Origin: Hyphomicrobiales bacterium
GTDB lineage: Bacteria > Pseudomonadota > Alphaproteobacteria > Rhizobiales > CAJQND01
Reading direction: 5' to 3'
Length of the DNA: 64,000 bases
Assembly (NCBI GenBank): GCA_028285595.1
Contig: JANQOW010000113.1
Coordinates: 1 to 64,000 of the forward strand
Under the pieces are notes generated by a model. It did not search any database, was not told where the DNA came from, and saw only the letters and a list, made by a program, of their open reading frames with translations. The translations under genes and the position numbers were made by a program. Positions 1 to 64,000 of the stretch are shown here, in pieces. The stretch's first letter is position 1. Each line of letters begins with the position of its first letter.

Positions 1-79
1 TGAACATCAAAACCACATACGCCTGCATCAGCTCTGCGGGAAACGTCGCCGAAAGCTCGGCAAACGGATTGCTGAACAT
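1..79 (-). CDS. Partial gene, unidentified (N-terminal 26 residues only)
   Basis: An ATG read on the minus strand at position 79 is preceded by a purine-rich GGAGGAGAGG ribosome binding site and opens a frame that runs off the left edge of the window. The 26 visible residues begin MFSNPFAELSATFPAELMQ and go on into a hydrophobic stretch (AYVVLMF), which would suit a membrane protein. Too little is present to assign a family. The strong ribosome binding site is the main reason to think the gene is real. Confidence 0.55.
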   Translation of the reverse strand, partial: MFSNPFAELSATFPAELMQAYVVLMF

Positions 80-356
80 GAAACCGCTCTCCTCTCCTCC
101 CAGATGCGCGTTTCGAGCGAACGCACTTTATCCAAATTCCCACCAGTGGAGGCTGCCTGGCAGCTAAACCGATGGTGCGTAAAAGTGGATTGGCCAAATT
201 TAATCGACCGCCGGATCAACGTGTGTCCGCTAGCTGACAGCGGCGGTAAATCTCCGCAAAGGCACGCACCGGGGAGCATTGAGGCCCTGTAGACGACCAG
301 GCTCGTTGGATTGCGGTATGCCGATCAATTGGCGCAGCAGCGACCGTGCGTTTCGG

Positions 357-1625
357 TCAGACCGCTTCAGCCGTGATGCCCTCAGTGCCGCTGTCGGCCA
401 GTTCCGCGCGCACCCGGCGCGGTCCGGAGAACAGCTCGCCCTGGCCGAACTCCACACCCGTGACCAGATTGGCCACTTCGGCTTCTGTGCTGAGATCTGT
501 GGCGATGGCCTGAACACCGGCCTGACGGCAGCTGGCGAGCAAAGCCATGCATTCAGTATCGCGCTGGGGATCGGTGCGGCTGAAGAAGTAACTCTGCGCT
601 CGGATCATGGTGAACCCTGCGCGGCGCAGGATCTCCGGCTTGGCGTCCAAATCGCGCAACCGGTCCATCACAAAGCTGAAGCCCAGATCGTTCAGGTTGG
701 CCAAAGTCTCCAGGGCCGAAGTGGAGACCACCGCCAGGTCATTCTGCGCAATGGCCGGATGCAGAGCCCCGGCCAGATCCCGGCGAACAGACAAGGTCTC
801 GGACAGATAGATCAGAAAATCTTCATCGAAGTAAGAGCGCTCGTGGAAGCGGCAGATGACCGCTGCATTGCGCCCCCGGTTGCGGAAATGGGTGGCCACG
901 CGCACCGCCTTGTCGAGCAGCATGCGGTCCAGATGAACTTCCAGGTTTTCCCGGCGCAGAACCTCCTTCACCGAGCGCTCGTCAAACGGCGTGCCATTGG
1001 GGCCAATAAGCTGCAAGGTTGCTTCGTAGGCCATGGTGCGGCGCGAGGTGATGGTCACCACGGGCTGAAGATAGAGCCCCTCAGAGCCGGATCCCAAGGC
1101 GTCATCCACCAAAGCGGGTGTGGCTGTCATGGGAAACTTCGAAGGCGGGCCGGACGAGATCTGACGCTGAGCCCCGATCAGGTTTGACAAGGCAGGCTTG
1201 CGCGGCGGCATGGCGGTCATGCGCTCTTCGATCTGCTGGAACTTCTCTTCCATGGCGCCGACCTTCTGGAGCACGTGCTCATACTCTTCGGCGGTCTCAG
1301 GATCTGAGCCGCCCGCCAATTCGTCGAGGCGGCGATGCAGTTGCTGGATTTTCTTGCTGAGCGCGGCGTTGGCTTTGATCAGGTCGGCCAGTTCGCCCGG
1401 GTTGCGCACCTTGCGCTCCGATGAATTGATCCAGCCGGGAATTTGCGAGGCGGCCACAAACAAGATAGCGGCGGCGAGCATGGCTTCGGTCGCCTTAAAG
1501 ACCGAGAAGGCGTAAAGCGCGTAGGCAGCTCCGCCAATGGCCACAATCAGACAAAGATAGGCTGCTTTCTTTTCCCAGCCGCTGCCCCGCCGCATTTTCA
1601 TCGAACCGTCTGTCTTGCTGCTCAA
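357..1625 (-). CDS. TipF-like membrane-anchored degenerate EAL-domain protein
   Basis: Protein of 422 residues. Two hydrophobic segments (about 21-41 and 46-64) are followed by a charged, probably coiled-coil region (about 80-135) and a C-terminal EAL-type domain (about 183-415). The EAL signature is replaced by E-A-T at residues 201-203, and the usual AEGVE motif near the end reads ATDLST, while the terminal GQGELFSGP loop is conserved. This is therefore probably a non-catalytic c-di-GMP-binding protein. The architecture (two membrane helices, coiled coil, inactive EAL) matches Caulobacter TipF, which places the flagellum at the new pole; that function is inferred. The start is a TTG chosen because GAGGGGGAG lies just upstream, whereas the internal ATG at 1601 has no such site. 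No flagellar genes are in the window. Confidence 0.75.
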   Translation of the reverse strand: MSSKTDGSMKMRRGSGWEKKAAYLCLIVAIGGAAYALYAFSVFKATEAMLAAAILFVAASQIPGWINSSERKVRNPGELADLIKANAALSKKIQQLHRRLDELAGGSDPETAEEYEHVLQKVGAMEEKFQQIEERMTAMPPRKPALSNLIGAQRQISSGPPSKFPMTATPALVDDALGSGSEGLYLQPVVTITSRRTMAYEATLQLIGPNGTPFDERSVKEVLRRENLEVHLDRMLLDKAVRVATHFRNRGRNAAVICRFHERSYFDEDFLIYLSETLSVRRDLAGALHPAIAQNDLAVVSTSALETLANLNDLGFSFVMDRLRDLDAKPEILRRAGFTMIRAQSYFFSRTDPQRDTECMALLASCRQAGVQAIATDLSTEAEVANLVTGVEFGQGELFSGPRRVRAELADSGTEGITAEAV

Positions 1626-1987
1626 CGGCTCCCCCTCACCTTAGAAGCCAACCGTCCCCGTGGATATGCCCAAAACTCTCACAAACGACGAATTTATCAA
1701 CCCCTGATGGCAGGGGTGAGTCTTTCAGCTTATGGCCCGTTCTGGGGTGATTCGTGAACCATATTTGCGCACCGCTTGAGCGCCCGGTCCATCAATGGTT
1801 GTGGCCATAACCTTGCACGGTCCAGCTCTCAGACCCGTCCAGAAATCTCATTCCATTTGTCTGACAATCTTAGGTTTCTAAATCTTAATCCATTTGGGGA
1901 GGCCAGCAAGTGTTTGCACTGGCGGCATAAAAACGCTTTAATCGCGCCTTCACTGCTCAGTCCAATGAAAACAGGGAGAGGATTAGC
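1626..1987. other. Intergenic region, divergent promoters expected
   Basis: This 362-bp region separates the TipF-like gene (leftward) from the TAXI binding protein (rightward), so it must carry promoters for both. I see no credible open frame with a ribosome binding site. A short inverted repeat, CCCCTGATGGCAGGGG, lies at 1699-1714 and could be a small hairpin. No recognisable operator or riboswitch was found. Confidence 0.4.
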
Positions 1988-2962
1988 ATGCAGAAGTTTT
2001 TGAAAGGGACAACCGTCGCGCTGGCACTCGGTATGGGGCTTATGACGGCTGGCGCGGCCAACGCGGCCGACCAGAAGTTTGTCTCGATCGGCACCGGCGG
2101 GGTCACCGGCGTTTACTATCCAACCGGCGGCGCCATTTGCCGTCTGGTGAACAAGGGGCGCAAGGATCATGGGATCCGTTGCTCTGCTGAATCAACCGGT
2201 GGCTCGATCTACAACATCAACACCATTCGCGCAGGCGAGCTTGAGTTCGGCGTGGCCCAGTCCGACTGGCAGTACCATGCCTTCAACGGCACGTCGAAAT
2301 TTGCCGACAAAGGCAAGTTTGACAAGCTGCGGGCTGTGTTCTCGGTTCATGCTGAGCCGGTGACCATCATTGCCTCTGAAGCAGCCGGTGTGAAAAACAT
2401 CACCGACCTCAAAGGCAAGCGCCTGAACATCGGCAACCCGGGTTCTGGTACCCGCGGCACCTGGGAAGTGCTTGAAGAAGCCCTTGGCTGGCAGCGCAGC
2501 GACCTGAAGCTGGCGTCTGAAATGAAGTCGGCTGAGACCGGTCAAGCTGTTTGCGACGGCAAAATCGATGCATACTTCTGGCTGGTCGGCCATCCGTCCG
2601 CGTTGACCCAAGAGTCGCTCGCCACTTGTGCCGCCAACCTGGTGAACGCAACCGGCCCGGCCATCGACAAGCTGGTCGCCGACAACCCGTACTACCGCAC
2701 GGCCACCATTCCGGCCGGCATGTACAACAACAAAGAAGACATCACCACGTTTGGCGTGGGCGCCACCTTTGTTTCCAGCGCTGATGTGCCGGACGATGTG
2801 GTTTACACCATCGTGAAAGCTGTCTTTGAGAACTTCGATCAGTTCAAGAAGCTGCACCCGGCCTTTGCCAACCTGAAGGAAACCGAGATGATCAAGGATG
2901 GTCTGTCGGCTCCTCTGCATCCGGGTGCTGAAAAGTACTACAAAGAAAAAGGCTGGATGTAA
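1988..2962 (+). CDS. TAXI-family TRAP transporter solute-binding protein
   Basis: Periplasmic substrate-binding subunit of 324 residues that captures a small molecule, usually a carboxylate or amino acid, for the adjacent TRAP permease. The N terminus is a clear signal peptide ([20 protein letters not shown], cleavage near ANAADQ). The mature part starts with [18 protein letters not shown], the hallmark of TAXI proteins, and a second conserved region [14 protein letters not shown] occurs mid-protein. Length is normal for the family. GGGAGAGGA lies just upstream of the ATG. It is followed by a GC-rich hairpin and then the permease, the usual arrangement when the binding protein is made in excess. 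The ligand cannot be read from sequence. Confidence 0.93.
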
Positions 2963-2979
2963 TAAGCCAACCACATATC

Positions 2980-3014
2980 GGGCGGGCCTCCCAGGGGCCC
3001 GCCCGAAGTGTTTT
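2980..3014 (+). terminator. Hairpin between TRAP binding protein and permease
   Basis: CGGGCGGGCC at 2980-2989 pairs perfectly with GGCCCGCCCG at 2996-3005, giving a 10-bp GC stem with a 6-nt loop, followed by a short T-rich stretch (TGTTTTA). It lies 18 bp after the binding-protein stop codon. It may be a partial terminator or an mRNA-stabilising stem that keeps binding protein above permease. Confidence 0.6.
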
Positions 3015-3082
3015 AGGGCAGTTTTAGAGTTTTGACGCGCGCCACAGCGGGGAAGCAGCGGCGCGCGGAGGGGAGATATCAA

Positions 3083-5713
3083 ATGGCCAGAGAAGTACAG
3101 AGCGCTGAAGAGCTCGTCGCCCAGGTGGATACCGGCGGGCGCGATCCGGTGGGCTGGCAACACAAGCTTATCCTGATAATCGCGTTTGTTTGGGCCTGCT
3201 ATCAGCTGTACATTGCTTCAAACCTGCCGTTCTTTCTCACGGACCTGACCGGCATCAGTCTCATACTGCCCTCCAGTGAGGCCCGCAGGATCCATCTGGC
3301 GTTTGCGATTTTCCTCGCAGCCATGGTGTTCCCCCTCTTCAAGTCGTCGCCCAAGAACACCATCCCTTGGTATGACTGGGCCTTGGCGTTCACCGGCATT
3401 GGGGTGTGCCTGTGGGCGATCATCGATAAGACGGCGATTGCCGGACGGGCCGGCCTGCCCACCACCACCGATATGGTGGTTTCGGCTGTTGGTCTGTTCG
3501 TTCTGGGCGTCTCTATCTACCGCTCGCTTGGCTTGCCATTGGTGATCATTTCTTCGATCTTCATGGCTTATGTGTTCTTCGGCCATGCGGCCTGGCTGCC
3601 CGACGTGATCCAGTGGAAGGGGGCCTCATTCGGCAAGGCCACCTGGCATTACTGGATGCAGGATGAAGGGGTGTTCGGGGTCGCCCTCAAGGTCTCCACC
3701 GAGCTGATCTTCCTGTTCGTCCTGTTCGGCGCCATTCTGGAGAAGGCGGGTGCCGGCAACTATTTCATCAAGATCGCTTTTGCCCTGCTTGGCCATCTGC
3801 GTGGCGGCCCGGCCAAGGCGGCGGTTGTGGCTTCGGCCATGAGCGGGCTCTATTCGGGCTCCTCGATCGCCAACACGGTGACCACGGGCACGTTCACCAT
3901 TCCGCTGATGAAGCGCACCGGCTTCTCGCCGGAAAAGGCGGGCGCGGTTGAGGTGGCCTCGTCCACCAACGGCCAGCTCACACCGCCGGTGATGGGGGCC
4001 GCTGCGTTCCTGATCGCCGAGTTCACCGGCATCGCCTATACCGACATTCTGAAACACGCCCTGGTGCCGGCGCTGGTGAGCTATATCGCGCTTGTCTACA
4101 TCGTGCACCTTGAGGCTATGAAGCTTGGCCTGCAGGGTCTTCCCAAGCCGCCATCAGAGCGCACGCTCGCCCAGAAAATGCTGGGCGTTCTGACCGGGGC
4201 CCTCGGCACGGCGCTGCTGCTGTGGATCGTCTATCAGATCCTGGCCGTGGTGAAGGCCGCTGCCCCTGATATGTCGTTCCTCACCGTGGCCGTACTGTCC
4301 GGCATCGCCTATCTGGTGCTCTTGTGGTTCGCCTCGCGTGTGCCCGATCTTGTTGTGGATGCGCCGGATGCCCCGATCACCGAGCTGCCCAAAGCCGGCG
4401 CTACGGCCATCACCGGGCTCTACTACATCCTGCCGATCGTCATTCTGATCTGGTGCATTCTGCCCACGCCTGAGCGCCTGTCGCCCTCGCTGGCCGCGTT
4501 CTGGGCGGTGGTGGCCATGACCATCGTGGCAATCACCCACCGGCCTCTGAAGGCGATTATGCGCGGCGAAAGCGACGTGGTGAACGGCTTCAAGCAAGGC
4601 GTCGCCGAGTGGGTCGAAGGCATGATTTCCGGCTCGCGAAACATGATCTCCATCGGCATCGCCACGGGCGCTGCCGGCATCATCATCGGATCAATCTCAC
4701 TGACCGGCGCACACCAGGTGATTGGCGAGTTCGTGGAATTCCTCTCCGGCGGCAGCCTGCTACTAATGCTGATCCTGGTGGCGGTGATGAGCCTGATCCT
4801 CGGCATGGGTCTGCCCACCACGGCAAACTACATCGTGGTGTCCTCGCTGATGGCTCCGGTGATCGTGGCGCTGGGCGCAAAGAGCGGACTGATCGTGCCG
4901 ATCATCGCGGTGCACCTGTTCGTGTTCTATTTCGGCATCTTGGCGGATGATACGCCGCCCGTGGGGCTTGCCGCCTTTGCGGCGGCGGCCATATCGGGCG
5001 GGGATCCTATCAAGACCGGTCTTCAGGGCTTTGCCTATGACATCCGCACCGCGCTGCTGCCGTTCCTCTTCATCTTCAACACCGAGCTGTTGTTGATAAA
5101 TGTGGGCTTCGGCAAGGCGATCTTCGTCTTTGTGGTGGCGACTATAGCGATGATGTTATTCGCCTCAGCCACCCAGAGCTGGTTCCTGACCCGCAATAAG
5201 ATCTGGGAATCTGTGGCGTTGCTTCTGGTGGCCTTCACGCTCTTCAGGCCCGGGTTCTGGCTCGACCGCGTGCACCCGCCGTATGAGATCATACCGCCCG
5301 CGCAGATCATGGAAGTGGTGGGCGAGGTCCCGCCGTCCGGCACCATGACGGTGGTGGTCAAGGGTCCGAACTTCGACACCGGCGAGACGGACAGCACCAC
5401 GCTGCTCATCCCGCTGGGCAAGCCGGCGGAAGCTGTGAAGCGACTGCAGGATGCAGGCCTTACGGTGAATGTGGAAGATGGCTTGGCCAAGATCGAAGAG
5501 CCCCTGCCGCAAACCCCGTTCTTTGAGAAGATCGGCAAGAGCTTCGACTATTACGCCGACGATCCGGTGGTGATCTCCGAGATCAAGAAGGAAGCCGAGC
5601 GTCTGCCCAAAGAGGTTTTCTACATCCCGGCACTCTTGCTACTCGGCTTGGTGGTGCTGATGCAGATGAGACGCCGCCGTCAGGAAGAGCCGGCGACGGC
5701 CGCGGCGGCTTAA
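3083..5713 (+). CDS. TRAP transporter permease, fused small and large subunits (TAXI type)
   Basis: Inner-membrane permease of 876 residues using an ion gradient to import the ligand bound by the upstream TAXI protein. The N-terminal part carries the four-helix small-subunit domain. The central part is the DctM-like large subunit with conserved segments such as GLYSGSSIANTVTTGTFTIP and ILGMGLPTTANYIVVSSLMA. A soluble C-terminal extension (about 710-850) resembles DUF3394 and ends in a last membrane helix (FYIPALLLLGLVVLMQM). The start at 3083 is chosen because GGAGGGGAGA lies 7-15 bp upstream; an upstream start at 3032 lacks one. Single-gene fusions are typical of TAXI-TRAP systems. Confidence 0.92.
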   Translation: MAREVQSAEELVAQVDTGGRDPVGWQHKLILIIAFVWACYQLYIASNLPFFLTDLTGISLILPSSEARRIHLAFAIFLAAMVFPLFKSSPKNTIPWYDWALAFTGIGVCLWAIIDKTAIAGRAGLPTTTDMVVSAVGLFVLGVSIYRSLGLPLVIISSIFMAYVFFGHAAWLPDVIQWKGASFGKATWHYWMQDEGVFGVALKVSTELIFLFVLFGAILEKAGAGNYFIKIAFALLGHLRGGPAKAAVVASAMSGLYSGSSIANTVTTGTFTIPLMKRTGFSPEKAGAVEVASSTNGQLTPPVMGAAAFLIAEFTGIAYTDILKHALVPALVSYIALVYIVHLEAMKLGLQGLPKPPSERTLAQKMLGVLTGALGTALLLWIVYQILAVVKAAAPDMSFLTVAVLSGIAYLVLLWFASRVPDLVVDAPDAPITELPKAGATAITGLYYILPIVILIWCILPTPERLSPSLAAFWAVVAMTIVAITHRPLKAIMRGESDVVNGFKQGVAEWVEGMISGSRNMISIGIATGAAGIIIGSISLTGAHQVIGEFVEFLSGGSLLLMLILVAVMSLILGMGLPTTANYIVVSSLMAPVIVALGAKSGLIVPIIAVHLFVFYFGILADDTPPVGLAAFAAAAISGGDPIKTGLQGFAYDIRTALLPFLFIFNTELLLINVGFGKAIFVFVVATIAMMLFASATQSWFLTRNKIWESVALLLVAFTLFRPGFWLDRVHPPYEIIPPAQIMEVVGEVPPSGTMTVVVKGPNFDTGETDSTTLLIPLGKPAEAVKRLQDAGLTVNVEDGLAKIEEPLPQTPFFEKIGKSFDYYADDPVVISEIKKEAERLPKEVFYIPALLLLGLVVLMQMRRRRQEEPATAAAA

Positions 5714-5719
5714 GGCCCG

Positions 5720-5792
5720 CTTCCCTGCGAAAGCAGGGACCTTATCAGCCAGGGGACTGCCCTGCGCCATGGGCCCCTGCTGTCGCAGGGGC
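5720..5792. repeat. Two palindromic hairpins between convergent genes
   Basis: TCCCTGC-GAAA-GCAGGGA at 5722-5739 is a perfect 7-bp stem with a GAAA loop. GCCCCTGC-TGTC-GCAGGGGC at 5773-5792 is a second perfect stem. The stretch from 5722 through CCTTATCAGCCAGGGGA matches the element found at 59442-59475 almost base for base. The pair lies between the converging TRAP permease and aminotransferase genes and may act as a bidirectional terminator, but the match at 59.4 kb marks it as a dispersed repeat. Confidence 0.75.
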
Positions 5793-5798
5793 TCACGA

Positions 5799-7145
5799 TC
5801 AACGTGCAGCAACAGCCTGATCGATGGAGCGGGCGAGCTTGTCGGCAAGCTCATCCAACTGGGCATCGGTGACTATGAAAGGCGGTGCGAGCATCACGTG
5901 ATCGCCCTTGATCCCGTCAATGGTGCCGGAGCCCGGATAGCACACCAGGCCGTTCTCCAGAGCGAGCGGGCGAACCTTGCCGCCAACCCCGCGTGAGGGA
6001 TCAAACGGTGCATTGGTCTCCCGGTCCTCCACCAGCTCCAGCCCCATGAAGAGGCCGCGACCGCGAATGTCGCCCACATGGGGGTGGTCGGCGAACTTCT
6101 CCTGCAGCACCGTGCGCAATTTGACGCCCATGGCGGCGCTCCTGGCCACCAACTGCTCGTCCTCAAACACCTTCTGAACCTCAAGGCCGGCGGCGCAGGC
6201 CGTGGGGTGGCCCACATACGTGTGGCCATGCTGGAAGAAGCCGCTGCCGGTCTCGATGACCTCCGCCAGTTCCTCGCGCACCATGACCGCGCCGATGGGC
6301 TGGTAGCCGGCGCCAAGGCCTTTGGCGAGGGTAATCATATCGGGCACCACACCGTCCTGCTCACAGGCAAACAAGGTCCCCGTGCGGCCCATGCCGCTCA
6401 TCACCTCATCAAGGATCATCAAAGCGCCGCTCTCATCACAGATCCGCCGGATCTCTTTGAAGTAACCCGGCACGGGAGGCACCGCGCCCAAGGTCGCGCC
6501 CACCACGGTCTCTGAGATAAAGGAAACCGCCCTCCCCTCTCCCAGTTCGTCAATGTGGCTGGCCAGGGAGCCCGCCGCTCTCAGGCCATACTCCTCGTCG
6601 CTTTCACCGTCCTGGCGGTGGCGGAAGGCGAAGCACGGTTCGGCATGGCGCACATTGGGCAAAAGCACCGGCTGGAACGTCGCCCGCCTGGCCAGGTTGC
6701 CGGAGACCGAAAGTGCTCCCAGCGTGTTGCCGTGATAGCTCATGCGGCGTGCCAGGAAGGTGTCCCGGCCGGTCTCGCCACGCTCCACATGGATTTGCCG
6801 GGCGAGCTTCAACGCTGCTTCATTGGCTTCTGACCCGCCGGAGAGGAAATAGACCCGCCAGGCTCCACCCGGCGCCTTGGCGCTGAGGATCTCGGCCAGC
6901 TCTTCGGCCGCTTCATTGGTGAAGAAGCCGGTGTGGGCAAAAGCCATTTGATCGAGCTGCGCCTTGATGGCGGCAATAATGCGCGGGTGACCGTGGCCCA
7001 GGCACGACACGGCGGCGCCGCCTGAGGCATCAAGATACTGTTTTCCCGTCTTGTCTGTGATATAGGCGCCTGCTCCGGAGCCCACTGTGGCGTATTCGGT
7101 CTTAAGGTGCCGGTAGAAAACCCGGCTGCGGTTGGTCTGTGCCAT
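5799..7145 (-). CDS. Class III aminotransferase (PLP-dependent)
   Basis: Cytoplasmic pyridoxal-phosphate enzyme of 448 residues that moves an amino group between an amine or omega-amino acid and a keto acid. Visible family features are [16 protein letters not shown] (about 101-116), the PLP-binding Asp in [12 protein letters not shown] (Asp246) and the Schiff-base lysine in [15 protein letters not shown] (Lys275). The start at 7145 gives a family-normal N terminus; no strong ribosome binding site is visible. The gene is divergent from glycerate kinase with 43 bp between starts. The exact substrate is not predictable. The neighbouring TRAP importer and glycerate kinase suggest amino-acid or amino-alcohol catabolism, but this is inference. 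Confidence 0.9.
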
Positions 7146-7188
7146 GGTCTTGGTGAGCCCTGATAGGAAGATTGAGCGTGTTGAGAAA

Positions 7189-8442
7189 ATGACCGAAGAC
7201 CCAAAATCCTTTTTGCGCAAGCTCTTTGATGTCGCGGTGGACGCCGCCCAACCCAGCCTGCGCGTGCCCGGCTTCCTGCCAGAGCCGCCCAGCGGCCGCA
7301 CAATTGTCGCCGGCGCCGGCAAGGCCGGGGCTGCCATGGTGCAAGCCGTGGAGGCCAATTGGGCCGGTCCGCTGGAGGGCCTCGTGATCACCCGCTACGG
7401 GCACGGGCTGCCCACTGAGCAGGTTGAAGTGGTGGAAGCCTCGCACCCGGTTCCCGACGCCGCCGGATTTGCGGCAGCGCAACGGGTGAACCAGATCGTG
7501 CAGGGCTTAAGCGAAGACGACCTGGTGTTGTTTCTGATCTCCGGTGGCGGCTCGGCGCTTATGACCGCGCCCGCGGAAGGTGTGTCCCTGGAGGACAAGC
7601 AGGCCGTGAACAAGGCCCTGCTGGCGTGCGGCGCGCATATTGGCGAGATCAATTGCGTGCGCAAACACCTCTCCGCCATCAAAGGCGGACGGCTGGCTGC
7701 ACACGCCTATCCCGCACGCCGTGTCGCGCTGATGATCTCCGATGTGCCCGGCGATGATCCTTCAGTGATCGCTTCAGGGCCCACGGTGGTTGACCCGTCC
7801 ACGCGCCAGGATGCCCTGGACATCATTGCGAAGTACGCCCTGAATGTCCCGGCCGCCATCACGGAATATCTGGCCTCGCCCTCCTCAGAGACCCCCAAGC
7901 CCGGCGACACGCGCCTGGCAGGTGTGGAGAACCATGTCATCGCCGCCCCATCCCAATCCCTGGCTGCGGCGAAGGTGGTGGCGGAGCAGGCCGGCGTTAG
8001 AGTGATCGACCTCGGCGATCTTGTGGAAGGGGAAGCGCGGGAGGTCGGTGCGGAGCATGCGCGTGCGGCCCTGGAGATCGCGGCCGGCGACCACCCTCCA
8101 ACACTTATCCTGTCGGGCGGTGAATGCACGGTGACGATCGCCGGCACCGGCAAGGGTGGACCCAACACCGAATACCTCATGGGGATGGCTCTTGAGCTGA
8201 ACGGTGCTGAGGGCATTCATGCTCTGGCCTGTGATACGGATGGGATTGACGGCGCTATGGACAATGCCGGGGCCACCATCGATCCCACCACCCTGGCCCG
8301 GGCGGCCGCTGCCGGGCTGGACACCGCGGCGATGCTCGCCGACAACGACGCCCACGCCTATTTCCTGAAGCTCAACGATCTGGTGCTTTCAGGCCCGACC
8401 CACACCAACGTCAACGATTTTCGGGCGATCTTAATCCTCTAG
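7189..8442 (+). CDS. Glycerate 2-kinase, type II (DUF4147/MOFRL family)
   Basis: Enzyme of 417 residues expected to phosphorylate D-glycerate to 2-phosphoglycerate, feeding glyoxylate, serine-cycle or tartronate intermediates into glycolysis. The N-terminal domain contains the glycine-rich IVAGAGKAGAAM and LFLISGGGSALMTAP motifs. The C-terminal MOFRL domain contains LSGGECTVTIAGTGKGGPN and ACDTDGIDGAMDNAGA. The length fits GckA/TtuD-type kinases. The ATG at 7189 is preferred to an upstream ATG at 7132, which would overlap the divergent aminotransferase start; the ribosome binding site is weak in both cases. The stop lies only 4 bp from the end of the convergent three-repeat protein gene. Confidence 0.88.
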   Translation: MTEDPKSFLRKLFDVAVDAAQPSLRVPGFLPEPPSGRTIVAGAGKAGAAMVQAVEANWAGPLEGLVITRYGHGLPTEQVEVVEASHPVPDAAGFAAAQRVNQIVQGLSEDDLVLFLISGGGSALMTAPAEGVSLEDKQAVNKALLACGAHIGEINCVRKHLSAIKGGRLAAHAYPARRVALMISDVPGDDPSVIASGPTVVDPSTRQDALDIIAKYALNVPAAITEYLASPSSETPKPGDTRLAGVENHVIAAPSQSLAAAKVVAEQAGVRVIDLGDLVEGEAREVGAEHARAALEIAAGDHPPTLILSGGECTVTIAGTGKGGPNTEYLMGMALELNGAEGIHALACDTDGIDGAMDNAGATIDPTTLARAAAAGLDTAAMLADNDAHAYFLKLNDLVLSGPTHTNVNDFRAILIL

Positions 8443-8446
8443 ACGC

Positions 8447-10672
8447 TCAGAGCGGGAAGTGGATGCCGGCCCGGAACGACCCGCCGAACAGGGCCAGGTC
8501 TTCGCTGTCCCCATCGCCGATCACGCCGCCGCTCCAGCCCTGGGCTTCGCCGGCGCCGCGCACATAGACGCGCCCGCCATCACCAAACTTCCAAAGCGTC
8601 GCCTCTGCCCCCACCTGCACCTCTGTGGTGGTGAAGAACAGCTCTGTCACGGGCGCTCCATTGTCCAATCCCTTGGAGGCGAACTGCATGGACGCGCGGC
8701 CCTTTCCGAAGATGGAGATATAGTCGTTGAACATGTGGGTCAGCTCAAGCCCAACTACCAAACCGTTGCTGTTGCGCATCTGATCAGGGGTGCCGTTGCT
8801 GAACTCCCGGTAATCGGCATAGCGGTAGCCGCCGCTGGCGACGGCCGTCACGCTGCCCAGATTTATCTTCTTGGTCAGCTCCACATCCAGTGTCTCAACA
8901 TCCAAGCTGGCAATGACGGCGCCGGCGCCCAGATTGTTGCGTTCAGCCTGGTCCCACTGGAACCATCGGACCCGCGCGCCCAAACCATCCGCGCTCTCAA
9001 GGCCGGCCACCACTCTGGCTGCAGGTTCAAACTCAAATCCCGGCGTTTCGCCCTCTGAGTGAAAGGGTCTCACCACCACCGCCTCGCCTTCGATGAAGGC
9101 GCGAACTTCGCTCTCCTCATCCGCCGCTAAGAGGCCGGCGCTTGCAGCAGCTTCGCTCTCGCCTTGCGCCAACGGCACATGGAAGCCGGCCAACACGGTG
9201 CCGCCAAAGAGCCCGAGATCTTCCTGGTCGCCATCGCCTATCGTTCCACCGCTCCAGCTCTGGGCTTCCGCCGCGCCGCGCACGAACACACGTCCGCCAC
9301 CGTCAAAACGCCAGAGGGTTGCCTCTGCGCCAAGCTGGAGCTCAGCCGTTGTGAAGAACAAGTTGGACCTGGGCGTGCCGGTCTCAGTGCCCTTGGACGC
9401 ATATTGCAGGGAGTATCGGCCCTTGCCGAAGAGCAGGATGTCGTCGGTGAAACGGTGAGCCAGCTCAAGCCCCACGACCAGGCCGTTGCTGTTGCGCATG
9501 TCATCTGCATCAAAGAACCCGAACTCCCTGTAATCTGCATACCGGTAGCCGGCACTCGCCACGCCGGAGAGATTTCCGCGTGCGAAGGATTGGGTCAGCT
9601 CCACATCGATGGTTTCCAACGAGATCCGCTCGATAAAGGGCGGCTGAGCCACATTGTTGGGATTGAACGCGGACCAGTCGAACCAGCGGAACCGGATGCC
9701 CAGCCCATCATCGTTCACAAGACCGGCAATTACGCGCGGCGCAGCTTCGGCGTCAAAGCCCGGCGCTTCGCCTTCAGATTGATAGGGTCGCAGAATCACC
9801 GCTTCGCCGGCGATGAAAGCGCCGGCGCCACCTTGGGATGATGGCCCGGAGGAGGTGTTGTGCCCGGCTGTGGTCAGTCCGCGGGCGACACCTTGTGCCC
9901 CCAAGGGCACATCCACGCCGGCCTGGACGGTTCCGCCGAACAGCCCCACATCTTCGCTGTCCCCGTCGCCGATCACTCCGCCCGACCAGGCCTGGGCCTC
10001 AACGGCGCCGCGCAGGAACACCCGCCCGCCATTGTCAAACATCCAAAGGTTGGCTTCGGCCCCAAGCTGAAACTCCGCGGTGGTGAAAAACTGGTGGGTC
10101 ACCGGTGTGCCATTGTCGAGCCCGCGCCGGGCCGCCTGCAATGAGCCGCGGGCTTTGCCGAACACGGCAAAGTAGTCTGTCAGCATGTGGGACAGTTCAA
10201 GGCTGAGGGTCAGACCATGACCGTGGCGCATTTGGTCTGCATCGGTGAGGCCAAACTCCCGATAATCCGCATAACGGTAACCGGCGCTCGCGGTGGCCGC
10301 CACATTGGCAAAGTGGAACCGCTTGGTCACTTCAGCATCGAATGTCTCCACATTGATGCGTTCGATGAAGGCACCGGCATTGCCGGCGTTTGAGCCGTTC
10401 CACTCAAACCAGCGAAAACGCACGCCCAGCCCGTCCTTGCCGTTAAGGCCGCCCACGACCCGCACGCCGGCTTCGGTGCCAAACCCAGGGGTTTCACCCT
10501 CTGCCTGGAAGGGTTTGAGAAAGACCGCCTCTCCGCTCAGATAAACGCCCCAATCGCTGGCCCCGGCCGGCGCAAAGGCATTGTCTTTGGCCGCCAGGGC
10601 GGGCGAACAGACGCACAAACACGCGAACACGGATGCACGCAGCCGCAGAACTCTACGCAACGTCCTGACCAT
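8447..10672 (-). CDS. Secreted three-repeat protein, probable outer-membrane beta-barrel
   Basis: Protein of 741 residues with a signal peptide (VFACLCVCSPALAAKD). The rest is three tandem copies of one ~215-residue domain joined by short Gly/Ser/Glu-rich linkers: residues 43-257, 285-501 and 525-741. Each copy starts with (S/A/E)GEAVxxxPFxxEGExPGF, contains GYRYADYREF in the middle and ends with WSGGxIGDGDxEDxxLFGG and a PL terminus. Alternating polar and aromatic strands and the terminal leucine suit an outer-membrane or surface barrel, but no known family is recognised. GGGGAAGGTGA precedes the ATG. The gene is divergent from a cyclic-nucleotide-binding membrane protein. Function unknown. 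Confidence 0.8.
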   Translation of the reverse strand: MVRTLRRVLRLRASVFACLCVCSPALAAKDNAFAPAGASDWGVYLSGEAVFLKPFQAEGETPGFGTEAGVRVVGGLNGKDGLGVRFRWFEWNGSNAGNAGAFIERINVETFDAEVTKRFHFANVAATASAGYRYADYREFGLTDADQMRHGHGLTLSLELSHMLTDYFAVFGKARGSLQAARRGLDNGTPVTHQFFTTAEFQLGAEANLWMFDNGGRVFLRGAVEAQAWSGGVIGDGDSEDVGLFGGTVQAGVDVPLGAQGVARGLTTAGHNTSSGPSSQGGAGAFIAGEAVILRPYQSEGEAPGFDAEAAPRVIAGLVNDDGLGIRFRWFDWSAFNPNNVAQPPFIERISLETIDVELTQSFARGNLSGVASAGYRYADYREFGFFDADDMRNSNGLVVGLELAHRFTDDILLFGKGRYSLQYASKGTETGTPRSNLFFTTAELQLGAEATLWRFDGGGRVFVRGAAEAQSWSGGTIGDGDQEDLGLFGGTVLAGFHVPLAQGESEAAASAGLLAADEESEVRAFIEGEAVVVRPFHSEGETPGFEFEPAARVVAGLESADGLGARVRWFQWDQAERNNLGAGAVIASLDVETLDVELTKKINLGSVTAVASGGYRYADYREFSNGTPDQMRNSNGLVVGLELTHMFNDYISIFGKGRASMQFASKGLDNGAPVTELFFTTTEVQVGAEATLWKFGDGGRVYVRGAGEAQGWSGGVIGDGDSEDLALFGGSFRAGIHFPL
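8450..10546 (-). repeat. Threefold internal domain repeat (240-codon period)
   Basis: The coding sequence holds three homologous blocks on the minus strand at 9902-10546, 9170-9820 and 8450-9100. Start-to-start spacing is 242 codons between the first and second blocks and exactly 240 between the second and third. At the protein level the blocks share most of the GEAV, FRWFxW, GYRYADYREF, FFTTxExQxGAEA and WSGGxIGDGD segments. Copies 2 and 3 look closer to each other (both have MRNSNGLVVGLEL) than to copy 1. Confidence 0.85.
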
Positions 10673-10885
10673 TCACCTTCCCCGTTGACGGGCCGTTACA
10701 CACACACCGCCGCACGCTTGGAGTGCGCTTTCTTTTCGTAAGGACGGATTTCGCCGATCAGACTAGCGCGGCGAAGGAGCCCTGTACACTCAAGAAAAAT
10801 CACCCCAATTGTGGCATATGGCACATTAGATCTCTAACAACCTTGCTAGTGTCCGCGCGGTCACTGAATGCAGGTCGTATTGCCC

Positions 10886-11614
10886 ATGATGGATATACTT
10901 TTGAGCGCGGATGTTCTTAACATCGTGGGGATTGCGGGTGTTGCCCTCTATCTTGGATCTTATGCGGCTCTGCAGCTTGGGTTCCTGGGCGGGCAGGGCT
11001 TTCTCTATCCTACGCTGAACTTGATGGCGGCGGCTTGCGTCCTGGCCAGCCTTTTTCACGCCTTCAATTTATCATCAGCCATTATCCAGGTTGCCTGGAT
11101 CACCATCAGTCTGGTTGGTATCACCCGCATGGCCTTCGTCAATTTGCGGCTCCGGTTCACCGACGATGAACGAACTTTTGTTGAAGATATGCTCAAAGGT
11201 TTGCCGCTGGCCCAGGCCCGTTCGCTTTTGGACACCGGTTTTTGGGTGGGAGCAGAACGAGGCAGCGTGCTCACGGTTCAGGGCAAACCTGTGGACCACC
11301 TGTGCTACATGGCCAGTGGCAAAGCTGAGGTGCTGGTAGATGGTAAACTGGTTGCTCAATGCGGGACCGGCGCCATGATTGGCGAGGTTACCTACTTAAC
11401 CGGTGAGCCGGCCTCGGCCACCGTCCGCACCGCGGAAACTATGCGGTGCCTGCGCTTCCAGGCCGCCCACTTGCGCGAGTTTCTTTCAAAAAACCCCGAG
11501 ATCCGAGCTGTCTTGGAGCAGAACATGGCAAACCACCTGCGCACAAAGCTTGTAGACGCCTCCACACAGGTGTCTACGGCCGGTTCCGCCGTGGCGGAGG
11601 TGAAGGCGGCTTAA
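10886..11614 (+). CDS. Membrane protein with C-terminal cyclic-nucleotide-binding domain
   Basis: About 242 residues. Three hydrophobic segments in the first 85 residues (such as VLNIVGIAGVALYLGSYAAL) resemble the CBU_0592-like small membrane domain. They are followed by a cNMP-binding fold (about 110-215) with VDHLCYMASGKAEVLVDGK and GAMIGEVTYLTGEPASATV, the beta-barrel and phosphate-binding cassette of the CRP family. There is no helix-turn-helix, so it is not a transcription factor. The Arg typical of the cAMP cassette is absent (EPASATV), so its ligand is uncertain. The start is ambiguous: ATGs lie at 10868, 10886 and 10889, and 10886 is chosen for an AGG about 11 bp upstream. A class III adenylate cyclase lies 14 kb away. 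Confidence 0.8.
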   Translation: MMDILLSADVLNIVGIAGVALYLGSYAALQLGFLGGQGFLYPTLNLMAAACVLASLFHAFNLSSAIIQVAWITISLVGITRMAFVNLRLRFTDDERTFVEDMLKGLPLAQARSLLDTGFWVGAERGSVLTVQGKPVDHLCYMASGKAEVLVDGKLVAQCGTGAMIGEVTYLTGEPASATVRTAETMRCLRFQAAHLREFLSKNPEIRAVLEQNMANHLRTKLVDASTQVSTAGSAVAEVKAA

Positions 11615-11662
11615 CCCCATTCATGATCAGTGTGGTCTAGATCAGGAGCTCAAACAGCGCCA

Positions 11663-13621
11663 CTAAGCGGTTAGCTCCGGGATGTTCTTAAACAGGTCCA
11701 GCGCCTCCGGATTGGCCAGCGCCTCTTTGTTTTTCACCTCGCGGCCATGCACCACGTCGCGCACCGCCAGCTCTGTGATCTTGCCTGATTTCGTGCGCGG
11801 GATATCGTCCACCGCCACAACCACACCCGGAACATGGCGAGGTGAAGCCCCGGTACGGATCTGGGTTTTGATCTGTTTGATCAAACCCTCGTCCAAAGTC
11901 ACGCCCTCCGCCAGGCGCACAAACAGGACGATGCGCGTGTCATCATCCCAACTCTGGCCGATGCAAAGGCCTTCGATCACTTCCGGCAGCTTCTCCACCT
12001 GCGCATAGATCTCGGAGGTGCCAATGCGCACGCCGCCGGGGTTCAAGGTGGCATCGGAGCGACCATGGATGATCATGCCCCCGTGCTCGGTCCACTCGGC
12101 AAAGTCACCATGACACCACACATTGTCGAAGCGGTCGAAATAGGCGGCGTGATACTTGGCGCCGTCCGGGTCATTCCAAAACATCAGCGGCATGGAGGGA
12201 AAGGCTCTATCACAGACCAGCTCACCCTTCACACCCGGCGGACACGGGTTGCCCTCATCGTCATACACATTGGTGCCCATGCCCAATCCATTGGCCTGGA
12301 TCTCAGAGCGGTAGACCGGGCCCATGGGGTTGCCGGAGACGAAGCAGCCGCAAATGTCCGTTCCGCCGGACATTGAGGCCAAGTGGATGTCTGATTTGAT
12401 GCTGTCATAGACAAAATCAAAGCTCTCAGGCGCGAGCGTCGAGCCGGTGGAGCACATCATGCGCACCGTTTCCAGGGAGTGGGTTGTCTTGGGCTCCCAG
12501 CCGGTCTTCTTCACCGCATCGATGTATTTCGCCGACGTTCCAAAGATGGTCATGCCTGTCTCATCGGCGAAGTCAAAGATGACCTTTTCGTTGGGGTAGA
12601 AGGGCGAGCCATCATAAAGCAGCATGGTGCACCCGGTGGCGAGCGCAGAGACCAGCCAGTTCCACATCATCCACCCGCAGGTGGTGAAATAGAAGAGCTT
12701 GTCGTCCTCCTTCAAATCCGTGTGCAGGGTTTGCTCCACCATATGCTTGAGCAGCGCGGCGCCTTGTGTGTGGACGATACATTTGGGCACGCCCGTGGTG
12801 CCAGAGGAGAACAGAATATAGATCGGATGATCAAAGGGCAGTTGGGCAAATGCGATCTCGCCGGCCGCATGAGGGGCCAGGAACGCTTCTAAGGTCACGG
12901 CCTTGTCTATGCTGGCGGCGACAGCCTCGGCCTGACCGATGTAATCGATCACCACCACTTGCTCCACGGTCGGCAGTTGAGACGCGATCTCGCGCACCTT
13001 ATCGGCCAGGTTGTGGGTCTTGCCGTTGTAGTAATAGCCATCGCACACCACCAGCACCCGCGGCTCCACCTGGCCGAACCGGTCCAGCACGCCTTGCACG
13101 CCAAAATCGGGCGAGCAGGACGACCATGTTCCCCCCAGGGAAACGGCGCCAAGGAACGCCACAATGGTCTCCGGCATATTGGGCGTGATGCCGCATACCC
13201 GGTCGCCGGCTTGAAGGCCGAACGCTTGAAGGGCTGCATGCATGCGCGACACATCATCATGGAGTTCGCGGGCGGTGACCTCCTGGTGCACTTTGTCTTC
13301 GCCGCGGAAAATGAGAGTGACTTTATCGTCGCGGCGCCGGAGCATGTTTTCCGCATAGTTCAGGCGTGAGTCCGGGAAGTATCGCGCGCCTGGCATCTTG
13401 TCGCCATTTTCGATTACGCGATCGCCCCGGATTTCAGCCTTAACGTCACAAAAATCCCATATATCTGCCCAAAACATCTCTTGCTGCGAGACCGAATACG
13501 CATGCAGGGCGTCATATGTTGCGATACCAGAGCCATGACGATCGTTCACAAACGTCATAAACTTGGCGATATTGGTGGACGCTTTGCGCTCTTCGGACGG
13601 TTGCCAAAGCAGTTTGGACAT
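11663..13621 (-). CDS. Acetoacetate-CoA ligase (acetoacetyl-CoA synthetase)
   Basis: ATP-dependent enzyme of 652 residues that activates acetoacetate to acetoacetyl-CoA, linking ketone bodies and polyhydroxybutyrate breakdown to central metabolism. It is an ANL-superfamily adenylate-forming enzyme. Visible features are the N-terminal LLWQPSEERKAS, GTWSSCSPDFGVQGVLDRF, the P-loop-like FSSGTTGVPKCIVH, the later YGSP/GGTDICG region and the catalytic lysine motif PRTKSGKITEL near the C terminus. Length is typical for the acetoacetate subgroup and exceeds that of short acyl-CoA ligases. The ATG at 13621 has AGGTAGG upstream. A phasin gene elsewhere in the window fits a polyhydroxyalkanoate-storing cell. 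Confidence 0.92.
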   Translation of the reverse strand: MSKLLWQPSEERKASTNIAKFMTFVNDRHGSGIATYDALHAYSVSQQEMFWADIWDFCDVKAEIRGDRVIENGDKMPGARYFPDSRLNYAENMLRRRDDKVTLIFRGEDKVHQEVTARELHDDVSRMHAALQAFGLQAGDRVCGITPNMPETIVAFLGAVSLGGTWSSCSPDFGVQGVLDRFGQVEPRVLVVCDGYYYNGKTHNLADKVREIASQLPTVEQVVVIDYIGQAEAVAASIDKAVTLEAFLAPHAAGEIAFAQLPFDHPIYILFSSGTTGVPKCIVHTQGAALLKHMVEQTLHTDLKEDDKLFYFTTCGWMMWNWLVSALATGCTMLLYDGSPFYPNEKVIFDFADETGMTIFGTSAKYIDAVKKTGWEPKTTHSLETVRMMCSTGSTLAPESFDFVYDSIKSDIHLASMSGGTDICGCFVSGNPMGPVYRSEIQANGLGMGTNVYDDEGNPCPPGVKGELVCDRAFPSMPLMFWNDPDGAKYHAAYFDRFDNVWCHGDFAEWTEHGGMIIHGRSDATLNPGGVRIGTSEIYAQVEKLPEVIEGLCIGQSWDDDTRIVLFVRLAEGVTLDEGLIKQIKTQIRTGASPRHVPGVVVAVDDIPRTKSGKITELAVRDVVHGREVKNKEALANPEALDLFKNIPELTA

Positions 13622-13776
13622 GGGCTGCCTACCTCGTAATTCCATCGCAGCACTGGTGCGAATGGTCAGGGTTGTGTATTCCGCTCATATGGCTACTCGA
13701 TTTCGGTCGGGCTGCAAACCAGGCAAGGACAAAGAATCGTCATTCTGTTCGGCGAGTTTGAACCAGGGAGTGGTCG

Positions 13777-15843
13777 ATGAAACTCATACTGCGCGTGCTG
13801 TTGGCATTGGTTGTGGTGGTGGTTGTGGCCGTTGTCGCTGTGCCCTTCCTTCTGCCGTCGGGCTGGATCGCGGAAAAGGTGGCCGAGCAGGTTAAGGCCC
13901 AGACGGGACGCACCCTCGCCTTCAGCCAGGACACTTCCCTGTCGTTCTTTCCCGACATTGCGTTGACCTTGAAAAACGCGCAACTGTCGAACCCGCCAGA
14001 TATGCCTGAGGGCAATGTGGCCTCCATGGAGGCGATGCGGCTGAAAGTGGCATTGCAGCCTCTGTTTTCGCGCAAGGTGGAGGTGCAGGAGTTCCGACTG
14101 GTCAAGCCCGTGGTCAACCTGCTGGTGACCGCCGACGGCAAGTCCAATTGGCGCCTGCCGGAGACACAACCGGGCGCGGGCCAGAGCGATAGTGCGACAG
14201 GCGGGCAATCGGGCCAATCGTTTGCGCCCACAGACATCACGCTCGGTCCCCTCAACATTGAGGGCGGCAAGCTGCGCTATTTGGATGAGCGCTCCGGGAC
14301 CGCCCTGAAGATCGACGATATCAACGCCGCGATCTCGCTGCCCAAGCTAGATGGCCCTGTGGCTATCAAAGGCGATCTGGTGTGGAACGGAGAGAAGGTT
14401 GCGCTCGATTTCAAAGCCGATGAGCCGTCAGCCCTGGCTGAAGACCGGGCCAGCTCAGTGAGTTTTACGCTGGCCGCCAAGCCACTGGCGATGGGATATG
14501 CAGGCAAGATCTCTCTGCAGCAGGGCTTGAACCTGGCCGGCGGGGTGAACGTGAAGACCCCAAGTCTGCGCGGCCTTGCGCGCTGGGCGGGCTCGCCCTT
14601 GGCGCCCGGCAAGGGGCTTGGGCCATTCTCGGTTAAATCTTCACTGTCCTATTCCAAGGACAAGATCTCGCTGCAAAAGGCCACACTTCAACTCGACGGC
14701 ATGAACGCCCGCGGCGATCTGGCGGTGGACCTGAAAGGGGCCGTGCCGTTTGTCAGCGGCCGGCTTGGCGTCGATAAGATTGATGTGAATGCCTATACCG
14801 GCTCAAGCGCCGAGGGCGGCGGCAGCGGCGGTGGTGGTGGTGGCAGCGCGGCCAGCGGCGCGTGGAGTACGGCCAAGATTGACATGTCCGGCCTGAAGGC
14901 GGTGAACGCCAATCTTTCCCTGAACGCTGGAAACATCCTCTACAAAAAGACCACACTGACCAAGGCGGCTGTGGCCCTGACCCTCAAGGGCGGGGTTCTG
15001 GATGCCAAGCTCACCAATGTTGGGCTTTATGGGGGCTCTGCGGCCGGGGCGTTGCGCCTCAACGGCGCCCGGCAAGTGCCATCGCTGGCCGGATCTTTAC
15101 GCACCCAGGGCGTGAAGGCCTATCCCCTGCTGAAGGACTTCGCCGGATTTGAATGGCTGGAAGGGGCAACCGCCATCACCGCGCAGGTCAGCGCGGTAGG
15201 CCGCAGTCAGGCCGACATGGTGTCCACCCTGGGCGGAAAGCTGAACATCACGTTCAGCGATGGCGCCATCCGCGGCGTCAACATTGCCAAGATGATCCGC
15301 GGCGCCACTAAGAACATATTGAGCGGCTGGGAGAATGAGCCCGCCGAGAAGACGGACTTCTCGGTTTTCGCCGCCAATTTCAACATCGCCAAGGGCATTG
15401 CGACCACCAACGATCTAAAGCTGAACGGCCCTCTGGTCCGGCTCACCGGCAAGGGCTCGGTGTCCATGCCGCCCAAACGGTTGAGCTTTCTGATCTCGCC
15501 CAAGGTGGTGGCTTCTTTGAAAGGGCAAGGCGGCCTGGACGATCTCTCCGGCGTCACCGTTCCCTTTAAGGTGGAAGGGCCATGGGCCGATCCCAAGATC
15601 TACCCGGACATTGAAGGAATTCTGCAAAACCCGGAAGCCGCCTTCCAGGCGTTTAACAATCTTCTGGGCGGCAAGAACGGCATCAAGGCGCTGGACAGCA
15701 AAGCGCTTGAAAAAGTGGTGAAGGAAAAGACCGTCAAGAAGGTCACCAAGGAGGTCGAGAAGGTGCTGGGTGAAGACACCACCAAGCAGTTGGAAGAGAT
15801 CGGCGGCGGGCTGTTAAAAGACCTCTTCAAGAAGAAGAACTAG
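13777..15843 (+). CDS. AsmA-family envelope protein
   Basis: Protein of 688 residues with one N-terminal membrane anchor (RVLLALVVVVVVAVVAVPFL) and a long periplasmic beta-rich body. The opening IAEKVAEQVKAQTGRTLAF and LSFFPDIALTLKNAQL are typical of AsmA, as is the C-terminal AsmA-like repeat region. AsmA proteins take part in outer-membrane lipid homeostasis, probably as bridge-like lipid carriers. A glycine-rich linker (about 345-359) interrupts the body, and the C terminus is strongly lysine-rich and charged. CCAGGGAG precedes the ATG. It leads a three-gene run with moaE (3 bp gap) and a nuclease gene. Confidence 0.88.
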   Translation: MKLILRVLLALVVVVVVAVVAVPFLLPSGWIAEKVAEQVKAQTGRTLAFSQDTSLSFFPDIALTLKNAQLSNPPDMPEGNVASMEAMRLKVALQPLFSRKVEVQEFRLVKPVVNLLVTADGKSNWRLPETQPGAGQSDSATGGQSGQSFAPTDITLGPLNIEGGKLRYLDERSGTALKIDDINAAISLPKLDGPVAIKGDLVWNGEKVALDFKADEPSALAEDRASSVSFTLAAKPLAMGYAGKISLQQGLNLAGGVNVKTPSLRGLARWAGSPLAPGKGLGPFSVKSSLSYSKDKISLQKATLQLDGMNARGDLAVDLKGAVPFVSGRLGVDKIDVNAYTGSSAEGGGSGGGGGGSAASGAWSTAKIDMSGLKAVNANLSLNAGNILYKKTTLTKAAVALTLKGGVLDAKLTNVGLYGGSAAGALRLNGARQVPSLAGSLRTQGVKAYPLLKDFAGFEWLEGATAITAQVSAVGRSQADMVSTLGGKLNITFSDGAIRGVNIAKMIRGATKNILSGWENEPAEKTDFSVFAANFNIAKGIATTNDLKLNGPLVRLTGKGSVSMPPKRLSFLISPKVVASLKGQGGLDDLSGVTVPFKVEGPWADPKIYPDIEGILQNPEAAFQAFNNLLGGKNGIKALDSKALEKVVKEKTVKKVTKEVEKVLGEDTTKQLEEIGGGLLKDLFKKKN

Positions 15844-15846
15844 CCG

Positions 15847-16305
15847 ATGATCAAGGTACAGGCCGAGCCCTTTGATGTCGCTGCAGAGCTGGCGGCCCTG
15901 AAGAGAGGCAACCTCAAGATCGGCGCGACTGTGACGTTCACCGGCACCGTGCGCGATCTAAACAATGAGGCCGATGTGAGCTCTATGACCTTAGAGCACT
16001 ATCCCGGAATGACCGAGAAGGCTCTGGAGGAGATCGAGCGCGAGGCCAACGCGCGCTGGCCGCTTGAAGCCAGTCTGGTCATCCATCGCTACGGCAGGCT
16101 CGATCCGGGTGAAGACATCGTTCTCGTGATCACCTGTTCGGCCCACCGGCAGGCGGCTTTTGAGGCTGCAGAGTACCTTATGGATTGGCTGAAAACCAAG
16201 GCGCCCTTCTGGAAGCTGGAGGAAGGCGATCAGGGTGGCACCTGGGTGGACGCACGCGAGAGCGACGAAGCCGCCGCCGCACGCTGGGCCGAGAAAACCT
16301 CGTAA
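15847..16305 (+). CDS. moaE: Molybdopterin synthase catalytic subunit MoaE
   Basis: Large subunit of molybdopterin synthase, 152 residues, which inserts sulfur from MoaD thiocarboxylate into cyclic pyranopterin monophosphate. Family features include GATVTFTGTVRD, the EHYPGMTEKALEEI segment, VIHRYGRLDPGEDIVLV and the substrate-binding KTKAPFWKLE loop. The start lies 3 bp after the AsmA stop with little ribosome binding site of its own, so translation is probably coupled. MoaD is not adjacent, which is unusual because moaD and moaE often pair. The molybdenum enzyme at 29 kb would need this cofactor. Confidence 0.93.
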   Translation: MIKVQAEPFDVAAELAALKRGNLKIGATVTFTGTVRDLNNEADVSSMTLEHYPGMTEKALEEIEREANARWPLEASLVIHRYGRLDPGEDIVLVITCSAHRQAAFEAAEYLMDWLKTKAPFWKLEEGDQGGTWVDARESDEAAAARWAEKTS

Positions 16306-16323
16306 AATTCGGGCGGCAGGGAC

Positions 16324-16878
16324 ATGATCCGTCGCTGGCTGAGAAGCTCCAGACGCCTTGTGGATCTACTTGTGCTGGCCATGCTCGTGATGATGGCCGC
16401 TTATGGCGCATCGCTGTTGCCCGGCGGAGAGTTTGGCGGCACGGCCAAGGTCATTGATGGGGACAGCTTGATGGTCGCCGGCACTGAGGTACGGCTCTAC
16501 GGCATCGATGCCCCGGAAGGCCGGCAGGTGTGCGCGGACAAAACCGGCAGCGCCTATAAATGTGGGCGCGAGGCCACCCGAGCGCTCCGCCGGCTCATCG
16601 CCGGGCGTGAGGTGACCTGTGAGGTGGAGACGCTGGACCGCTACGGACGCTCGGTCTCTTTGTGCCGGGCGGGCGACGTGAATTTGAACCGGGAGATGGT
16701 GGCCTCCGGCTGGGCTGTTGCTTACCGGAGCCACGCCCACGATTTTGCAGATGCCGAAGAGACCGCCAGAATGGCGCGCAAGGGGCTCTGGCAGGGCCTC
16801 TTTGACCGGCCCAGCGACTGGCGCCGTACGAAAGCGGCGGCGGCTGATGCGGCGGGGGCGGGCACGCCTGATGATTGA
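16324..16878 (+). CDS. Membrane-anchored or secreted thermonuclease-family protein (SNase-like)
   Basis: Protein of 184 residues with an N-terminal hydrophobic segment (LVLAMLVMMAAYGASLL), then a staphylococcal-nuclease OB-fold. Recognisable blocks are AKVIDGDSLMV, VRLYGIDAPEGRQ with the first catalytic Arg, CEVETLDRYGRSVSLC with the catalytic Glu/Arg region, and MVASGWAVAYR. Members cleave DNA or RNA outside the cytoplasm with calcium; many alphaproteobacterial homologues are uncharacterised. The cysteines in the insert (VCADKTGSAYKCGRE) may form a disulfide. The C terminus is Ala-rich. It is the last gene of the AsmA-MoaE run and converges on PPK2 with 15 bp between stops. Confidence 0.85.
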   Translation: MIRRWLRSSRRLVDLLVLAMLVMMAAYGASLLPGGEFGGTAKVIDGDSLMVAGTEVRLYGIDAPEGRQVCADKTGSAYKCGREATRALRRLIAGREVTCEVETLDRYGRSVSLCRAGDVNLNREMVASGWAVAYRSHAHDFADAEETARMARKGLWQGLFDRPSDWRRTKAAAADAAGAGTPDD

Positions 16879-16893
16879 GCCTTAGAGCGGGGC

Positions 16894-17808
16894 CTATTCG
16901 TTCATCAATTGTGTGCGGGCAGCGTCCAGGCGGGCTAATTCCTCATCGCTGAGCGTCGGGTATTGTAAATCCAAGCCGGTCAGGGTTTGAACGATGACAT
17001 GGCCCACCAGCGCCCGCATCACCGGCTTATGGTCTGCCGGGATGATGTACCAAGGCGCGTGTTCCGTGCTCGTGGCCGCAAGCATGTCCTGGTAGGCGGT
17101 GTCATATATCTCCCAGTTGCCGCGCACTCTTAGGTCGCTGGTAGAGAATTTCCAGTTTTTCTCCGGCTCATTCAGCCGATCCAGAAAGCGCTGTTTCTGT
17201 TCGTCCTTGGAGACATGCAGGAAGAACTTCAAGATCACCGTGCCATTGCGCACCATGTGGCGCTCAAAGGCGTTGATGTCTTCATAACGCTCAGCCCAAA
17301 TGTGTTCGTCCACATGCTCGTCAGGAAGCTTCTGCCCCTCCAGGATGGCCGGGTTGACGCGCACCACCAGCACCTCTTCATAGTAGGAGCGGTTGAATAT
17401 GCCGATGCGTCCACGCTCAGGCAGATCTTTCCAGCAGCGCCAAAGGTAATTGTGGTCCAGTTCCTCCTTGGAGGGTGCTTTGAACGAGTGAACCTGACAG
17501 CCTTGCGGGTTCACGCCCGACATCACATGTTTGATCGTGCTGTCTTTGCCGGCTGCATCACGCGCTTGGAAGATCAGCAAAAGCGAATATCGGTCGTCCG
17601 CATAGAGCCGTTCCTGAGCGTCAGCCAGCTCACTTACTCGGGCTTTCAGAAACTTCTTTGCGCTTTTTTTCAGCTTGCGCTCGGACAGCGCGGCCATGGC
17701 CGGGGTTCCTGCCCAATCGGTGGCGCGTTCGGCGAGATCAATCCGCGCGCCTGGAGCCACGCGGAATTGAGATATGGGGATATCAGACCCGTTATTTTCA
17801 AAGCTCAT
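16894..17808 (-). CDS. ppk2: Polyphosphate kinase 2 family protein
   Basis: Soluble kinase of 304 residues that transfers phosphate between polyphosphate and nucleotides. The PPK2 fold shows LIFQARDAAGKDSTIKHVMS (Walker A-like), the lid element PSKEELDHNYLWRCWKDLP, GIFNRSYYEEVLVVRVNP and TVILKFFLHVSKDEQKQRF. The single-domain length (about 300) is that of class I or class III PPK2 and does not match the two-domain enzymes. Whether it prefers NDP or NMP cannot be told by eye. The gene is divergent from the class II aldolase gene with about 110 bp between starts. Confidence 0.9.
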   Translation of the reverse strand: MSFENNGSDIPISQFRVAPGARIDLAERATDWAGTPAMAALSERKLKKSAKKFLKARVSELADAQERLYADDRYSLLLIFQARDAAGKDSTIKHVMSGVNPQGCQVHSFKAPSKEELDHNYLWRCWKDLPERGRIGIFNRSYYEEVLVVRVNPAILEGQKLPDEHVDEHIWAERYEDINAFERHMVRNGTVILKFFLHVSKDEQKQRFLDRLNEPEKNWKFSTSDLRVRGNWEIYDTAYQDMLAATSTEHAPWYIIPADHKPVMRALVGHVIVQTLTGLDLQYPTLSDEELARLDAARTQLMNE

Positions 17809-17918
17809 GTGCGCATTCTAGCCGGTGGGCCAGACCGGTCAAATGGAGAGATCATCTCACTTTGGACCAGCCTTGCCCCATGATAGGCTTGCCACGATCA
17901 TGTAATGGGAGCTTTGCC

Positions 17919-18683
17919 ATGACCACCACCGTCCAACAGCTTCACCCACAACAGTTTTCAGACGAGGAATGGCAGATCCGGGTGGATCTCGCGGCTCTTC
18001 ACCGGCTCTATGTGAAATATGGCTGGACCGATCTTATCTACACCCATCTGACGGCCCGCGCGCCGGACAATTCGGAGCATTACCTGATCAAGCCTGATCA
18101 CCTGCTGATGGACGAGGTGTGTGCGTCAAACCTGATTAAGGTGGATATGGACGGCAACCTGGTGGCCGGCGACAGCCCGCCCAACCAAGCGGGGCATCTG
18201 ATCCACACTGCGGTGCTTCAGGCCCGCCCGGAGATCAACTTTGCCGCTCACACCCACTCGCGGGCCGGAGCCGCGGTAAGCTGCATGAAATGTGGGCTCT
18301 TGCCGCTTTCCCAACATGCCAACATGATCCTGCCAGCCGTGGCCCTGCACGAGTATCAGGATGTCACAAATGCTGAGGATGAGTGCGCCGCAATAGCCCG
18401 CGACCTGGGCGACAAGTTCGCACTGATCATGAACAATCACGGCCTCCTGGCCTGCGGGCGCACCATCGCGGAATGCTTCTATTACCTCTACTATCTGGAA
18501 ATGGCCTGCAAGATACAGGTGGATGTGCTGGCCAGCGGCCAGGATCCGCTCCTTGTTTCGCAAGAGATCGTGGATGGCCTTTACACCGACGGAGGTGTAC
18601 CGGACGCCGAGCCACCCGGAGTGCGCGTATGGCCCAGCATGCTCAGAATGCTCGACCGCATGGATGAAAGTTATAGACACTGA
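17919..18683 (+). CDS. Class II aldolase/adducin-family protein
   Basis: Zinc-dependent aldolase-fold protein of 254 residues. Metal-binding histidines are visible in FAAHTHSRAGAAVS (H-x-H) and in the later NNHGLLACG segment. YTHLTARAPDNSEHYLIKP and LAASGQDPLLVSQEI-like regions are typical of the adducin-like subgroup. Family members cleave or epimerise sugar phosphates, but the adducin-like branch includes many proteins of unknown substrate. The start at 17919 has GGGAG 8 bp upstream. It stands alone between PPK2 and the BrnA-like gene. Confidence 0.85.
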   Translation: MTTTVQQLHPQQFSDEEWQIRVDLAALHRLYVKYGWTDLIYTHLTARAPDNSEHYLIKPDHLLMDEVCASNLIKVDMDGNLVAGDSPPNQAGHLIHTAVLQARPEINFAAHTHSRAGAAVSCMKCGLLPLSQHANMILPAVALHEYQDVTNAEDECAAIARDLGDKFALIMNNHGLLACGRTIAECFYYLYYLEMACKIQVDVLASGQDPLLVSQEIVDGLYTDGGVPDAEPPGVRVWPSMLRMLDRMDESYRH

Positions 18684-18733
18684 ATTTATTTGTAGCGACA
18701 CAAATATTAAATTGGCATAATGCCCTTGCGATT

Positions 18734-18756
18734 CGTTAGCGCAATGCGCGCTAACG
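18734..18756. promoter_or_regulatory. Perfect 9-bp inverted repeat upstream of the BrnA-like gene
   Basis: CGTTAGCGC (18734-18742) and GCGCTAACG (18748-18756) form a perfect inverted repeat around a 5-nt centre, 27 bp before the ATG of the BrnA-like gene. A TTGGCATAAT stretch just upstream could be a -10 element. The position suits an autoregulatory operator of a ribbon-helix-helix antitoxin-like protein, but a hairpin role is also possible. Confidence 0.55.
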
Positions 18757-18783
18757 TGCATTCTTAGATGTAAGGGCAGGAAA

Positions 18784-19110
18784 ATGCATAGAGCCGATCC
18801 CTTCATGTTGGATGACGACATCGCAGCAGACGATGACGTCCCTCCAAAAAAACCTACCACGACCACACCGGTCCAGACACGCGCCCCGGACCCTGCGCCA
18901 CCATCTCCGCCGGTGGTCAAAGCATCACCACCAGAGCCGCCTAAAGCCAAAGCGAAAGCAAAGCGCGGCCGCCCGAAATCCGACAATCCCAAGCGTCAGA
19001 TCACGCTTCGTCTCGATGCGGAAATTGTTGAGCACTTTAAAGGCAGCGGCCGGGGATGGCAGACGCGGATCAACGGTGCGCTGCGCGAAGCGGTCGGGTT
19101 AAAAAAGTAG
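18784..19110 (+). CDS. Orphan BrnA-antitoxin-like protein with AT-hook-like linker
   Basis: Small protein of 108 residues. The N-terminal 50 residues are acidic then Pro/Thr-rich and probably disordered. A basic KRGRPKSDNPKR segment resembles an AT hook. The C-terminal 40 residues, with QITLRLDAEIVEHFK and GRGWQTRINGALREAV, match the ribbon-helix-helix end of BrnA antitoxins (PF14384). No BrnT toxin gene lies on either side, so this is probably a stand-alone DNA-binding protein. AAGGGCAGG precedes the ATG. A perfect inverted repeat lies just upstream. Confidence 0.8.
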   Translation: MHRADPFMLDDDIAADDDVPPKKPTTTTPVQTRAPDPAPPSPPVVKASPPEPPKAKAKAKRGRPKSDNPKRQITLRLDAEIVEHFKGSGRGWQTRINGALREAVGLKK

Positions 19111-19183
19111 TGTCAAAAATAAAAACATGAGTCGCATCTGCGCTTTAGTAGTGCTGGCTCATTCATAACCTGAGGCCAGAATA

Positions 19184-20011
19184 ATGTCGGTACGCTACGG
19201 CACAGTCGAGGCCCCCGGCGCGGATGTGCGCTACATGCAACAAGGCCAAGGTCCGGACGTGGTCTGGGTACCGGCGGGCGACCAAACGCACGATGTCTAT
19301 CAGGCCCAGTTCGATGCCCTGAGCGCGCGATACCGCTGCACCGCATTCGACCCGCGCGAGGCTGGCAAGACCGTGGCACATGATCCGGCGCCCTGGCCGA
19401 TCGAACAGTTTGCCAGCGATTGCGCTGCCTTGATTGCCGCAGTGTGTGAGCCGCCTGTGGTGGTGATCGGGCTCTCGCTGGGCGCGCTGATCACCCAGGA
19501 AATGTGTCTGGGCTATCCGGAGTTGGTGCGCCTCGGCATCCCCATGGGCACCATGGCCCGCAAAACCGGCTATGCGCTGGAGTGGGAGCGCGCTGAGATC
19601 GACATGGCGGCGAAGGGGCTTTCTCTGCCCGCCGACTTTTCGGTGATCCACTATGCGGCCCTTTCCTATCCTGCTGAGGTTTTGGGCGATGATGCGCTCT
19701 GGGACCGGTGCCGGCCCTTTGTGGCGAGCGCCTATGAAGATCGCGACCCGCGCATGCTGGCTGCCCAATGGCAGGCATGCCTGGAGTATGACAGCCTGGA
19801 GCGTCTACCGAACTGCCAAGTGCCGATCCACGTGATTGCGTTCGAGCAGGACCTGCAAACCCCGCCCGCCAGGGGTAAGGCAGTGGCGGATGCTGCTGCC
19901 GACGGTCACTTTCACCTTTTGGAGGGAATGGGCCACTTTTCCATCTTTGGGCATCGTCCGGAGGAGGTGACGGCCTGCATCGATGAGATACTGCGCCGGT
20001 ACGAGCGATAA
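19184..20011 (+). CDS. Alpha/beta-fold hydrolase
   Basis: Soluble hydrolase of 275 residues with the catalytic triad readable: nucleophile Ser98 in VIGLSLGAL, an acidic residue in the EQDLQTPPARG loop and His in GMGHFSIFGH. The opening GTVEAPGADVRYMQQGQGPD and the lack of a signal peptide suit a cytoplasmic esterase or C-C hydrolase. GAGG sits 8 bp upstream of the ATG. The substrate cannot be assigned. No operon partner is evident. Confidence 0.85.
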   Translation: MSVRYGTVEAPGADVRYMQQGQGPDVVWVPAGDQTHDVYQAQFDALSARYRCTAFDPREAGKTVAHDPAPWPIEQFASDCAALIAAVCEPPVVVIGLSLGALITQEMCLGYPELVRLGIPMGTMARKTGYALEWERAEIDMAAKGLSLPADFSVIHYAALSYPAEVLGDDALWDRCRPFVASAYEDRDPRMLAAQWQACLEYDSLERLPNCQVPIHVIAFEQDLQTPPARGKAVADAAADGHFHLLEGMGHFSIFGHRPEEVTACIDEILRRYER

Positions 20012-20072
20012 ATCCGCGCGTCAGAAGGCCAATCTTAACCTTTCAGAAGGGATAATCCCGGTAAGGTTCTGA

Positions 20073-20087
20073 TTAACCACTTGTTAG
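20073..20087. promoter_or_regulatory. Candidate CtrA box upstream of eipA
   Basis: TTAA-CCACTTG-TTAG at 20073-20087 matches the CtrA consensus TTAA-N7-TTAA at 7 of 8 defined bases. It lies about 180 bp before the eipA start. The Brucella orthologue is reported to be a direct CtrA target, which makes this one-mismatch site credible. A second TTAACC occurs at about 20035. A CCGGTT/AACCGG hairpin at 20205-20222 lies in the leader. Confidence 0.5.
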
Positions 20088-20266
20088 GCTGAGCGCCATT
20101 CTGCTGCCCTGATTTCAGGCTAAAAGATCGGCTCATAAGCCTCTCAGGCAAAAAGAAAATCAAGCGTCAAATCGAGATAAGACAGGTGCCGAGCGCCGGA
20201 TGAGCCGGTTTGTTTGAACCGGATCTCCGATCCATTTGTTTGTTGAGTAACGCGTGAGTACCTAGA

Positions 20267-20947
20267 ATGATCACCACTTCCAAATACAACGAGCTTTTGG
20301 CCGGATGCGCGTTTGCACTGGGTCTGGCGCTGGCTTGCGCCGCATTCACCCAGAAGGCTTCTGCGGAAGCGAACGATAACTCCTATCGCGCGCCAGCCAA
20401 ATCCTTTTCCACCTCCAGTTCTTATCGCACGGCGGCCTACACGCCGAAGGAAGAGTATCCGGCCCAAACCTATACGCCCGATGAAATCGTAGCCGCAGGG
20501 CATGAGTTCTTCGGAAAGACCACAGGCGGTCTGGCCAAGGTCGTTCAACACTCCTTCGGTTATGAAGGGTCCCCCACGGGCTACATTGTCGGCGAAGAAG
20601 CTGCGGGGGCCTTCTTCGGTGGCCTCAGATATGGCGAAGGCATTTTGCACATGAAGGGCCAGCCAAAGCGCAAGGTCTACTGGCAGGGCCCCTCGCTTGG
20701 TCTTGATGTGGGCGGCAACGGCTCGCGCACCATGGTTTTGATCTACCATATGCACAGGCCTGAACAGCTCTTTCAGCGCTATACCGGAATTGAGGGCTCG
20801 GCCTACATTGTGGGCGGTGCCGGGGTCAATTTCCAGAGATCAACCGACGTGGTTCTAGCGCCCATTCGCACCGGCATCGGCGCCCGGTTGGGAGCGAACA
20901 TCGGATACCTCAAGTATACCGAAACACCCACTTGGAACCCGTTCTAA
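20267..20947 (+). CDS. eipA: EipA, DUF1134 envelope integrity protein
   Basis: Periplasmic protein of 226 residues. An N-terminal signal peptide (LLAGCAFALGLALACAAFTQKASAEA) precedes the DUF1134 domain, recognisable by YTPDEIVAAGHEFFGKTTGG, YEGSPTGYIVGEEAAGAFF, YGEGILHMKG, GPSLGLDVGGNGSRTMVLIY and a C-terminal GARLGANIGYLKYT. In Brucella, EipA folds as a small beta-barrel and is needed for cell-envelope integrity and division; orthologues are widespread in Alphaproteobacteria. It stands alone with a terminator behind it. The ribosome binding site is weak but the frame is unambiguous. Confidence 0.9.
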   Translation: MITTSKYNELLAGCAFALGLALACAAFTQKASAEANDNSYRAPAKSFSTSSSYRTAAYTPKEEYPAQTYTPDEIVAAGHEFFGKTTGGLAKVVQHSFGYEGSPTGYIVGEEAAGAFFGGLRYGEGILHMKGQPKRKVYWQGPSLGLDVGGNGSRTMVLIYHMHRPEQLFQRYTGIEGSAYIVGGAGVNFQRSTDVVLAPIRTGIGARLGANIGYLKYTETPTWNPF

Positions 20948-20965
20948 GGCGATCCCCCAGAACAG

Positions 20966-21005
20966 CTTAGGGCGCGCTCTACAGCGCGCCTTAAGCCTTG
21001 TTTTG
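20966..21005 (+). terminator. Intrinsic terminator after eipA
   Basis: GGCGCGCT (20971-20978) pairs with AGCGCGCC (20983-20990) around a CTAC loop. The stem extends outward through GCTTA/TTAAGC with one bulge and is followed by a T-rich run (CCTTGTTTT). Position 20 bp after the eipA stop supports termination. Confidence 0.75.
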
Positions 21006-21296
21006 CGTCCATTTTTTGTTTTGCCAGTTCTGGTTACATGAACCATTGTGTTCGCGTTTCTCTCTCACAATTTATTGAGAGACATTAACTTTTCTTACAA
21101 TTTTCTGAAAATTTGTTGTGTAGTGTGCGAATGCGCACTTCACTAATGACGCTCGGTGCCTGTATGTTAGCCTACGGGGATGAAAGCTGAGACCACCAAT
21201 GCTGCTGGCGAACCTTTGGATTGAGTGCGCTTAGAGCTGGCATAGCGTTTGCGATCCGGCCAGCATGGTTGGCAACAAATTAGGTGAGTGGTGCGT
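20997..21296. other. AT-rich promoter region
   Basis: About 300 bp between the eipA terminator and the coiled-coil protein gene. It is noticeably AT-rich (poly-T tracts and AATTTTCTGAAAATTTG at 21099-21115, itself an imperfect palindrome) against a GC-rich background. I see no coding frame. It presumably carries the promoter of the downstream gene. Confidence 0.35.
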
Positions 21297-22538
21297 ATGT
21301 CTCAAATAGAGACGATCATGCTCTTTGCGCTGGGTTTCATCCTGGCTGCGCTGATAGCAATGTTTCTCGGCCGTGGGCTTTGGAACTACGGCGTCAAAAT
21401 AGGTCAACGGCGGATGCAGAAACTGTCGCCGCTCTCCATCACGGAGGTGCAGGCGGACAGAGATCGGCTGCGTGCAGAATACGCCGTGATGACCCGCAAG
21501 CTTGAGCTCAGGCTGGACGATTTGAAAGACCGCATGGCCGAGCAGATGGCCGAGGTTTCGCGCAACAAAACCCGCATTGAAGACCTACATGCCGAAATCG
21601 ATGAACGCGATCAGCTTCTGGCCGAACGCGAGGCGGAATCGGCGGCCATGAAATCGAAGTTTGAACCGCTGGAAACCGAACTGGCCTCGCGCACGGCCTC
21701 CATCCAGCAGCTCAAAGAGCAGCTCCGCAACAAATCCGAACAGGCTGAAAACGCACAGCGCGAGGTGGTTCAGATGCGCGTGCGGCTTGAGGAGAAAGAC
21801 AACCTCATTGCAGAATTGGAAACAAATGCGGCCGCGGCGCTGCACAAAAGCGAGATCGACAAGGCCATCACCGACAAGGTGGCGCACCTCTCCAAGCTGA
21901 CCGAGACCATTCAAGAGCACAAAAACAATCTGAACACGCAACAAGAAGAAATCCGCTCATTGGAAACAAGCCTCAAGGACGCCGAAAAGAAGACGGATCA
22001 GGCAGCCAGCGCGAAAAACACCAAGCGGCTCTCTGAAAACGCAGGCGCGCTTGAGAAATCAATGTCAGAGGCCGAGCAAGAGGCCCAAAAGCTGCACAAT
22101 GAGCTGGAAGAGCTGGACAAGGTTTGGGAAGAGCGGAGCAAGAAGGCGGACGCTCCGAAAAAGGCTGCTGAAGAGACCAAATCCGAACCACGCAAGAGCG
22201 CAACGGTGACACCTCTGCGCAAGCCCGGCGCGGCGGCCGCAAAAGCTGCTGACAGCAAGAGTGCGAGCGAAGCCGACAACAAGGCTGAGGAAGAGAAAAC
22301 AGTCGCCCCGAAATCCGTGGCTGCCAAGATGATCGCCGCTGCAAAGTCCAGTGCCAGCGACAAGACACAGCCTGAGGAAAAGGCCAAAGACGAGACCGTA
22401 GAAGCCGAGGTGAAGGCGGCCGCGCCTGCCAAGAACGGGACAAACGGAGCGGCCAACGGGGCCGGCGGCACCAAGGTGCAGAAAGTGCTCTCGCTGGCAC
22501 AGCGCATCAGAGCTCTGCAGAACGAGATCTCCAATTAG
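21297..22538 (+). CDS. Membrane-anchored coiled-coil protein, function unknown
   Basis: Protein of 413 residues. One N-terminal transmembrane helix (IMLFALGFILAALIAMFLG) is followed by about 230 residues of charged heptad-rich coiled coil and a low-complexity Ala/Lys/Glu tail. The last 25 residues (KVQKVLSLAQRIRALQNEI) are again ordered. Similar proteins occur in Hyphomicrobiales and may be cell-shape or division scaffolds, but no family function is established that I can name. The ATG at 21297 is preferred over a GTG at 21288 because AGGTGAG lies 8 bp before it. Confidence 0.7.
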   Translation: MSQIETIMLFALGFILAALIAMFLGRGLWNYGVKIGQRRMQKLSPLSITEVQADRDRLRAEYAVMTRKLELRLDDLKDRMAEQMAEVSRNKTRIEDLHAEIDERDQLLAEREAESAAMKSKFEPLETELASRTASIQQLKEQLRNKSEQAENAQREVVQMRVRLEEKDNLIAELETNAAAALHKSEIDKAITDKVAHLSKLTETIQEHKNNLNTQQEEIRSLETSLKDAEKKTDQAASAKNTKRLSENAGALEKSMSEAEQEAQKLHNELEELDKVWEERSKKADAPKKAAEETKSEPRKSATVTPLRKPGAAAAKAADSKSASEADNKAEEEKTVAPKSVAAKMIAAAKSSASDKTQPEEKAKDETVEAEVKAAAPAKNGTNGAANGAGGTKVQKVLSLAQRIRALQNEISN

Positions 22539-22541
22539 GTG

Positions 22542-23294
22542 TCAGAGACCGGTCAGCCCATCCCAGATCAGCTTGAACGAGACGATCAGCACCGCTGAGT
22601 AGGTGATGGCGTAGAATGTGTCCTGCGGGGTGATCTTCACCAGCTTTACGCCGGCCAAGGTCGCCAGCGGCGCAAGGGGCAGCAAAATCGCCGATGTGGC
22701 CAGGTTTTCCGCATTGAACTGCCCCAGATAGAAGTAAGGCACCACCTTCACCAGATTGACGACGGAAAAGAAGATTATGGCCGTGCCCGCGAACAACTTG
22801 CTGTCCATGCGCAACGGTAACGTATACATCTGGTAGGGCGGTCCGCCCGCGTGAGAGACAAAGCTGGTGAAGCCGGCCACCGCGCCCCAAAACAGCCCCT
22901 TTGGCCAGGAGTGCGGACGCGATTCCTTCGACTTGGCGCCTCCCAGAAAATAGCTGGCAGAAAAAGCCAGTGCCACACACCCCACAATCAGGCGGATGTG
23001 GGCGTCGGTCACGTAAGCCGCTGTGAGCCAGCCCAGAACGATGCCCACAATGGCCGCCGGGATCATGATGATGAGTGTCTTCTTGTTGTAGGTGCCGCGC
23101 CAGGCCCACAGCCCCACCATATCCATGCAGATCAAGATCGGCAGCATGATGCCTGCGGCTTGAATGGGCGGGATCCTGAGCGAAAGCAGAGGCACAGCCA
23201 AAAGAGCAATGGCACCGCCAAAGCCGCCCTTTGACAGGCCAATCAGCAGAACAGCCGGGATCGCAGCGGCGTAAAACAGCGGATCTTCGATCAT
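22542..23294 (-). CDS. TauE/SafE-family sulfite/organosulfonate exporter-like protein
   Basis: Integral membrane protein of about 250 residues with eight or so hydrophobic helices. Family marks are GLSKGGFGGAIALLAVPLLSL near the N terminus and the repeated GFTSFVSHAGGPPYQMYTLP in the second half. TauE/SafE proteins are proposed to export sulfite, sulfoacetate or related anions. ATG at 23294 is chosen over a TTG at 23312. The gene converges on the coiled-coil protein with 3 bp between stop codons. No sulfonate genes are nearby. Confidence 0.88.
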   Translation of the reverse strand: MIEDPLFYAAAIPAVLLIGLSKGGFGGAIALLAVPLLSLRIPPIQAAGIMLPILICMDMVGLWAWRGTYNKKTLIIMIPAAIVGIVLGWLTAAYVTDAHIRLIVGCVALAFSASYFLGGAKSKESRPHSWPKGLFWGAVAGFTSFVSHAGGPPYQMYTLPLRMDSKLFAGTAIIFFSVVNLVKVVPYFYLGQFNAENLATSAILLPLAPLATLAGVKLVKITPQDTFYAITYSAVLIVSFKLIWDGLTGL

Positions 23295-23450
23295 GTTACC
23301 AGGAAGCACCAAGATGTGGTCGAACCAAGAGCTAATGCCATAGTCTTAGCCACGACCACTTGCAATCTCTGCTGAGCGGTGGGAAACCAATTGTGGGAAC
23401 ATTAGTGGGCGCGCATCAAGCTGCAGCCCTTTGCTGCAGGAGGCGGAAGA

Positions 23451-25352
23451 ATGAGCCAGTATCATGCAACCTACGAGGCGTGGAAGACCGACCCGGAAAG
23501 CTTCTGGGAAGAGGCGGCGCGCGAGATCAGCTGGAGCAAACCAGCAGATAAGGTCTATGAGGCCGTGGACGGACTGGACCGCTGGTTCGTGGGAGCGGAG
23601 TGCAACACTTGCTACAACTGCCTGGATCGCCATGTGGAAGATGGACGCGCTGATCAGCTCGCCGTGATCTATGACAGCCCCATCACTGGCAAGAAGGCGA
23701 CATTCACCTACCAGGAGCTGCTGCACGAAGTGGCGACACTCGCCGCGGTCTTGAAAGCACAAGGGGTTGAGAAAGGCGACCGGGTGATCTGCTACATGCC
23801 CATGATCCCCGAAGCCACATTCGCCATGCTGGCCTGCGCACGTATTGGCGCGGTGCACTCGGTGGTTTTTGGCGGTTTTGCCCCCAAGGAGCTGGCGACG
23901 CGGATTGACGATGCCAAGCCGAAGCTCATCGTTACCGCGTCCTGCGGCATCGAGCCGGGCCGGATCGTGGAGTACAAGCCTTTGCTCGATGAGGCGATTG
24001 ACATCTCAGCGCACAAACCTGAGGGCTGCATTCTGCTTCAGCGCCCAGAGGCCGAAGCCTCCATGATCGATGGCCGCGACAAGGACTGGGCCGAGTTGGT
24101 CAGCGCGGCAAAGGCTGCCGGCGAGACAGCGGAGTGTGTGCCGGTCGCCGCGACCGACCCGCTCTATATCCTCTATACCTCGGGCACTACGGGCGTGCCC
24201 AAGGGCGTGGTGCGCGACAATGGGGGCCATATGGTCGCTCTCAAGTGGACCATGTGGAATATGTACGGCGTCTCGCCTGGAGACATCTGGTGGACTGCGT
24301 CCGATGTGGGCTGGGTTGTGGGCCATTCTTACATCGTTTACGCCCCCCTGCTGCACGGCTGCACCACCATCGTGTTTGAAGGAAAACCGGTGGGAACGCC
24401 GGATGCCGGCACGTTCTGGCGGGTGATTTCCGAACATGGCGTCAACGCGCTCTTCACCGCGCCCACCGCGTTCCGGGCCATTAAGAAAGAAGATCCCAAA
24501 GGTGAAATGATCGGCAATTACGACATGTCGAGCTTCAAGACCTTGTTCCTGGCCGGCGAGCGGGCTGATCCCGACACGCTGCAATGGGCCGAGGAGAAGT
24601 TGCAGGTGCCGGTGATCGATCATTGGTGGCAGACAGAGACCGGCTGGACCATTGCCGGCAACCCGGTGGGTCTTGGCGTTCTTCCGGTCAAGCATGGCTC
24701 CTCCACCGTGCCGATGCCGGGCTATCACATGCGCATTCTGGATGATGAAGGCAATGAGGTGAAGCGCGGCGATATTGGCGCGATTTGCGTGAAGCTGCCG
24801 CTGCCGCCCGGCTGTCTGCCCACCCTGTGGCAGGACGATGAGCGCTTCCAGGAGAGCTACATGTCCGCTTTCCCCGGCCACTATGAGACCTCTGATGCAG
24901 GCTATATGGATGAGGACGGCTACATCTACATCATGGCCCGCACGGACGACATCATCAACGTGGCCGGCCACCGGCTGTCCACGGGCGGCATGGAAGAGGT
25001 TCTGGCCTCGCACCCGGATGTGGCCGAGTGCGCCGTTTTGGGGATCGCAGACACCCTCAAGGGGCAGATTCCGGCTGGATTCATTGTGCTGAACTCCGGA
25101 GTTGACCGCGCTGCCGATGAAATTGAGCGCGAATGTGTGGGGCTCGTGCGACAGAAGATCGGTCCTGTCGCAGCGTTCAAGACCGCTGTCACCGTGGCAC
25201 GGCTGCCCAAAACCCGGTCAGGCAAGATCTTGCGCGGCACCATGCGTAAAATTGCCGACGGTGAAGACTGGTCCATGCCAGCCACCATCGATGATCCGGC
25301 CATTCTCGATGAAATAACGGATGCAATGAAGGATCGGGGCCTGGTGGGCTGA
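23451..25352 (+). CDS. prpE: Propionyl-CoA synthetase PrpE
   Basis: ATP-dependent acyl-CoA synthetase of 633 residues making propionyl-CoA (and some acetyl-CoA) from the free acid. The acetyl-CoA-synthetase-type N terminus, IYDSPITGKKATFTYQELL, SVVFGGFAPKELATRIDDAK, ASCGIEPGRIVEYKPLLDEA, the AMP-binding YTSGTTGVPKGVVRDNGG and the catalytic-lysine PKTRSGKILRG near the C terminus are all present. The combination, especially the SCGIEPGR stretch, distinguishes PrpE from AcsA. AGGAGGCGGAAG precedes the ATG. An inverted CTGCAG pair (23421-23438) lies in the leader next to the ribosome binding site. Confidence 0.92.
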   Translation: MSQYHATYEAWKTDPESFWEEAAREISWSKPADKVYEAVDGLDRWFVGAECNTCYNCLDRHVEDGRADQLAVIYDSPITGKKATFTYQELLHEVATLAAVLKAQGVEKGDRVICYMPMIPEATFAMLACARIGAVHSVVFGGFAPKELATRIDDAKPKLIVTASCGIEPGRIVEYKPLLDEAIDISAHKPEGCILLQRPEAEASMIDGRDKDWAELVSAAKAAGETAECVPVAATDPLYILYTSGTTGVPKGVVRDNGGHMVALKWTMWNMYGVSPGDIWWTASDVGWVVGHSYIVYAPLLHGCTTIVFEGKPVGTPDAGTFWRVISEHGVNALFTAPTAFRAIKKEDPKGEMIGNYDMSSFKTLFLAGERADPDTLQWAEEKLQVPVIDHWWQTETGWTIAGNPVGLGVLPVKHGSSTVPMPGYHMRILDDEGNEVKRGDIGAICVKLPLPPGCLPTLWQDDERFQESYMSAFPGHYETSDAGYMDEDGYIYIMARTDDIINVAGHRLSTGGMEEVLASHPDVAECAVLGIADTLKGQIPAGFIVLNSGVDRAADEIERECVGLVRQKIGPVAAFKTAVTVARLPKTRSGKILRGTMRKIADGEDWSMPATIDDPAILDEITDAMKDRGLVG

Positions 25353-25434
25353 GGCCCAAGCGTGACTTGAAACTCTCTCTGCGCCCCGCCAAATTGCCAC
25401 CAGGTGTTTCTGTTCACGTCATCAATCTTGGGGC

Positions 25435-27222
25435 ATGCGCAAAAAAAGGCGAATTCCACTGTCAACGCTGCTCACCGGGTCGGTCGGCATCCTGGTGACC
25501 GTGACGGTTGTGTTGGTGCTGTTCCTGTCGGCAGCAGCGAACGTGCGCAACACGTTCGATCTTATGCGGTTTGCTGCCGAGCAGGCCATGGATGCGCTGG
25601 ATGAGGATATCCGGGCCCATCTAAATCCGGCCGCATCCCTCATCAATCAATTGCGCGCCCGCGTGGACCAAGGCCGAATCGAGCCGTCTGACAGCGAGGC
25701 GATCTCGAGATTTGCGAGCGGGGCGATGGCCGCAGCGCCGCAGATTGCAGGTCTGGTGGTTTGGGACGAGACGCTCCAGGAAATAGAAGTGTTGCGGAAC
25801 ACTGCGCGCGGAGTCGACATCAAGGTGGGCTCCGGCGATGATCCGGAAGGGGTCAAAGTGTTGGCGTCCCAACTGCGCGCGTTGAGCGGGCCCTTGTGGG
25901 GTGAGCCGTTTTTCGATGACGGCGTCACCTATGTGAACATTCTCTCTCCGCTTTCCCGGAAGGGCAAGTTTATGGGGATGGCCGCCAGCGGCGTTACGAT
26001 CTCCGACCTTTCCGCATTTTTGGCAAGTGGATCAACGCGTTACAAGGTGACGCCATTTATTCTCTATGATGGGCAGCATGTTCTTGCCCACCCAAAACTG
26101 GCGCAGAGAACCGCTCAGACGCAAGAAGAAACAACGGTCAAAGGGCTCATACCAATAGGCCAGTTTCCTGACAAAGTGGTGAGCCGGTTTCATGACGCAG
26201 AGAAAATCCAAACGCCTGAAAGCATGACCATCTCGATGAGATCAGTAGAGATCGGCGATGAGGAGTATTTCTTCCTCTCACGCGAGCTCTCCGGTTACAG
26301 CGACAAACCATGGATTATCGGGGTTTATGCCCAAGAAGGCCGCTTCGACGAACAGTTTGACCGGCTTGGGCTCTCCATCCTTATGGGCTTTGTGCTATTG
26401 GCAATCTCGATCTTGGTCGCCTGGTATTTGGGGCGCCGCCTTGCGGCTCCTGTGAGCCAAATCTCCGAAGCCGCTGAGCTGGTGAGTGCGCTGGATCTCT
26501 CCAAGATCCCCAAGCTCAAGTCCTCCCGCGTGAAGGAACTGGACACCCAAGCCGACGCCTTCAACCGCATGACATCAGCCTTGCGTCTGTTTGAGACCTA
26601 CGTGCCCAAAAGCCTGGTGACGCGCATGTTGAGGGATACCCGACCTGGTGCGGCCAAACCTCATGAGCAGATCTTGACCGTGATGTTTGTGGACGTGATC
26701 GGGTTCACGGCCGCGTCCGAGCACATGTCACCAGGCGAAGTGGCGCAGATGCTCAACGCCTATTTCACCGTGGTCAACCGCTGCATCGATGCGGAAGGGG
26801 GAACGGTGGACAAGTATATCGGCGATGCGGTGATGGCATTCTGGGGGGCGCCGGAAGCCCAGGACGACCATGCGGCCCGCGCTTGCCGCGCCGCGTTGGC
26901 CATCGCCGAAGCTGCCGAGAAAGACCCGGAGTTCCCCGACATTCGCCTGAAAGTTGCTATTCACACCGGCCCCTTGCTGGTGGGCGACATCGGGGCCCCC
27001 GGGCGTATCAACTTTACAGTGATCGGGGATACGGTGAACACATGCTCGCGGATTGAATCCCTGGGCTCCCAAATCGATGATGGCAGCCGGGTGTTGGCCA
27101 TGGCGAGCCGGGAAACGGTAGATGCGGCGGGTGGTGGCTTCGAGACCCGCAAGCTGGGCGCTTTCAGCGTGAAAGGGCGGGCGCAGAAGGTGGAAGTGCT
27201 CCTGTTGAGCGGGCGGGCGTAA
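25435..27222 (+). CDS. Class III adenylate cyclase with periplasmic Cache-type sensor and HAMP
   Basis: Membrane signalling enzyme of 595 residues. TM1 (about 16-34) and TM2 (about 312-332) flank a roughly 275-residue periplasmic sensor resembling double Cache. A HAMP linker (about 335-385) leads to the cyclase domain (about 408-560). The two metal-binding Asp residues are in MFVDVIGFT (Asp420) and KYIGDAVMAFWG (Asp464), and NFTVIGDTVNTCSRIE is the transition-state region. It should make cAMP, possibly in response to a small ligand. The ATG at 25435 has only a weak ribosome binding site. A cNMP-binding membrane protein at 10.9 kb is a possible but unproven partner. Confidence 0.92.
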   Translation: MRKKRRIPLSTLLTGSVGILVTVTVVLVLFLSAAANVRNTFDLMRFAAEQAMDALDEDIRAHLNPAASLINQLRARVDQGRIEPSDSEAISRFASGAMAAAPQIAGLVVWDETLQEIEVLRNTARGVDIKVGSGDDPEGVKVLASQLRALSGPLWGEPFFDDGVTYVNILSPLSRKGKFMGMAASGVTISDLSAFLASGSTRYKVTPFILYDGQHVLAHPKLAQRTAQTQEETTVKGLIPIGQFPDKVVSRFHDAEKIQTPESMTISMRSVEIGDEEYFFLSRELSGYSDKPWIIGVYAQEGRFDEQFDRLGLSILMGFVLLAISILVAWYLGRRLAAPVSQISEAAELVSALDLSKIPKLKSSRVKELDTQADAFNRMTSALRLFETYVPKSLVTRMLRDTRPGAAKPHEQILTVMFVDVIGFTAASEHMSPGEVAQMLNAYFTVVNRCIDAEGGTVDKYIGDAVMAFWGAPEAQDDHAARACRAALAIAEAAEKDPEFPDIRLKVAIHTGPLLVGDIGAPGRINFTVIGDTVNTCSRIESLGSQIDDGSRVLAMASRETVDAAGGGFETRKLGAFSVKGRAQKVEVLLLSGRA

Positions 27223-27322
27223 ATCAAAACAATTCGTGATGCGCCACAGTGACCGCTTGCGGCTTTTGTCACAACAGGTCAAACAGTTGCGCTGACAACC
27301 AAACCTGTAACCAGGGAGCGCC

Positions 27323-27955
27323 ATGCGCGTCCAAAACGTTAAATCAATCGCCGACTATGCCGAGCCGCAATCGGCCCGTTGGGGCGCTTTAGAGGCGACG
27401 GACGTGGAGATGGTGCCTGCGCCTTTGGGGCTGCAGCCTAACGAGTATGTTCAAGTCTCGTGGGAGGATCGGCCTTATGGGCTGCTGGAGCAGGCTAGCC
27501 TGCGCGCAGTCCATGATGGCGCAAAGATTGCGGTTCAACTGAGCTGGGCTGATGCTCAACCCTCCACTGGTGCAGGCGAAGGCTTCCCGGATGGAGCAGC
27601 CCTGGCGTTCCCCGTGCGTGGAGAGCCAGAGCTTATGCTGATGGGATCGCCGGAAGCGCCCATGCAGTTTGTGCAGTGGCAGGCGTCCAAGAAGGAGGCC
27701 CGTTCGGTGCTGGCCAAAGGTATCGGCTCCAGCCTGCCCGGCGCGCCGGTGGGCGAAACCGCCAATGCATCCTGGTCCGGTGGACGTTGGACCGTGGTGT
27801 TCACCCGGAGCCTTGCCGGCTCCGGTGAGAGCGCCAGCCTTGTGCCCGGCGGCACAAGTCAGATAGGAGTTGCCGTGTGGAATGGCAGCAATGAAGAACG
27901 TGCCGGCATCAAAGCGGTGTCCCCGGACTGGACCGCGCTTTCTCTTGACCCTTAA
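27323..27955 (+). CDS. Heme-b gamma subunit of type II DMSO-reductase-family dehydrogenase
   Basis: Protein of 210 residues resembling the heme-b subunit of ethylbenzene dehydrogenase (EbdC), dimethylsulfide dehydrogenase (DdhC) and perchlorate reductase (PcrC). It would take electrons from the iron-sulfur subunit and pass them to a soluble cytochrome. Typical features are AVQLSWADAQ followed by AALAFPVRG and a Met-Gly motif (LMLMGSPEAP, Met107 a candidate heme ligand). I see no signal peptide, so export may depend on riding with the Tat-exported alpha subunit. CCAGGGAGCGCC precedes the ATG. First gene of a four-gene operon. Confidence 0.82.
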   Translation: MRVQNVKSIADYAEPQSARWGALEATDVEMVPAPLGLQPNEYVQVSWEDRPYGLLEQASLRAVHDGAKIAVQLSWADAQPSTGAGEGFPDGAALAFPVRGEPELMLMGSPEAPMQFVQWQASKKEARSVLAKGIGSSLPGAPVGETANASWSGGRWTVVFTRSLAGSGESASLVPGGTSQIGVAVWNGSNEERAGIKAVSPDWTALSLDP

Positions 27956-27982
27956 CAGTATTCTGAAGGACCTGAGGATAAG

Positions 27983-29026
27983 ATGACAAGCAAACGCCAA
28001 GTAGCCATGGTCATTGATCTCAACAAGTGTATCGGGTGCCAGACCTGCACCATCGCCTGCAAAACACAGTGGACCAACCGGGAAGGCATGGAGGGCATGT
28101 GGTGGAACACGGTGTCCACCGCGCCCGGCGAAGGCACACCAAAAGGCTGGGAGAAGATGGGCGGCGGCTTCCGCAAGGGCAAAGCTCAACCTGGCAAACT
28201 GCCCAAGCAAGGCGAGTTTGGCACCGCCTGGAACTTCAACACCGATGCGGCCCTCTTCCAGGGCGACACTCACAACACCCTCGGCCCCATCACCGGTGAT
28301 CCTGATTGGGGCACCAACTGGGACGAAGATGTGGGCGGCGGGGAATACCCCAACTCGTTCCAGTTCTATATTCCACGCATTTGCAACCATTGCACCAAGC
28401 CGGCCTGCATGGAGGCCTGCCCGCGCGGGGCGATCTTCAAGCGCGAAGAAGACGGGATCGTGGTGATCAATGAAGATCATTGCCGGGGCTTCCGGTTCTG
28501 CCAGGAAGCCTGCCCCTACAAGGAGATCTATTACAACACCGTCACCGGTGTCTCCCAGAAGTGCATCATGTGTGCCCCACGCCTGGAAGAAGGCGTGCCC
28601 ACGGCCTGTTCGCGCCAGTGCCCGGGCCGCGTGCGGTTCTTGGGGTTCCTGGACGACGAAGACGGGCCGATCCACAAGCTGGTCTACAAATACAAGGTGG
28701 CCCTGGCGCTGCACCCGGAATATGAGACCGAGCCCAACGTGTTCTACATTCCCCCGCTCGCCCCGCCCTCTTTTGACGAAGAGGGCAACCCGATCGATGA
28801 AGACCGGATCCCTCTGGACTATCTGGAATCTCTGTTCGGCAAAGAGGTGGGTCCGGCCGTTGAGCTTTTGAAGGCCGAGAAGGCCAAGAAGAAAGCAGGC
28901 GGCGAATCCGATCTGATGGACACGCTCATCGCGCGCAATTGGATGGACATGTTCGGCCCCTTCACCACCAACCCGAAGGATGTGGCCAGAACCCTCGAAC
29001 AACGCGTTCAGAACCGGCAAGGGTGA
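27983..29026 (+). CDS. Iron-sulfur beta subunit of type II DMSO-reductase-family dehydrogenase
   Basis: Protein of 347 residues carrying four iron-sulfur clusters. Cysteine groups are C16-x2-C19-x2-C22-x3-C26; C134-x2-C137-x4-C142-x3-C146; C167-x2-F170-x2-C173-x3-C177; and C194-x2-C197-x11-C209-x3-C213. The third group has Phe where a fourth cysteine would be, predicting a [3Fe-4S] cluster, as is usual for NarH and EbdB-type subunits. There is no signal peptide; such subunits are exported as passengers of the alpha subunit. It ends 2 bp before the alpha gene start, which suggests coupled translation. Confidence 0.92.
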   Translation: MTSKRQVAMVIDLNKCIGCQTCTIACKTQWTNREGMEGMWWNTVSTAPGEGTPKGWEKMGGGFRKGKAQPGKLPKQGEFGTAWNFNTDAALFQGDTHNTLGPITGDPDWGTNWDEDVGGGEYPNSFQFYIPRICNHCTKPACMEACPRGAIFKREEDGIVVINEDHCRGFRFCQEACPYKEIYYNTVTGVSQKCIMCAPRLEEGVPTACSRQCPGRVRFLGFLDDEDGPIHKLVYKYKVALALHPEYETEPNVFYIPPLAPPSFDEEGNPIDEDRIPLDYLESLFGKEVGPAVELLKAEKAKKKAGGESDLMDTLIARNWMDMFGPFTTNPKDVARTLEQRVQNRQG

Positions 29027-29028
29027 GC

Positions 29029-31932
29029 ATGAGCAAGGGCGTTACGCGAAGAAGTTTCCTCAAAGCCGGCGCGCTCACCGCCGCCAGCCTGGCCATGCCC
29101 AACTTCCTGGCGCGATCGGGCGGGTCGCTCCAGGCACTGGCGGCAGAAGCGCCGCCTGATTTCAACTCAGCGCTGGATGTCTACCGCAAGGCCTGGACCT
29201 GGGACAAAACGGTGCGCGGCACCCACATGATCAACTGCTGGTACCAGGCGCATTGCGCGTTCGATGTGTACGTGAAGGACGGCATTGTGTTCCGGGAGGA
29301 GCAGGCCGCTGAGTATCAGCAGCTGAACCCGGACGTGCCGGATATGAACCCGCGCGGCTGCCAGAAAGGCTGCAGTTTCTCCCACCGGATGTATGAGCAC
29401 AACCGCATCAAGCATCCCATGCGCCGGGCCGGCGGTCGCGGCAGCGGCAAGTGGGAACAGGTGAGCTGGGACGACGCGCTGAACGCCATTGCCGATGCGT
29501 TTATTGACACGATGATCGAAGAGGGCACGGATCGGGTGATCTGGGATCTGGGTCCGGACATCAACATTGGCGCGGCCAATGCCGCCCAGGCGCGCCTGGC
29601 GCAACTCACTCACTCCATCTGCCTTGATTCCAACTCAAGCAATGGCGATGGTCACCGCGGCGCCTTCGAGACCTTCGGCAACGTTTATATCGAGCGCTCG
29701 CTTGAGGATTACTTCTACTCCGACGTGATCATCATCTGGGGCGCCAACCCGATCTTCACGTCCATCCCCAACGCCCACTTCTTCACCGAAGCGCGCTACA
29801 ACGGCACAGAGATCGTCTGCATCGCCCCTGACTACAGCGCCTCGGCCACGAAAGCGGATCTCTGGGTGCCGGTGAAACCTGGTACCGATGCCGCGCTGGC
29901 GCTCGCCATTTGCTGGCAGATTGTCGAGGGCGGCCACGTCAATGAGGCCTTTGTGTCAGAACAGTCTGACCTGCCTCTGCTGGTACGCACCGATACGGGT
30001 AAGTTCCTCACCGAGAAGGATGTGGATGGCGGTCTGGAAAGCAGCTTCTACATGGCAGCAAGCGGCGGCGAGCTGCGCGAGGTGGATCGCAAAGATCTGG
30101 ATCTGGATGGCTTCACGCCCGATCTTGAGGCAGCCTTTGAGGTGCCGCTTGAAGACGGCACCAAGGTTCAGGTCCGCACGGTGTTCTCGCTGCTGAAGGA
30201 GCGTCTGTCTGCCTATACGCCCGAGGCGGCGTCTGAAATGTGCGGCACGTCGCCAGGGTTGATCCGGCGGCTCTCCAAAATGGTGATTGAGGCCAAGGCG
30301 CTGTCTAACGTCTCTGGCAGCAGCATGAACAAGTATTTCCACGGCAACCTCACCGAGCGCGCCATGATCTTGATTTGGGTGCTGCTGGGCCAAATGGGCC
30401 GGAAGGGCGCGGGCTATTCGGCCTTCGGGTTCCTCGCCAATGATGGCTGGGAGGACTATGTGTCCGGCCTGCGCATGAAAGACCGGTTCACGTTCGGCAC
30501 GGAGATCGGCCTTGATCTTGTGTGGGATTGGATGAAGGGCGAGACCTCGGAGCAGTTCTTCAAGAAGCTCTCCACGAGCCAGTTCATCGATCCGGGCGGC
30601 AACCTGCCGGTTTGGACTTCAAGTGCGCTGTTCTGGCATGTGCATGGCGGTGTGGCCGAGCTGGCCGAGCAGGCGGACCAATGGGTCCCGAACCTGAAGA
30701 AGCCGGTGAAAGAAGCGCTGCACGAGAGCTTGGAGCAGAAATGGCTGCCCTTGCAGCCGCCGGCGGACAAGACCCCGCGCATCATGTTCCATTATTGCTC
30801 AAATCCGCTGCGGAGCGTGCGTGGCAGCCAGAAGCTGCTGGAGGTGTTGTGGCCAAAGCTCAAGTTATCGGTGGCGATCGACTTCCGCATGTCGTCCACC
30901 GCGCTGCAGGCAGACTATGTGTTGCCGGCCGCGGCCTGGTATGAGGTCACCGACCACAAATGGGTGACCCCACTGGTGCCCTACAACCACGTGACCAACA
31001 AAGCCGTAGAGCCGCTTGGGGAAGCCAAGCCAGACTTCTGGATCTTCACCATGCTGGCCAAGCACATGGAAGCACGGGCCAAGGCGCGCGGGCTGGATTT
31101 TGTCGAGAGCCATCTGGGCAAAGAGATCCGTCTCGCCAACCTCTATCAAGACATGACCATGGATGGACGGTTTGGCGAGGACGACGGGGATGCGGCTGCC
31201 GGAGCCATCCTGGAGCAGTCGAGCAACCTCTCCCACGTGAGCTGGGAGGAGCAGAAAGAGACCGGCTTTGTCCGCTATGACGGGATCGGCCTCAGCCCGC
31301 TGTCCATCGGCAATGCGGGCGAATTGAAAGAGGGTGAACCGTTCATTCCCCTCACCTACCACATTGACGACAAGCAGCCCTACCCCACCCAAACCCGGCG
31401 CATTCAGTTCTATCTGGACCATCCGCTCTACCTTGAACATGACGAGCACCTGCCCCGGTTCAAGGCCCCGCCCAGCATTGGCGGCGACTATCCGCTCACC
31501 ATGACCGGCGGCCACACCCGCTGGTCGGTGCACAGCGTGTGGCGCGACAATGCGCTGATGCAGCGGCTCAACCGGGGCCAGCCCTACATTGTTGTGGGTC
31601 AAAAGGATGCCGAGGCGCGCTCCATCGCCGACGGAGATTGGGTGAGATGCTACAACGATGTGGGTGAGTTCTTCGTGCGCGCCAAGGTGATCACCGGCGC
31701 CATGCCCGGCCAGACCATTATGTACCATTCCTGGGAGAACTATCAGTTTGCCGGATCGGGTGATGCCCGCAGTGTCTCCCCCTCGCCGATCAACCCGGTG
31801 GAGTTGGCTGGGGACCATGCCCATTTGAAGATCGGCATGCTGGAAGGCCAGCCAGGTTGCTTTGATCGGGACACGCGCATTGAAATCGAAAAGATCAGCC
31901 CTGAGGACCGCGCCCGTCTTGGCAAGGGCTAG
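29029..31932 (+). CDS. Molybdopterin catalytic alpha subunit, EbdA/DdhA-like
   Basis: Catalytic subunit of 967 residues with a Tat signal (TRRSFLKAGALTAASLA) that sends the folded complex to the periplasm. The iron-sulfur motif is H66-x3-C70-x5-C76-x34-C111 in THMINCWYQAHCAFDVYVKDG and NPRGCQKGC, as in the ethylbenzene/steroid C25/dimethylsulfide dehydrogenase branch. Asp207 in SSNGDGHRGAF is the likely molybdenum ligand, marking a type II enzyme. Known members hydroxylate hydrocarbons with water, oxidise dimethylsulfide or reduce chlorate or selenate; the substrate here cannot be fixed from sequence. The start at 29029 is the ATG immediately before the Tat motif. Confidence 0.92.
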   Translation: MSKGVTRRSFLKAGALTAASLAMPNFLARSGGSLQALAAEAPPDFNSALDVYRKAWTWDKTVRGTHMINCWYQAHCAFDVYVKDGIVFREEQAAEYQQLNPDVPDMNPRGCQKGCSFSHRMYEHNRIKHPMRRAGGRGSGKWEQVSWDDALNAIADAFIDTMIEEGTDRVIWDLGPDINIGAANAAQARLAQLTHSICLDSNSSNGDGHRGAFETFGNVYIERSLEDYFYSDVIIIWGANPIFTSIPNAHFFTEARYNGTEIVCIAPDYSASATKADLWVPVKPGTDAALALAICWQIVEGGHVNEAFVSEQSDLPLLVRTDTGKFLTEKDVDGGLESSFYMAASGGELREVDRKDLDLDGFTPDLEAAFEVPLEDGTKVQVRTVFSLLKERLSAYTPEAASEMCGTSPGLIRRLSKMVIEAKALSNVSGSSMNKYFHGNLTERAMILIWVLLGQMGRKGAGYSAFGFLANDGWEDYVSGLRMKDRFTFGTEIGLDLVWDWMKGETSEQFFKKLSTSQFIDPGGNLPVWTSSALFWHVHGGVAELAEQADQWVPNLKKPVKEALHESLEQKWLPLQPPADKTPRIMFHYCSNPLRSVRGSQKLLEVLWPKLKLSVAIDFRMSSTALQADYVLPAAAWYEVTDHKWVTPLVPYNHVTNKAVEPLGEAKPDFWIFTMLAKHMEARAKARGLDFVESHLGKEIRLANLYQDMTMDGRFGEDDGDAAAGAILEQSSNLSHVSWEEQKETGFVRYDGIGLSPLSIGNAGELKEGEPFIPLTYHIDDKQPYPTQTRRIQFYLDHPLYLEHDEHLPRFKAPPSIGGDYPLTMTGGHTRWSVHSVWRDNALMQRLNRGQPYIVVGQKDAEARSIADGDWVRCYNDVGEFFVRAKVITGAMPGQTIMYHSWENYQFAGSGDARSVSPSPINPVELAGDHAHLKIGMLEGQPGCFDRDTRIEIEKISPEDRARLGKG

Positions 31933-31938
31933 GCTGAG

Positions 31939-32481
31939 ATGAGCACCGAGGCTTCTCTCACCGCGCTTGAGCGCAGTGTGTTCTATCGCGGTCTGGCCGA
32001 AGCGTTCCGCAGTCCGTCAGGCGGAACAAACGTCTTGGATGAAAGCTGGATCCCGGCACCATCGCCAAACGCGAAAACAGAATTCTTAGAAGCGTTCGAG
32101 CCGTCCGTCTCCAAGACGGCCTGTTCGCTCTATGAAAGCGCCCATTCAAGCCGCGATCAAACCGCGCTGTTTGAGGAATTGATCCGCTGGTACGACCACT
32201 TCGGACTGCAGCGCAAAGCCAAGGCGGAGCTGCCCGACCACATTTCGGTCGAATTGGAGTTCATGCACTTTCTGTGTTACCGCGAGCACCTTTCAGAGGG
32301 CGATGAAGCCGCCCTGGGAGCCTTGCGCCGGGCCCAGAAAGATTTTCTTAACAACCATTTACATCCTCTTAGCATATCCATTCTAGGCTACAGCCAATCT
32401 TTCGCGAATCGGTTCAAAGTGCTTTGTGGCAATTGCGAACAGTTTTTGCGGGAACACACATTGGTGCTGGACAACGGATGA
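31939..32481 (+). CDS. TorD-family chaperone (delta subunit) for the molybdoenzyme
   Basis: Cytoplasmic maturation factor of 180 residues that would bind the Tat signal of the alpha subunit and guard cofactor loading; it is not part of the final enzyme. The conserved PDHISVELEFMHFLCYRE region and the all-helical composition match TorD/DmsD/NarJ and the DdhD/EbdD group. It lies 6 bp after the alpha gene and completes a gamma-beta-alpha-delta operon. The order differs from ddhABDC of Rhodovulum. A two-cysteine segment (KVLCGNCEQFL) is visible near the C terminus. Confidence 0.85.
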   Translation: MSTEASLTALERSVFYRGLAEAFRSPSGGTNVLDESWIPAPSPNAKTEFLEAFEPSVSKTACSLYESAHSSRDQTALFEELIRWYDHFGLQRKAKAELPDHISVELEFMHFLCYREHLSEGDEAALGALRRAQKDFLNNHLHPLSISILGYSQSFANRFKVLCGNCEQFLREHTLVLDNG

Positions 32482-32687
32482 TCCGTCTCTGGAAGGCCTA
32501 ACAAACGCCTTTCGCGGGTCACCAAGTCGCCACTAAATGGGTGAGAATTATGCGCTGTGTATCAGCGCATAACCTGGTGCTTAGCACCTGCTAGATGAGT
32601 CTTTTCGGTTAGTGCGCGTGCTTGGAGTGAGCGGGATCGGCCTGTTTACGCTCAATGTGTGTTGGGCACCGATCGGGGAGATTGCTC

Positions 32688-34025
32688 TTGTATTTAATCG
32701 ATCAAGATGCCGGGTTTCCGGCGATCGATCCGGACGACATGAACGGGCGGACGCGGACATTCCTCATTCTGCAGGGACCGCCAAGCTCATTCTTTCGCCG
32801 CCTGTCGCGCAAAATCGAAGCGCAGGGCGGGCGGACGATCAAGATAAACTTCAATGCAAGCGACTGGCTTTATTCGCTTGGCATGAACACGGTCAATTTC
32901 CGTCGCTCAGCAACAGTTTGGCCGGGCTGGGTGCGCGAGTTCGCACGCGCAAATCAGGTCACCGACGTGATCGTTTATGGCGATTGCCGCGAATACCACA
33001 AGGTGGCCATCAGCACACTGCGCCCCATGGGGGTGATGATCCACGTGCTGGAAGAAGGCTATGTACGCCCCGCCTGGATCACCTATGAACGCAACGGCGT
33101 AAACGGCCACTCCAGACTGGCGGACATGTCGTTGACCGACATTGACACCGAGAAAGTCCTAGCGGCCGAAGCCGACGAGACAAACAACATTGAAGGCACC
33201 ATGTGGTCCTACGTGCTGAGCGGCATGTTCTACTATGCCGCCGCCTACTGGATGCGTCCGTTGTTTCCGTTTTACAGAAGTCACCGGCCCCAAGGCACGG
33301 TTGAAGAGGCCTGGATGTGGCTCAAGCGGTTACCGCATTTGCCCAAAAGCCGGATGGACGCAAAACTGCGTGGCGGACAAATTACCCGTGGCAGCACGCC
33401 CTACTTCCTGGTGCTGCTGCAATTGGCCGGCGATTCCCAGATGCGCGAGCACAGCGGCTTTCAATCAATTTCAGAGTTCATTGAACTGTGCATACGTTCT
33501 TTTTCCGCAGCCGCGGGGCCTGACGAACACTTGGTGTTCAAAAGTCATCCGTTGGATTCGAACGCGCCGTACTTGCGCAACGAGATCAAGCTTCTGGCAG
33601 AGCGCTACGGACTGGCCGGGCGCTGCGAGCTGATCGACGGCGGCAAGTTGGCCTACCTTGCTGACAATGCGCGGGGCGTGGTGTCGATAAACTCGACCGC
33701 TTGCCAGGTGTCTATCCGGCGCGGGATCCCCACAAAGGTTCTGGGCCGGGCCATCTACAATCACAGTTCACTGGCGGCGAGCGGCTCACTGGAAGAGTTC
33801 TTCCGCAGCCCCGAAGCTCCGGACATTGAGTCCTACAAGCTGTTTCACCGGTTTCTGCTGCTGACCGTGCAGATCAAGGGAAGTTTCTATTCACAGGAAG
33901 GAATTGAGCTGGCGCTGGATCCGTTAGTTGAAAAGATATTCGCCAAGATTGACCCCACGGACGCGTACGTGCGCGTCCGCCCACCCGCAGTGGTGGAAGC
34001 TGGCGCTCTGAAATACGGCTCCTGA
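32688..34025 (+). CDS. kpsS: Capsule biosynthesis protein KpsS-like (beta-Kdo transferase)
   Basis: Cytoplasmic glycosyltransferase that, with KpsC, builds the poly-Kdo linker joining capsule to phospholipid. Family features are FLILQGPPSSFFRRLSRKI with the following INFNASDW, YGDCREYHKVAI, VLEEGYVRPAWITYE, FKSHPLD and the C-terminal GVVSINSTACQVSIRRGIP. The frame is open from 32655. A TTG at 32688 with GGGGAG 7 bp upstream looks the best start, giving 445 residues; homology begins only at the ATG at 32739, so the N terminus is uncertain. First gene of the capsule locus. Confidence 0.87.
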   Translation: MYLIDQDAGFPAIDPDDMNGRTRTFLILQGPPSSFFRRLSRKIEAQGGRTIKINFNASDWLYSLGMNTVNFRRSATVWPGWVREFARANQVTDVIVYGDCREYHKVAISTLRPMGVMIHVLEEGYVRPAWITYERNGVNGHSRLADMSLTDIDTEKVLAAEADETNNIEGTMWSYVLSGMFYYAAAYWMRPLFPFYRSHRPQGTVEEAWMWLKRLPHLPKSRMDAKLRGGQITRGSTPYFLVLLQLAGDSQMREHSGFQSISEFIELCIRSFSAAAGPDEHLVFKSHPLDSNAPYLRNEIKLLAERYGLAGRCELIDGGKLAYLADNARGVVSINSTACQVSIRRGIPTKVLGRAIYNHSSLAASGSLEEFFRSPEAPDIESYKLFHRFLLLTVQIKGSFYSQEGIELALDPLVEKIFAKIDPTDAYVRVRPPAVVEAGALKYGS

Positions 34026-34131
34026 TTTTTCGTGGTTTGGTTGAGTACGTTTGGGACCTTCAAAAGTGGGCATTTGGGAAAAAGGTAAGAACCTTGCGCT
34101 GTTGCCGTTCTGGGGGCTGCAGGTGTTTGGC

Positions 34132-35118
34132 ATGTCCAAATCCTTTTCGGCAAACCCTGTGATCGGGAGTTCGGCGCTGAACCGGATGGGGCTGCATGCC
34201 GGCCGGGTCGCGCTGGCCCATGCCATGACGAAGCTGCGCTGGGCGTTTCTGGCCTGGCAGGTGCCGGCTGAACTGAGGAAGTCGTTTCAGGCCCAAGGGT
34301 TCGTTGTTATTCCCAATCTCTTGCCGGAGAGCCAGTTCGATGCCCTGCGCCAACAGCTCGCCACTCAAAACAATTGCGAGGTGCGCGAGTGCATCCAGGG
34401 CGACACGCTGACCCACAGGGTGCTCTTGGATGACGGCACCCTTGAGCGACTGCCGCTTCTGCGCAGCCTCTTAAACCATCGGCTGTTTGAGCCACTGCTC
34501 ACCTATTGCGGTGCGCACCGCAAACGGCCGTTGCACTATATTCAAAGCATCAAGAACGGCGCCGCCGACGGCAAGGCGGATCCGCAGAAGTCACTGCACG
34601 CCGACACGTTCCACCCCACAATGAAAGCCTGGTTCTTTCTGGACGATGTGGATCCCGAACGGGGACCGTTCACCTATGTGCCCGGCTCCAACCGATGCAC
34701 GCGTGAGCGGCTCGCCTGGGAATACCGCCGCAGCCTAACCGCCAAGTCCGACCCGGACGGCTATTCAGAGCGCGGCTCGCTCCGGGTTGCCCCTGAGGAC
34801 CTGCGCGCCCTTGGCCTGCCCGATCCCATGGCGCTGCCGGTGAAGAAAAACACGCTGGTGGTGGCCAACACCTGCGGGTTCCACTGCCGCGGCCCAGCAA
34901 AGGCCGGCATGAACCGCCTGGAAATCTGGTCGTTCAGCCGCACCAATCCGTTCAATCCGTTTCCAGGCTTTGGCTCCAAGCTGGCCAGCCGGCTCGAACA
35001 CCGTGCGGCGAAGGCCCTTTGGAAATGGCGAGACAAGCAAGCTGAGGCAAAAGGGGTTTTGTCCAGCTGGCATCCGGTTTCAGATCACGTGATGTCCAAC
35101 CGGCCGTTAACTGAGTGA
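34132..35118 (+). CDS. Phytanoyl-CoA dioxygenase-like Fe(II)/2-oxoglutarate oxygenase
   Basis: About 328 residues with the PhyH fold. The iron triad is readable as His156-x-Asp158 (LHADTFHP) and His251 (CGFHCRG), with AWFFLDDVDPERGPFTYVPGS between. Such enzymes hydroxylate small molecules or lipids using 2-oxoglutarate and oxygen. Its place inside a kps locus suggests action on a capsule sugar, substituent or lipid anchor, but this is inference. The start at 34132 has AGGTG 6 bp upstream; a TTG at 34051 gives 27 extra residues with no recognisable content. Confidence 0.85.
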   Translation: MSKSFSANPVIGSSALNRMGLHAGRVALAHAMTKLRWAFLAWQVPAELRKSFQAQGFVVIPNLLPESQFDALRQQLATQNNCEVRECIQGDTLTHRVLLDDGTLERLPLLRSLLNHRLFEPLLTYCGAHRKRPLHYIQSIKNGAADGKADPQKSLHADTFHPTMKAWFFLDDVDPERGPFTYVPGSNRCTRERLAWEYRRSLTAKSDPDGYSERGSLRVAPEDLRALGLPDPMALPVKKNTLVVANTCGFHCRGPAKAGMNRLEIWSFSRTNPFNPFPGFGSKLASRLEHRAAKALWKWRDKQAEAKGVLSSWHPVSDHVMSNRPLTE

Positions 35119-35140
35119 AGTTGGGGAAAGACGTAACAGT

Positions 35141-36340
35141 ATGCGTAAACTTATGCGTTCTTGGGGTCGATCATTGTGTGCGGAAACCGTGCGTTTTGGG
35201 CTTGGCGCGGTGCGCCGGATCGTCTGGACCGCTTTGCTTGCGCTGGGTCTAAGTGCCTGTGCAACGGTTCCAGCCGACGGACCTGAGACGGGCTCGGTAA
35301 CGGCTCAGAACGAAGCGGTTGATCTGGAGATCTATACAATAGACCGGGAAGTCGCCTCCATCGTCGCGCGGGAGCACCGGCCCAGCCTGTTGACGCGGCT
35401 GGGACGCAGCCGCCGGTCCGTCACGCCGGTTTTGGGCGCGGGCGATGTGGTGGGCGTGACGGTCTGGGAATCGGTAGATGGCGGTCTCTTTGCCGGTGGT
35501 GCGCAGGGTGGACGCAGCGCCGCGCTGGATGACATCCTGATCGATCGCAAGGGCATGGCGTTTATCCCCTATGCGGGCCGCCTACGCCTGGGCGGGAAGA
35601 CGGTTGAAGGGGCCCGCAGGCTTATTCAAGACAGCCTCGCCAAGGAAACCCTTAAGCCTCAAGTGGAAGTCAGGCTGAAGTCCGACAAGAAACACCGGGT
35701 GGCCGTAACCGGTCTGGTGGGCAAGCCGGGTCTGTACCAGCTAAACCTGGCAGATGGCTCAGGCCAGCTTATTGAGACCATTGCCATGGCCGGCGGTGTG
35801 AAGGGCAAACCTCACCGCACGGTGGTGCGCGTGGTGCGCGGCGAGCGGCAAGGGGCAATCACGCTTGGCCGGCTCCACTCCAGCCCTGGCTATGACATCA
35901 ACCTGTTGCCGGGCGACAAGGTGATCGTTGCCGACAAGCCGAAGACCTTCTCCATTCTTGGAGCTGTGAACAAGTCGTCTGAGCACGAGTTCACCAAATG
36001 GAACTTCATGCTGGTGGACGCCTTGGCTGTGGCGGGCGGGCTGGCCGATACGCGGGCTGACAGAACCGGGGTCTTCCTGTTCCGGTTTGAAAGCGGCCGG
36101 GTGGTCAACGCCCTGCGCCGGCTCGTGGGCAAGCCGGAGACCGAAGCCCGGCGCGTGCCAATCGTTTATCAACTGAACCTCATGGAGGGCCAATCGGTGT
36201 TCGATGCCAAAGCGTTCCAAATGCAGGACCAGGACACAATCTTAGTGACGAACGCCCCGCTTCACCAGTGGAACAAGGTGCTGACGTCGGTGAGCAAGGC
36301 CGTCTTCCTGGCCCGCTCCGGCATCTCTTTCGCCGACTAG
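35141..36340 (+). CDS. Capsule polysaccharide export outer-membrane lipoprotein (Wza/KpsD-like)
   Basis: Protein of 399 residues with a long signal peptide ending in the lipobox LSAC, so the mature protein is a lipid-anchored periplasmic/outer-membrane component. The Poly_export region (PVLGAGDVVGVTVWES through FIPYAGRLRLGGKTVEGARR) is followed by two SLBB-like segments (VAVTGLVGKPGLYQLNLADG and KTFSILGAVNKSSEHEF). It forms the outer-membrane channel through which capsule leaves. GGGAAAG precedes the ATG. It sits 22 bp after the dioxygenase gene and before kpsC. Confidence 0.9.
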   Translation: MRKLMRSWGRSLCAETVRFGLGAVRRIVWTALLALGLSACATVPADGPETGSVTAQNEAVDLEIYTIDREVASIVAREHRPSLLTRLGRSRRSVTPVLGAGDVVGVTVWESVDGGLFAGGAQGGRSAALDDILIDRKGMAFIPYAGRLRLGGKTVEGARRLIQDSLAKETLKPQVEVRLKSDKKHRVAVTGLVGKPGLYQLNLADGSGQLIETIAMAGGVKGKPHRTVVRVVRGERQGAITLGRLHSSPGYDINLLPGDKVIVADKPKTFSILGAVNKSSEHEFTKWNFMLVDALAVAGGLADTRADRTGVFLFRFESGRVVNALRRLVGKPETEARRVPIVYQLNLMEGQSVFDAKAFQMQDQDTILVTNAPLHQWNKVLTSVSKAVFLARSGISFAD

Positions 36341-36416
36341 TGCTCGCCTGAAGGTGCCAGTCTCAACCGCATATTCGCCGCACATTCCTCTGAGCCAGAG
36401 CGAAAACTGCTCTAGA

Positions 36417-38486
36417 ATGGCAGCGATGCGCGGTGTGGACTTTCTTGATTCGGATGGCTCTGGCCTCAGCATAGGTCTGTGCTCGTTGGGCCTGATGCGG
36501 CTGAAGATGTTGCCTCAGTTCCTGGGCCTCACGAAGGCTCGCTTCCGCTATGCCTTCACGGGCGATTGGAGAGACCACGATATTTTCATCGGCTGGGGAC
36601 GCAAGCCAAGCGGCCAGAAGGCCGTGCAGCAGGCAGAGGCGCAAGGCAAGCCCTTCCTCCTGTTGGAAGACGGGTTTCTGCGCTCCGTTTACCCCAACAG
36701 TGTCCAGAGCTCGGCGGCCTTGAGCTTGGCCGTGGATGACAGAGGCATCTACTACGACGCGCACCACCCCTCGCGGCTGGAAGATCTGATCTCCCAGGGC
36801 GCTCAAGCCCAAGACGGTGCGCGGATCATTCAAACCCTTAAACACCATCGCCTGGGCAAATACAACGACACTCAGAACGCGGGAGCCCGGGAGCTTGAGG
36901 GTCAGGACCACGTGCTCGTGATCGATCAGACCGCGGGAGACCTCTCCGTACAAGGTGCCCTTGCAGACGGCCGGGATTTTGACGCCATGCTGGAGGCAGC
37001 CAGAGATGAAAATCCCGGCGCAAAGATTGTTATCAAGTCTCACCCTGAAACCATTGCCGGCACCCGAAAGGGCTATCTATCTGGCGCACAGGGATGCCAG
37101 ATCCTCACCCATCCCATCAATCCCTGGGACCTGTTTGCCAAGGTGAGCCGGGTCTACACGGTGTCCAGCCAACTGGGCTTCGATGCCCTGATGGCCGGCA
37201 AGCCCCTGCGCTGCTTCGGTATGCCCTTCTATGCCGGCTGGGGCCTCAGTGAAGACGAGAAACCCTGCCCGCGCCGCACGGCGCGGCCCACCGTTGAGCA
37301 ACTGGCCGGCGCTGCCTATGGCGCGTATTGCCGGTATGTTGACCCCTATACGGCGGCGCGCACCAGTTTTGATCAGACGGCGCAAACCTTGGTGACCCTC
37401 CGCGATGCGGCCCGGCAGGGCCGCGATCTCGGACCCTTTTTGAACATCTACCCCTGGAACAGGAACGCAATGCGCGCCATGTTCCAACTGCCAGCCCACG
37501 GCAAACGCTTCTTTTCCTCACCCAAAAAGGCCATCGCGCAGGCCCGCGCGGTCGCCGGCCCCGTCACCACCTGGGCCACACGGGCCCAATCCGGGCTCGC
37601 TGAAGACTGTGCGGCTGCAGGAGTTGATCTTTACCGCATCGAAGACGGGTTTGTCCGCTCGGTAGGCCTTGGCTCCAACTTCCATCAACCCATGTCGCTG
37701 GTGCTGGACAGGACAGGCATCTATTACGACTCAAGCAAACCCAGCGATTTGGAAACTCTTCTGGCCAGCCACGCGTTCGATGAGGCCCTGCTGCAGCGCG
37801 CGCGGGAGTTGATCGACTGGCTCACCTCAAATGACATCACGAAGTACAATCTTGCAAACACAGGCACGGTTGAGCACCTGCCGTCCGGCAAACTGAAGAT
37901 CTTGGTGCCCGGGCAGGTGGAGGATGATGCTTCGGTTCTGCACTCCGGGAGCACGCTCAAATCCTCCACCCAACTGCTCGCCGCCGTGCGGGCCGCACAT
38001 CCGGACGCTTTCATCATGTTCAAGCCCCATCCAGATGTGGTGTCCGGCCAACGCATCGGGCTCTGGCGCAAGGGGGATGCGGAGGGCTTGGCGGATCTCT
38101 TCTTGGAAGACGTCCCGATTGTTGAGGCCATCGCCGCCTGCGACGAGGTGCATGTCCTCACCTCTTTGGCCGGCTTTGAGGGAGTGCTCCGCGGCAAACG
38201 GGTGACGTGTTATGGCCTGCCCTTCTATGCCGGTTGGGGGCTGACGACAGACAGACTGCACGCAGACAGGCGCGGCCGGAAGCTAACACTTGAACAGCTC
38301 GTGGCAGGCAGTATGATTCTTTACCCGAATTATCTTGACCCGGTGACGCTGCTGCCCTGCGGCCCGGAAACGGCTATCACGCGTATCTTAGAGAGTAAGT
38401 CAACGCCCGGACGGCGAAGTGCATTGGTCGTCTCCCGGGAACTGCTTGCGGCCTGCCGGCGGACCCTGCGGGCGCTTAAATCCTGA
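36417..38486 (+). CDS. kpsC: Capsule biosynthesis protein KpsC (dual Kdo transferase)
   Basis: Protein of about 689 residues made of two similar glycosyltransferase modules, as expected for KpsC, which alternates beta-2,4 and beta-2,7 Kdo additions. Duplicate motifs are visible: LLLEDGFLRSV and YRIEDGFVRSVGLGS; GIYYDAHHPS and GIYYDSSKPS; VIKSHPE and FKPHPDV; CFGMPFYAGWGLS and CYGLPFYAGWGLT. The start is uncertain: a GTG at 36354 is in frame, but its ribosome binding site is poor and the first recognised sequence lies past ATG 36417. It precedes kpsM by 23 bp. Confidence 0.9.
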   Translation: MAAMRGVDFLDSDGSGLSIGLCSLGLMRLKMLPQFLGLTKARFRYAFTGDWRDHDIFIGWGRKPSGQKAVQQAEAQGKPFLLLEDGFLRSVYPNSVQSSAALSLAVDDRGIYYDAHHPSRLEDLISQGAQAQDGARIIQTLKHHRLGKYNDTQNAGARELEGQDHVLVIDQTAGDLSVQGALADGRDFDAMLEAARDENPGAKIVIKSHPETIAGTRKGYLSGAQGCQILTHPINPWDLFAKVSRVYTVSSQLGFDALMAGKPLRCFGMPFYAGWGLSEDEKPCPRRTARPTVEQLAGAAYGAYCRYVDPYTAARTSFDQTAQTLVTLRDAARQGRDLGPFLNIYPWNRNAMRAMFQLPAHGKRFFSSPKKAIAQARAVAGPVTTWATRAQSGLAEDCAAAGVDLYRIEDGFVRSVGLGSNFHQPMSLVLDRTGIYYDSSKPSDLETLLASHAFDEALLQRARELIDWLTSNDITKYNLANTGTVEHLPSGKLKILVPGQVEDDASVLHSGSTLKSSTQLLAAVRAAHPDAFIMFKPHPDVVSGQRIGLWRKGDAEGLADLFLEDVPIVEAIAACDEVHVLTSLAGFEGVLRGKRVTCYGLPFYAGWGLTTDRLHADRRGRKLTLEQLVAGSMILYPNYLDPVTLLPCGPETAITRILESKSTPGRRSALVVSRELLAACRRTLRALKS

Positions 38487-38509
38487 ACGGAGCAACCAGA
38501 CAGACGCTT

Positions 38510-39313
38510 ATGAAATCTGCCCTGATCACAAATCAGCTTACGCGCGGCTTTCAGATACAGCGCTCGGTGGTGTTTGCCCTCTTCATGAAGGAGTACCGGG
38601 CAAAGCTGGCCGGCAGCCGGTTCGGGCTACTCTGGTCGCTGGCCGAACCGCCCGCCTATATGCTCATCTTGTCCTTCGTCTGGTTGGCCATTGGCCGCGA
38701 AGAGATCCTCGGCGTGCCGGTTTTTCTGTTCATCGCGTTGGGCATGCTGGCGTTGAAACTCTTTCAGTCGGGCATCAACACCGTGAGTTCGGCGGTGCGT
38801 CAGAACCTGAACCTACTGGACTATCCAAACGTCAAACCCATCGATGCCTTCTACGCGCGTTATATGGCGGAGGTCATGGTCCTTGCCATTTCCGGGGTTG
38901 GGCTGATTGGTGGACTCTATTGGATTTTGGGATACGAGATCGCCCCCCGCGATGTCCCTTTGTTGCTCGTGACCATCATTCTGGCCCTGCTGAACGCACT
39001 GGGCCTGAGCATCTTTCTGGGCGTCTACAAGACCAAGTCGGAATCTTTCCAACGGGCGGTGACCATTGCGGCTCAGCCGCTCCTTTTCATCTCGGCGGTG
39101 TTCTATCCCTTATCGATCATTCCGCTGGAGGGGCAATACTGGCTGAGTTGGAACCCCATTGTGCAGGTCAACGAGCTTGTCCGGGTGGCCATGTTCGGCT
39201 GGACCCCGGCCAACACGGTCAGCCTTGAATATCTGTTTTTGTGCACTCTGGTTTCGCTGTTCCTGGCCTATCTGGCCTACTTTGCGAATCGGTTTACGCT
39301 TTTAAAGAAATAA
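38510..39313 (+). CDS. kpsM: Capsule ABC transporter permease KpsM
   Basis: Integral membrane subunit of 267 residues of the ABC-2 exporter. About six hydrophobic helices follow a cytoplasmic N terminus. Family marks are FALFMKEYRAKLAGSRFGLLWSLAEPP and the later AAQPLLFISAVFYPLSIIP and WNPIVQVNELVR. Works with the ATPase encoded at 41753. KpsM and KpsT are separated here by kpsE and a hydrolase gene, whereas they are usually adjacent. Confidence 0.92.
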   Translation: MKSALITNQLTRGFQIQRSVVFALFMKEYRAKLAGSRFGLLWSLAEPPAYMLILSFVWLAIGREEILGVPVFLFIALGMLALKLFQSGINTVSSAVRQNLNLLDYPNVKPIDAFYARYMAEVMVLAISGVGLIGGLYWILGYEIAPRDVPLLLVTIILALLNALGLSIFLGVYKTKSESFQRAVTIAAQPLLFISAVFYPLSIIPLEGQYWLSWNPIVQVNELVRVAMFGWTPANTVSLEYLFLCTLVSLFLAYLAYFANRFTLLKK

Positions 39314-39315
39314 GT

Positions 39316-40407
39316 ATGAGCCGCTTTCTCAACATATCCTCAGCGGGCCTGTTCCTCCTGCTCTTCCTTTTGCCAGTCGCGGCGGTTTCCCTTTACCATG
39401 CGCTCTATTCCACCGACCGGTATGAGAGCGTGGCCTCAGCCATTATCACCGAGCAGAAGCCGTCTGCCACATCGTTGGATTTGTCGCTGATCGGCCTGCC
39501 CTCAACAGCTTCAGACCATGATGCCCATGTGGTGGAGCAACTCATCTTGTCACGGGATATGATGGCCTATCTGGATGAGAAGATCGGTCTTCGCAAACAC
39601 CTGTCCAGCCCGGAGATCGATTACTTCTCCCGCCTTGCAGAAGATGCGACCTATGAGGAGTTTCTGGAGCTCTACAGGGACTACATCACCGTTGACTACA
39701 ACATCGAGACCAAGATCCTCACCATCGCCGTGCAGGCCTTTGAGCGCGATTATGCCCAGAACACCTTGAAACTCATTCTGGCCCGGTCCGATGAGTTCAT
39801 TGATGCCCTCAACAACAGAATGAGCCAGGAACAGGTGCGGTTCTTCCTGCAGGAGGAAAAGAAGCGCAAGAAGGAGATGCTGGACGCCAAAGAGAAGCTG
39901 CTGGCGTTTCAACAAGCCAACAAGATTTTCAGCACAGAGGCGGAAGCCCAAACCATTTTCACCACGATTGGAGCGCTGGAAACCCTGGCGGCGCAAAAAC
40001 AATCCGAGCTTGATAGCAGGGCGAAGATCCTCTCCAAGAACTCCGCGATTTTGCAGGAGCTGAAGGCCCAAATTGCCTCGCTTCAACGGCAGATCACCGC
40101 AGAAAAGGCAAGGCTCGCCGGCGGCGAGGGCCGAGACATCAGCGAAATCCAGTCGGATTTTGCCGCGGTCCAACTTGAAGTGGAGTTGGCCACCACGGCA
40201 TTCAAGTCCACGCTGGCCACGCTGGAACAGGTGCGCGTGGAGGCCGCCCGGAAGCTGAAGTTCCTGATCGTTGTCACCGAACCCAGCTTGGCGGACGACT
40301 CAGAATTTCCACGCCGCTGGTACATTGTCTTCTCTACCATGATGATTGCTCTGATGGTCTATGTGGTGGCATCGCTTGTCATGGCAATCGTGCGAGAGCA
40401 TGCTTAA
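39316..40407 (+). CDS. kpsE: Capsule export inner-membrane protein KpsE (PCP family)
   Basis: Protein of 363 residues with the two-helix topology of polysaccharide co-polymerases: TM1 near 10-27, a long periplasmic coiled coil with repeated Lys/Glu/Gln heptads, and TM2 near the C terminus (YIVFSTMMIALMVYVVASLVM). It is thought to bridge the ABC transporter to the Wza/KpsD-like channel. The start at 39316 sits 2 bp after the kpsM stop. Its 3' end overlaps the next gene by 8 bp. Confidence 0.9.
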   Translation: MSRFLNISSAGLFLLLFLLPVAAVSLYHALYSTDRYESVASAIITEQKPSATSLDLSLIGLPSTASDHDAHVVEQLILSRDMMAYLDEKIGLRKHLSSPEIDYFSRLAEDATYEEFLELYRDYITVDYNIETKILTIAVQAFERDYAQNTLKLILARSDEFIDALNNRMSQEQVRFFLQEEKKRKKEMLDAKEKLLAFQQANKIFSTEAEAQTIFTTIGALETLAAQKQSELDSRAKILSKNSAILQELKAQIASLQRQITAEKARLAGGEGRDISEIQSDFAAVQLEVELATTAFKSTLATLEQVRVEAARKLKFLIVVTEPSLADDSEFPRRWYIVFSTMMIALMVYVVASLVMAIVREHA

Positions 40408-41611
40408 GCAAAGCGTTCACCGGCGTAAGGTCTTTTACATCAGCGGATTTGACCCTAAGGGCCCGTCTCACTATCACGCCCTATATGCCGAGGAAGCCGC
40501 TAAGCAGACGCCTCTCAATGGTCTTGCCATCACACTGGGCGCAACCAGGCGCAAGGGTCGCGTGACCACCGCCTGGTCTCTCACCGGCCGCATGGAGGCC
40601 ATACGCATTGAGGCCGACTATGAAGTTCTGCGCTGGGACGACATTATGCGGCAGCGCATGCGCATGGGCTCGCTTGAGTTCGCGCAAACCGTGCTGCGCA
40701 CCTACTGGCACTTTGTGCGCACCGGTGCCCTGTGGCAAATCCTGAAAACCTCCTATCCGCCCTTTCTGGCGGGGGTTTATCCCATCGCTCTCCTCTGTGC
40801 GCTTTTAGGCCTTGCAGCGCTTGCCGGGATTGTTGTGTACATGAGTGCACCCTCGTTGGTTTCCATCCCAGCCGGTCTCGGTGCGGCCGTTCTGACGCTT
40901 TACTTTGGCAGACGGCTCGAGCGCCGGGTCCCGATTTTCTGGCCGCTGCATATTTTTGCCTTTGCCGCCGACCACATGGCCGGGCGCATACCGGAGATGG
41001 ATGAGCGCATCGCCCTTTTTGCCGATGAAATCGCACGCCACGCAGCCACCTCCCCAGACGATGAAATCCTGATCGCCAGCCACAGCAACGGCACCGTGAT
41101 CGCGGCATTGGCGCTAGCGGCAGCTCTGAAGGTTGACCCGCACCTTCTCAGACGGGGCCCGGTGGTGTCTTTCCTGACGCTCGGCCACAGCATTCCCATG
41201 TGCAGCTTATTGCCCGAGGCAAAGGCCTTGCGGCAGGCTCTTAGGACCATTGCGGATGACGATGGCGTTGCCTGGATCGACATCAGCGCCGCGCGCGACG
41301 GCGCCTGCTTTGCCCTGACGGACCCTTTAAGCGCATCAGGCCTGGAGCCGGCCAAGCCCGCCGCAGCAAAGCCGAAACTGCTCTCCCTGCCCATAGGCGA
41401 GCTGTTTACGCCAGAGACCTTCCGCAGCACACTGCGCCACCGTTGGCTGCGCCTTCACTTTCAATATCTCATGGCCACGGAGCGCCCGACGCCGTTGGAC
41501 TACTTCTTGATCACCGCCGGCCCCCTCACCCTGGCGGAACGATTTTCGGCCTTTGTCTCGCGTGAAGGCTTTGCCAAGTTCCGCCTCTTCTCGGCAGGTT
41601 CAGTCACATAA
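40400..41611 (+). CDS. Alpha/beta hydrolase-like protein with internal membrane hairpin, capsule locus
   Basis: Protein of 403 residues. A soluble N-terminal part (FYISGFDPKGPSHYHALYAE) precedes two hydrophobic segments near 115-170, which suggests a membrane-embedded hairpin. A nucleophile-elbow-like ILIASHSNGTVIAALALAAAL follows. The elbow reads S-H-S-N-G instead of G-x-S-x-G. No close family is recognised; PGAP1/lipase-type serine hydrolases are the nearest analogy. It overlaps kpsE by 8 bp, so it is translated with the capsule export genes. A role in trimming an acyl group or lipid of the capsule is a guess. Confidence 0.7.
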   Translation: MLKQSVHRRKVFYISGFDPKGPSHYHALYAEEAAKQTPLNGLAITLGATRRKGRVTTAWSLTGRMEAIRIEADYEVLRWDDIMRQRMRMGSLEFAQTVLRTYWHFVRTGALWQILKTSYPPFLAGVYPIALLCALLGLAALAGIVVYMSAPSLVSIPAGLGAAVLTLYFGRRLERRVPIFWPLHIFAFAADHMAGRIPEMDERIALFADEIARHAATSPDDEILIASHSNGTVIAALALAAALKVDPHLLRRGPVVSFLTLGHSIPMCSLLPEAKALRQALRTIADDDGVAWIDISAARDGACFALTDPLSASGLEPAKPAAAKPKLLSLPIGELFTPETFRSTLRHRWLRLHFQYLMATERPTPLDYFLITAGPLTLAERFSAFVSREGFAKFRLFSAGSVT

Positions 41612-41752
41612 AGCCCTTAATTATCAACCATAAAGTGGCCTTGCGAAACCTATCGCCCGTGGCGCCGCACGTGCCCTGGTTACCGTTCCTTAACCATGGC
41701 GGGACAATGGTGCAGTCACCGGTGAGTAACTTGTATGCGTTGTTAGTGTCCC

Positions 41753-42757
41753 ATGATCGTGTTCGACAATGTCACGAAGTATTTTCCCACCAAGCATGGG
41801 CGAAAATACATTCTGCGGGACGTGTCGCTCACCCTCAAAACAGGCGAGAACGTTGGCGTGATCGGTCCCAATGGGGCCGGCAAGACCACCATGATGCGGC
41901 TCATTTGCGGCGTGGACATCCCCAATGCCGGGCGGATAGACACCACATATTTCCTCTCTTGGCCCATGGGGCTCGCCGGCGGTCTGCAGGGGGCCATGAG
42001 CGGGCGCGAGAACGCCAAGTTCGTCTGCCGCATTCTCGGCGAACCGGAAGACCGCCTGGCAGAGAAACTGGCGTTCATTCAAGACTTCGCCGAGATTGGA
42101 TCTGACTTCGATCTGCCGGTGCAAAACTATTCAAACGGCATGCGCGCCAGGCTGAACTTTGCCATCTCCATGGGCTTCAAATTCGACTGCTATGTGGTCG
42201 ACGAACTCACCGCGGTTGGCGATCAGCGGTTTCGGGAGAAGAGCGCCAAGTTCTTCAAGGACAAGCGTGATGAAGCCTGCTTCATCAAGGTGTCCCATAA
42301 TCTGAAAGAGCTGGAGGATGAGTGCGACAGCGCGCTCTTCATCATGGATGGCAAGCTGTACTATTTTCCCGAGATCCGCGAGGGAATCCAATCCTACAAA
42401 GATGTGCTGAACGGCAGCACTCCGCCGACGTTGAACACTCACCTGGTCAGCAAACGCCAGCATGTTTCCGGTTCAGGCAAAAGCTGGCTTGGCGCCCTGG
42501 CGTCTGTGAACCTCAAAGCACCGCTCTTTAAACGTAAACCTAAGGGCCATGTGCTGATCCGCGAGCCCGAACGCGCAAAACAGCCCGCTGTGCCCCTCAC
42601 CAGTCCAGCTCCGAAACCCTCCATGCCGGAGCCGTCCATGCCTCCTCCGGCGCCTCGTGAGCTGGTATGTTCTCCACAGGTGGAAGAAAAACCTAAACTT
42701 GATCGTTTCGCCCATTGCACAGACATTCTAGAACGAATGTTGGACGTGAGAAAATAA
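41753..42757 (+). CDS. kpsT: Capsule ABC transporter ATP-binding protein KpsT with Pro-rich tail
   Basis: ATPase subunit of 334 residues. Walker A is GPNGAGKTT (38-46), the signature loop NYSNGMRARL, and Walker B FDCYVVDELTAVGD. YKDVL ends the core at about residue 224. An extra C-terminal tail of about 110 residues, rich in Pro (PAPKPSMPEPSMPPPAP), is not usual for KpsT (about 220 residues) and may be a docking extension. The start is 141 bp after the hydrolase stop, with TTAACC in the gap. It powers export of the capsule with the KpsM permease. Confidence 0.9.
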   Translation: MIVFDNVTKYFPTKHGRKYILRDVSLTLKTGENVGVIGPNGAGKTTMMRLICGVDIPNAGRIDTTYFLSWPMGLAGGLQGAMSGRENAKFVCRILGEPEDRLAEKLAFIQDFAEIGSDFDLPVQNYSNGMRARLNFAISMGFKFDCYVVDELTAVGDQRFREKSAKFFKDKRDEACFIKVSHNLKELEDECDSALFIMDGKLYYFPEIREGIQSYKDVLNGSTPPTLNTHLVSKRQHVSGSGKSWLGALASVNLKAPLFKRKPKGHVLIREPERAKQPAVPLTSPAPKPSMPEPSMPPPAPRELVCSPQVEEKPKLDRFAHCTDILERMLDVRK

Positions 42758-42777
42758 ATCCCCCTGGGTGATCATCA

Positions 42778-43572
42778 ATGGACGCTTTGCTCTCCGTGGA
42801 GAACTGGTTCACGCTGGCAATGCTTGTGCTTTTGCAAGCCGTGCTCGGTTTCGACAACCTCCTTTACATATCAATTGAATCAAAGCGGGTGCCGCCCGAA
42901 CGCCAAGCGTTTGTGAGGCGGATCGGCATCGCGCTGGCGATTATCCTCAGGATCATCTTGTTGTTCGTGCTGGTTCAAGCAATCCAGTACTTCCAGGACC
43001 CGTTTTTCAAAATTGATTGGCCGGGTTGGATCAAGATCGATGCGAACGTTCACAGCTTCATCGTCCTGTTTGGCGGCGCATTCATCATTTACACCGCTGT
43101 CAAAGAGATCTTTCATATGCTGGCAGCGGATGATCTGGAGGCTGACGGCACCGCAAGCCGAACGGTGGGCAGCGCCATCTTCTGGATTGTGGCCATGAAC
43201 CTCATCTTTTCGTTTGATTCCATTCTCAGCGCCATGGCGCTTACCGAAGTGTTCTGGGTCATGGCCACAGCCATCATCATCAGTGGGGTGATGATGATCT
43301 GGCTGTCTGATCATGTGGCTGAGTTCCTCGACCGCAACCGGATGTATGAGGTTTTGGGACTGTTTATCTTGTTCATCGTCGGCATTCTGCTGGTGTCCGA
43401 AGGCGGACACCTGGCGCATCTTTCGCTCTTCGGGCATCCCATCGAGCCCATGGCAAAGAGCACGTTCTACTTTGTCATCTTCGTGCTGGTGGTGGTCGAC
43501 CTGGTGCAGGGTCGCTACCAGCGCAAACTCACCCAAAGAAAGATGCGGCGCGAACAAAGGCAGGCGCAATGA
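42778..43572 (+). CDS. TerC-family integral membrane protein
   Basis: About 264 residues with seven or so hydrophobic helices. Family motifs GFDNLLYIS in the first helix region and SFDSILSAMAL later carry the conserved acidic residues. TerC proteins are linked to tellurium resistance and to manganese/metal export during secretion. The C terminus is a Lys/Arg/Gln-rich tail. The gene lies 20 bp after kpsT and may be read with the capsule locus, though its function is unlikely to be capsule-specific. Confidence 0.87.
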   Translation: MDALLSVENWFTLAMLVLLQAVLGFDNLLYISIESKRVPPERQAFVRRIGIALAIILRIILLFVLVQAIQYFQDPFFKIDWPGWIKIDANVHSFIVLFGGAFIIYTAVKEIFHMLAADDLEADGTASRTVGSAIFWIVAMNLIFSFDSILSAMALTEVFWVMATAIIISGVMMIWLSDHVAEFLDRNRMYEVLGLFILFIVGILLVSEGGHLAHLSLFGHPIEPMAKSTFYFVIFVLVVVDLVQGRYQRKLTQRKMRREQRQAQ

Positions 43573-43705
43573 GGGCGGTTTGCACCCCCTTCTAGGTGCT
43601 GCCGTAACGTAAGGTATTCCCTCATTTTATGGGTAATAGGAAACCGGAAGTTTACCTTTATGGCACAACTTAGATCCCTAATGGGGAAGGGATGGAGTTG
43701 TTGCG

Positions 43706-45694
43706 ATGACGGCGCGAACGGAGATTTCGCCGTTGGTGCAAGCATGCGTTAGCACGGCGCAGGCTGCACCTTCGGCGAGCACGATCTCAACCGACGCACT
43801 GCATCATTGCGAGCGTTTGGTTCACGAACTGCCCGCTATGATCATGTCGGTGAACGGCCACGGCTATATCACCGGGGCCAATCAAAGATGGCTTGAGTTC
43901 TGGGGATATGACGCCCACGAGCTTTCAAGCCTGCATGTGCGCGCGCTGCTGACCGCTGAATCGTTCAGATACCTGGTCGAAACAGTTTATCCGGATTTCT
44001 TCAGATCCGGCGTCTGCCGAAACGTCAACGTCACCTGCGTCTTGAAGGACGGCGCTCGGCGCAACGGCCTGATGTCGTGCCTGGGCGAATTCGATGAAAC
44101 CGGGCGCATCAAAAACACCATCGTGATGATGCAGGACGTGACCCGGGAAAAGGCCACCGAGGCTGCCTTGCGCCAGAGCGAAGAACGCTTTCGCGGATCC
44201 TTTACCGCCGCCGGTCACGGCATGGCGCTCGCCTCGCCCGATGGGCGCCTGATGGCTGCAAACCCTGTGCTCTGCACCATGCTGCGCACCGATGAGAAGA
44301 GCTTGAAACGGGAAAGCCTTCAGGATCTGGTGGATCCGGCTGACCGACCAATCTTGTTGAACAATGTGGGGCGTATTTTGGCCGGCGAGCTGGAGTCGGC
44401 CCAGATGGAGCTGCGGTTTCCGTGTTGCGGCAGTGATCTGGTTTGGGGTTTGACCAGCATCTCAATCGTCCGGGACACCAGCGGTATCGTTGCCCACTTT
44501 GTGGTTCAGGTCGTGGACCTCACTTTGCGGCGGAAGACCGAGGAGCGCCTGAAGAACGCCCGCAAGATGGAAGCCATCGGCCAATTGACCGGCGGCATCT
44601 CCCATGATTTCAATAACCTGTTGCAGGTGATCATCGGTAACCTGCAATTGGTGCAAGACGACCTCACCACAGAGGCTTCAAGATCATGCGCCCAAGAGGC
44701 TCTGGAGGCGGCAGGGCGCGGCGTTGAGTTGACCAAGCAGCTACTGGCTTTCTCAAGGCGCCAATCCCTGGAACCTGAAACGGTCTCGATCAATCAGATG
44801 ATCAAGTCCATGAGCAGCATCATCCAGCGTACGGTGGGCGAAACCATCCAGTTTAAGGCCGACTTGATGGAGGTGGATGCTGCGATCTCCGTGGATTTAT
44901 CGCAGCTGGAATCGACGCTTTTGAACCTTACGATCAATTGCCGGGATGCCATGCCAACCGGCGGACGCCTGACGGTGCAAACCCGCTCGGTCTACCTGAA
45001 CGAGACCTATGCCGCGCGCCACCAGGACGTGACACCGGGCCATTACGTGCTGATCACGGTGGAAGATACTGGAACAGGCATTCCGGCAGATATGTTGGAG
45101 AATGTGCTGGAGCCCTTCTTCACCACCAAAGACAACGCGCAAGCCACCGGCCTTGGGCTCTCAATGGCCTACGGGTTCATTCGCCAATCGGGCGGACACA
45201 TTGATGTGGCAAGCGAAATGGGCCAGGGCACGTCGATCAAGCTGTATCTGCCGCGCATCGACGTTGACCCTCTCACGGGCACAGTTGAGAGCGATGCCGA
45301 CAGTGATGAGCCATCGCCCAAGACTGTCCTGGTGGTGGAAGACCAGGAGGACGTCCGCAAGGTGGCCGTTGGGTTCCTGAAAAGCTTTGGATACCGCGTG
45401 CTCGAGGCCGAAGACGGCATTATCGCCATGGGCATTTTGCAGGAGCAGCCGGACATTGATTTGCTGTTCACCGACATTGTCATGCCGGGCGGCATGAATG
45501 GGCTGGACCTGTCCCAGGCGGCATGCGCGCTCAATCCCGATTTGAAGGTGATCCACGCCTCCGGCTATCCCCAGGGCGTGCTGCCCGCCGAGCAAATAGA
45601 GCAGATCGGCGACAGCCTTTTGATGAAGCCTTATCACAAAGACCAGTTGCTGAATGCCTTGGAGCAGGTGCTCTGCGACGCCAAAGCAGCCTGA
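43706..45694 (+). CDS. Hybrid sensor histidine kinase (PAS-PAS-HisKA-HATPase-REC)
   Basis: Soluble hybrid kinase of 662 residues. Two PAS-type domains (about 36-155 and 165-280) precede the dimerisation box GGISHDFNNLLQVI with phospho-accepting His300. The ATPase domain has the N box INCRDAMPTGG, VEDTGTGIPADM and GLGLSMAYGF. A C-terminal receiver (about 538-655) has phospho-accepting Asp590 in LFTDIVMPGG. No transmembrane segment is present, so it senses a cytoplasmic signal. ATGGAG precedes the ATG. No response-regulator partner is adjacent. Confidence 0.93.
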   Translation: MTARTEISPLVQACVSTAQAAPSASTISTDALHHCERLVHELPAMIMSVNGHGYITGANQRWLEFWGYDAHELSSLHVRALLTAESFRYLVETVYPDFFRSGVCRNVNVTCVLKDGARRNGLMSCLGEFDETGRIKNTIVMMQDVTREKATEAALRQSEERFRGSFTAAGHGMALASPDGRLMAANPVLCTMLRTDEKSLKRESLQDLVDPADRPILLNNVGRILAGELESAQMELRFPCCGSDLVWGLTSISIVRDTSGIVAHFVVQVVDLTLRRKTEERLKNARKMEAIGQLTGGISHDFNNLLQVIIGNLQLVQDDLTTEASRSCAQEALEAAGRGVELTKQLLAFSRRQSLEPETVSINQMIKSMSSIIQRTVGETIQFKADLMEVDAAISVDLSQLESTLLNLTINCRDAMPTGGRLTVQTRSVYLNETYAARHQDVTPGHYVLITVEDTGTGIPADMLENVLEPFFTTKDNAQATGLGLSMAYGFIRQSGGHIDVASEMGQGTSIKLYLPRIDVDPLTGTVESDADSDEPSPKTVLVVEDQEDVRKVAVGFLKSFGYRVLEAEDGIIAMGILQEQPDIDLLFTDIVMPGGMNGLDLSQAACALNPDLKVIHASGYPQGVLPAEQIEQIGDSLLMKPYHKDQLLNALEQVLCDAKAA

Positions 45695-45733
45695 AGCTGA
45701 CGCTCGCCTGCCAATGCGAGAACCTTACCGCGC

Positions 45734-46894
45734 CTAGGCCTCGGCCCGCTCGAACTGGGACGCCGCCCAATGGTGGAAGCAGTGGGTAGCTTCGTCCATC
45801 ACCGGTGAGAACTTGCCGCCGTCGAAGCGGGCCGCGCTGCGGCCTTTCTGCATGCCCTCCACCACGAAGATATCTTCCACGAAGATCTCCTTCCACTGGG
45901 CGGCGTTGCGCTGGCGCAGAGTTTCCATCTCAGAACCGGCGTCGGCTTCGCAGGTGTAGAAGATCTCGATGTGCTCGACAGTGCGGTCGTGGGACTTCGG
46001 TTCAAGCATGATGGCGAAGGTATGGTCGCGGTGTACCCCCAGCAGCACATTGGGGAACAGCGCGATATACTCCGCGCCGGTGTCCCATTTGCTGCTCAGG
46101 TCCTCAAAATCGCTGAAGGTTTTGCCTTCGTCTTCCAGGGTGGGATTGTAGACGACAGTGCCCTGTCCTGAGAACTTGCCTGGCTCCACGATGTTGTAGT
46201 GGTCTTCCAGGCGCGAATAGCTGTTAAGGCCCGGGTGGATCCACGGCAGGTGGTAGCTTTCGCAATAATTCTCCACAGCAAGCTTCCAATTGCAGGCCAC
46301 CTCAAGCTTGAAGGAGGATGTGGGTCCGCCATGGTGAAGGGAGCGGTCGGAAAACTCCGCCCAGCGCTCCACCAGAGCGCCGGCATACTGTTCGAAGGGG
46401 TCCGCCCGGCCGGAGAGGTTCACGAACACCATCTCCATCCACACATGAGAGCGGATTTCATTGAGGCCCAGATCTTCGCGCTTCAACGCATCGTGACGAT
46501 TGTGGCCCGGCCCGCCCACATGAGGCGTGGTGCGCAGGCTGCCGTCGAGCCCATAGCACCAGGAATGATAAGGACAACGGATGATGCCGTTTGTGCGGGT
46601 CGGCTTGTCGATGAGGATCATACCACGGTGGCGGCAGACATTTTCAAACACCCGAACCGCGCCATCCTGGCCACGCACAATCGCATAAGGCTGACCGAGA
46701 AACTCGATGGGCTTCACGTCCCCCGCGTTGGGCACATCGCTGGCAAAGCCGATGCAGGCCCAATTGGCAGCGAACACGGCGCGCTTCTCCGCATCGAACA
46801 CTTCGGCATCGGCGTAGAATGCATTGGGAAGGCCGCGCGCTGTGGCAACCGGTTCGCGGACCTGTTCCAGATGTTTGGCATCGAACATATTCAT
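45734..46894 (-). CDS. Rieske non-heme iron oxygenase, alpha subunit (quaternary-amine type)
   Basis: Oxygenase of 386 residues. The [2Fe-2S] Rieske motif is C87-x-H89...C107-x2-H110 (CRHRG and CPYHSW). The mononuclear iron site is in ENYCESYHLPWIHPG, with His215 and His220. Glu212 occupies the bridge position where most Rieske oxygenases have Asp. A Glu bridge is known from carnitine oxygenase CntA and the related glycine-betaine group, which suggests N-demethylation or C-N cleavage of a quaternary amine. The adjacent MttB homologue agrees with this. No reductase (CntB/GbcB) is in the window. ATG at 46894 has GGTGGAG upstream. Confidence 0.87.
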   Translation of the reverse strand: MNMFDAKHLEQVREPVATARGLPNAFYADAEVFDAEKRAVFAANWACIGFASDVPNAGDVKPIEFLGQPYAIVRGQDGAVRVFENVCRHRGMILIDKPTRTNGIIRCPYHSWCYGLDGSLRTTPHVGGPGHNRHDALKREDLGLNEIRSHVWMEMVFVNLSGRADPFEQYAGALVERWAEFSDRSLHHGGPTSSFKLEVACNWKLAVENYCESYHLPWIHPGLNSYSRLEDHYNIVEPGKFSGQGTVVYNPTLEDEGKTFSDFEDLSSKWDTGAEYIALFPNVLLGVHRDHTFAIMLEPKSHDRTVEHIEIFYTCEADAGSEMETLRQRNAAQWKEIFVEDIFVVEGMQKGRSAARFDGGKFSPVMDEATHCFHHWAASQFERAEA

Positions 46895-46996
46895 GACTGT
46901 GCTCCACCCAAGAGGCGTTGAATGTCGCAAGATAATCTCAGCCAAGGCCGGGTGCAAAGAACACAAACGGCATCCGTTGGTGCGTTCGCGTCATGC

Positions 46997-47995
46997 TCAG
47001 GCGCCCCAGTTTCCGTCCACATAATCGTCAATGTAGCATTTGACGATCTCGTCCAGGCTCTTTTCCAACGGCAGATCGAGCATAGAGGCCCGGTCGAAAT
47101 AGGTGTCGGTCGGCCAGCTTTGCACGATCTCCTCAATGAACGGGTCCACGTCCACCGTGATCTCACCCAACGTGCGCCCGCGGGCCACCCGCTTCAGCGC
47201 CTCGATCATCTCCTGGACGGAGACCGTGTGAGAGGGCAGCAGCACCGCCCTGTCCCGGCCCAGACGCGCGCCGTCCAATTCGTGGAGGGCGATCAGGCAG
47301 GCCACGATGGATCTGTAGCCGATCACCGGCATCACCGTCTCCGTGGGCACTGGCAGCACCATCGGCTCGCCGTTCAATGGCTCACGAAAGAGGCCTGACA
47401 CGAAAGAGGAGGCCGCAGCATTGGGCTTGCCCGGACGGATGATCACGGTGGGCAGGCGCGCGGTGCGGCCGTCGAAGAAGCCTTTGCGGGTGTAGTCATT
47501 GACCAATAGCTCGCAAGCCGCCTTTGTGATGCCGTACGTGGTTTGCGGGTTCTGCTTGGTGAAATCGCCCACATTGTCGGGCATCCCGTCGCCGCCATAA
47601 ACCGCAAGCGTGCTGGAGAACACGAGCCGGGGAAGCCCTTTCAACGCCCGGGTGGCTTCAAAGATGTGCAAACCCCCGTTGAGATTGACCCGCAGTGCCA
47701 GGTTGAAGTCCTTCTCCCCACCGCCGGAGACCACGGAGGCCAGGTGGAACACCGACATGTCGTCACGGTCGAACAGCGCGTCCACGGTGGCCTTGTCGGA
47801 AATGTCGCCCGCCTCGATCTTCACCTTATCGGTGCACCAACCCGGCCGTTTCTTCGGCTTGGCTTGGTCGAAAAGAACGATTTCATCGATCTCCGTTTGC
47901 TCGCCGCCCGGTCCCGTCAAGGTGCCCCGTTCCAACAGCTCAGCCGCCAGCCGCTGACCGATAAACCCCATACCGCCGGTAATCAAAACTTTCAT
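46997..47995 (-). CDS. NAD-dependent epimerase/dehydratase-family protein (D-erythronate-dehydrogenase-like)
   Basis: Extended short-chain dehydrogenase of 332 residues. The N-terminal GGMGFIGQRLAAEL is the NAD-binding motif and Y154-x3-K158 (YGITK) the catalytic pair. VFHLASVVSGGGEKDFNLAL and FSSTLAVYGG with VIIRPGKPNAAASSF match the DenD group, which oxidises D-erythronate-type acids, though sugar epimerases share the fold. ATG at 47995 has GGGAGAGCGGG upstream. It precedes the Rieske gene on the same strand with 102 bp between, so the two may share transcription. The substrate is inferred only. Confidence 0.83.
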   Translation of the reverse strand: MKVLITGGMGFIGQRLAAELLERGTLTGPGGEQTEIDEIVLFDQAKPKKRPGWCTDKVKIEAGDISDKATVDALFDRDDMSVFHLASVVSGGGEKDFNLALRVNLNGGLHIFEATRALKGLPRLVFSSTLAVYGGDGMPDNVGDFTKQNPQTTYGITKAACELLVNDYTRKGFFDGRTARLPTVIIRPGKPNAAASSFVSGLFREPLNGEPMVLPVPTETVMPVIGYRSIVACLIALHELDGARLGRDRAVLLPSHTVSVQEMIEALKRVARGRTLGEITVDVDPFIEEIVQSWPTDTYFDRASMLDLPLEKSLDEIVKCYIDDYVDGNWGA

Positions 47996-48221
47996 CCCGC
48001 TCTCCCTTTTGCCTACGTCCATGCGCGGCTTGGTAAAAGTGTAATCCGGCTTTTCTTCGGCCACAAGAAAGGCTTATGCGGAAAGTGCCGTCCATCCACG
48101 GTGAAAAAACGTGACCCACAGCAATGTCGTTTTTGGTGGTAACGCGTCCGATTGGTGGGCAAACTCTTCCCGTGAGCCGAATAGAGTGAGCAGCGCAAAC
48201 AAACGAAGGCGTACCACTGGC

Positions 48222-49778
48222 ATGTCTGACCGCACGCGGCGACGCAGATCTTCCTCCCGGCGGGAGACCTCCCGGGACGCACCCTCCTCCAGCCTGCTTG
48301 ATCGTCAACGCCCCTACAGCGTGATCCGCAATAAGTTTCCCCCGCTTGATCCCATGTCTGAGGAGCAGCTGGAGAAGATCCACCACATGTCCATGCGCAT
48401 CCTGGAAGAGCAGGGCCTGAAGGTTCTGAGCGCCGATGCGCGCAAGCGCTTGGCCGCCGCCGGCGCGGATGTGGATGACGGCGAGCAGATGGTCAAGATG
48501 GACCGCGCTCTGGTGATGGATCTTGTTTCAAAGTCTCCTGCCAAATTCACCCTCACCCCGCGCAATCCGAACCATGCGCTGGAACTTGGCGGCAACACGC
48601 TCAACTTCGGGATGGTGTCCGGCCCACCCAACGTGCACGACATGGTGCGCGGTCGCCGCCAGGGGAATTTCTCCGACTATTGTGAGCTGGTGAAGCTGGC
48701 CCAGTGCTTCAACATCATTACATTCTACGGCAACCAGACCATCGCGCCGGTGGATCTGCCCGTGAACACCCGGCATTTGGACACCTACCTGGCGTGCATC
48801 AAATATAACGACAAGGTGTTCTCCAGCATGTCGATCGGCAGCGGGCGGGTGCGCGACGCTGCGCAGATGCTGGCAATTGCCCGGGGCGTCAGTATGGAGG
48901 AATTGGCCGCTTCGCCGAGCGCCATCACCAATATCTCCGTCAACTCACCCCGGCTGCTGGATGAGGAGATGTCAGACGCCGCCACGACCCTGGCTGAGCT
49001 GGGCCAGGCGGTGATTGTCACACCCTTCACCCTCATGGGCGCCATGACACCGGTGACCGTGCCGGCCGCCTTGGCCCAGCAGAATGCGGAAGCCTTGCTG
49101 ACCATCGCCCTCATCCAATCTGCCAACCCAGGCGCGCCGGTCGTCTATGGCAGCTTCACCTCCAACGTGGACATGCGCTCCGGCGCGCCGGCCTTCGGCA
49201 CGCCGGAGAACACCTGGGCCAATCTTGCCGGAGGGCAGCTCGCCCGCCGTTACAACCTGCCTCATCGGACCAGTGCATGTAACGCGTCCAACATTGTCGA
49301 TGCCCAGGCGACCTATGAAACCCAGATGGCCCTGTGGAGCGCCTGTCTGTGCCACGGCAACCTGATCTACCATGCCGCCGGCTGGATGGAAGGCGGTCTG
49401 GTGGCGTCCTATGAGAAGTTCATCGTGGATGTGGAAATGCTCCAGATGATGGCAAAGTTCTTTGAGCCTGTCTCCTTTTCGGACGACGAGTTCGCTCTTG
49501 AGGCCATCGACGAGGTGGGCCCCGGCGGGCACTTTTTCGGCTGCGACCACACCATGCAGCGCTACCGCACGGCGTTTCATGAGCCGCTGCTCAGCGATTG
49601 GCAAAATCACGAGAACTGGCAGTTGGCGGGCTCGAAAACCGCGACCGAACGGGCCACAGAGCTCTGGCAACAGGCTCTTAAAGAGTATGAACAGCCCCCA
49701 CTTTCCGAAGACCGGATGGAAGAGCTGGAAGCCTACATCGCCCGGCGCAAAGAAGAGATCGGCGACGGCGAGCCCTGA
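48222..49778 (+). CDS. Trimethylamine methyltransferase (MttB) family protein, non-pyrrolysine
   Basis: Methyltransferase-fold (TIM-barrel) protein of 518 residues. After a basic N-terminal tail, SEEQLEKIHHMSMRILEEQGL and IRNKFPPL begin the MttB family. The internal ITNISVNSPRLLDEEM, TPFTLMGAMTPVTV and TSNVDMRSGAPAFGTPE blocks are typical. The reading frame has no internal stop, so it lacks the pyrrolysine codon of archaeal MttB. Non-Pyl members such as MtgB demethylate quaternary amines with a corrinoid protein, but no corrinoid gene is adjacent. It is divergent from the epimerase gene with 226 bp between. ATG at 48222 has AGGCG upstream. Confidence 0.88.
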   Translation: MSDRTRRRRSSSRRETSRDAPSSSLLDRQRPYSVIRNKFPPLDPMSEEQLEKIHHMSMRILEEQGLKVLSADARKRLAAAGADVDDGEQMVKMDRALVMDLVSKSPAKFTLTPRNPNHALELGGNTLNFGMVSGPPNVHDMVRGRRQGNFSDYCELVKLAQCFNIITFYGNQTIAPVDLPVNTRHLDTYLACIKYNDKVFSSMSIGSGRVRDAAQMLAIARGVSMEELAASPSAITNISVNSPRLLDEEMSDAATTLAELGQAVIVTPFTLMGAMTPVTVPAALAQQNAEALLTIALIQSANPGAPVVYGSFTSNVDMRSGAPAFGTPENTWANLAGGQLARRYNLPHRTSACNASNIVDAQATYETQMALWSACLCHGNLIYHAAGWMEGGLVASYEKFIVDVEMLQMMAKFFEPVSFSDDEFALEAIDEVGPGGHFFGCDHTMQRYRTAFHEPLLSDWQNHENWQLAGSKTATERATELWQQALKEYEQPPLSEDRMEELEAYIARRKEEIGDGEP

Positions 49779-49869
49779 GCACTGGCATACTCCTTGCACG
49801 GAATAGTCCGCTCACGACTTTGTGAGGATTGCGTGAGCGGGCAACATCTTCTGTCGTACGGAGGCGGCT

Positions 49870-50838
49870 ATGAGCGTAGCTGGAACACGTGAACGGGGGC
49901 GTTTGACTTTTAAACCAGGCCAAGAGCAATCCTTTGGGAAAGGGCTGTCTCAATGCCGGCACGACTTTGCCGACAGCGGCCTGTTCAGCGATGACACGTT
50001 GGCCGCGCTGATCGACCGGTATCCGCGCGAGTACTACATGATCACCACCACGACCCAGTCCGCCGATGGATTGGAATGGCACAATGGCGATCTAAATGGT
50101 GCATCAGGCGCCTTCGTGCTGAAAGCTGTGCGCGAGGGCCGGCTTTGGTTGTGCCTTCGCCGGCTGGATTTGGTGGCACCTGAATATGAGGCTCTGGTGA
50201 ACGGAGCTTTTGAGGAAATTGAGACCCGCAACCCAGCCTGTGCCTCGCGGCGCAGAACGTCAAGCCTGCTGATTTCATCTCCCGGCGCTCGGGTGCTTTA
50301 CCATGCCGATATTCCCATGGTGGCGTTGTGGCATGTGCGCGGACGTAAACGTTTCTGGCTTTATGATGCCGACAGTCCGAAGCACCTGCCGGATCAGGTT
50401 TTGGAAGGTGTGGTGCTGCGAGAGAGCGAAGAAGAAATCGCTTATGATCCCGCCTGGGATGCAGAGGCACGCATTATCGATCTGGAACCGGGCGATGCTG
50501 TGAGCTGGCCGCAAAACGCGCCGCACAGGGTCGACAATCTGGATGGGCTGAATGTTTCGATCACCACGGATTATTTCACGCCGGAAGCCGAGCGCAAATA
50601 TGGTGTCTACTACGCCAATGGGCTGATGCGCAGGCTCTTAGGCGTTGAGCCGCGCTGCACCGCCACACACGGACCGCTCGCGCTGGCCAAGTGCGTGATT
50701 GCTCTGGCGCTCAAGAAACTCGGAATCCACCGGGTGCAAGAGCGGGACATGCTGCAATCGTTTCTGCTGGACCCTAAACGTCCAGGAGGCACGGTTCACT
50801 TGCCCCGCGAAGAGTGGCGCCCCATCCTTCAAGCCTGA
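49870..50838 (+). CDS. Cupin-like (JmjC/cupin_8-type) oxygenase-fold protein
   Basis: Protein of 322 residues. A cupin core shows His145-x-Asp147 (VLYHADIPMVALWHVRG) and His219 in WPQNAPHRVDN, a plausible Fe(II) facial triad. The DSBH continues with NVSITTDYFTPE. Members of this cupin_8/JmjC-like group hydroxylate small molecules or proteins with 2-oxoglutarate, but most are uncharacterised. GGAGG is placed 5 bp before the ATG. The last 10 bp overlap the end of the convergent hydrolase gene. Confidence 0.78.
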   Translation: MSVAGTRERGRLTFKPGQEQSFGKGLSQCRHDFADSGLFSDDTLAALIDRYPREYYMITTTTQSADGLEWHNGDLNGASGAFVLKAVREGRLWLCLRRLDLVAPEYEALVNGAFEEIETRNPACASRRRTSSLLISSPGARVLYHADIPMVALWHVRGRKRFWLYDADSPKHLPDQVLEGVVLRESEEEIAYDPAWDAEARIIDLEPGDAVSWPQNAPHRVDNLDGLNVSITTDYFTPEAERKYGVYYANGLMRRLLGVEPRCTATHGPLALAKCVIALALKKLGIHRVQERDMLQSFLLDPKRPGGTVHLPREEWRPILQA

Positions 50839-51611
50839 TGGGCCTCTGCGGTTGCGATGATCTCGCTGATCAGATCGCTCAAAGCCTGCGGCGCTTCCAG
50901 GGGCGGCATGTGGCCCACCTCCGGGAGAAAGTGAAGCCCGATCTGCGGAGGGGCATTCAGCGCGTGTTGCCAGGGGATAAGGCTGTCGTGCTTACCCCAG
51001 ATGATTTTGCTGGGGACGGACACTTTGTTCATATGCTCCGAGACGTCAATGTCCTGAACACTGGCTGGGAAGAACATCCGGCCGATCGCGAGTTGCGCTT
51101 GAATCCGTTCCGGGTCATCGCGCTTTTCGGCGATCAACTCGGCCAGGCCATCAGGTAGTTGGAAAGATCGGCCGACGATGCGTTGCAGCCAGGCCTTGAT
51201 CACGGCCGGGTCCGTGGCGGTGACGTACTCATCGATGAAGGCACCATCCACTTCCCGATCGAGACCGGCCGGCGCCACAGCCGTGAGCGATTGCACTTTG
51301 CCGGCCATATGCTCTGAGAGAGCAAAAGCCACTGCACCCCCGAGCGAATGGCCCACCAGATGGAAACGTTCAAAGCCCTCAGCGGCCAGAGCGTCCGCCA
51401 CCATTTCCACAAAGTGAGAGAAGCTTGTCGGTGCAATCACCGGCGAGGTGCCGTGGCAGGGTAGGTCAATGGAGTAGACTTTACGGCCTTGCGCCAGCAG
51501 CGGGGCCACCAGGCGCCAGGATTGGCTGTCGCCGGTATAGCCGTGCACCAGCAGAACCGGTGTGCCGTCGCCCTCGCCGGCTTCTAAGAAATTCAGTTTT
51601 GCTCGTGCCAT
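50829..51611 (-). CDS. Alpha/beta hydrolase
   Basis: Soluble hydrolase of 260 residues. The triad is nucleophile Ser89 in LVGHSLGG, Asp in WGKHDSLIP and His in EVGHMPPLEAP. The oxyanion loop VLLVHGYTGDS is clear. Sequence style suits C-C bond hydrolases or esterases. It is the last gene of the leftward operon LLM-SDR-M24-hydrolase, 12 bp after the M24 gene, so it probably acts in the same pathway. It overlaps the convergent cupin gene by 10 bp. Confidence 0.9.
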   Translation of the reverse strand: MARAKLNFLEAGEGDGTPVLLVHGYTGDSQSWRLVAPLLAQGRKVYSIDLPCHGTSPVIAPTSFSHFVEMVADALAAEGFERFHLVGHSLGGAVAFALSEHMAGKVQSLTAVAPAGLDREVDGAFIDEYVTATDPAVIKAWLQRIVGRSFQLPDGLAELIAEKRDDPERIQAQLAIGRMFFPASVQDIDVSEHMNKVSVPSKIIWGKHDSLIPWQHALNAPPQIGLHFLPEVGHMPPLEAPQALSDLISEIIATAEAHQA

Positions 51612-51623
51612 GATCGCGTCCCC

Positions 51624-52889
51624 TTAACTCTTGATCACCATCTCGCACGGGATCTCAGAGAGCTTCTCACACCCCGTCTCGGTGACCACGATCGATTCTG
51701 AAAAGCCGATGCCATACTCGCGGTACTTCAAGCAGAGCGGCGGCATATGGAAGGTCATGCCGGGCTGGAGCGGCCGATGTTCTTCTTGGCGCAGCGAGAT
51801 GATTTCCCCCTCCCCCCAGTCGGGAGGATAGCTGACGCCGATGGAATAGCCGAGCCGGTTGCGGTGATACTCCCCGAAGCCGGCGCGCTGGGTCACAGCC
51901 CGAGCGGCGGTGTCTGCCTCATGGGGCGTTGCCCCCGGTTTGATGGTGTCCATGGCCGCAGCCACGGCGCCAATCACCGCATCGGCCGCGCGGCGCCACT
52001 CATCGCTAGGTGTGCCAATGAAGATCGTGCGCATCAAGGCCGCCGTGTAACGGTGCTTGGAGGCGGAGATCTCAAAATACATCAGATCATCTTTGGCCAA
52101 CCGGTTGGCACCGCCTGTTTGATGCGGAAGGCAGGTGCGCTCGCCCGCGAGTATGAAGGGCGGCAGGCCCATATACTCCCCGCCGTTCTCCAACAAGGTC
52201 TTGTTGACGATCGCGCCCACCTGATCTGCGCTGGCCCCAGGCTCTGCCGCCTCCCAACCTGCGTACATGGCCAGGTCCACCAACCGCGCTGACTTGCGCA
52301 TGACCTCAACCTCTTCAGCGGACTTGATCATGCGGGCATCCCAGAGGATCTGTGTGGCATCCACATAGTCGTTGCCCGGCAAATCCCGCAGCAAGGTCTC
52401 GTGTTCATCGACGGTATAGAAGAAGCCCTGCTTCTCCACGCCGATGCGCTTGCCCTCGCTCAGGCCCAGTTGATGGAGCACATTGACCGTCACGCTGGGC
52501 GGGTGGTCCCAGTCGAACACCTTTGCGATCTTCGTGCTCCACGCGAACTCCGGCGAGTTGATCCACTCAAAGTCGCGCACCAAGAACACCGGCTCACCAT
52601 CCTTGGGCACCACCACACAGTGATACTTGTAGTAGCCCGGCGTTTCATAGCCGCTGAGATAGGTGATGTTCTCCGGCCCGCGCACGAGCACGGCGTCCAG
52701 GCCGTCCCGGGCCATGGCGGCCTGAATCACATCGTAACGGCGCACATACTCTTCCGGGCTGAAGGCCAGGCGGTCATGCACGATCATGGGAAGATTGTAT
52801 CCGGTGGCCGTGGGCCGGTCGGTCTTCTGGAAGGTCACGTGCTCGGTATGATCCGCCACATCAAAGATTTCGCGGTCCTGGTCCAACAT
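51624..52889 (-). CDS. M24-fold hydrolase, ectoine-hydrolase/creatinase-like, metal ligands lost
   Basis: Pita-bread-fold protein of 421 residues. The N-terminal part has VRGPENITYLSGYETPGYY, characteristic of DoeA/creatinase-like members. In the C-terminal domain the metal ligands of aminopeptidase P are replaced: the first Asp is Glu (YFEISASKHR), the second is Ala (YTAALMRT), the His of GHGIG is Tyr (GYSIG), and the first Glu is missing in TFHMPP. The protein should therefore work without metal, as creatinase does, hydrolysing a C-N bond. A strong GGGAGGCAGGAG precedes the ATG. Its paralogue is at 57686. Confidence 0.85.
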   Translation of the reverse strand: MLDQDREIFDVADHTEHVTFQKTDRPTATGYNLPMIVHDRLAFSPEEYVRRYDVIQAAMARDGLDAVLVRGPENITYLSGYETPGYYKYHCVVVPKDGEPVFLVRDFEWINSPEFAWSTKIAKVFDWDHPPSVTVNVLHQLGLSEGKRIGVEKQGFFYTVDEHETLLRDLPGNDYVDATQILWDARMIKSAEEVEVMRKSARLVDLAMYAGWEAAEPGASADQVGAIVNKTLLENGGEYMGLPPFILAGERTCLPHQTGGANRLAKDDLMYFEISASKHRYTAALMRTIFIGTPSDEWRRAADAVIGAVAAAMDTIKPGATPHEADTAARAVTQRAGFGEYHRNRLGYSIGVSYPPDWGEGEIISLRQEEHRPLQPGMTFHMPPLCLKYREYGIGFSESIVVTETGCEKLSEIPCEMVIKS

Positions 52890-52903
52890 GTCTCCTGCCT
52901 CCC

Positions 52904-53668
52904 TCAAGCGTAGATGTAACCGCCGGAGACGATGATGTTCTCTCCGGTCATGTATGTGTTGCGCGGCCCCCCGGCCATAAGCACCCATTCTGCCATTTCA
53001 GCAGGTTCGGCAGCCCGGTTGAGCGGGTTCGCCGCCGCCAACTCGTCCAGAAAGCCGGCCGCCTTGGCCTTCTCCGTGGCTATGCCCGCCGGCGCCACAG
53101 AGTTCACCAGGATCTGATCGGCGGCAAATTCATGAGCGAATGATCTGGTGAGGCTGACCACGGCTGCCTTGGTGGCCGCGTAGTGAGCATTCTGCGGATG
53201 TGCCTTGAAGGCATCCACCGAGGAGATATTGACGATGCGCCCGGCAATGGTGGGTGGGTCCACATACTGCTTCATATGCTTCACCGCGGCCACCATCAGA
53301 TGATAGGTGCCCTTGATGTTGAGCGCGCTCTCAGCATCCCATTCGTCGTCCGTGATCTCCAGCAAGGCTTTTCGCGGATAGATGGCCGCCAGATTGACGA
53401 GGGTATCGATCCGTCCCAGGCTGCCGGCCAGTTCCTCAAACGCACCGTGCGCCCCTTCCGCCAAGCTGATATCGGCAATGGCCATAGCCGTTTCGGCGCC
53501 GAAATCCTTGCACGTCTTCAGGACCTCCAGCGCGCCGCTCATGTTCACGTCGATAATCCCGACGCCCGCCGCTCCGCGCTCCGCCGCGAGCTCGGCAACC
53601 TTCGCGCCGAGCCCGCCGCTGCCGCCCGCAAGGACGATGTTCATACCCTCCATGCCATGTCCCTTCAT
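52904..53668 (-). CDS. SDR-family oxidoreductase
   Basis: NAD(P)-dependent short-chain dehydrogenase of 254 residues. The cofactor motif is GGSGGLG (15-21), followed by NLAA and the catalytic Tyr163-x3-Lys167 (YAATK). The C-terminal [13 protein letters not shown] is typical. The ATG at 53668 overlaps the stop of the upstream LLM gene as ATGA, so translation is coupled; a later in-frame ATG at 53653 is possible. Substrate unknown; probably oxidises or reduces an intermediate of the island. Confidence 0.9.
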
Positions 53669-54744
53669 GCGGCCAGTGGTCTTGAGCTTGGTCCGAACGC
53701 CTTGATGCCGCCCAGTTCCTTGTCGATCAGCGGGATCACCTCCGCGCCGAAGCGCTCAAGAGAGCGCCGCGCCCTCTCCCCGCTCAAGCCGCCAAATTGC
53801 GCAAACACCGCATAGTGGGCGGGACGGTTGGCCTTGATTTCCGCCACGATCTGTTCGGCCACCCGTTCCGGGCCGCCGATCGGCATGTTTGCAATGATCT
53901 GCTCTATGGTGGGCTCTTCGGCAAAGGGAATGGGCTGCACCTCGATGCCCTCCAACTGTTCGTAACGCCCCCGGAACGACATCACCAACCGTGCAGTGTA
54001 CAAGACCCGCTCAGCCGCATCGCGCGCCTCGTCCTTGCTATCGGTGACGTGGATCATGCGGCTGATGGCGAGCGGCAGGTTGTCATCACTGATGCCCTCT
54101 TGGGCATAATGCTTCGCGACGTGAGAGCGCACGGCAAGCTGCGCCTCCACGGGCGCCGGCCCTACCGTGATGATGGGCTGATACCCCCTGCGCGCAGACC
54201 TGTAGAGATACTCTGCCTGATTGCCCGCTATGATAACCCTTGGCGAGGCTTGAACCATGGGCACCGCCACATGGGTCTCGGGGATCTGAAAATATTGCCC
54301 CTGATACTCAACCCGCCCATGGTCGAACGCCATTTCCAGGATATCCATGATCTCATGAGTGACCGCCCAGTTTTCTTCCAGAGGAACACCGAAGCGATTG
54401 AACTCGAAATTCTGATAGCCTGACCCGAAGCCGACGATGAGCCTTCCGCCGGAAAGCTGATCCACCATGCCCAATTCGCCAAGCACGCGCATGGGATGAT
54501 AGAGCGGCAACACCAGAACGGCCGGGCCAATATGGATCCGGCTGGTGATGCCGGCCAGGTGCGAAGCCAGCACCAACGGCGAGGGACACATGCTGTAATT
54601 GCCGAAATGGTGTTCTGCGAGCCAGGCCACATCAAAGCCGATCTCTTCGGCCATGCGCACCATGTCGATGGTGTCGGCATAGACCTGGCCGGCGCCCACG
54701 GAGATATCGCGCTGGGGCAAAAGCGAAAACAAACCAAGTTCCAT
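53665..54744 (-). CDS. LLM-class (luciferase-like) flavin-dependent oxidoreductase
   Basis: Bacterial-luciferase-like monooxygenase of 359 residues. Family features are [50 protein letters not shown] and [13 protein letters not shown]. These enzymes use reduced FMN and oxygen to cleave C-N or C-S bonds or oxidise aldehydes. GGAGGGC precedes the ATG. It is the first gene of the leftward operon, divergent from the GMC gene with 73 bp between starts, and its stop overlaps the SDR start. Confidence 0.92.
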
Positions 54745-54761
54745 GAGCCCTCCAATTTGCG

Positions 54762-54794
54762 TTGACTTATTGCAGGATGGCCAGATAGTTGGCC
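54762..54794 (+). promoter_or_regulatory. Candidate promoter/operator in the LLM-GMC divergent region
   Basis: TTGACT (54762-54767) and GATAGT (54784-54789) are spaced 16 bp, a plausible sigma-70 pair for the GMC operon. The -10 is the centre of GGCCA-GATAGT-TGGCC (54779-54794), an inverted repeat that could be an operator. Both are modest matches and untested. Confidence 0.4.
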
Positions 54795-54817
54795 GGTACG
54801 GTGATGTGGAAGTCTAT

Positions 54818-56509
54818 ATGTTTGGCCTCAACTCCTCCAATAAGAAACTTGCGCGCGGTTACGACTACATCATCGTGGGCGCCGGGTCGGCCGGTGCCGT
54901 GCTGGCCAACCGCTTAAGCGCCGACGAGACCTGCCAGGTGCTGTTGGTGGAGGCCGGCCCTGAAGACGGGAGCTGGCAGCTTTCCATGCCGGCCGCCCTC
55001 ACCTATCCGCTGCGGGGCACACGCTTCAACTGGGCCTATGAGACAGAGCCGGAACCGGAGCTCAACGGGCGCACCTTGTTCTGGCCGCGCGGCCGGGTGC
55101 TGGGCGGGTCGTCCTCGATCAATGGCATGGTGTGGATTAGAGGGCATGCGTCCGACTATGACAATTGGCAGCGCCAGGGCTTGCCGGGCTGGGCCTATTG
55201 CGAGGTGCTGCCCTATTTCAAGAAGCTGGAACGCCGCCGCGAAGGCGCAGATGCCTACCGCGGGGGCGAGGGGCCGGTGGGGGTGATCCGCGGCGATTAC
55301 CCGAACCCTATCTTTGAGGCCTATATCGAGAGCGGCGCTGAGGCGGGGTTCCCTGTGTCGGAGGATTTCAACGGCCATCAGTTTGAGGGCTTCGGACGCT
55401 TCGACATGAACATCTGGAAGGGCGTGCGGCAAAGCTCTTCAGAGACGCACCTGAAGCCGGTGCGGGCGCGGACCAACCTGACCGTGGCCACGGGCGCCCT
55501 GGTGTCGCGCATCGTGATTGAGCATGGCCGGGCGGTGGGGGTGGAGCTCATCGTGGGGTCAGAGCGCCGCATCGTCAGCGCGCAAAATGACGTGCTGATC
55601 TGCGGCGGCGCGATCAACTCGCCTCAGCTTCTCATGCTTTCCGGTCTTGGCCCGGCAGCGCATCTCAAGCAGCACGACATTCCTGTGGTGGGGGATCTGC
55701 CCGGCGTCGGAGAAAACCTGCAGGACCATCTCAACACATCCCTCAAATGGGAATGCAAGCAGCCGGTGAGCCTTTATGGGGCTGATCGGTTCCCCAAGAA
55801 CGTGATGATCGGGCTGGAGTACTTCCTGTTCAAGACGGGTGCCGGCGCCACCATGCACACAGAGGCCGGATGCTTCATCAAATCGCGCCCGGATGTGGCC
55901 GTGCCGGATCTGCAGCACCATTTCGTGCCCATCCTGGTCTATGACAATGGGCGCACGCCCCCCGACCGCCACGGCTTCCAATGCCACGTGTGCCCGCTTC
56001 GGCCGGAGAGCCGGGGCCGGGTGAGCTTGCGCTCCAACGATCCCAGCCAGCGGGTCCGCATCGAAGCCAACTGCATGAGCACGGATGGGGACCTGCGCAT
56101 GATGATCGATGCCATCAAGCGGACCCGCGAAGGCATCAGCGGGAAGGCCATGGACCCGTTCCGGGGCAAGGAGCTTTTTCCAGGCTCGGACGTGAACAGC
56201 GACAGCGAGATTACGGACTATCTGCGCCAATCCTCGGTCACCTGCTATCACCCGTCCGGCACCTGCAAGATGGGCACCGATGAGGCGGCCGTTGTGGACC
56301 ACCGGCTAAAAGTACACGGCGTTGAAGGGCTGCGCGTGGTGGATGCCTCGGTGATGCCCGAGGTGGTGAGCGGCAACACCAACGCGCCGATCATGATGAT
56401 GGCGGAGAAGATCGCTGATGACATTCTGGGCCGGCCCGCTCTTGCGCCCATCGATGTTCCCCTGGCAGATTACAAGCCCATCCATTCCAACGAGCTTGGC
56501 GTCTCATGA
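54818..56509 (+). CDS. GMC-family FAD oxidoreductase (choline-dehydrogenase-like)
   Basis: FAD-dependent alcohol oxidase/dehydrogenase of 563 residues. The Rossmann motif is [18 protein letters not shown], followed by the GMC signature [19 protein letters not shown] and the C-terminal [14 protein letters not shown] and [18 protein letters not shown]. It would oxidise an alcohol to an aldehyde or a polyol ring. Similarity to BetA fits an alcohol made from a choline-like or sugar-like molecule, though the substrate cannot be fixed. GGAAG precedes the ATG at 54818. The stop overlaps the next start as ATGA. Confidence 0.92.
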
Positions 56510-57684
56510 GCTCTGCCCCCGATGTCTCCCGCCTGAAGGAAGAGCTGGCCCGCCTGGTCGGCTTCGACACCCAAAACCCGCCTGGCCGCGAGCGGGACGC
56601 TGCACACTTTGTCCTCGGCCTCATGCAACAGATGGGCTGCCGGGCCGAGGTGATCGATCTCGGCGATGACCGGACCAATGTGGTGGGCTCATTTGAGAAC
56701 GGGCCGGGGCCGTCCTTTGCCTTCAACACCCATATGGATGTGGTGCTTGCCGGCGACGGCTGGACAAGCGATCCGTTCACCTTGCGTGAGGAGGGCGGCC
56801 GGCTCTATGGGCGCGGGGCCTGCGATGCCAAAGGCCCCTTGGTGGCCATGCTGGAGGCCATGCGCGGGCTGATTGCCGGCCGGGACAGTTGGTCGGGAAC
56901 GCTGCTGGGCGTGTTTGTGGCCGATGAGGAAGTGGGGAGCCTCGGCGCCAAAAACTACGTGAAGACCGCGCCGAAGATCGACTATTGCATGATCGGCGAG
57001 CCCACCTCCTGCACCACGGTGACGGCGCACAAAGGCAGCATGCGTCCTCTCGTGCGGGTCTACGGCAAGACCGCCCATTCCGGCATGCCGGACCTTGGGG
57101 TCAACGCCATTTTGAAGTCGGCCCGGCTCTTGGACAGGGTGGTTGAGGAACACAAGCGCGTGGCCGCCACATCCCATCCGCTCTGCGGCAACGCCAGCCT
57201 CACCCTCACCCGGGCCCATGGCGGGCATGCGGACAATGTGGTGCCGGAACACTGCGACTTCCTGCTCGACCGGCGCATGGTGCCCGGCGAGGACGAAGAG
57301 GCCGTCAAGCGGGCCATCGCCGAGCTGGTGGAGGCGGCAGGCCGCGAAGCGGGCACCCGGGCGGAAATCATCGACTATGTGCCCACCACGGGTGGGGCCA
57401 GCGAGACCGATGCGAGCCATCCAATTGTGCACGCCTGTCAGGCCGCCTGCCTTGCCCACAATGGCGTCGCCTCCGACATTAGCGGCTTTCAGGGCGGCTG
57501 CGACCTGGTGCACTTCCGCTCCGTGGGCGCTGAGGGTGTTGTGCTGGGACCGGGTGAGCTGTCGGTCGCGCACCAGCCCGATGAATATGTGCCGGTGGAT
57601 GATTTGGTGCGCGCCGTGATGATCTATGAGGACACCGCCCTCACGATGCTAGGCGGAGGCCGCCTGACCAATTTGGAGACCTGA
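56506..57684 (+). CDS. M20-family amidohydrolase/deacylase (ArgE/DapE-like)
   Basis: Zinc peptidase-fold deacylase of 392 residues. Metal and catalytic residues are readable: His76-x-Asp78 (NTHMDVV), bridging Asp107 (GACDAKGP), base Glu141 with Glu142 (VADEEVG), Glu165 (IGEPT) and a C-terminal His in SVAHQPDEYV. Members remove an acyl group from an N-acyl amino acid or cleave a dipeptide. It starts inside the GMC stop (ATGA) and ends directly before the M24 gene, so it is translated with both. Here it could free an amine from the product of the M24 enzyme. Confidence 0.9.
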   Translation: MSSAPDVSRLKEELARLVGFDTQNPPGRERDAAHFVLGLMQQMGCRAEVIDLGDDRTNVVGSFENGPGPSFAFNTHMDVVLAGDGWTSDPFTLREEGGRLYGRGACDAKGPLVAMLEAMRGLIAGRDSWSGTLLGVFVADEEVGSLGAKNYVKTAPKIDYCMIGEPTSCTTVTAHKGSMRPLVRVYGKTAHSGMPDLGVNAILKSARLLDRVVEEHKRVAATSHPLCGNASLTLTRAHGGHADNVVPEHCDFLLDRRMVPGEDEEAVKRAIAELVEAAGREAGTRAEIIDYVPTTGGASETDASHPIVHACQAACLAHNGVASDISGFQGGCDLVHFRSVGAEGVVLGPGELSVAHQPDEYVPVDDLVRAVMIYEDTALTMLGGGRLTNLET

Positions 57685-57685
57685 T

Positions 57686-58858
57686 ATGGCTGACCTGGAC
57701 ACGGTTGTGGAACAAGGCATTGAGGCAGCGTTCTCCAAGGCCGAACTGGAGGGGCGCCAGGCCGCTGCACGCCAGGCACTGGCGGCAAAGAATATCGACG
57801 TGATGATCGTCACCGGTCCGGAGAACATCTTCTATCTCACCGGACAGCAGACCCCCGGCTATTACACCTATCAGGCGTTGCTGTTGCCGGTGGACGGAGA
57901 GCCAGTGGCCATCGTGCGCCAGCTGGAGCTGAACAATCTGGTGGCCAACAGCTATTTGGATCACATCCGGCCTTATCTGGACGGGGACGATCCTATCGAT
58001 GTCACCGTCGGCGCGATCAAGGATCTCGGCTGGGACACCCGAAAGTTCGCCATTGATGAGCGCGGCTGGTTCTTGCCCATCGCGGTCTATAAGGCCCTTG
58101 TGGAGAAGATCGGGGAGATGGCGGATGCATCCGGCGTGATTGAGGCACTCAGGGCCGTTAAGTCACCGGAAGAGATCGCCAAGATCGAGACGGCCGCAAC
58201 TTATGTGGACGCAGGCATGAGCGCCGGGTTCGCTGCGATTAAGGCCGGCGCCTCGGAGAACGATATTGTGGGCGCCATGATGGGCGCGGCGATTGCGGCC
58301 GGCAGCGAATATGTGGGTATGGAGCCTCTTATGGCCTGTGGGGCCCGCTGCGGCATCCCCCATGGCACCTGGCGGCGCAATGTGATCGGGGCGAACGACC
58401 CGGTGTTCCTGGAACAGGCCGGCGCCCACGACCGGTACCATGCCACCCTGATGCGCAGCGCCTGGGTGGGCACACCGCCGGATGAGGCAAAGCGCATGAT
58501 GGCCTGCTGCCTGGAGGCGCTGCAGGCGGCGCTGGACACGCTGAAGCCGGGCGCGCGCTGTTCTGACGTGCACCGGGCCTGTCAGGGCGTGGTGGATGCT
58601 CACGGCTTCACCGAGGCGTTTAAGAAGCGCACCGGATATTCGGTGGGCATTTCGTTCGCGCCAGATTGGGGCGAAGGCAATGTGCTCAGCCTTTATGACG
58701 GCGTGGAGACCGAGATTGTGCCCGGCATGGTGTTCCACATGCCGCCGGCCTTGCGCATTTATGGGCAGTTCACTGTGGGCGTGAGCGAGACCGCTGTGGT
58801 GACCGACGCGGGGTGCCGTACGCTCTCCACATTGGCCCGCGACATGGCCCTCTATTAG
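57686..58858 (+). CDS. M24-fold hydrolase, ectoine-hydrolase/creatinase-like (second paralogue)
   Basis: Protein of 390 residues, paralogous to the one at 51624. The segment TGPENIFYLTGQQTPGYYTY and later VFHMPPALRIYGQF are shared. Metal ligands are again lost: the first is Glu (VFLEQAG), the second Ala (RYHATLMRS), the GHGIG His is Tyr (GYSVG), and VFHMPP lacks a Glu. Predicted to be a metal-free C-N hydrolase. Ectoine hydrolase is the closest characterised kin that I can name, but the full doeABCD set is absent. It starts 1 bp after the M20 stop. Confidence 0.85.
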   Translation: MADLDTVVEQGIEAAFSKAELEGRQAAARQALAAKNIDVMIVTGPENIFYLTGQQTPGYYTYQALLLPVDGEPVAIVRQLELNNLVANSYLDHIRPYLDGDDPIDVTVGAIKDLGWDTRKFAIDERGWFLPIAVYKALVEKIGEMADASGVIEALRAVKSPEEIAKIETAATYVDAGMSAGFAAIKAGASENDIVGAMMGAAIAAGSEYVGMEPLMACGARCGIPHGTWRRNVIGANDPVFLEQAGAHDRYHATLMRSAWVGTPPDEAKRMMACCLEALQAALDTLKPGARCSDVHRACQGVVDAHGFTEAFKKRTGYSVGISFAPDWGEGNVLSLYDGVETEIVPGMVFHMPPALRIYGQFTVGVSETAVVTDAGCRTLSTLARDMALY

Positions 58859-58870
58859 GAGAACGACCGC

Positions 58871-59200
58871 ATGGCCAACACCGGCCCATTACTCAGGATA
58901 TTTGAGGTCAGGGTTAAACCGGGGTGCGCCTCCACATTGCTGGAGAATTTCGCCACCACATCTGCCGGTGTGGTCAAAGACAATCCGGAGAACCGCGGCT
59001 ACTTCTTTGGCGAGTGCGTTCAGGGCAGCGACGACACGGTGATGTTCGTTTCGGTCTGGTCAGGTCTTGATGCGGTGAAGGCGCATTTTGGTGACGATTG
59101 GGAAAGCTCCTACATGCCGCCGGGGTATGAGGACCTGATCGATGAATGCTCCGTGCGGCACTTCGATATGGCGTCGGGGTGGCATGTGAAGGGTCTGTGA
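58871..59200 (+). CDS. ABM-domain (antibiotic biosynthesis monooxygenase-like) small protein
   Basis: Small alpha/beta ferredoxin-like protein of 109 residues with ABM fold marks: LLRIFEVRVKPGCASTLLENF at the start and GYFFGECVQGSDDTVMFVSVW in the middle. ABM proteins act as cofactor-free monooxygenases or stress-related dimers. AGGAGAACGACC precedes the ATG, and it follows the M24 gene by 12 bp. It closes the rightward operon and probably supports the pathway. Confidence 0.83.
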   Translation: MANTGPLLRIFEVRVKPGCASTLLENFATTSAGVVKDNPENRGYFFGECVQGSDDTVMFVSVWSGLDAVKAHFGDDWESSYMPPGYEDLIDECSVRHFDMASGWHVKGL

Positions 59201-59537
59201 GGAGACGCTCGTTTCGCCCATAGCCGCCGCGTCCCTGCGAAAGCAGGGGTGCGGAACCACACACCGTCATCCCGGAATTTTGCGTCAGCAAAATATCCGG
59301 GACCCAGCAGCGGCCCGGCTCTGCGGCCTCTGGTTCCCCGCGTTCGCGGGGATGACGAAGGGTGGCGGTTCACAGCTCTCACTTTTCCTTTGGCTTAGAA
59401 GGTCCCTGCCTTCGCAGGGGAACGGGAGATTAAACCCCGCGTCCCTGCGAAAGCAGGGACCTTCTGAGCCAAGGGAAAGATGCGAGCTATGGGTCCCTGC
59501 TTTCGCATGGATGACGGAGGGTGGAGGGCAAGGGTGC
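59201..59537. repeat. Cluster of palindromic repeat units
   Basis: A 337-bp gene-free region full of short inverted repeats: CCCTGC-GAAA-GCAGGG at 59233-59248; a long stem 59271-59301 with loop GTCA; CCCCGC-GTTC-GCGGGG at 59336-59351; TCCCTGC-CTTC-GCAGGGG at 59403-59420; GTCCCTGC-GAAA-GCAGGGAC at 59441-59460; and a decayed one near 59494. The segments at 59382-59409 and 59453-59479 are also inverted copies of each other. The 59442-59475 unit matches 5722-5755. These are dispersed palindromic elements that may serve as terminators. Confidence 0.8.
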
Positions 59538-60302
59538 TTAGTGGCCGGTGTGGCCCATCTGTCTTGAAACCGCCTTCGCGCTGGCGGACACCGCCTCTGC
59601 ATAGCGCATAGCGTCTTCCAGCCGGAACATCGGGACGGAGACGCTGATCGCCCCGAGGGGTCTGGCCCGGTGATCGCGCACCGGCGCTCCAAAGCAGACG
59701 ATGCCGGGCTCGTTCTCCTGGTCTTCACGCGCAAAGCCCTGCTTGCGCGCTTCGCCAACTTGAGCTTTGAGAGCCTCCGCCTCCGTCACCGTGAACGCGG
59801 TGAGCGCTGGCCGGTCGAGCCGGTCAATCATGGCCGCAGCCTCTTCCGGCGGGAGCGCGCTGAGGTAGGCCTTGCCCACGCTGGTGGAATAGAAGGGGAT
59901 TTGCGTGCCGATGGTGGACATCATGCGCACCACCTCGCGGCTTTCAATCTTGTCGATATAAACCATCACATCACCGCTCGGCACGGCCAGGTGGACGGTC
60001 TCCCCGGTGACGTCGCGCAGGCGTTCCAGTTCAGGAGCAGCCTCTTGGCGCAGATCGCTTTGAGAGAGCGCGGTTCGCGCCAGCGCGACCAGCCGGGCGC
60101 CCAGCCGGTAGCTGTTCTGGCCGCAGGCCTCAACCAGCCCTTCCGCCTCCAGCGAGGCGATGATCCGGTACAGCGTCGGGCGCGTGAGATCGCTCATCTC
60201 CGCAAGGTCCACCCGGCTGAGCGGGCGTCCCGCATCGGCGATAAGCTGAAGCACTTGAATGGAACGGCCAAAACTCTGCGCGCCCTGAACGCTTGCTGCC
60301 AT
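59538..60302 (-). CDS. IclR-family transcriptional regulator
   Basis: Regulator of 254 residues. An N-terminal winged helix (QSFGRSIQVLQLIADAG with MSDLTRPTLYRIIASLEAEG) binds DNA and a C-terminal effector domain (ETVHLAVPSGDVMVYIDKIES and FYSTSVGKAYLSALPPEE) senses a small molecule, typically an organic acid or aromatic. ATG at 60302 has GAGAGGACC upstream. It is divergent from the SDR-cupin operon and should control both through the paired operators between them. Its location points to substrate-induced expression of the island. Confidence 0.9.
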   Translation of the reverse strand: MAASVQGAQSFGRSIQVLQLIADAGRPLSRVDLAEMSDLTRPTLYRIIASLEAEGLVEACGQNSYRLGARLVALARTALSQSDLRQEAAPELERLRDVTGETVHLAVPSGDVMVYIDKIESREVVRMMSTIGTQIPFYSTSVGKAYLSALPPEEAAAMIDRLDRPALTAFTVTEAEALKAQVGEARKQGFAREDQENEPGIVCFGAPVRDHRARPLGAISVSVPMFRLEDAMRYAEAVSASAKAVSRQMGHTGH

Positions 60303-60354
60303 GGGTCCTCTCTCAGCCGCAGCCTGTTGACATTGCCGCCAGACTGTCGCATTG

Positions 60355-60386
60355 TCCATTTAATGGATATTAGTCCATAATATGGA
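60355..60386. promoter_or_regulatory. Tandem operator sites for the IclR-family regulator
   Basis: TCCAT-TTA-ATGGA (60355-60367) and TCCAT-AAT-ATGGA (60374-60386) are two perfect 5-bp inverted repeats with 3-bp centres, spaced 19 bp centre to centre, about two helical turns. They lie between the divergent IclR and SDR starts, as expected for dimer pairs. I did not find a third copy in the window. Confidence 0.75.
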
Positions 60387-60411
60387 TATACACAAGAGCG
60401 AATACCCTTAG

Positions 60412-61116
60412 ATGAACGATCAATCTTCTGCCTCCGTGCTGGTCACCGGGGCCACCAGCGGGATCGGCCAGGCCATCGCCCGCGGCTTTGCCGATGACGG
60501 CCAGAGCGTTTTGGCTGTGGGCCTCGGGGAACTGCCGCCTGAGGAGGCAAACCTCAGCTATGGCGAGCTGGATGTGCGCGATGAGGCCGCCGTGCGCGAG
60601 ACGGTGCGTGCCCTGCCCGGCTTGAAAGTGGTGATCAACGCTGCAGGGATCATCAATCGCGGAGCCGAACACGACCCGGCCGTTTTCGAGAAAGTGGTGG
60701 ACATCAATCTCAACGGCACCATGCGCGTCTGCGCCGACGCCCGGCCCACCCTTGCGGCGAACAAAGGGGCCATCATCAACATCGCCTCTATGCTGAGCTA
60801 TTTCGGCGGCGGCCTTGTGCCGGGCTATGCGGCGTCCAAAGGCGGTGTCATGCAGCTCACCAAGTCACTGGCGATTGCCTATGCAACCGACGGCATCCGC
60901 GTGAACGCCCTGGCGCCCGGCTGGATCGCCACACCGCTGACCGACGGGTTGCGCAGCGATAGCGAACGCTCCGCAGCGATCCTTGGGCGCACACCTATGG
61001 GCCGCTGGGGGGCGCCGGAAGATCTGATTGGGCCGGCCCTGTTTCTGGCGAGCCCCGCGGCCGGTTTTGTCACCGGCGCCTGTTTGAATGTCGATGGCGG
61101 CTACGCCGTCATGTAA
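60412..61116 (+). CDS. SDR-family dehydrogenase in IclR-controlled operon
   Basis: NAD(P)-dependent dehydrogenase of 234 residues. The cofactor motif is TGATSGIGQAIARG, with NAAG (76-79), Ser126, and Tyr139-x3-Lys143 (YAASK). PMGRWGAPEDLIGPALFLAS and the GACLNVDGGYAV tail are standard. Short length (most are about 250) but all functional motifs are present. Its ribosome binding site is weak. The tandem operator lies 26 bp before the start, so it should be repressed directly. It is followed by the cupin gene after 22 bp. Confidence 0.9.
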   Translation: MNDQSSASVLVTGATSGIGQAIARGFADDGQSVLAVGLGELPPEEANLSYGELDVRDEAAVRETVRALPGLKVVINAAGIINRGAEHDPAVFEKVVDINLNGTMRVCADARPTLAANKGAIINIASMLSYFGGGLVPGYAASKGGVMQLTKSLAIAYATDGIRVNALAPGWIATPLTDGLRSDSERSAAILGRTPMGRWGAPEDLIGPALFLASPAAGFVTGACLNVDGGYAVM

Positions 61117-61138
61117 CCTTCGCGAAAGGACCTCTTAA

Positions 61139-61669
61139 ATGCCTGTGGTTGAACCTGATCTTGATCCCCGCACGCCCTATCAGTTGGCGATGCCGCCCGA
61201 TGCCCTGCCGGAGATCGTCGTCCCCGACGCCATGGCAGCAGAAGACGACCGGCTCTGGGTGCCCCAGGCGGAGAACGTGTTCTTCCGCCCGCTCTGTCTG
61301 AATGTGAGCCAGGGCTATTGGATGAACCTCCTTAAGGTCACCAAATCCGGTGTCCTCTCGCGCCACCGCCACGCCAATGCGGTGCATGGCTTTGTGCTGA
61401 AGGGCCGCTGGTTCTATCTGGAACACGATTGGGTGGCCGAGGAAGGTGGCTATGTGTTTGAGCCGCCGGGCGAAACACACACGCTTGTGGTGCCCGACGA
61501 TGTGGACGAGATGATCACCTACTTCCAGGTCAACGGTGTGATGTACTACGTGGACCCTTACGGCAAGCATTTGGGCTACGAGGACGTGTTCACCAAAATC
61601 GATATGTGCCGCGAGCACTTTGAGAAGGTCGGGCTGGGCGCGGACTACGTGAAAACGTTCATCCGCTAG
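61139..61669 (+). CDS. Cupin dioxygenase-like protein (2,4'-dihydroxyacetophenone dioxygenase family)
   Basis: Small cupin of 176 residues. The metal motif is SRHRHANAVHGFVLKGRWFY, followed by YVFEPPGETHTLVVP with a second-motif His; these match 2,4'-dihydroxyacetophenone dioxygenase-like proteins. These open a C-C bond beside a ketone with oxygen. The N-terminal half is shared with ChrR-type cupins, so an alternative metal-binding or sensory role is possible. GCGAAAGGACC is upstream of the ATG. It ends the SDR-cupin operon. Confidence 0.83.
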   Translation: MPVVEPDLDPRTPYQLAMPPDALPEIVVPDAMAAEDDRLWVPQAENVFFRPLCLNVSQGYWMNLLKVTKSGVLSRHRHANAVHGFVLKGRWFYLEHDWVAEEGGYVFEPPGETHTLVVPDDVDEMITYFQVNGVMYYVDPYGKHLGYEDVFTKIDMCREHFEKVGLGADYVKTFIR

Positions 61670-61995
61670 GGTTTGCCCTTGCAAAACGTCGCCGGCTCTG
61701 ATTTACAGACGCCCGGTTTCATCCCTTGAACAGGACGCTCCGTTTTGCCGTCATAGACACCGGTCTCACCAGTTCACCTTCACGTGCCGGGTAACGCTCA
61801 CCTGCGTTGCCGGATGACTATTCATGTGTTTGTCGAGGTGGCGGTTTGAGACCGGTATGGCGTCCTGACCCCCTCACATACGCATGGTGCCTGGCCTTTT
61901 AGGCCTGATCTTTACTGTTCCACTGCCAGACCGCGCCCGGCTCCGGGCTCTCAAATCACACTCTCGACGGACTTCCAGTTGGAAGAAACCCCGAG
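61670..61995. other. Gene-free region with a 98-nt nested inverted repeat
   Basis: No credible frame. At 61759-61856 complementary segments nest in order: ACCGGTCTCA/TGAGACCGGT (61759-61768, 61847-61856), CACCT/AGGTG (61775-61779, 61836-61840), CACGTG/CATGTG (61781-61786, 61823-61828) and AACGC/GCGTT (61793-61797, 61804-61808), extended by GGT/GCC pairs with one bulge, around a 6-nt loop. That makes one long arm with symmetric interior loops. It may be a noncoding RNA, a leader of the next gene or a palindromic element. It does not resemble a known riboswitch that I can identify. Confidence 0.55.
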
Positions 61996-62604
61996 ATGTC
62001 CGGAATCTTGTCCGTCCAATGGACCGTAACTCCCCTCACTGCGCCTGAACCCATCTTCTCCTGCCCTGGCTGCGGCAACCCATGTGCGTTCCGCTCCAGC
62101 GGCAAGTTCCGCCTCAATGCCAACAGCAAACAGCTCGATGCCTGGTTGATTTACAGATGCACAAGCTGCGGCACCACATGGAACCGGCCGGTGTTTGAGC
62201 GGATGGCCGTGCGGAAGATCGATCCGGCGACTTTGCAGGCGCTGCAGTCGAATGACCCGAAGCACGCTGAGGCGGTCGCCTTCGATCTTCATCAACTGCG
62301 CCGCCACACGCCCAAGGTGAAGGTGGTTGCGGATGTGCATGTGGACAAACAGGTGTTGCGCGACGACTGCAGCGCCTGGAGCCGCATGGACATTCTGTTC
62401 ACCGTGCCCGTTCCAACGTCCATGCGCGCGGATCGGCTGCTTGCCCAGGAGCTGGAGATCCCGCGCGCCAAGGTGCTGGAGCTGGCAAGCATCAAACATC
62501 TGCGCGCGGGGGCCAAAACCCGGCGTCAACTGCGCAGACCTGTGCGCGACGGCCTGTGTGTCACCATCGCGCGGCAGGCCCTGATGCGCTCAAATCAGAA
62601 CTGA
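61996..62604 (+). CDS. DUF1062-family zinc-ribbon protein
   Basis: Protein of 202 residues. A zinc ribbon near the N terminus (FSCPGCGNPCAF and YRCTSCGTTWNRP) flanks the family block SSGKFRLNANSKQLDAWL. The rest is basic and rich in Arg, with RADRLLAQELEIPRAKVLELA resembling a small RNA- or DNA-binding S4-like segment. DUF1062 has no assigned function that I know. The last 10 bp overlap the end of adk on the other strand. Confidence 0.82.
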   Translation: MSGILSVQWTVTPLTAPEPIFSCPGCGNPCAFRSSGKFRLNANSKQLDAWLIYRCTSCGTTWNRPVFERMAVRKIDPATLQALQSNDPKHAEAVAFDLHQLRRHTPKVKVVADVHVDKQVLRDDCSAWSRMDILFTVPVPTSMRADRLLAQELEIPRAKVLELASIKHLRAGAKTRRQLRRPVRDGLCVTIARQALMRSNQN

Positions 62605-63218
62605 AGGCTCGCGTGGGGTTGAGAGGTGGCGGCCGCCTCCGGCTTTGTCCGCTCCTCCAGAATGACCATCAATGTGGCGGTGACGCTTGCCGGCGTTGCC
62701 GTCCCATCCACGGTCTCCAGAAGACCATTTGCCTGGTAATGGTCAAGGATGGGGAGCGTTTGCTCGGTGTAGACTTCGATGCGGTTTTTCAGCGTCGCGG
62801 CATTGTCATCTGCGCGGGCCGTGCCGGCGGCGCGGGCCCGTGCCTCGATCCGGTCAAACAGAACGTCCGTGGGAACGTCCAGATTGATCGCCACATCCAG
62901 GGTAATGCCGAGCTTCTTCAGCATGTTGTCCAGCGCATGGGCCTGGCCGATCGTTCTGGGAAAGCCGTCAAGGATAAAGCCGTTCGCACAATCGGGCATC
63001 TGAATGCGCTCTGCAATGATGCCCAGCACGAGCTCATCGGGCACCAGGTCGCCGCGTTCCATGGTTTGCTTGGCAAGGATGCCCAGTTCGTTTCCTTCAG
63101 CAACTGCTGCACGCAACATATCGCCTGTGGACAATTGAGGGATCTGAAACTGATCAACCAGGAATTCAGCTTGCGTTCCTTTGCCCGCACCCGGCGGGCC
63201 CATCAGGATAAATCTCAT
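62595..63218 (-). CDS. adk: Adenylate kinase, short LID-less form
   Basis: Nucleotide-balancing kinase (ATP + AMP to 2 ADP) of 207 residues. P-loop is GPPGAGKGTQ, AMP-binding STGDMLRAA, and GFILDGFPRT carries the catalytic residues. The LID insertion is short (RARAAGTARADDNAATL), as in other alphaproteobacterial enzymes. A C-terminal tail of about 20 residues is extra. The start at 63218 (MRFILMGPP) has AAGGA upstream; an in-frame ATG at 63239 is less likely. It stands away from the ribosomal-protein operon that usually carries adk in this class. Confidence 0.9.
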   Translation of the reverse strand: MRFILMGPPGAGKGTQAEFLVDQFQIPQLSTGDMLRAAVAEGNELGILAKQTMERGDLVPDELVLGIIAERIQMPDCANGFILDGFPRTIGQAHALDNMLKKLGITLDVAINLDVPTDVLFDRIEARARAAGTARADDNAATLKNRIEVYTEQTLPILDHYQANGLLETVDGTATPASVTATLMVILEERTKPEAAATSQPHASLQF

Positions 63219-63254
63219 TCTAGCACCGTCCTTCTTCAATAGTTGTCTGCAGCA

Positions 63255-63271
63255 ATGTTGCGCCGCAACAT
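63255..63271. promoter_or_regulatory. Perfect 7-bp inverted repeat upstream of adk
   Basis: ATGTTGC (63255-63261) and GCAACAT (63265-63271) flank GCC, about 37 bp before the adk start on the minus strand. The symmetry suggests a regulator site in the adk promoter region. No matching family motif is recognised. Confidence 0.35.
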
Positions 63272-63307
63272 GAAATCCACCCCATCAAACCCTTAAAGTC
63301 AATTACT

Positions 63308-63344
63308 TTGTGCATTGCACCATAGTATATATTGCGCTGCACAA
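63308..63344. promoter_or_regulatory. PhaR-like TGCA-repeat sites upstream of the phasin
   Basis: TTGTGCATTGCAC (63308-63320) and TTGCGCTGCACAA (63332-63344) are inverted versions of one motif with repeated TGC/GCA cores, flanking an AT-rich TAGTATATAT that could be the -10. Repressor PhaR of polyhydroxyalkanoate metabolism binds TGC-rich sites of this kind in front of phasin genes. Spacing and symmetry fit a repressor that overlaps the promoter. Confidence 0.5.
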
Positions 63345-63420
63345 TAAAAGCGCGTAGGGTGCGGAGCAGTATCGGCGGTCTGGAGGAACAGACCTTAAAC
63401 TGCCAGTGAAAGGACACGTC

Positions 63421-63876
63421 ATGAATGCAACGATGAACAAAGCGGCCGAAGAGGCCCTCAAGGCTTTTCAGAATGGCGAAGCCACGAAGTTTGTTAAAGA
63501 CGCCATGCTGGAAGGCGTGAGCAAGTCTCAGGAAGCCAGCACCGTCTGGGCCACATTCTACAAAGACATGGGCAAGACATACGAAGGCTTGTTCATGAAA
63601 GCGGCGGCCAATGCTCGCACGATCAACGAGAAAGTGCTGGAAAACGCGACGGCAAACGCAAAATCCATGTTCGATCATGCTGCCAAATCCGTTGAAGCCG
63701 GCGACATGAAAGCCGCCGCCACCAGCCAGATGGAGTTTGTCGGCGCGCAAACGGCCGTCCTTAATGAGCAACAGGTTGAGCTGTTTGACCTGACCAATGC
63801 CATCGCCAAGGACATGTTCGAAGCCAGCTCCGCCGCGGCGCAGGCCACAGCAGAGCGGGTCAAGGCGTCAGCCTGA
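63421..63876 (+). CDS. Phasin-family protein
   Basis: Small amphipathic helical protein of 151 residues that coats polyhydroxyalkanoate granules. The body is heptad-like with EALKAFQNGEATKFVKDAM, YKDMGKTYEGLFMKAA and KSMFDHAAKSVEAGDM, ending in Ala-rich SSAAAQATAERVKASA. AAAGGAC sits just before the ATG at 63421. A strong terminator follows 40 bp after the stop. It is probably induced when granules titrate PhaR. Confidence 0.87.
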   Translation: MNATMNKAAEEALKAFQNGEATKFVKDAMLEGVSKSQEASTVWATFYKDMGKTYEGLFMKAAANARTINEKVLENATANAKSMFDHAAKSVEAGDMKAAATSQMEFVGAQTAVLNEQQVELFDLTNAIAKDMFEASSAAAQATAERVKASA

Positions 63877-63917
63877 CGGAACTCCGTCTGAACCTATCGT
63901 TTTTCTCTCCCGAAACT

Positions 63918-63953
63918 CGGTCCGTATCCGCTCTGGATGCGGGCCGTTTTTTT
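63918..63953 (+). terminator. Strong intrinsic terminator after the phasin gene
   Basis: CGGTCCGTATCC (63918-63929) pairs along all 12 positions with GGATGCGGGCCG (63935-63946), two pairs being G-U, around a GCTCT loop. Seven T residues follow (63947-63953). Position right after the phasin stop fits rho-independent termination. Confidence 0.9.
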
Positions 63954-64000
63954 GTTTCGCCGGCCAATCCAAAATTTTTTTCATTTTTTTTCGCCCCTGT

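Follow-up and report, generated by a model that had tools for sequence, protein, structure and literature searches.

A secreted alphaproteobacterial protein with three tandem putative barrel domains related to Legionella MOMP, a candidate single-chain porin trimer

The window analyzed here, the whole 64,000-nucleotide stretch of a Hyphomicrobiales contig, contains a gene for a secreted protein in which one domain is repeated three times in tandem (Table 1). The product is probably a single-chain three-barrel porin of the outer membrane, which would permit general or weakly selective diffusion through three MOMP-like ten-strand barrels packed in a trimer-like manner. Among the readings offered in the earlier note, that of three fused small barrels appears to be the best in light of the predicted fold, and a pseudo-threefold association of these barrels is plausible.

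Table 1. Features of the triple-repeat gene and its product in the window.
Feature	Position	Strand	Remarks
Whole gene	8447-10672	-	From the ORF list; 741 aa, secreted triple-repeat protein
Putative signal peptide, residues 1-27, MVRTLRRVLRLRASVFACLCVCSPALA	10592-10672	-	By inspection
Barrel copy 1, residues 42-257	9902-10549	-	
Linker 1, 26 residues, G/S/T-rich	9824-9901	-	Differs between the two species in the alignment
Barrel copy 2, residues 284-501	9170-9823	-	Ten predicted β-strands in residues 280-505
Linker 2, 22 residues, A/E/S-rich	9104-9169	-	Differs between the two species in the alignment
Barrel copy 3, residues 524-741	8450-9103	-	Runs to the protein C-terminus

By inspection, MVRTLRRVLRLRASVFACLCVCSPALA is composed of a basic n-region, a hydrophobic core, and an AxA-like end, the features of a Sec export signal. 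The mature protein of approximately 75.7 kDa has a predicted pI of 4.7 and contains no cysteine. Its three copies, which start 242 and 240 residues apart, exhibit pairwise identities of 62, 58, and 61% at the protein level and 65-67% at the DNA level. Alignment of the copy pairs gave scores of 679-709, versus a maximum of 66 in shuffled sequences (200 per pair), and the motifs GYRYADYREF and WSGG are identical in all three copies. The triplication in this protein is real. The earlier description of a secreted protein with a triplicated ~240-residue domain, a period of 240-242 residues, and short linkers was thus borne out, while the span given for it (8450-10546) misses only the putative signal peptide; the ORF is slightly larger because this peptide is included.

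Among 101 genomes searched, only one other shares the gene, namely a congener (G001), the alphaproteobacterial MAG recorded as JAAEUE010000129.1. Beyond it, close homologues were found neither by peptide pattern in the genome contigs nor in plasmids or viral contigs. The congener gene also has three copies, and its product is 71% identical overall to the window protein. A tandem assembly artefact, which had been considered as a source of the repeats, is excluded by this independent genome with the same three-copy gene. The copies of the two species pair by position (ultrafast bootstrap 97-100), and a tree forcing the three window copies into one clade was rejected (AU p = 5e-7). Since the congener gene has three copies that pair in this way, the triplication is, judging from the tree, older than the split between the window species and the congener. 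An approximate dN/dS of 0.03-0.25 was obtained with dS saturated, which points to purifying selection on all of them; this ratio had been proposed as a means of dating the triplication, for which it gives no date because the synonymous sites are saturated. All three window copies stand on branches several times longer than those of their congener (L002) orthologues, as if the gene were evolving faster in the window lineage. In addition, the coding sequence for the congener signal peptide apparently lies upstream of the TTG start that was assigned mechanically (L003, ~3320-3446), where no obvious ATG, GTG, or TTG is in place to start it.

Copy 2 (residues 280-505) was modeled using a six-sequence alignment, which gave a ten-strand meander and almost nothing else (pLDDT 76, pTM 0.72). 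The confidence of this model is moderate, two of the five models having scored below 50. A Foldseek search with it placed the three chains of PDB entry 9nh1, a Legionella MOMP, on top (E = 7e-10 to 2e-9), followed by OpcA and the omptins; these best solved matches belong to the ten-strand type of membrane barrel. The same order was obtained with VIA-align, in which 9nh1 was the best match (Z 24.4, rmsd 2.6, 219 residues aligned), ahead of OpcA (Z 21.9) and the OmpT-type barrels of the omptins (Z 15-17). At its moderate confidence, the model hence has the same fold as the solved MOMP. OpcA and the omptins share only the barrel fold with the modeled copy at an identity of 9-15%, without a Pfam or NCBIfam match. 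The predicted strands alternate variable apolar positions with conserved E/R/K/Q, of which the latter would point inward when the strand facing is set by hydrophobicity rather than by coordinates, and the gaps between the strands are mostly short. The suggestion that a single copy would already be a small barrel is thereby supported for one repeat, predicted as a ten-strand membrane barrel, while AlphaFold modeling of the full-length protein with a two-sequence alignment reached a pLDDT of only 25. For this reason we infer the three-barrel arrangement, given three homologous copies that are each of barrel length and of which one was modeled as a barrel.

No known family had been recognized for the domain in the earlier note. 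No match to PF05150 (Legionella_OMP) was indeed obtained for the window protein or its single copies at the Pfam gathering cut-off (25.4 bits), a score with which the 14.8 bits of the congener protein are to be compared, and the direct Pfam and NCBIfam matches comprised only sub-threshold noise, such as dCache_1_like. A profile of the six window and congener copies, however, identified a 931-residue protein in a genome of the same order and another family (G171, L006), which contains three tandem PF05150 domains (1.7e-78). The window-copy profile matches this protein in register across all three copies, with hhalign probabilities of 82-94% over 133-190 columns versus no more than about 4% for reversed controls. 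A weak match in G461 (L028) was rejected as a different outer-membrane protein; it reached a probability of 86% over just 62 columns, so that alignment length is more telling than probability here. With a wider profile, a single-copy PF05150 protein (2.4e-17) was found in G1047 (L039), which answers the search for one-copy homologues and is placed as the sister of the window copies in the tree (support 88/79; long branches). When window, congener, and G171 copies were combined, the nine-copy profile gave a single match in the whole PDB, again the Legionella MOMP (E = 2.6e-8). Because the relatives in G171 and G1047 bridge the distance by homology along the domain, the window copies can be regarded as divergent relatives of PF05150 that lie beyond its curated threshold, and the absence of a known family is not supported.

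The sequence in 9nh1 is named Major outer membrane protein and is present as three chains in the entry, whose title refers to porin I of the Legionella Dot/Icm machine seen in situ; its reading as a native trimer is based on this chain count and not on the coordinates. Legionella MOMP, or PF05150, corresponds to TCDB 1.B.57, which is given as a pore-forming family (PMC4827864). The window copies resemble this protein in predicted fold and in profile similarity through their relatives. They differ in an identity of ~15%, in their length (~218 residues versus a 288-residue MOMP chain), and in occurring three to a chain below the Pfam cut-off. In the porin proposed here, Sec would export the protein, and every copy would enter the outer membrane as a barrel of ten strands, giving three adjacent barrels connected by periplasmic linkers. 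Because ten is an even number, both termini of a barrel would be periplasmic, and the variable linkers of 22-26 residues could therefore join adjacent barrels. Three barrels on one chain would then be the covalent counterpart of the three-chain MOMP unit in 9nh1, with covalent fusion in place of subunit assembly. The PF05150 family suggests channel activity, and diffusion through the porin may be general or weakly selective.

PF05150 genes sampled in the order are mostly single-copy, and tandem copies recur among them. The G171 protein carries exactly three tandem barrels behind a signal-like N-terminus, similar to the window protein and in register with it; its copies of ~305 residues are, in contrast, only 23-29% identical to those of the window protein and 68-77% identical to one another. 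Another, PF05150-like array, in G132 (L032 and L033), has at least three copies with a period of ~332 residues and is split across two contig ends. One end carries a first copy and the beginning of another, and the other end carries a nearly complete copy followed by the final one; the array falls outside the supported group in the tree. Two separate clades thus have exactly three copies, and a third has at least three. A single ancestral triplication common to the window and G171 proteins was discarded, as clades joining their copies by position were strongly rejected by the tree test. Since the single-copy G1047 protein sits between the two in the tree, separate triplications would be the simplest account; concerted evolution or gene conversion may also have acted in G171 and would give the same tree picture. 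A 661-residue ORF in G079 (L016) encodes a PF05150 barrel followed by ~300 different, beta-rich-looking residues, and is possibly a hetero two-barrel fusion.

The single-copy proteins of G1047, G018, and G252 have a helix-prone stretch ahead of the barrel. Its heptad periodicity was equaled in 1 of 1000 shuffles each for G1047 and G252, and was not clear for G018 (92 of 1000). Such N-terminal segments trimerize porins. No N-terminal heptad coiled coil was detected in the window protein, which differs in this from its one-barrel sister in G1047, or in the G171 protein. The coil in these single-copy relatives suggests trimerization, and is not a rule, because other single-copy PF05150 members also lack it by eye. 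It is conceivable, and we propose it tentatively, that a trimeric porin family was repeatedly made single-chain by in-frame triplication in one alphaproteobacterial order, and that the coiled coil holding the subunits together was lost; covalent fusion would then have replaced oligomerization in outer-membrane barrels in a natural and recurrent way.

The many conserved inward charges could also indicate that the barrel is plugged and lacks a real pore, like OmpT or OpcA. The protein would then be three non-conducting barrels on a string, an adhesin or receptor like OpcA in which additional copies serve to increase avidity or surface density and do not copy a trimer. The adhesin OpcA ranks second among the structural matches, the inward E/R/K/Q could fill the lumen, and the G079 protein, with its long unrelated C-terminal region behind the barrel, implies that fusions are not tied to the number three. 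We nevertheless regard such a surface protein as unlikely, since Legionella MOMP ranks first by fold and is the sole PDB sequence matched by the profile, the short gaps between most predicted strands differ from the long surface loops of adhesins, and the exact copy number of three recurs.

The same recurrence bears on a neutral tandem duplication, in which the number three has no functional meaning. PF05150 tandem arrays appear repeatedly in the order, where duplication may just be a common event; this account is improbable, however, because both species keep all three copies at a low approximate dN/dS (dS saturated) and exactly three copies are present in two clades. That the repeats instead form one very large barrel of ~30 strands is barely credible. 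They are contiguous on one chain and the full-length model is poor, but one copy by itself is modeled as a complete domain that matches whole barrels end to end, single-copy homologues exist, and variable linkers part the copies. The single-chain porin trimer is therefore retained as the preferred reading.

In the normal case, the BAM machinery assembles a porin out of three separate chains. Three periplasmically linked barrels raise the question of how BAM inserts them, and the usual C-terminal signal occurs only once, at the true end of the window protein, which presents a folding puzzle for this machinery. If the fusion mimics a trimer, its copies could specialize, an option closed to separate subunits of identical sequence, and the recurrence of the fusion would allow the reasons for favoring trimers to be tested through evolution. 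Outer-membrane pore proteins fused in twos or threes are described as rare, and the cases given are alphaproteobacterial (PMC4827864). They include MnoP and the three-domain TCDB 1.B.4.1.1, which similarly have two or three full barrels per chain; these proteins combine different families (PMC4827864), while the window protein repeats one domain of one family three times. Multi-barrel outer-membrane proteins were surveyed by Solan et al. (2021, PNAS), as cited in PMC8592465. Nothing relevant was retrieved when the literature was searched for naturally occurring single-chain porin trimers. Fused outer-membrane barrels are hence already known, and the window protein looks like a new, recurrent variant of them.

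The gene stands alone in the window. Four bases separate it from a convergent glycerate kinase gene, and it is divergent from a gene (10868-11614) for a membrane protein in which a CBU_0592-family membrane domain is joined to a cyclic-nucleotide-binding domain. The neighbors of the congener gene differ from these. An operon-based assignment of function was consequently dropped, as the gene is alone, its surroundings change in the congener, and no partner hints at a substrate. Farther away, at 3032-5713, the window encodes a large TRAP-transporter permease of the DctM type with a C-terminal DUF3394 domain.
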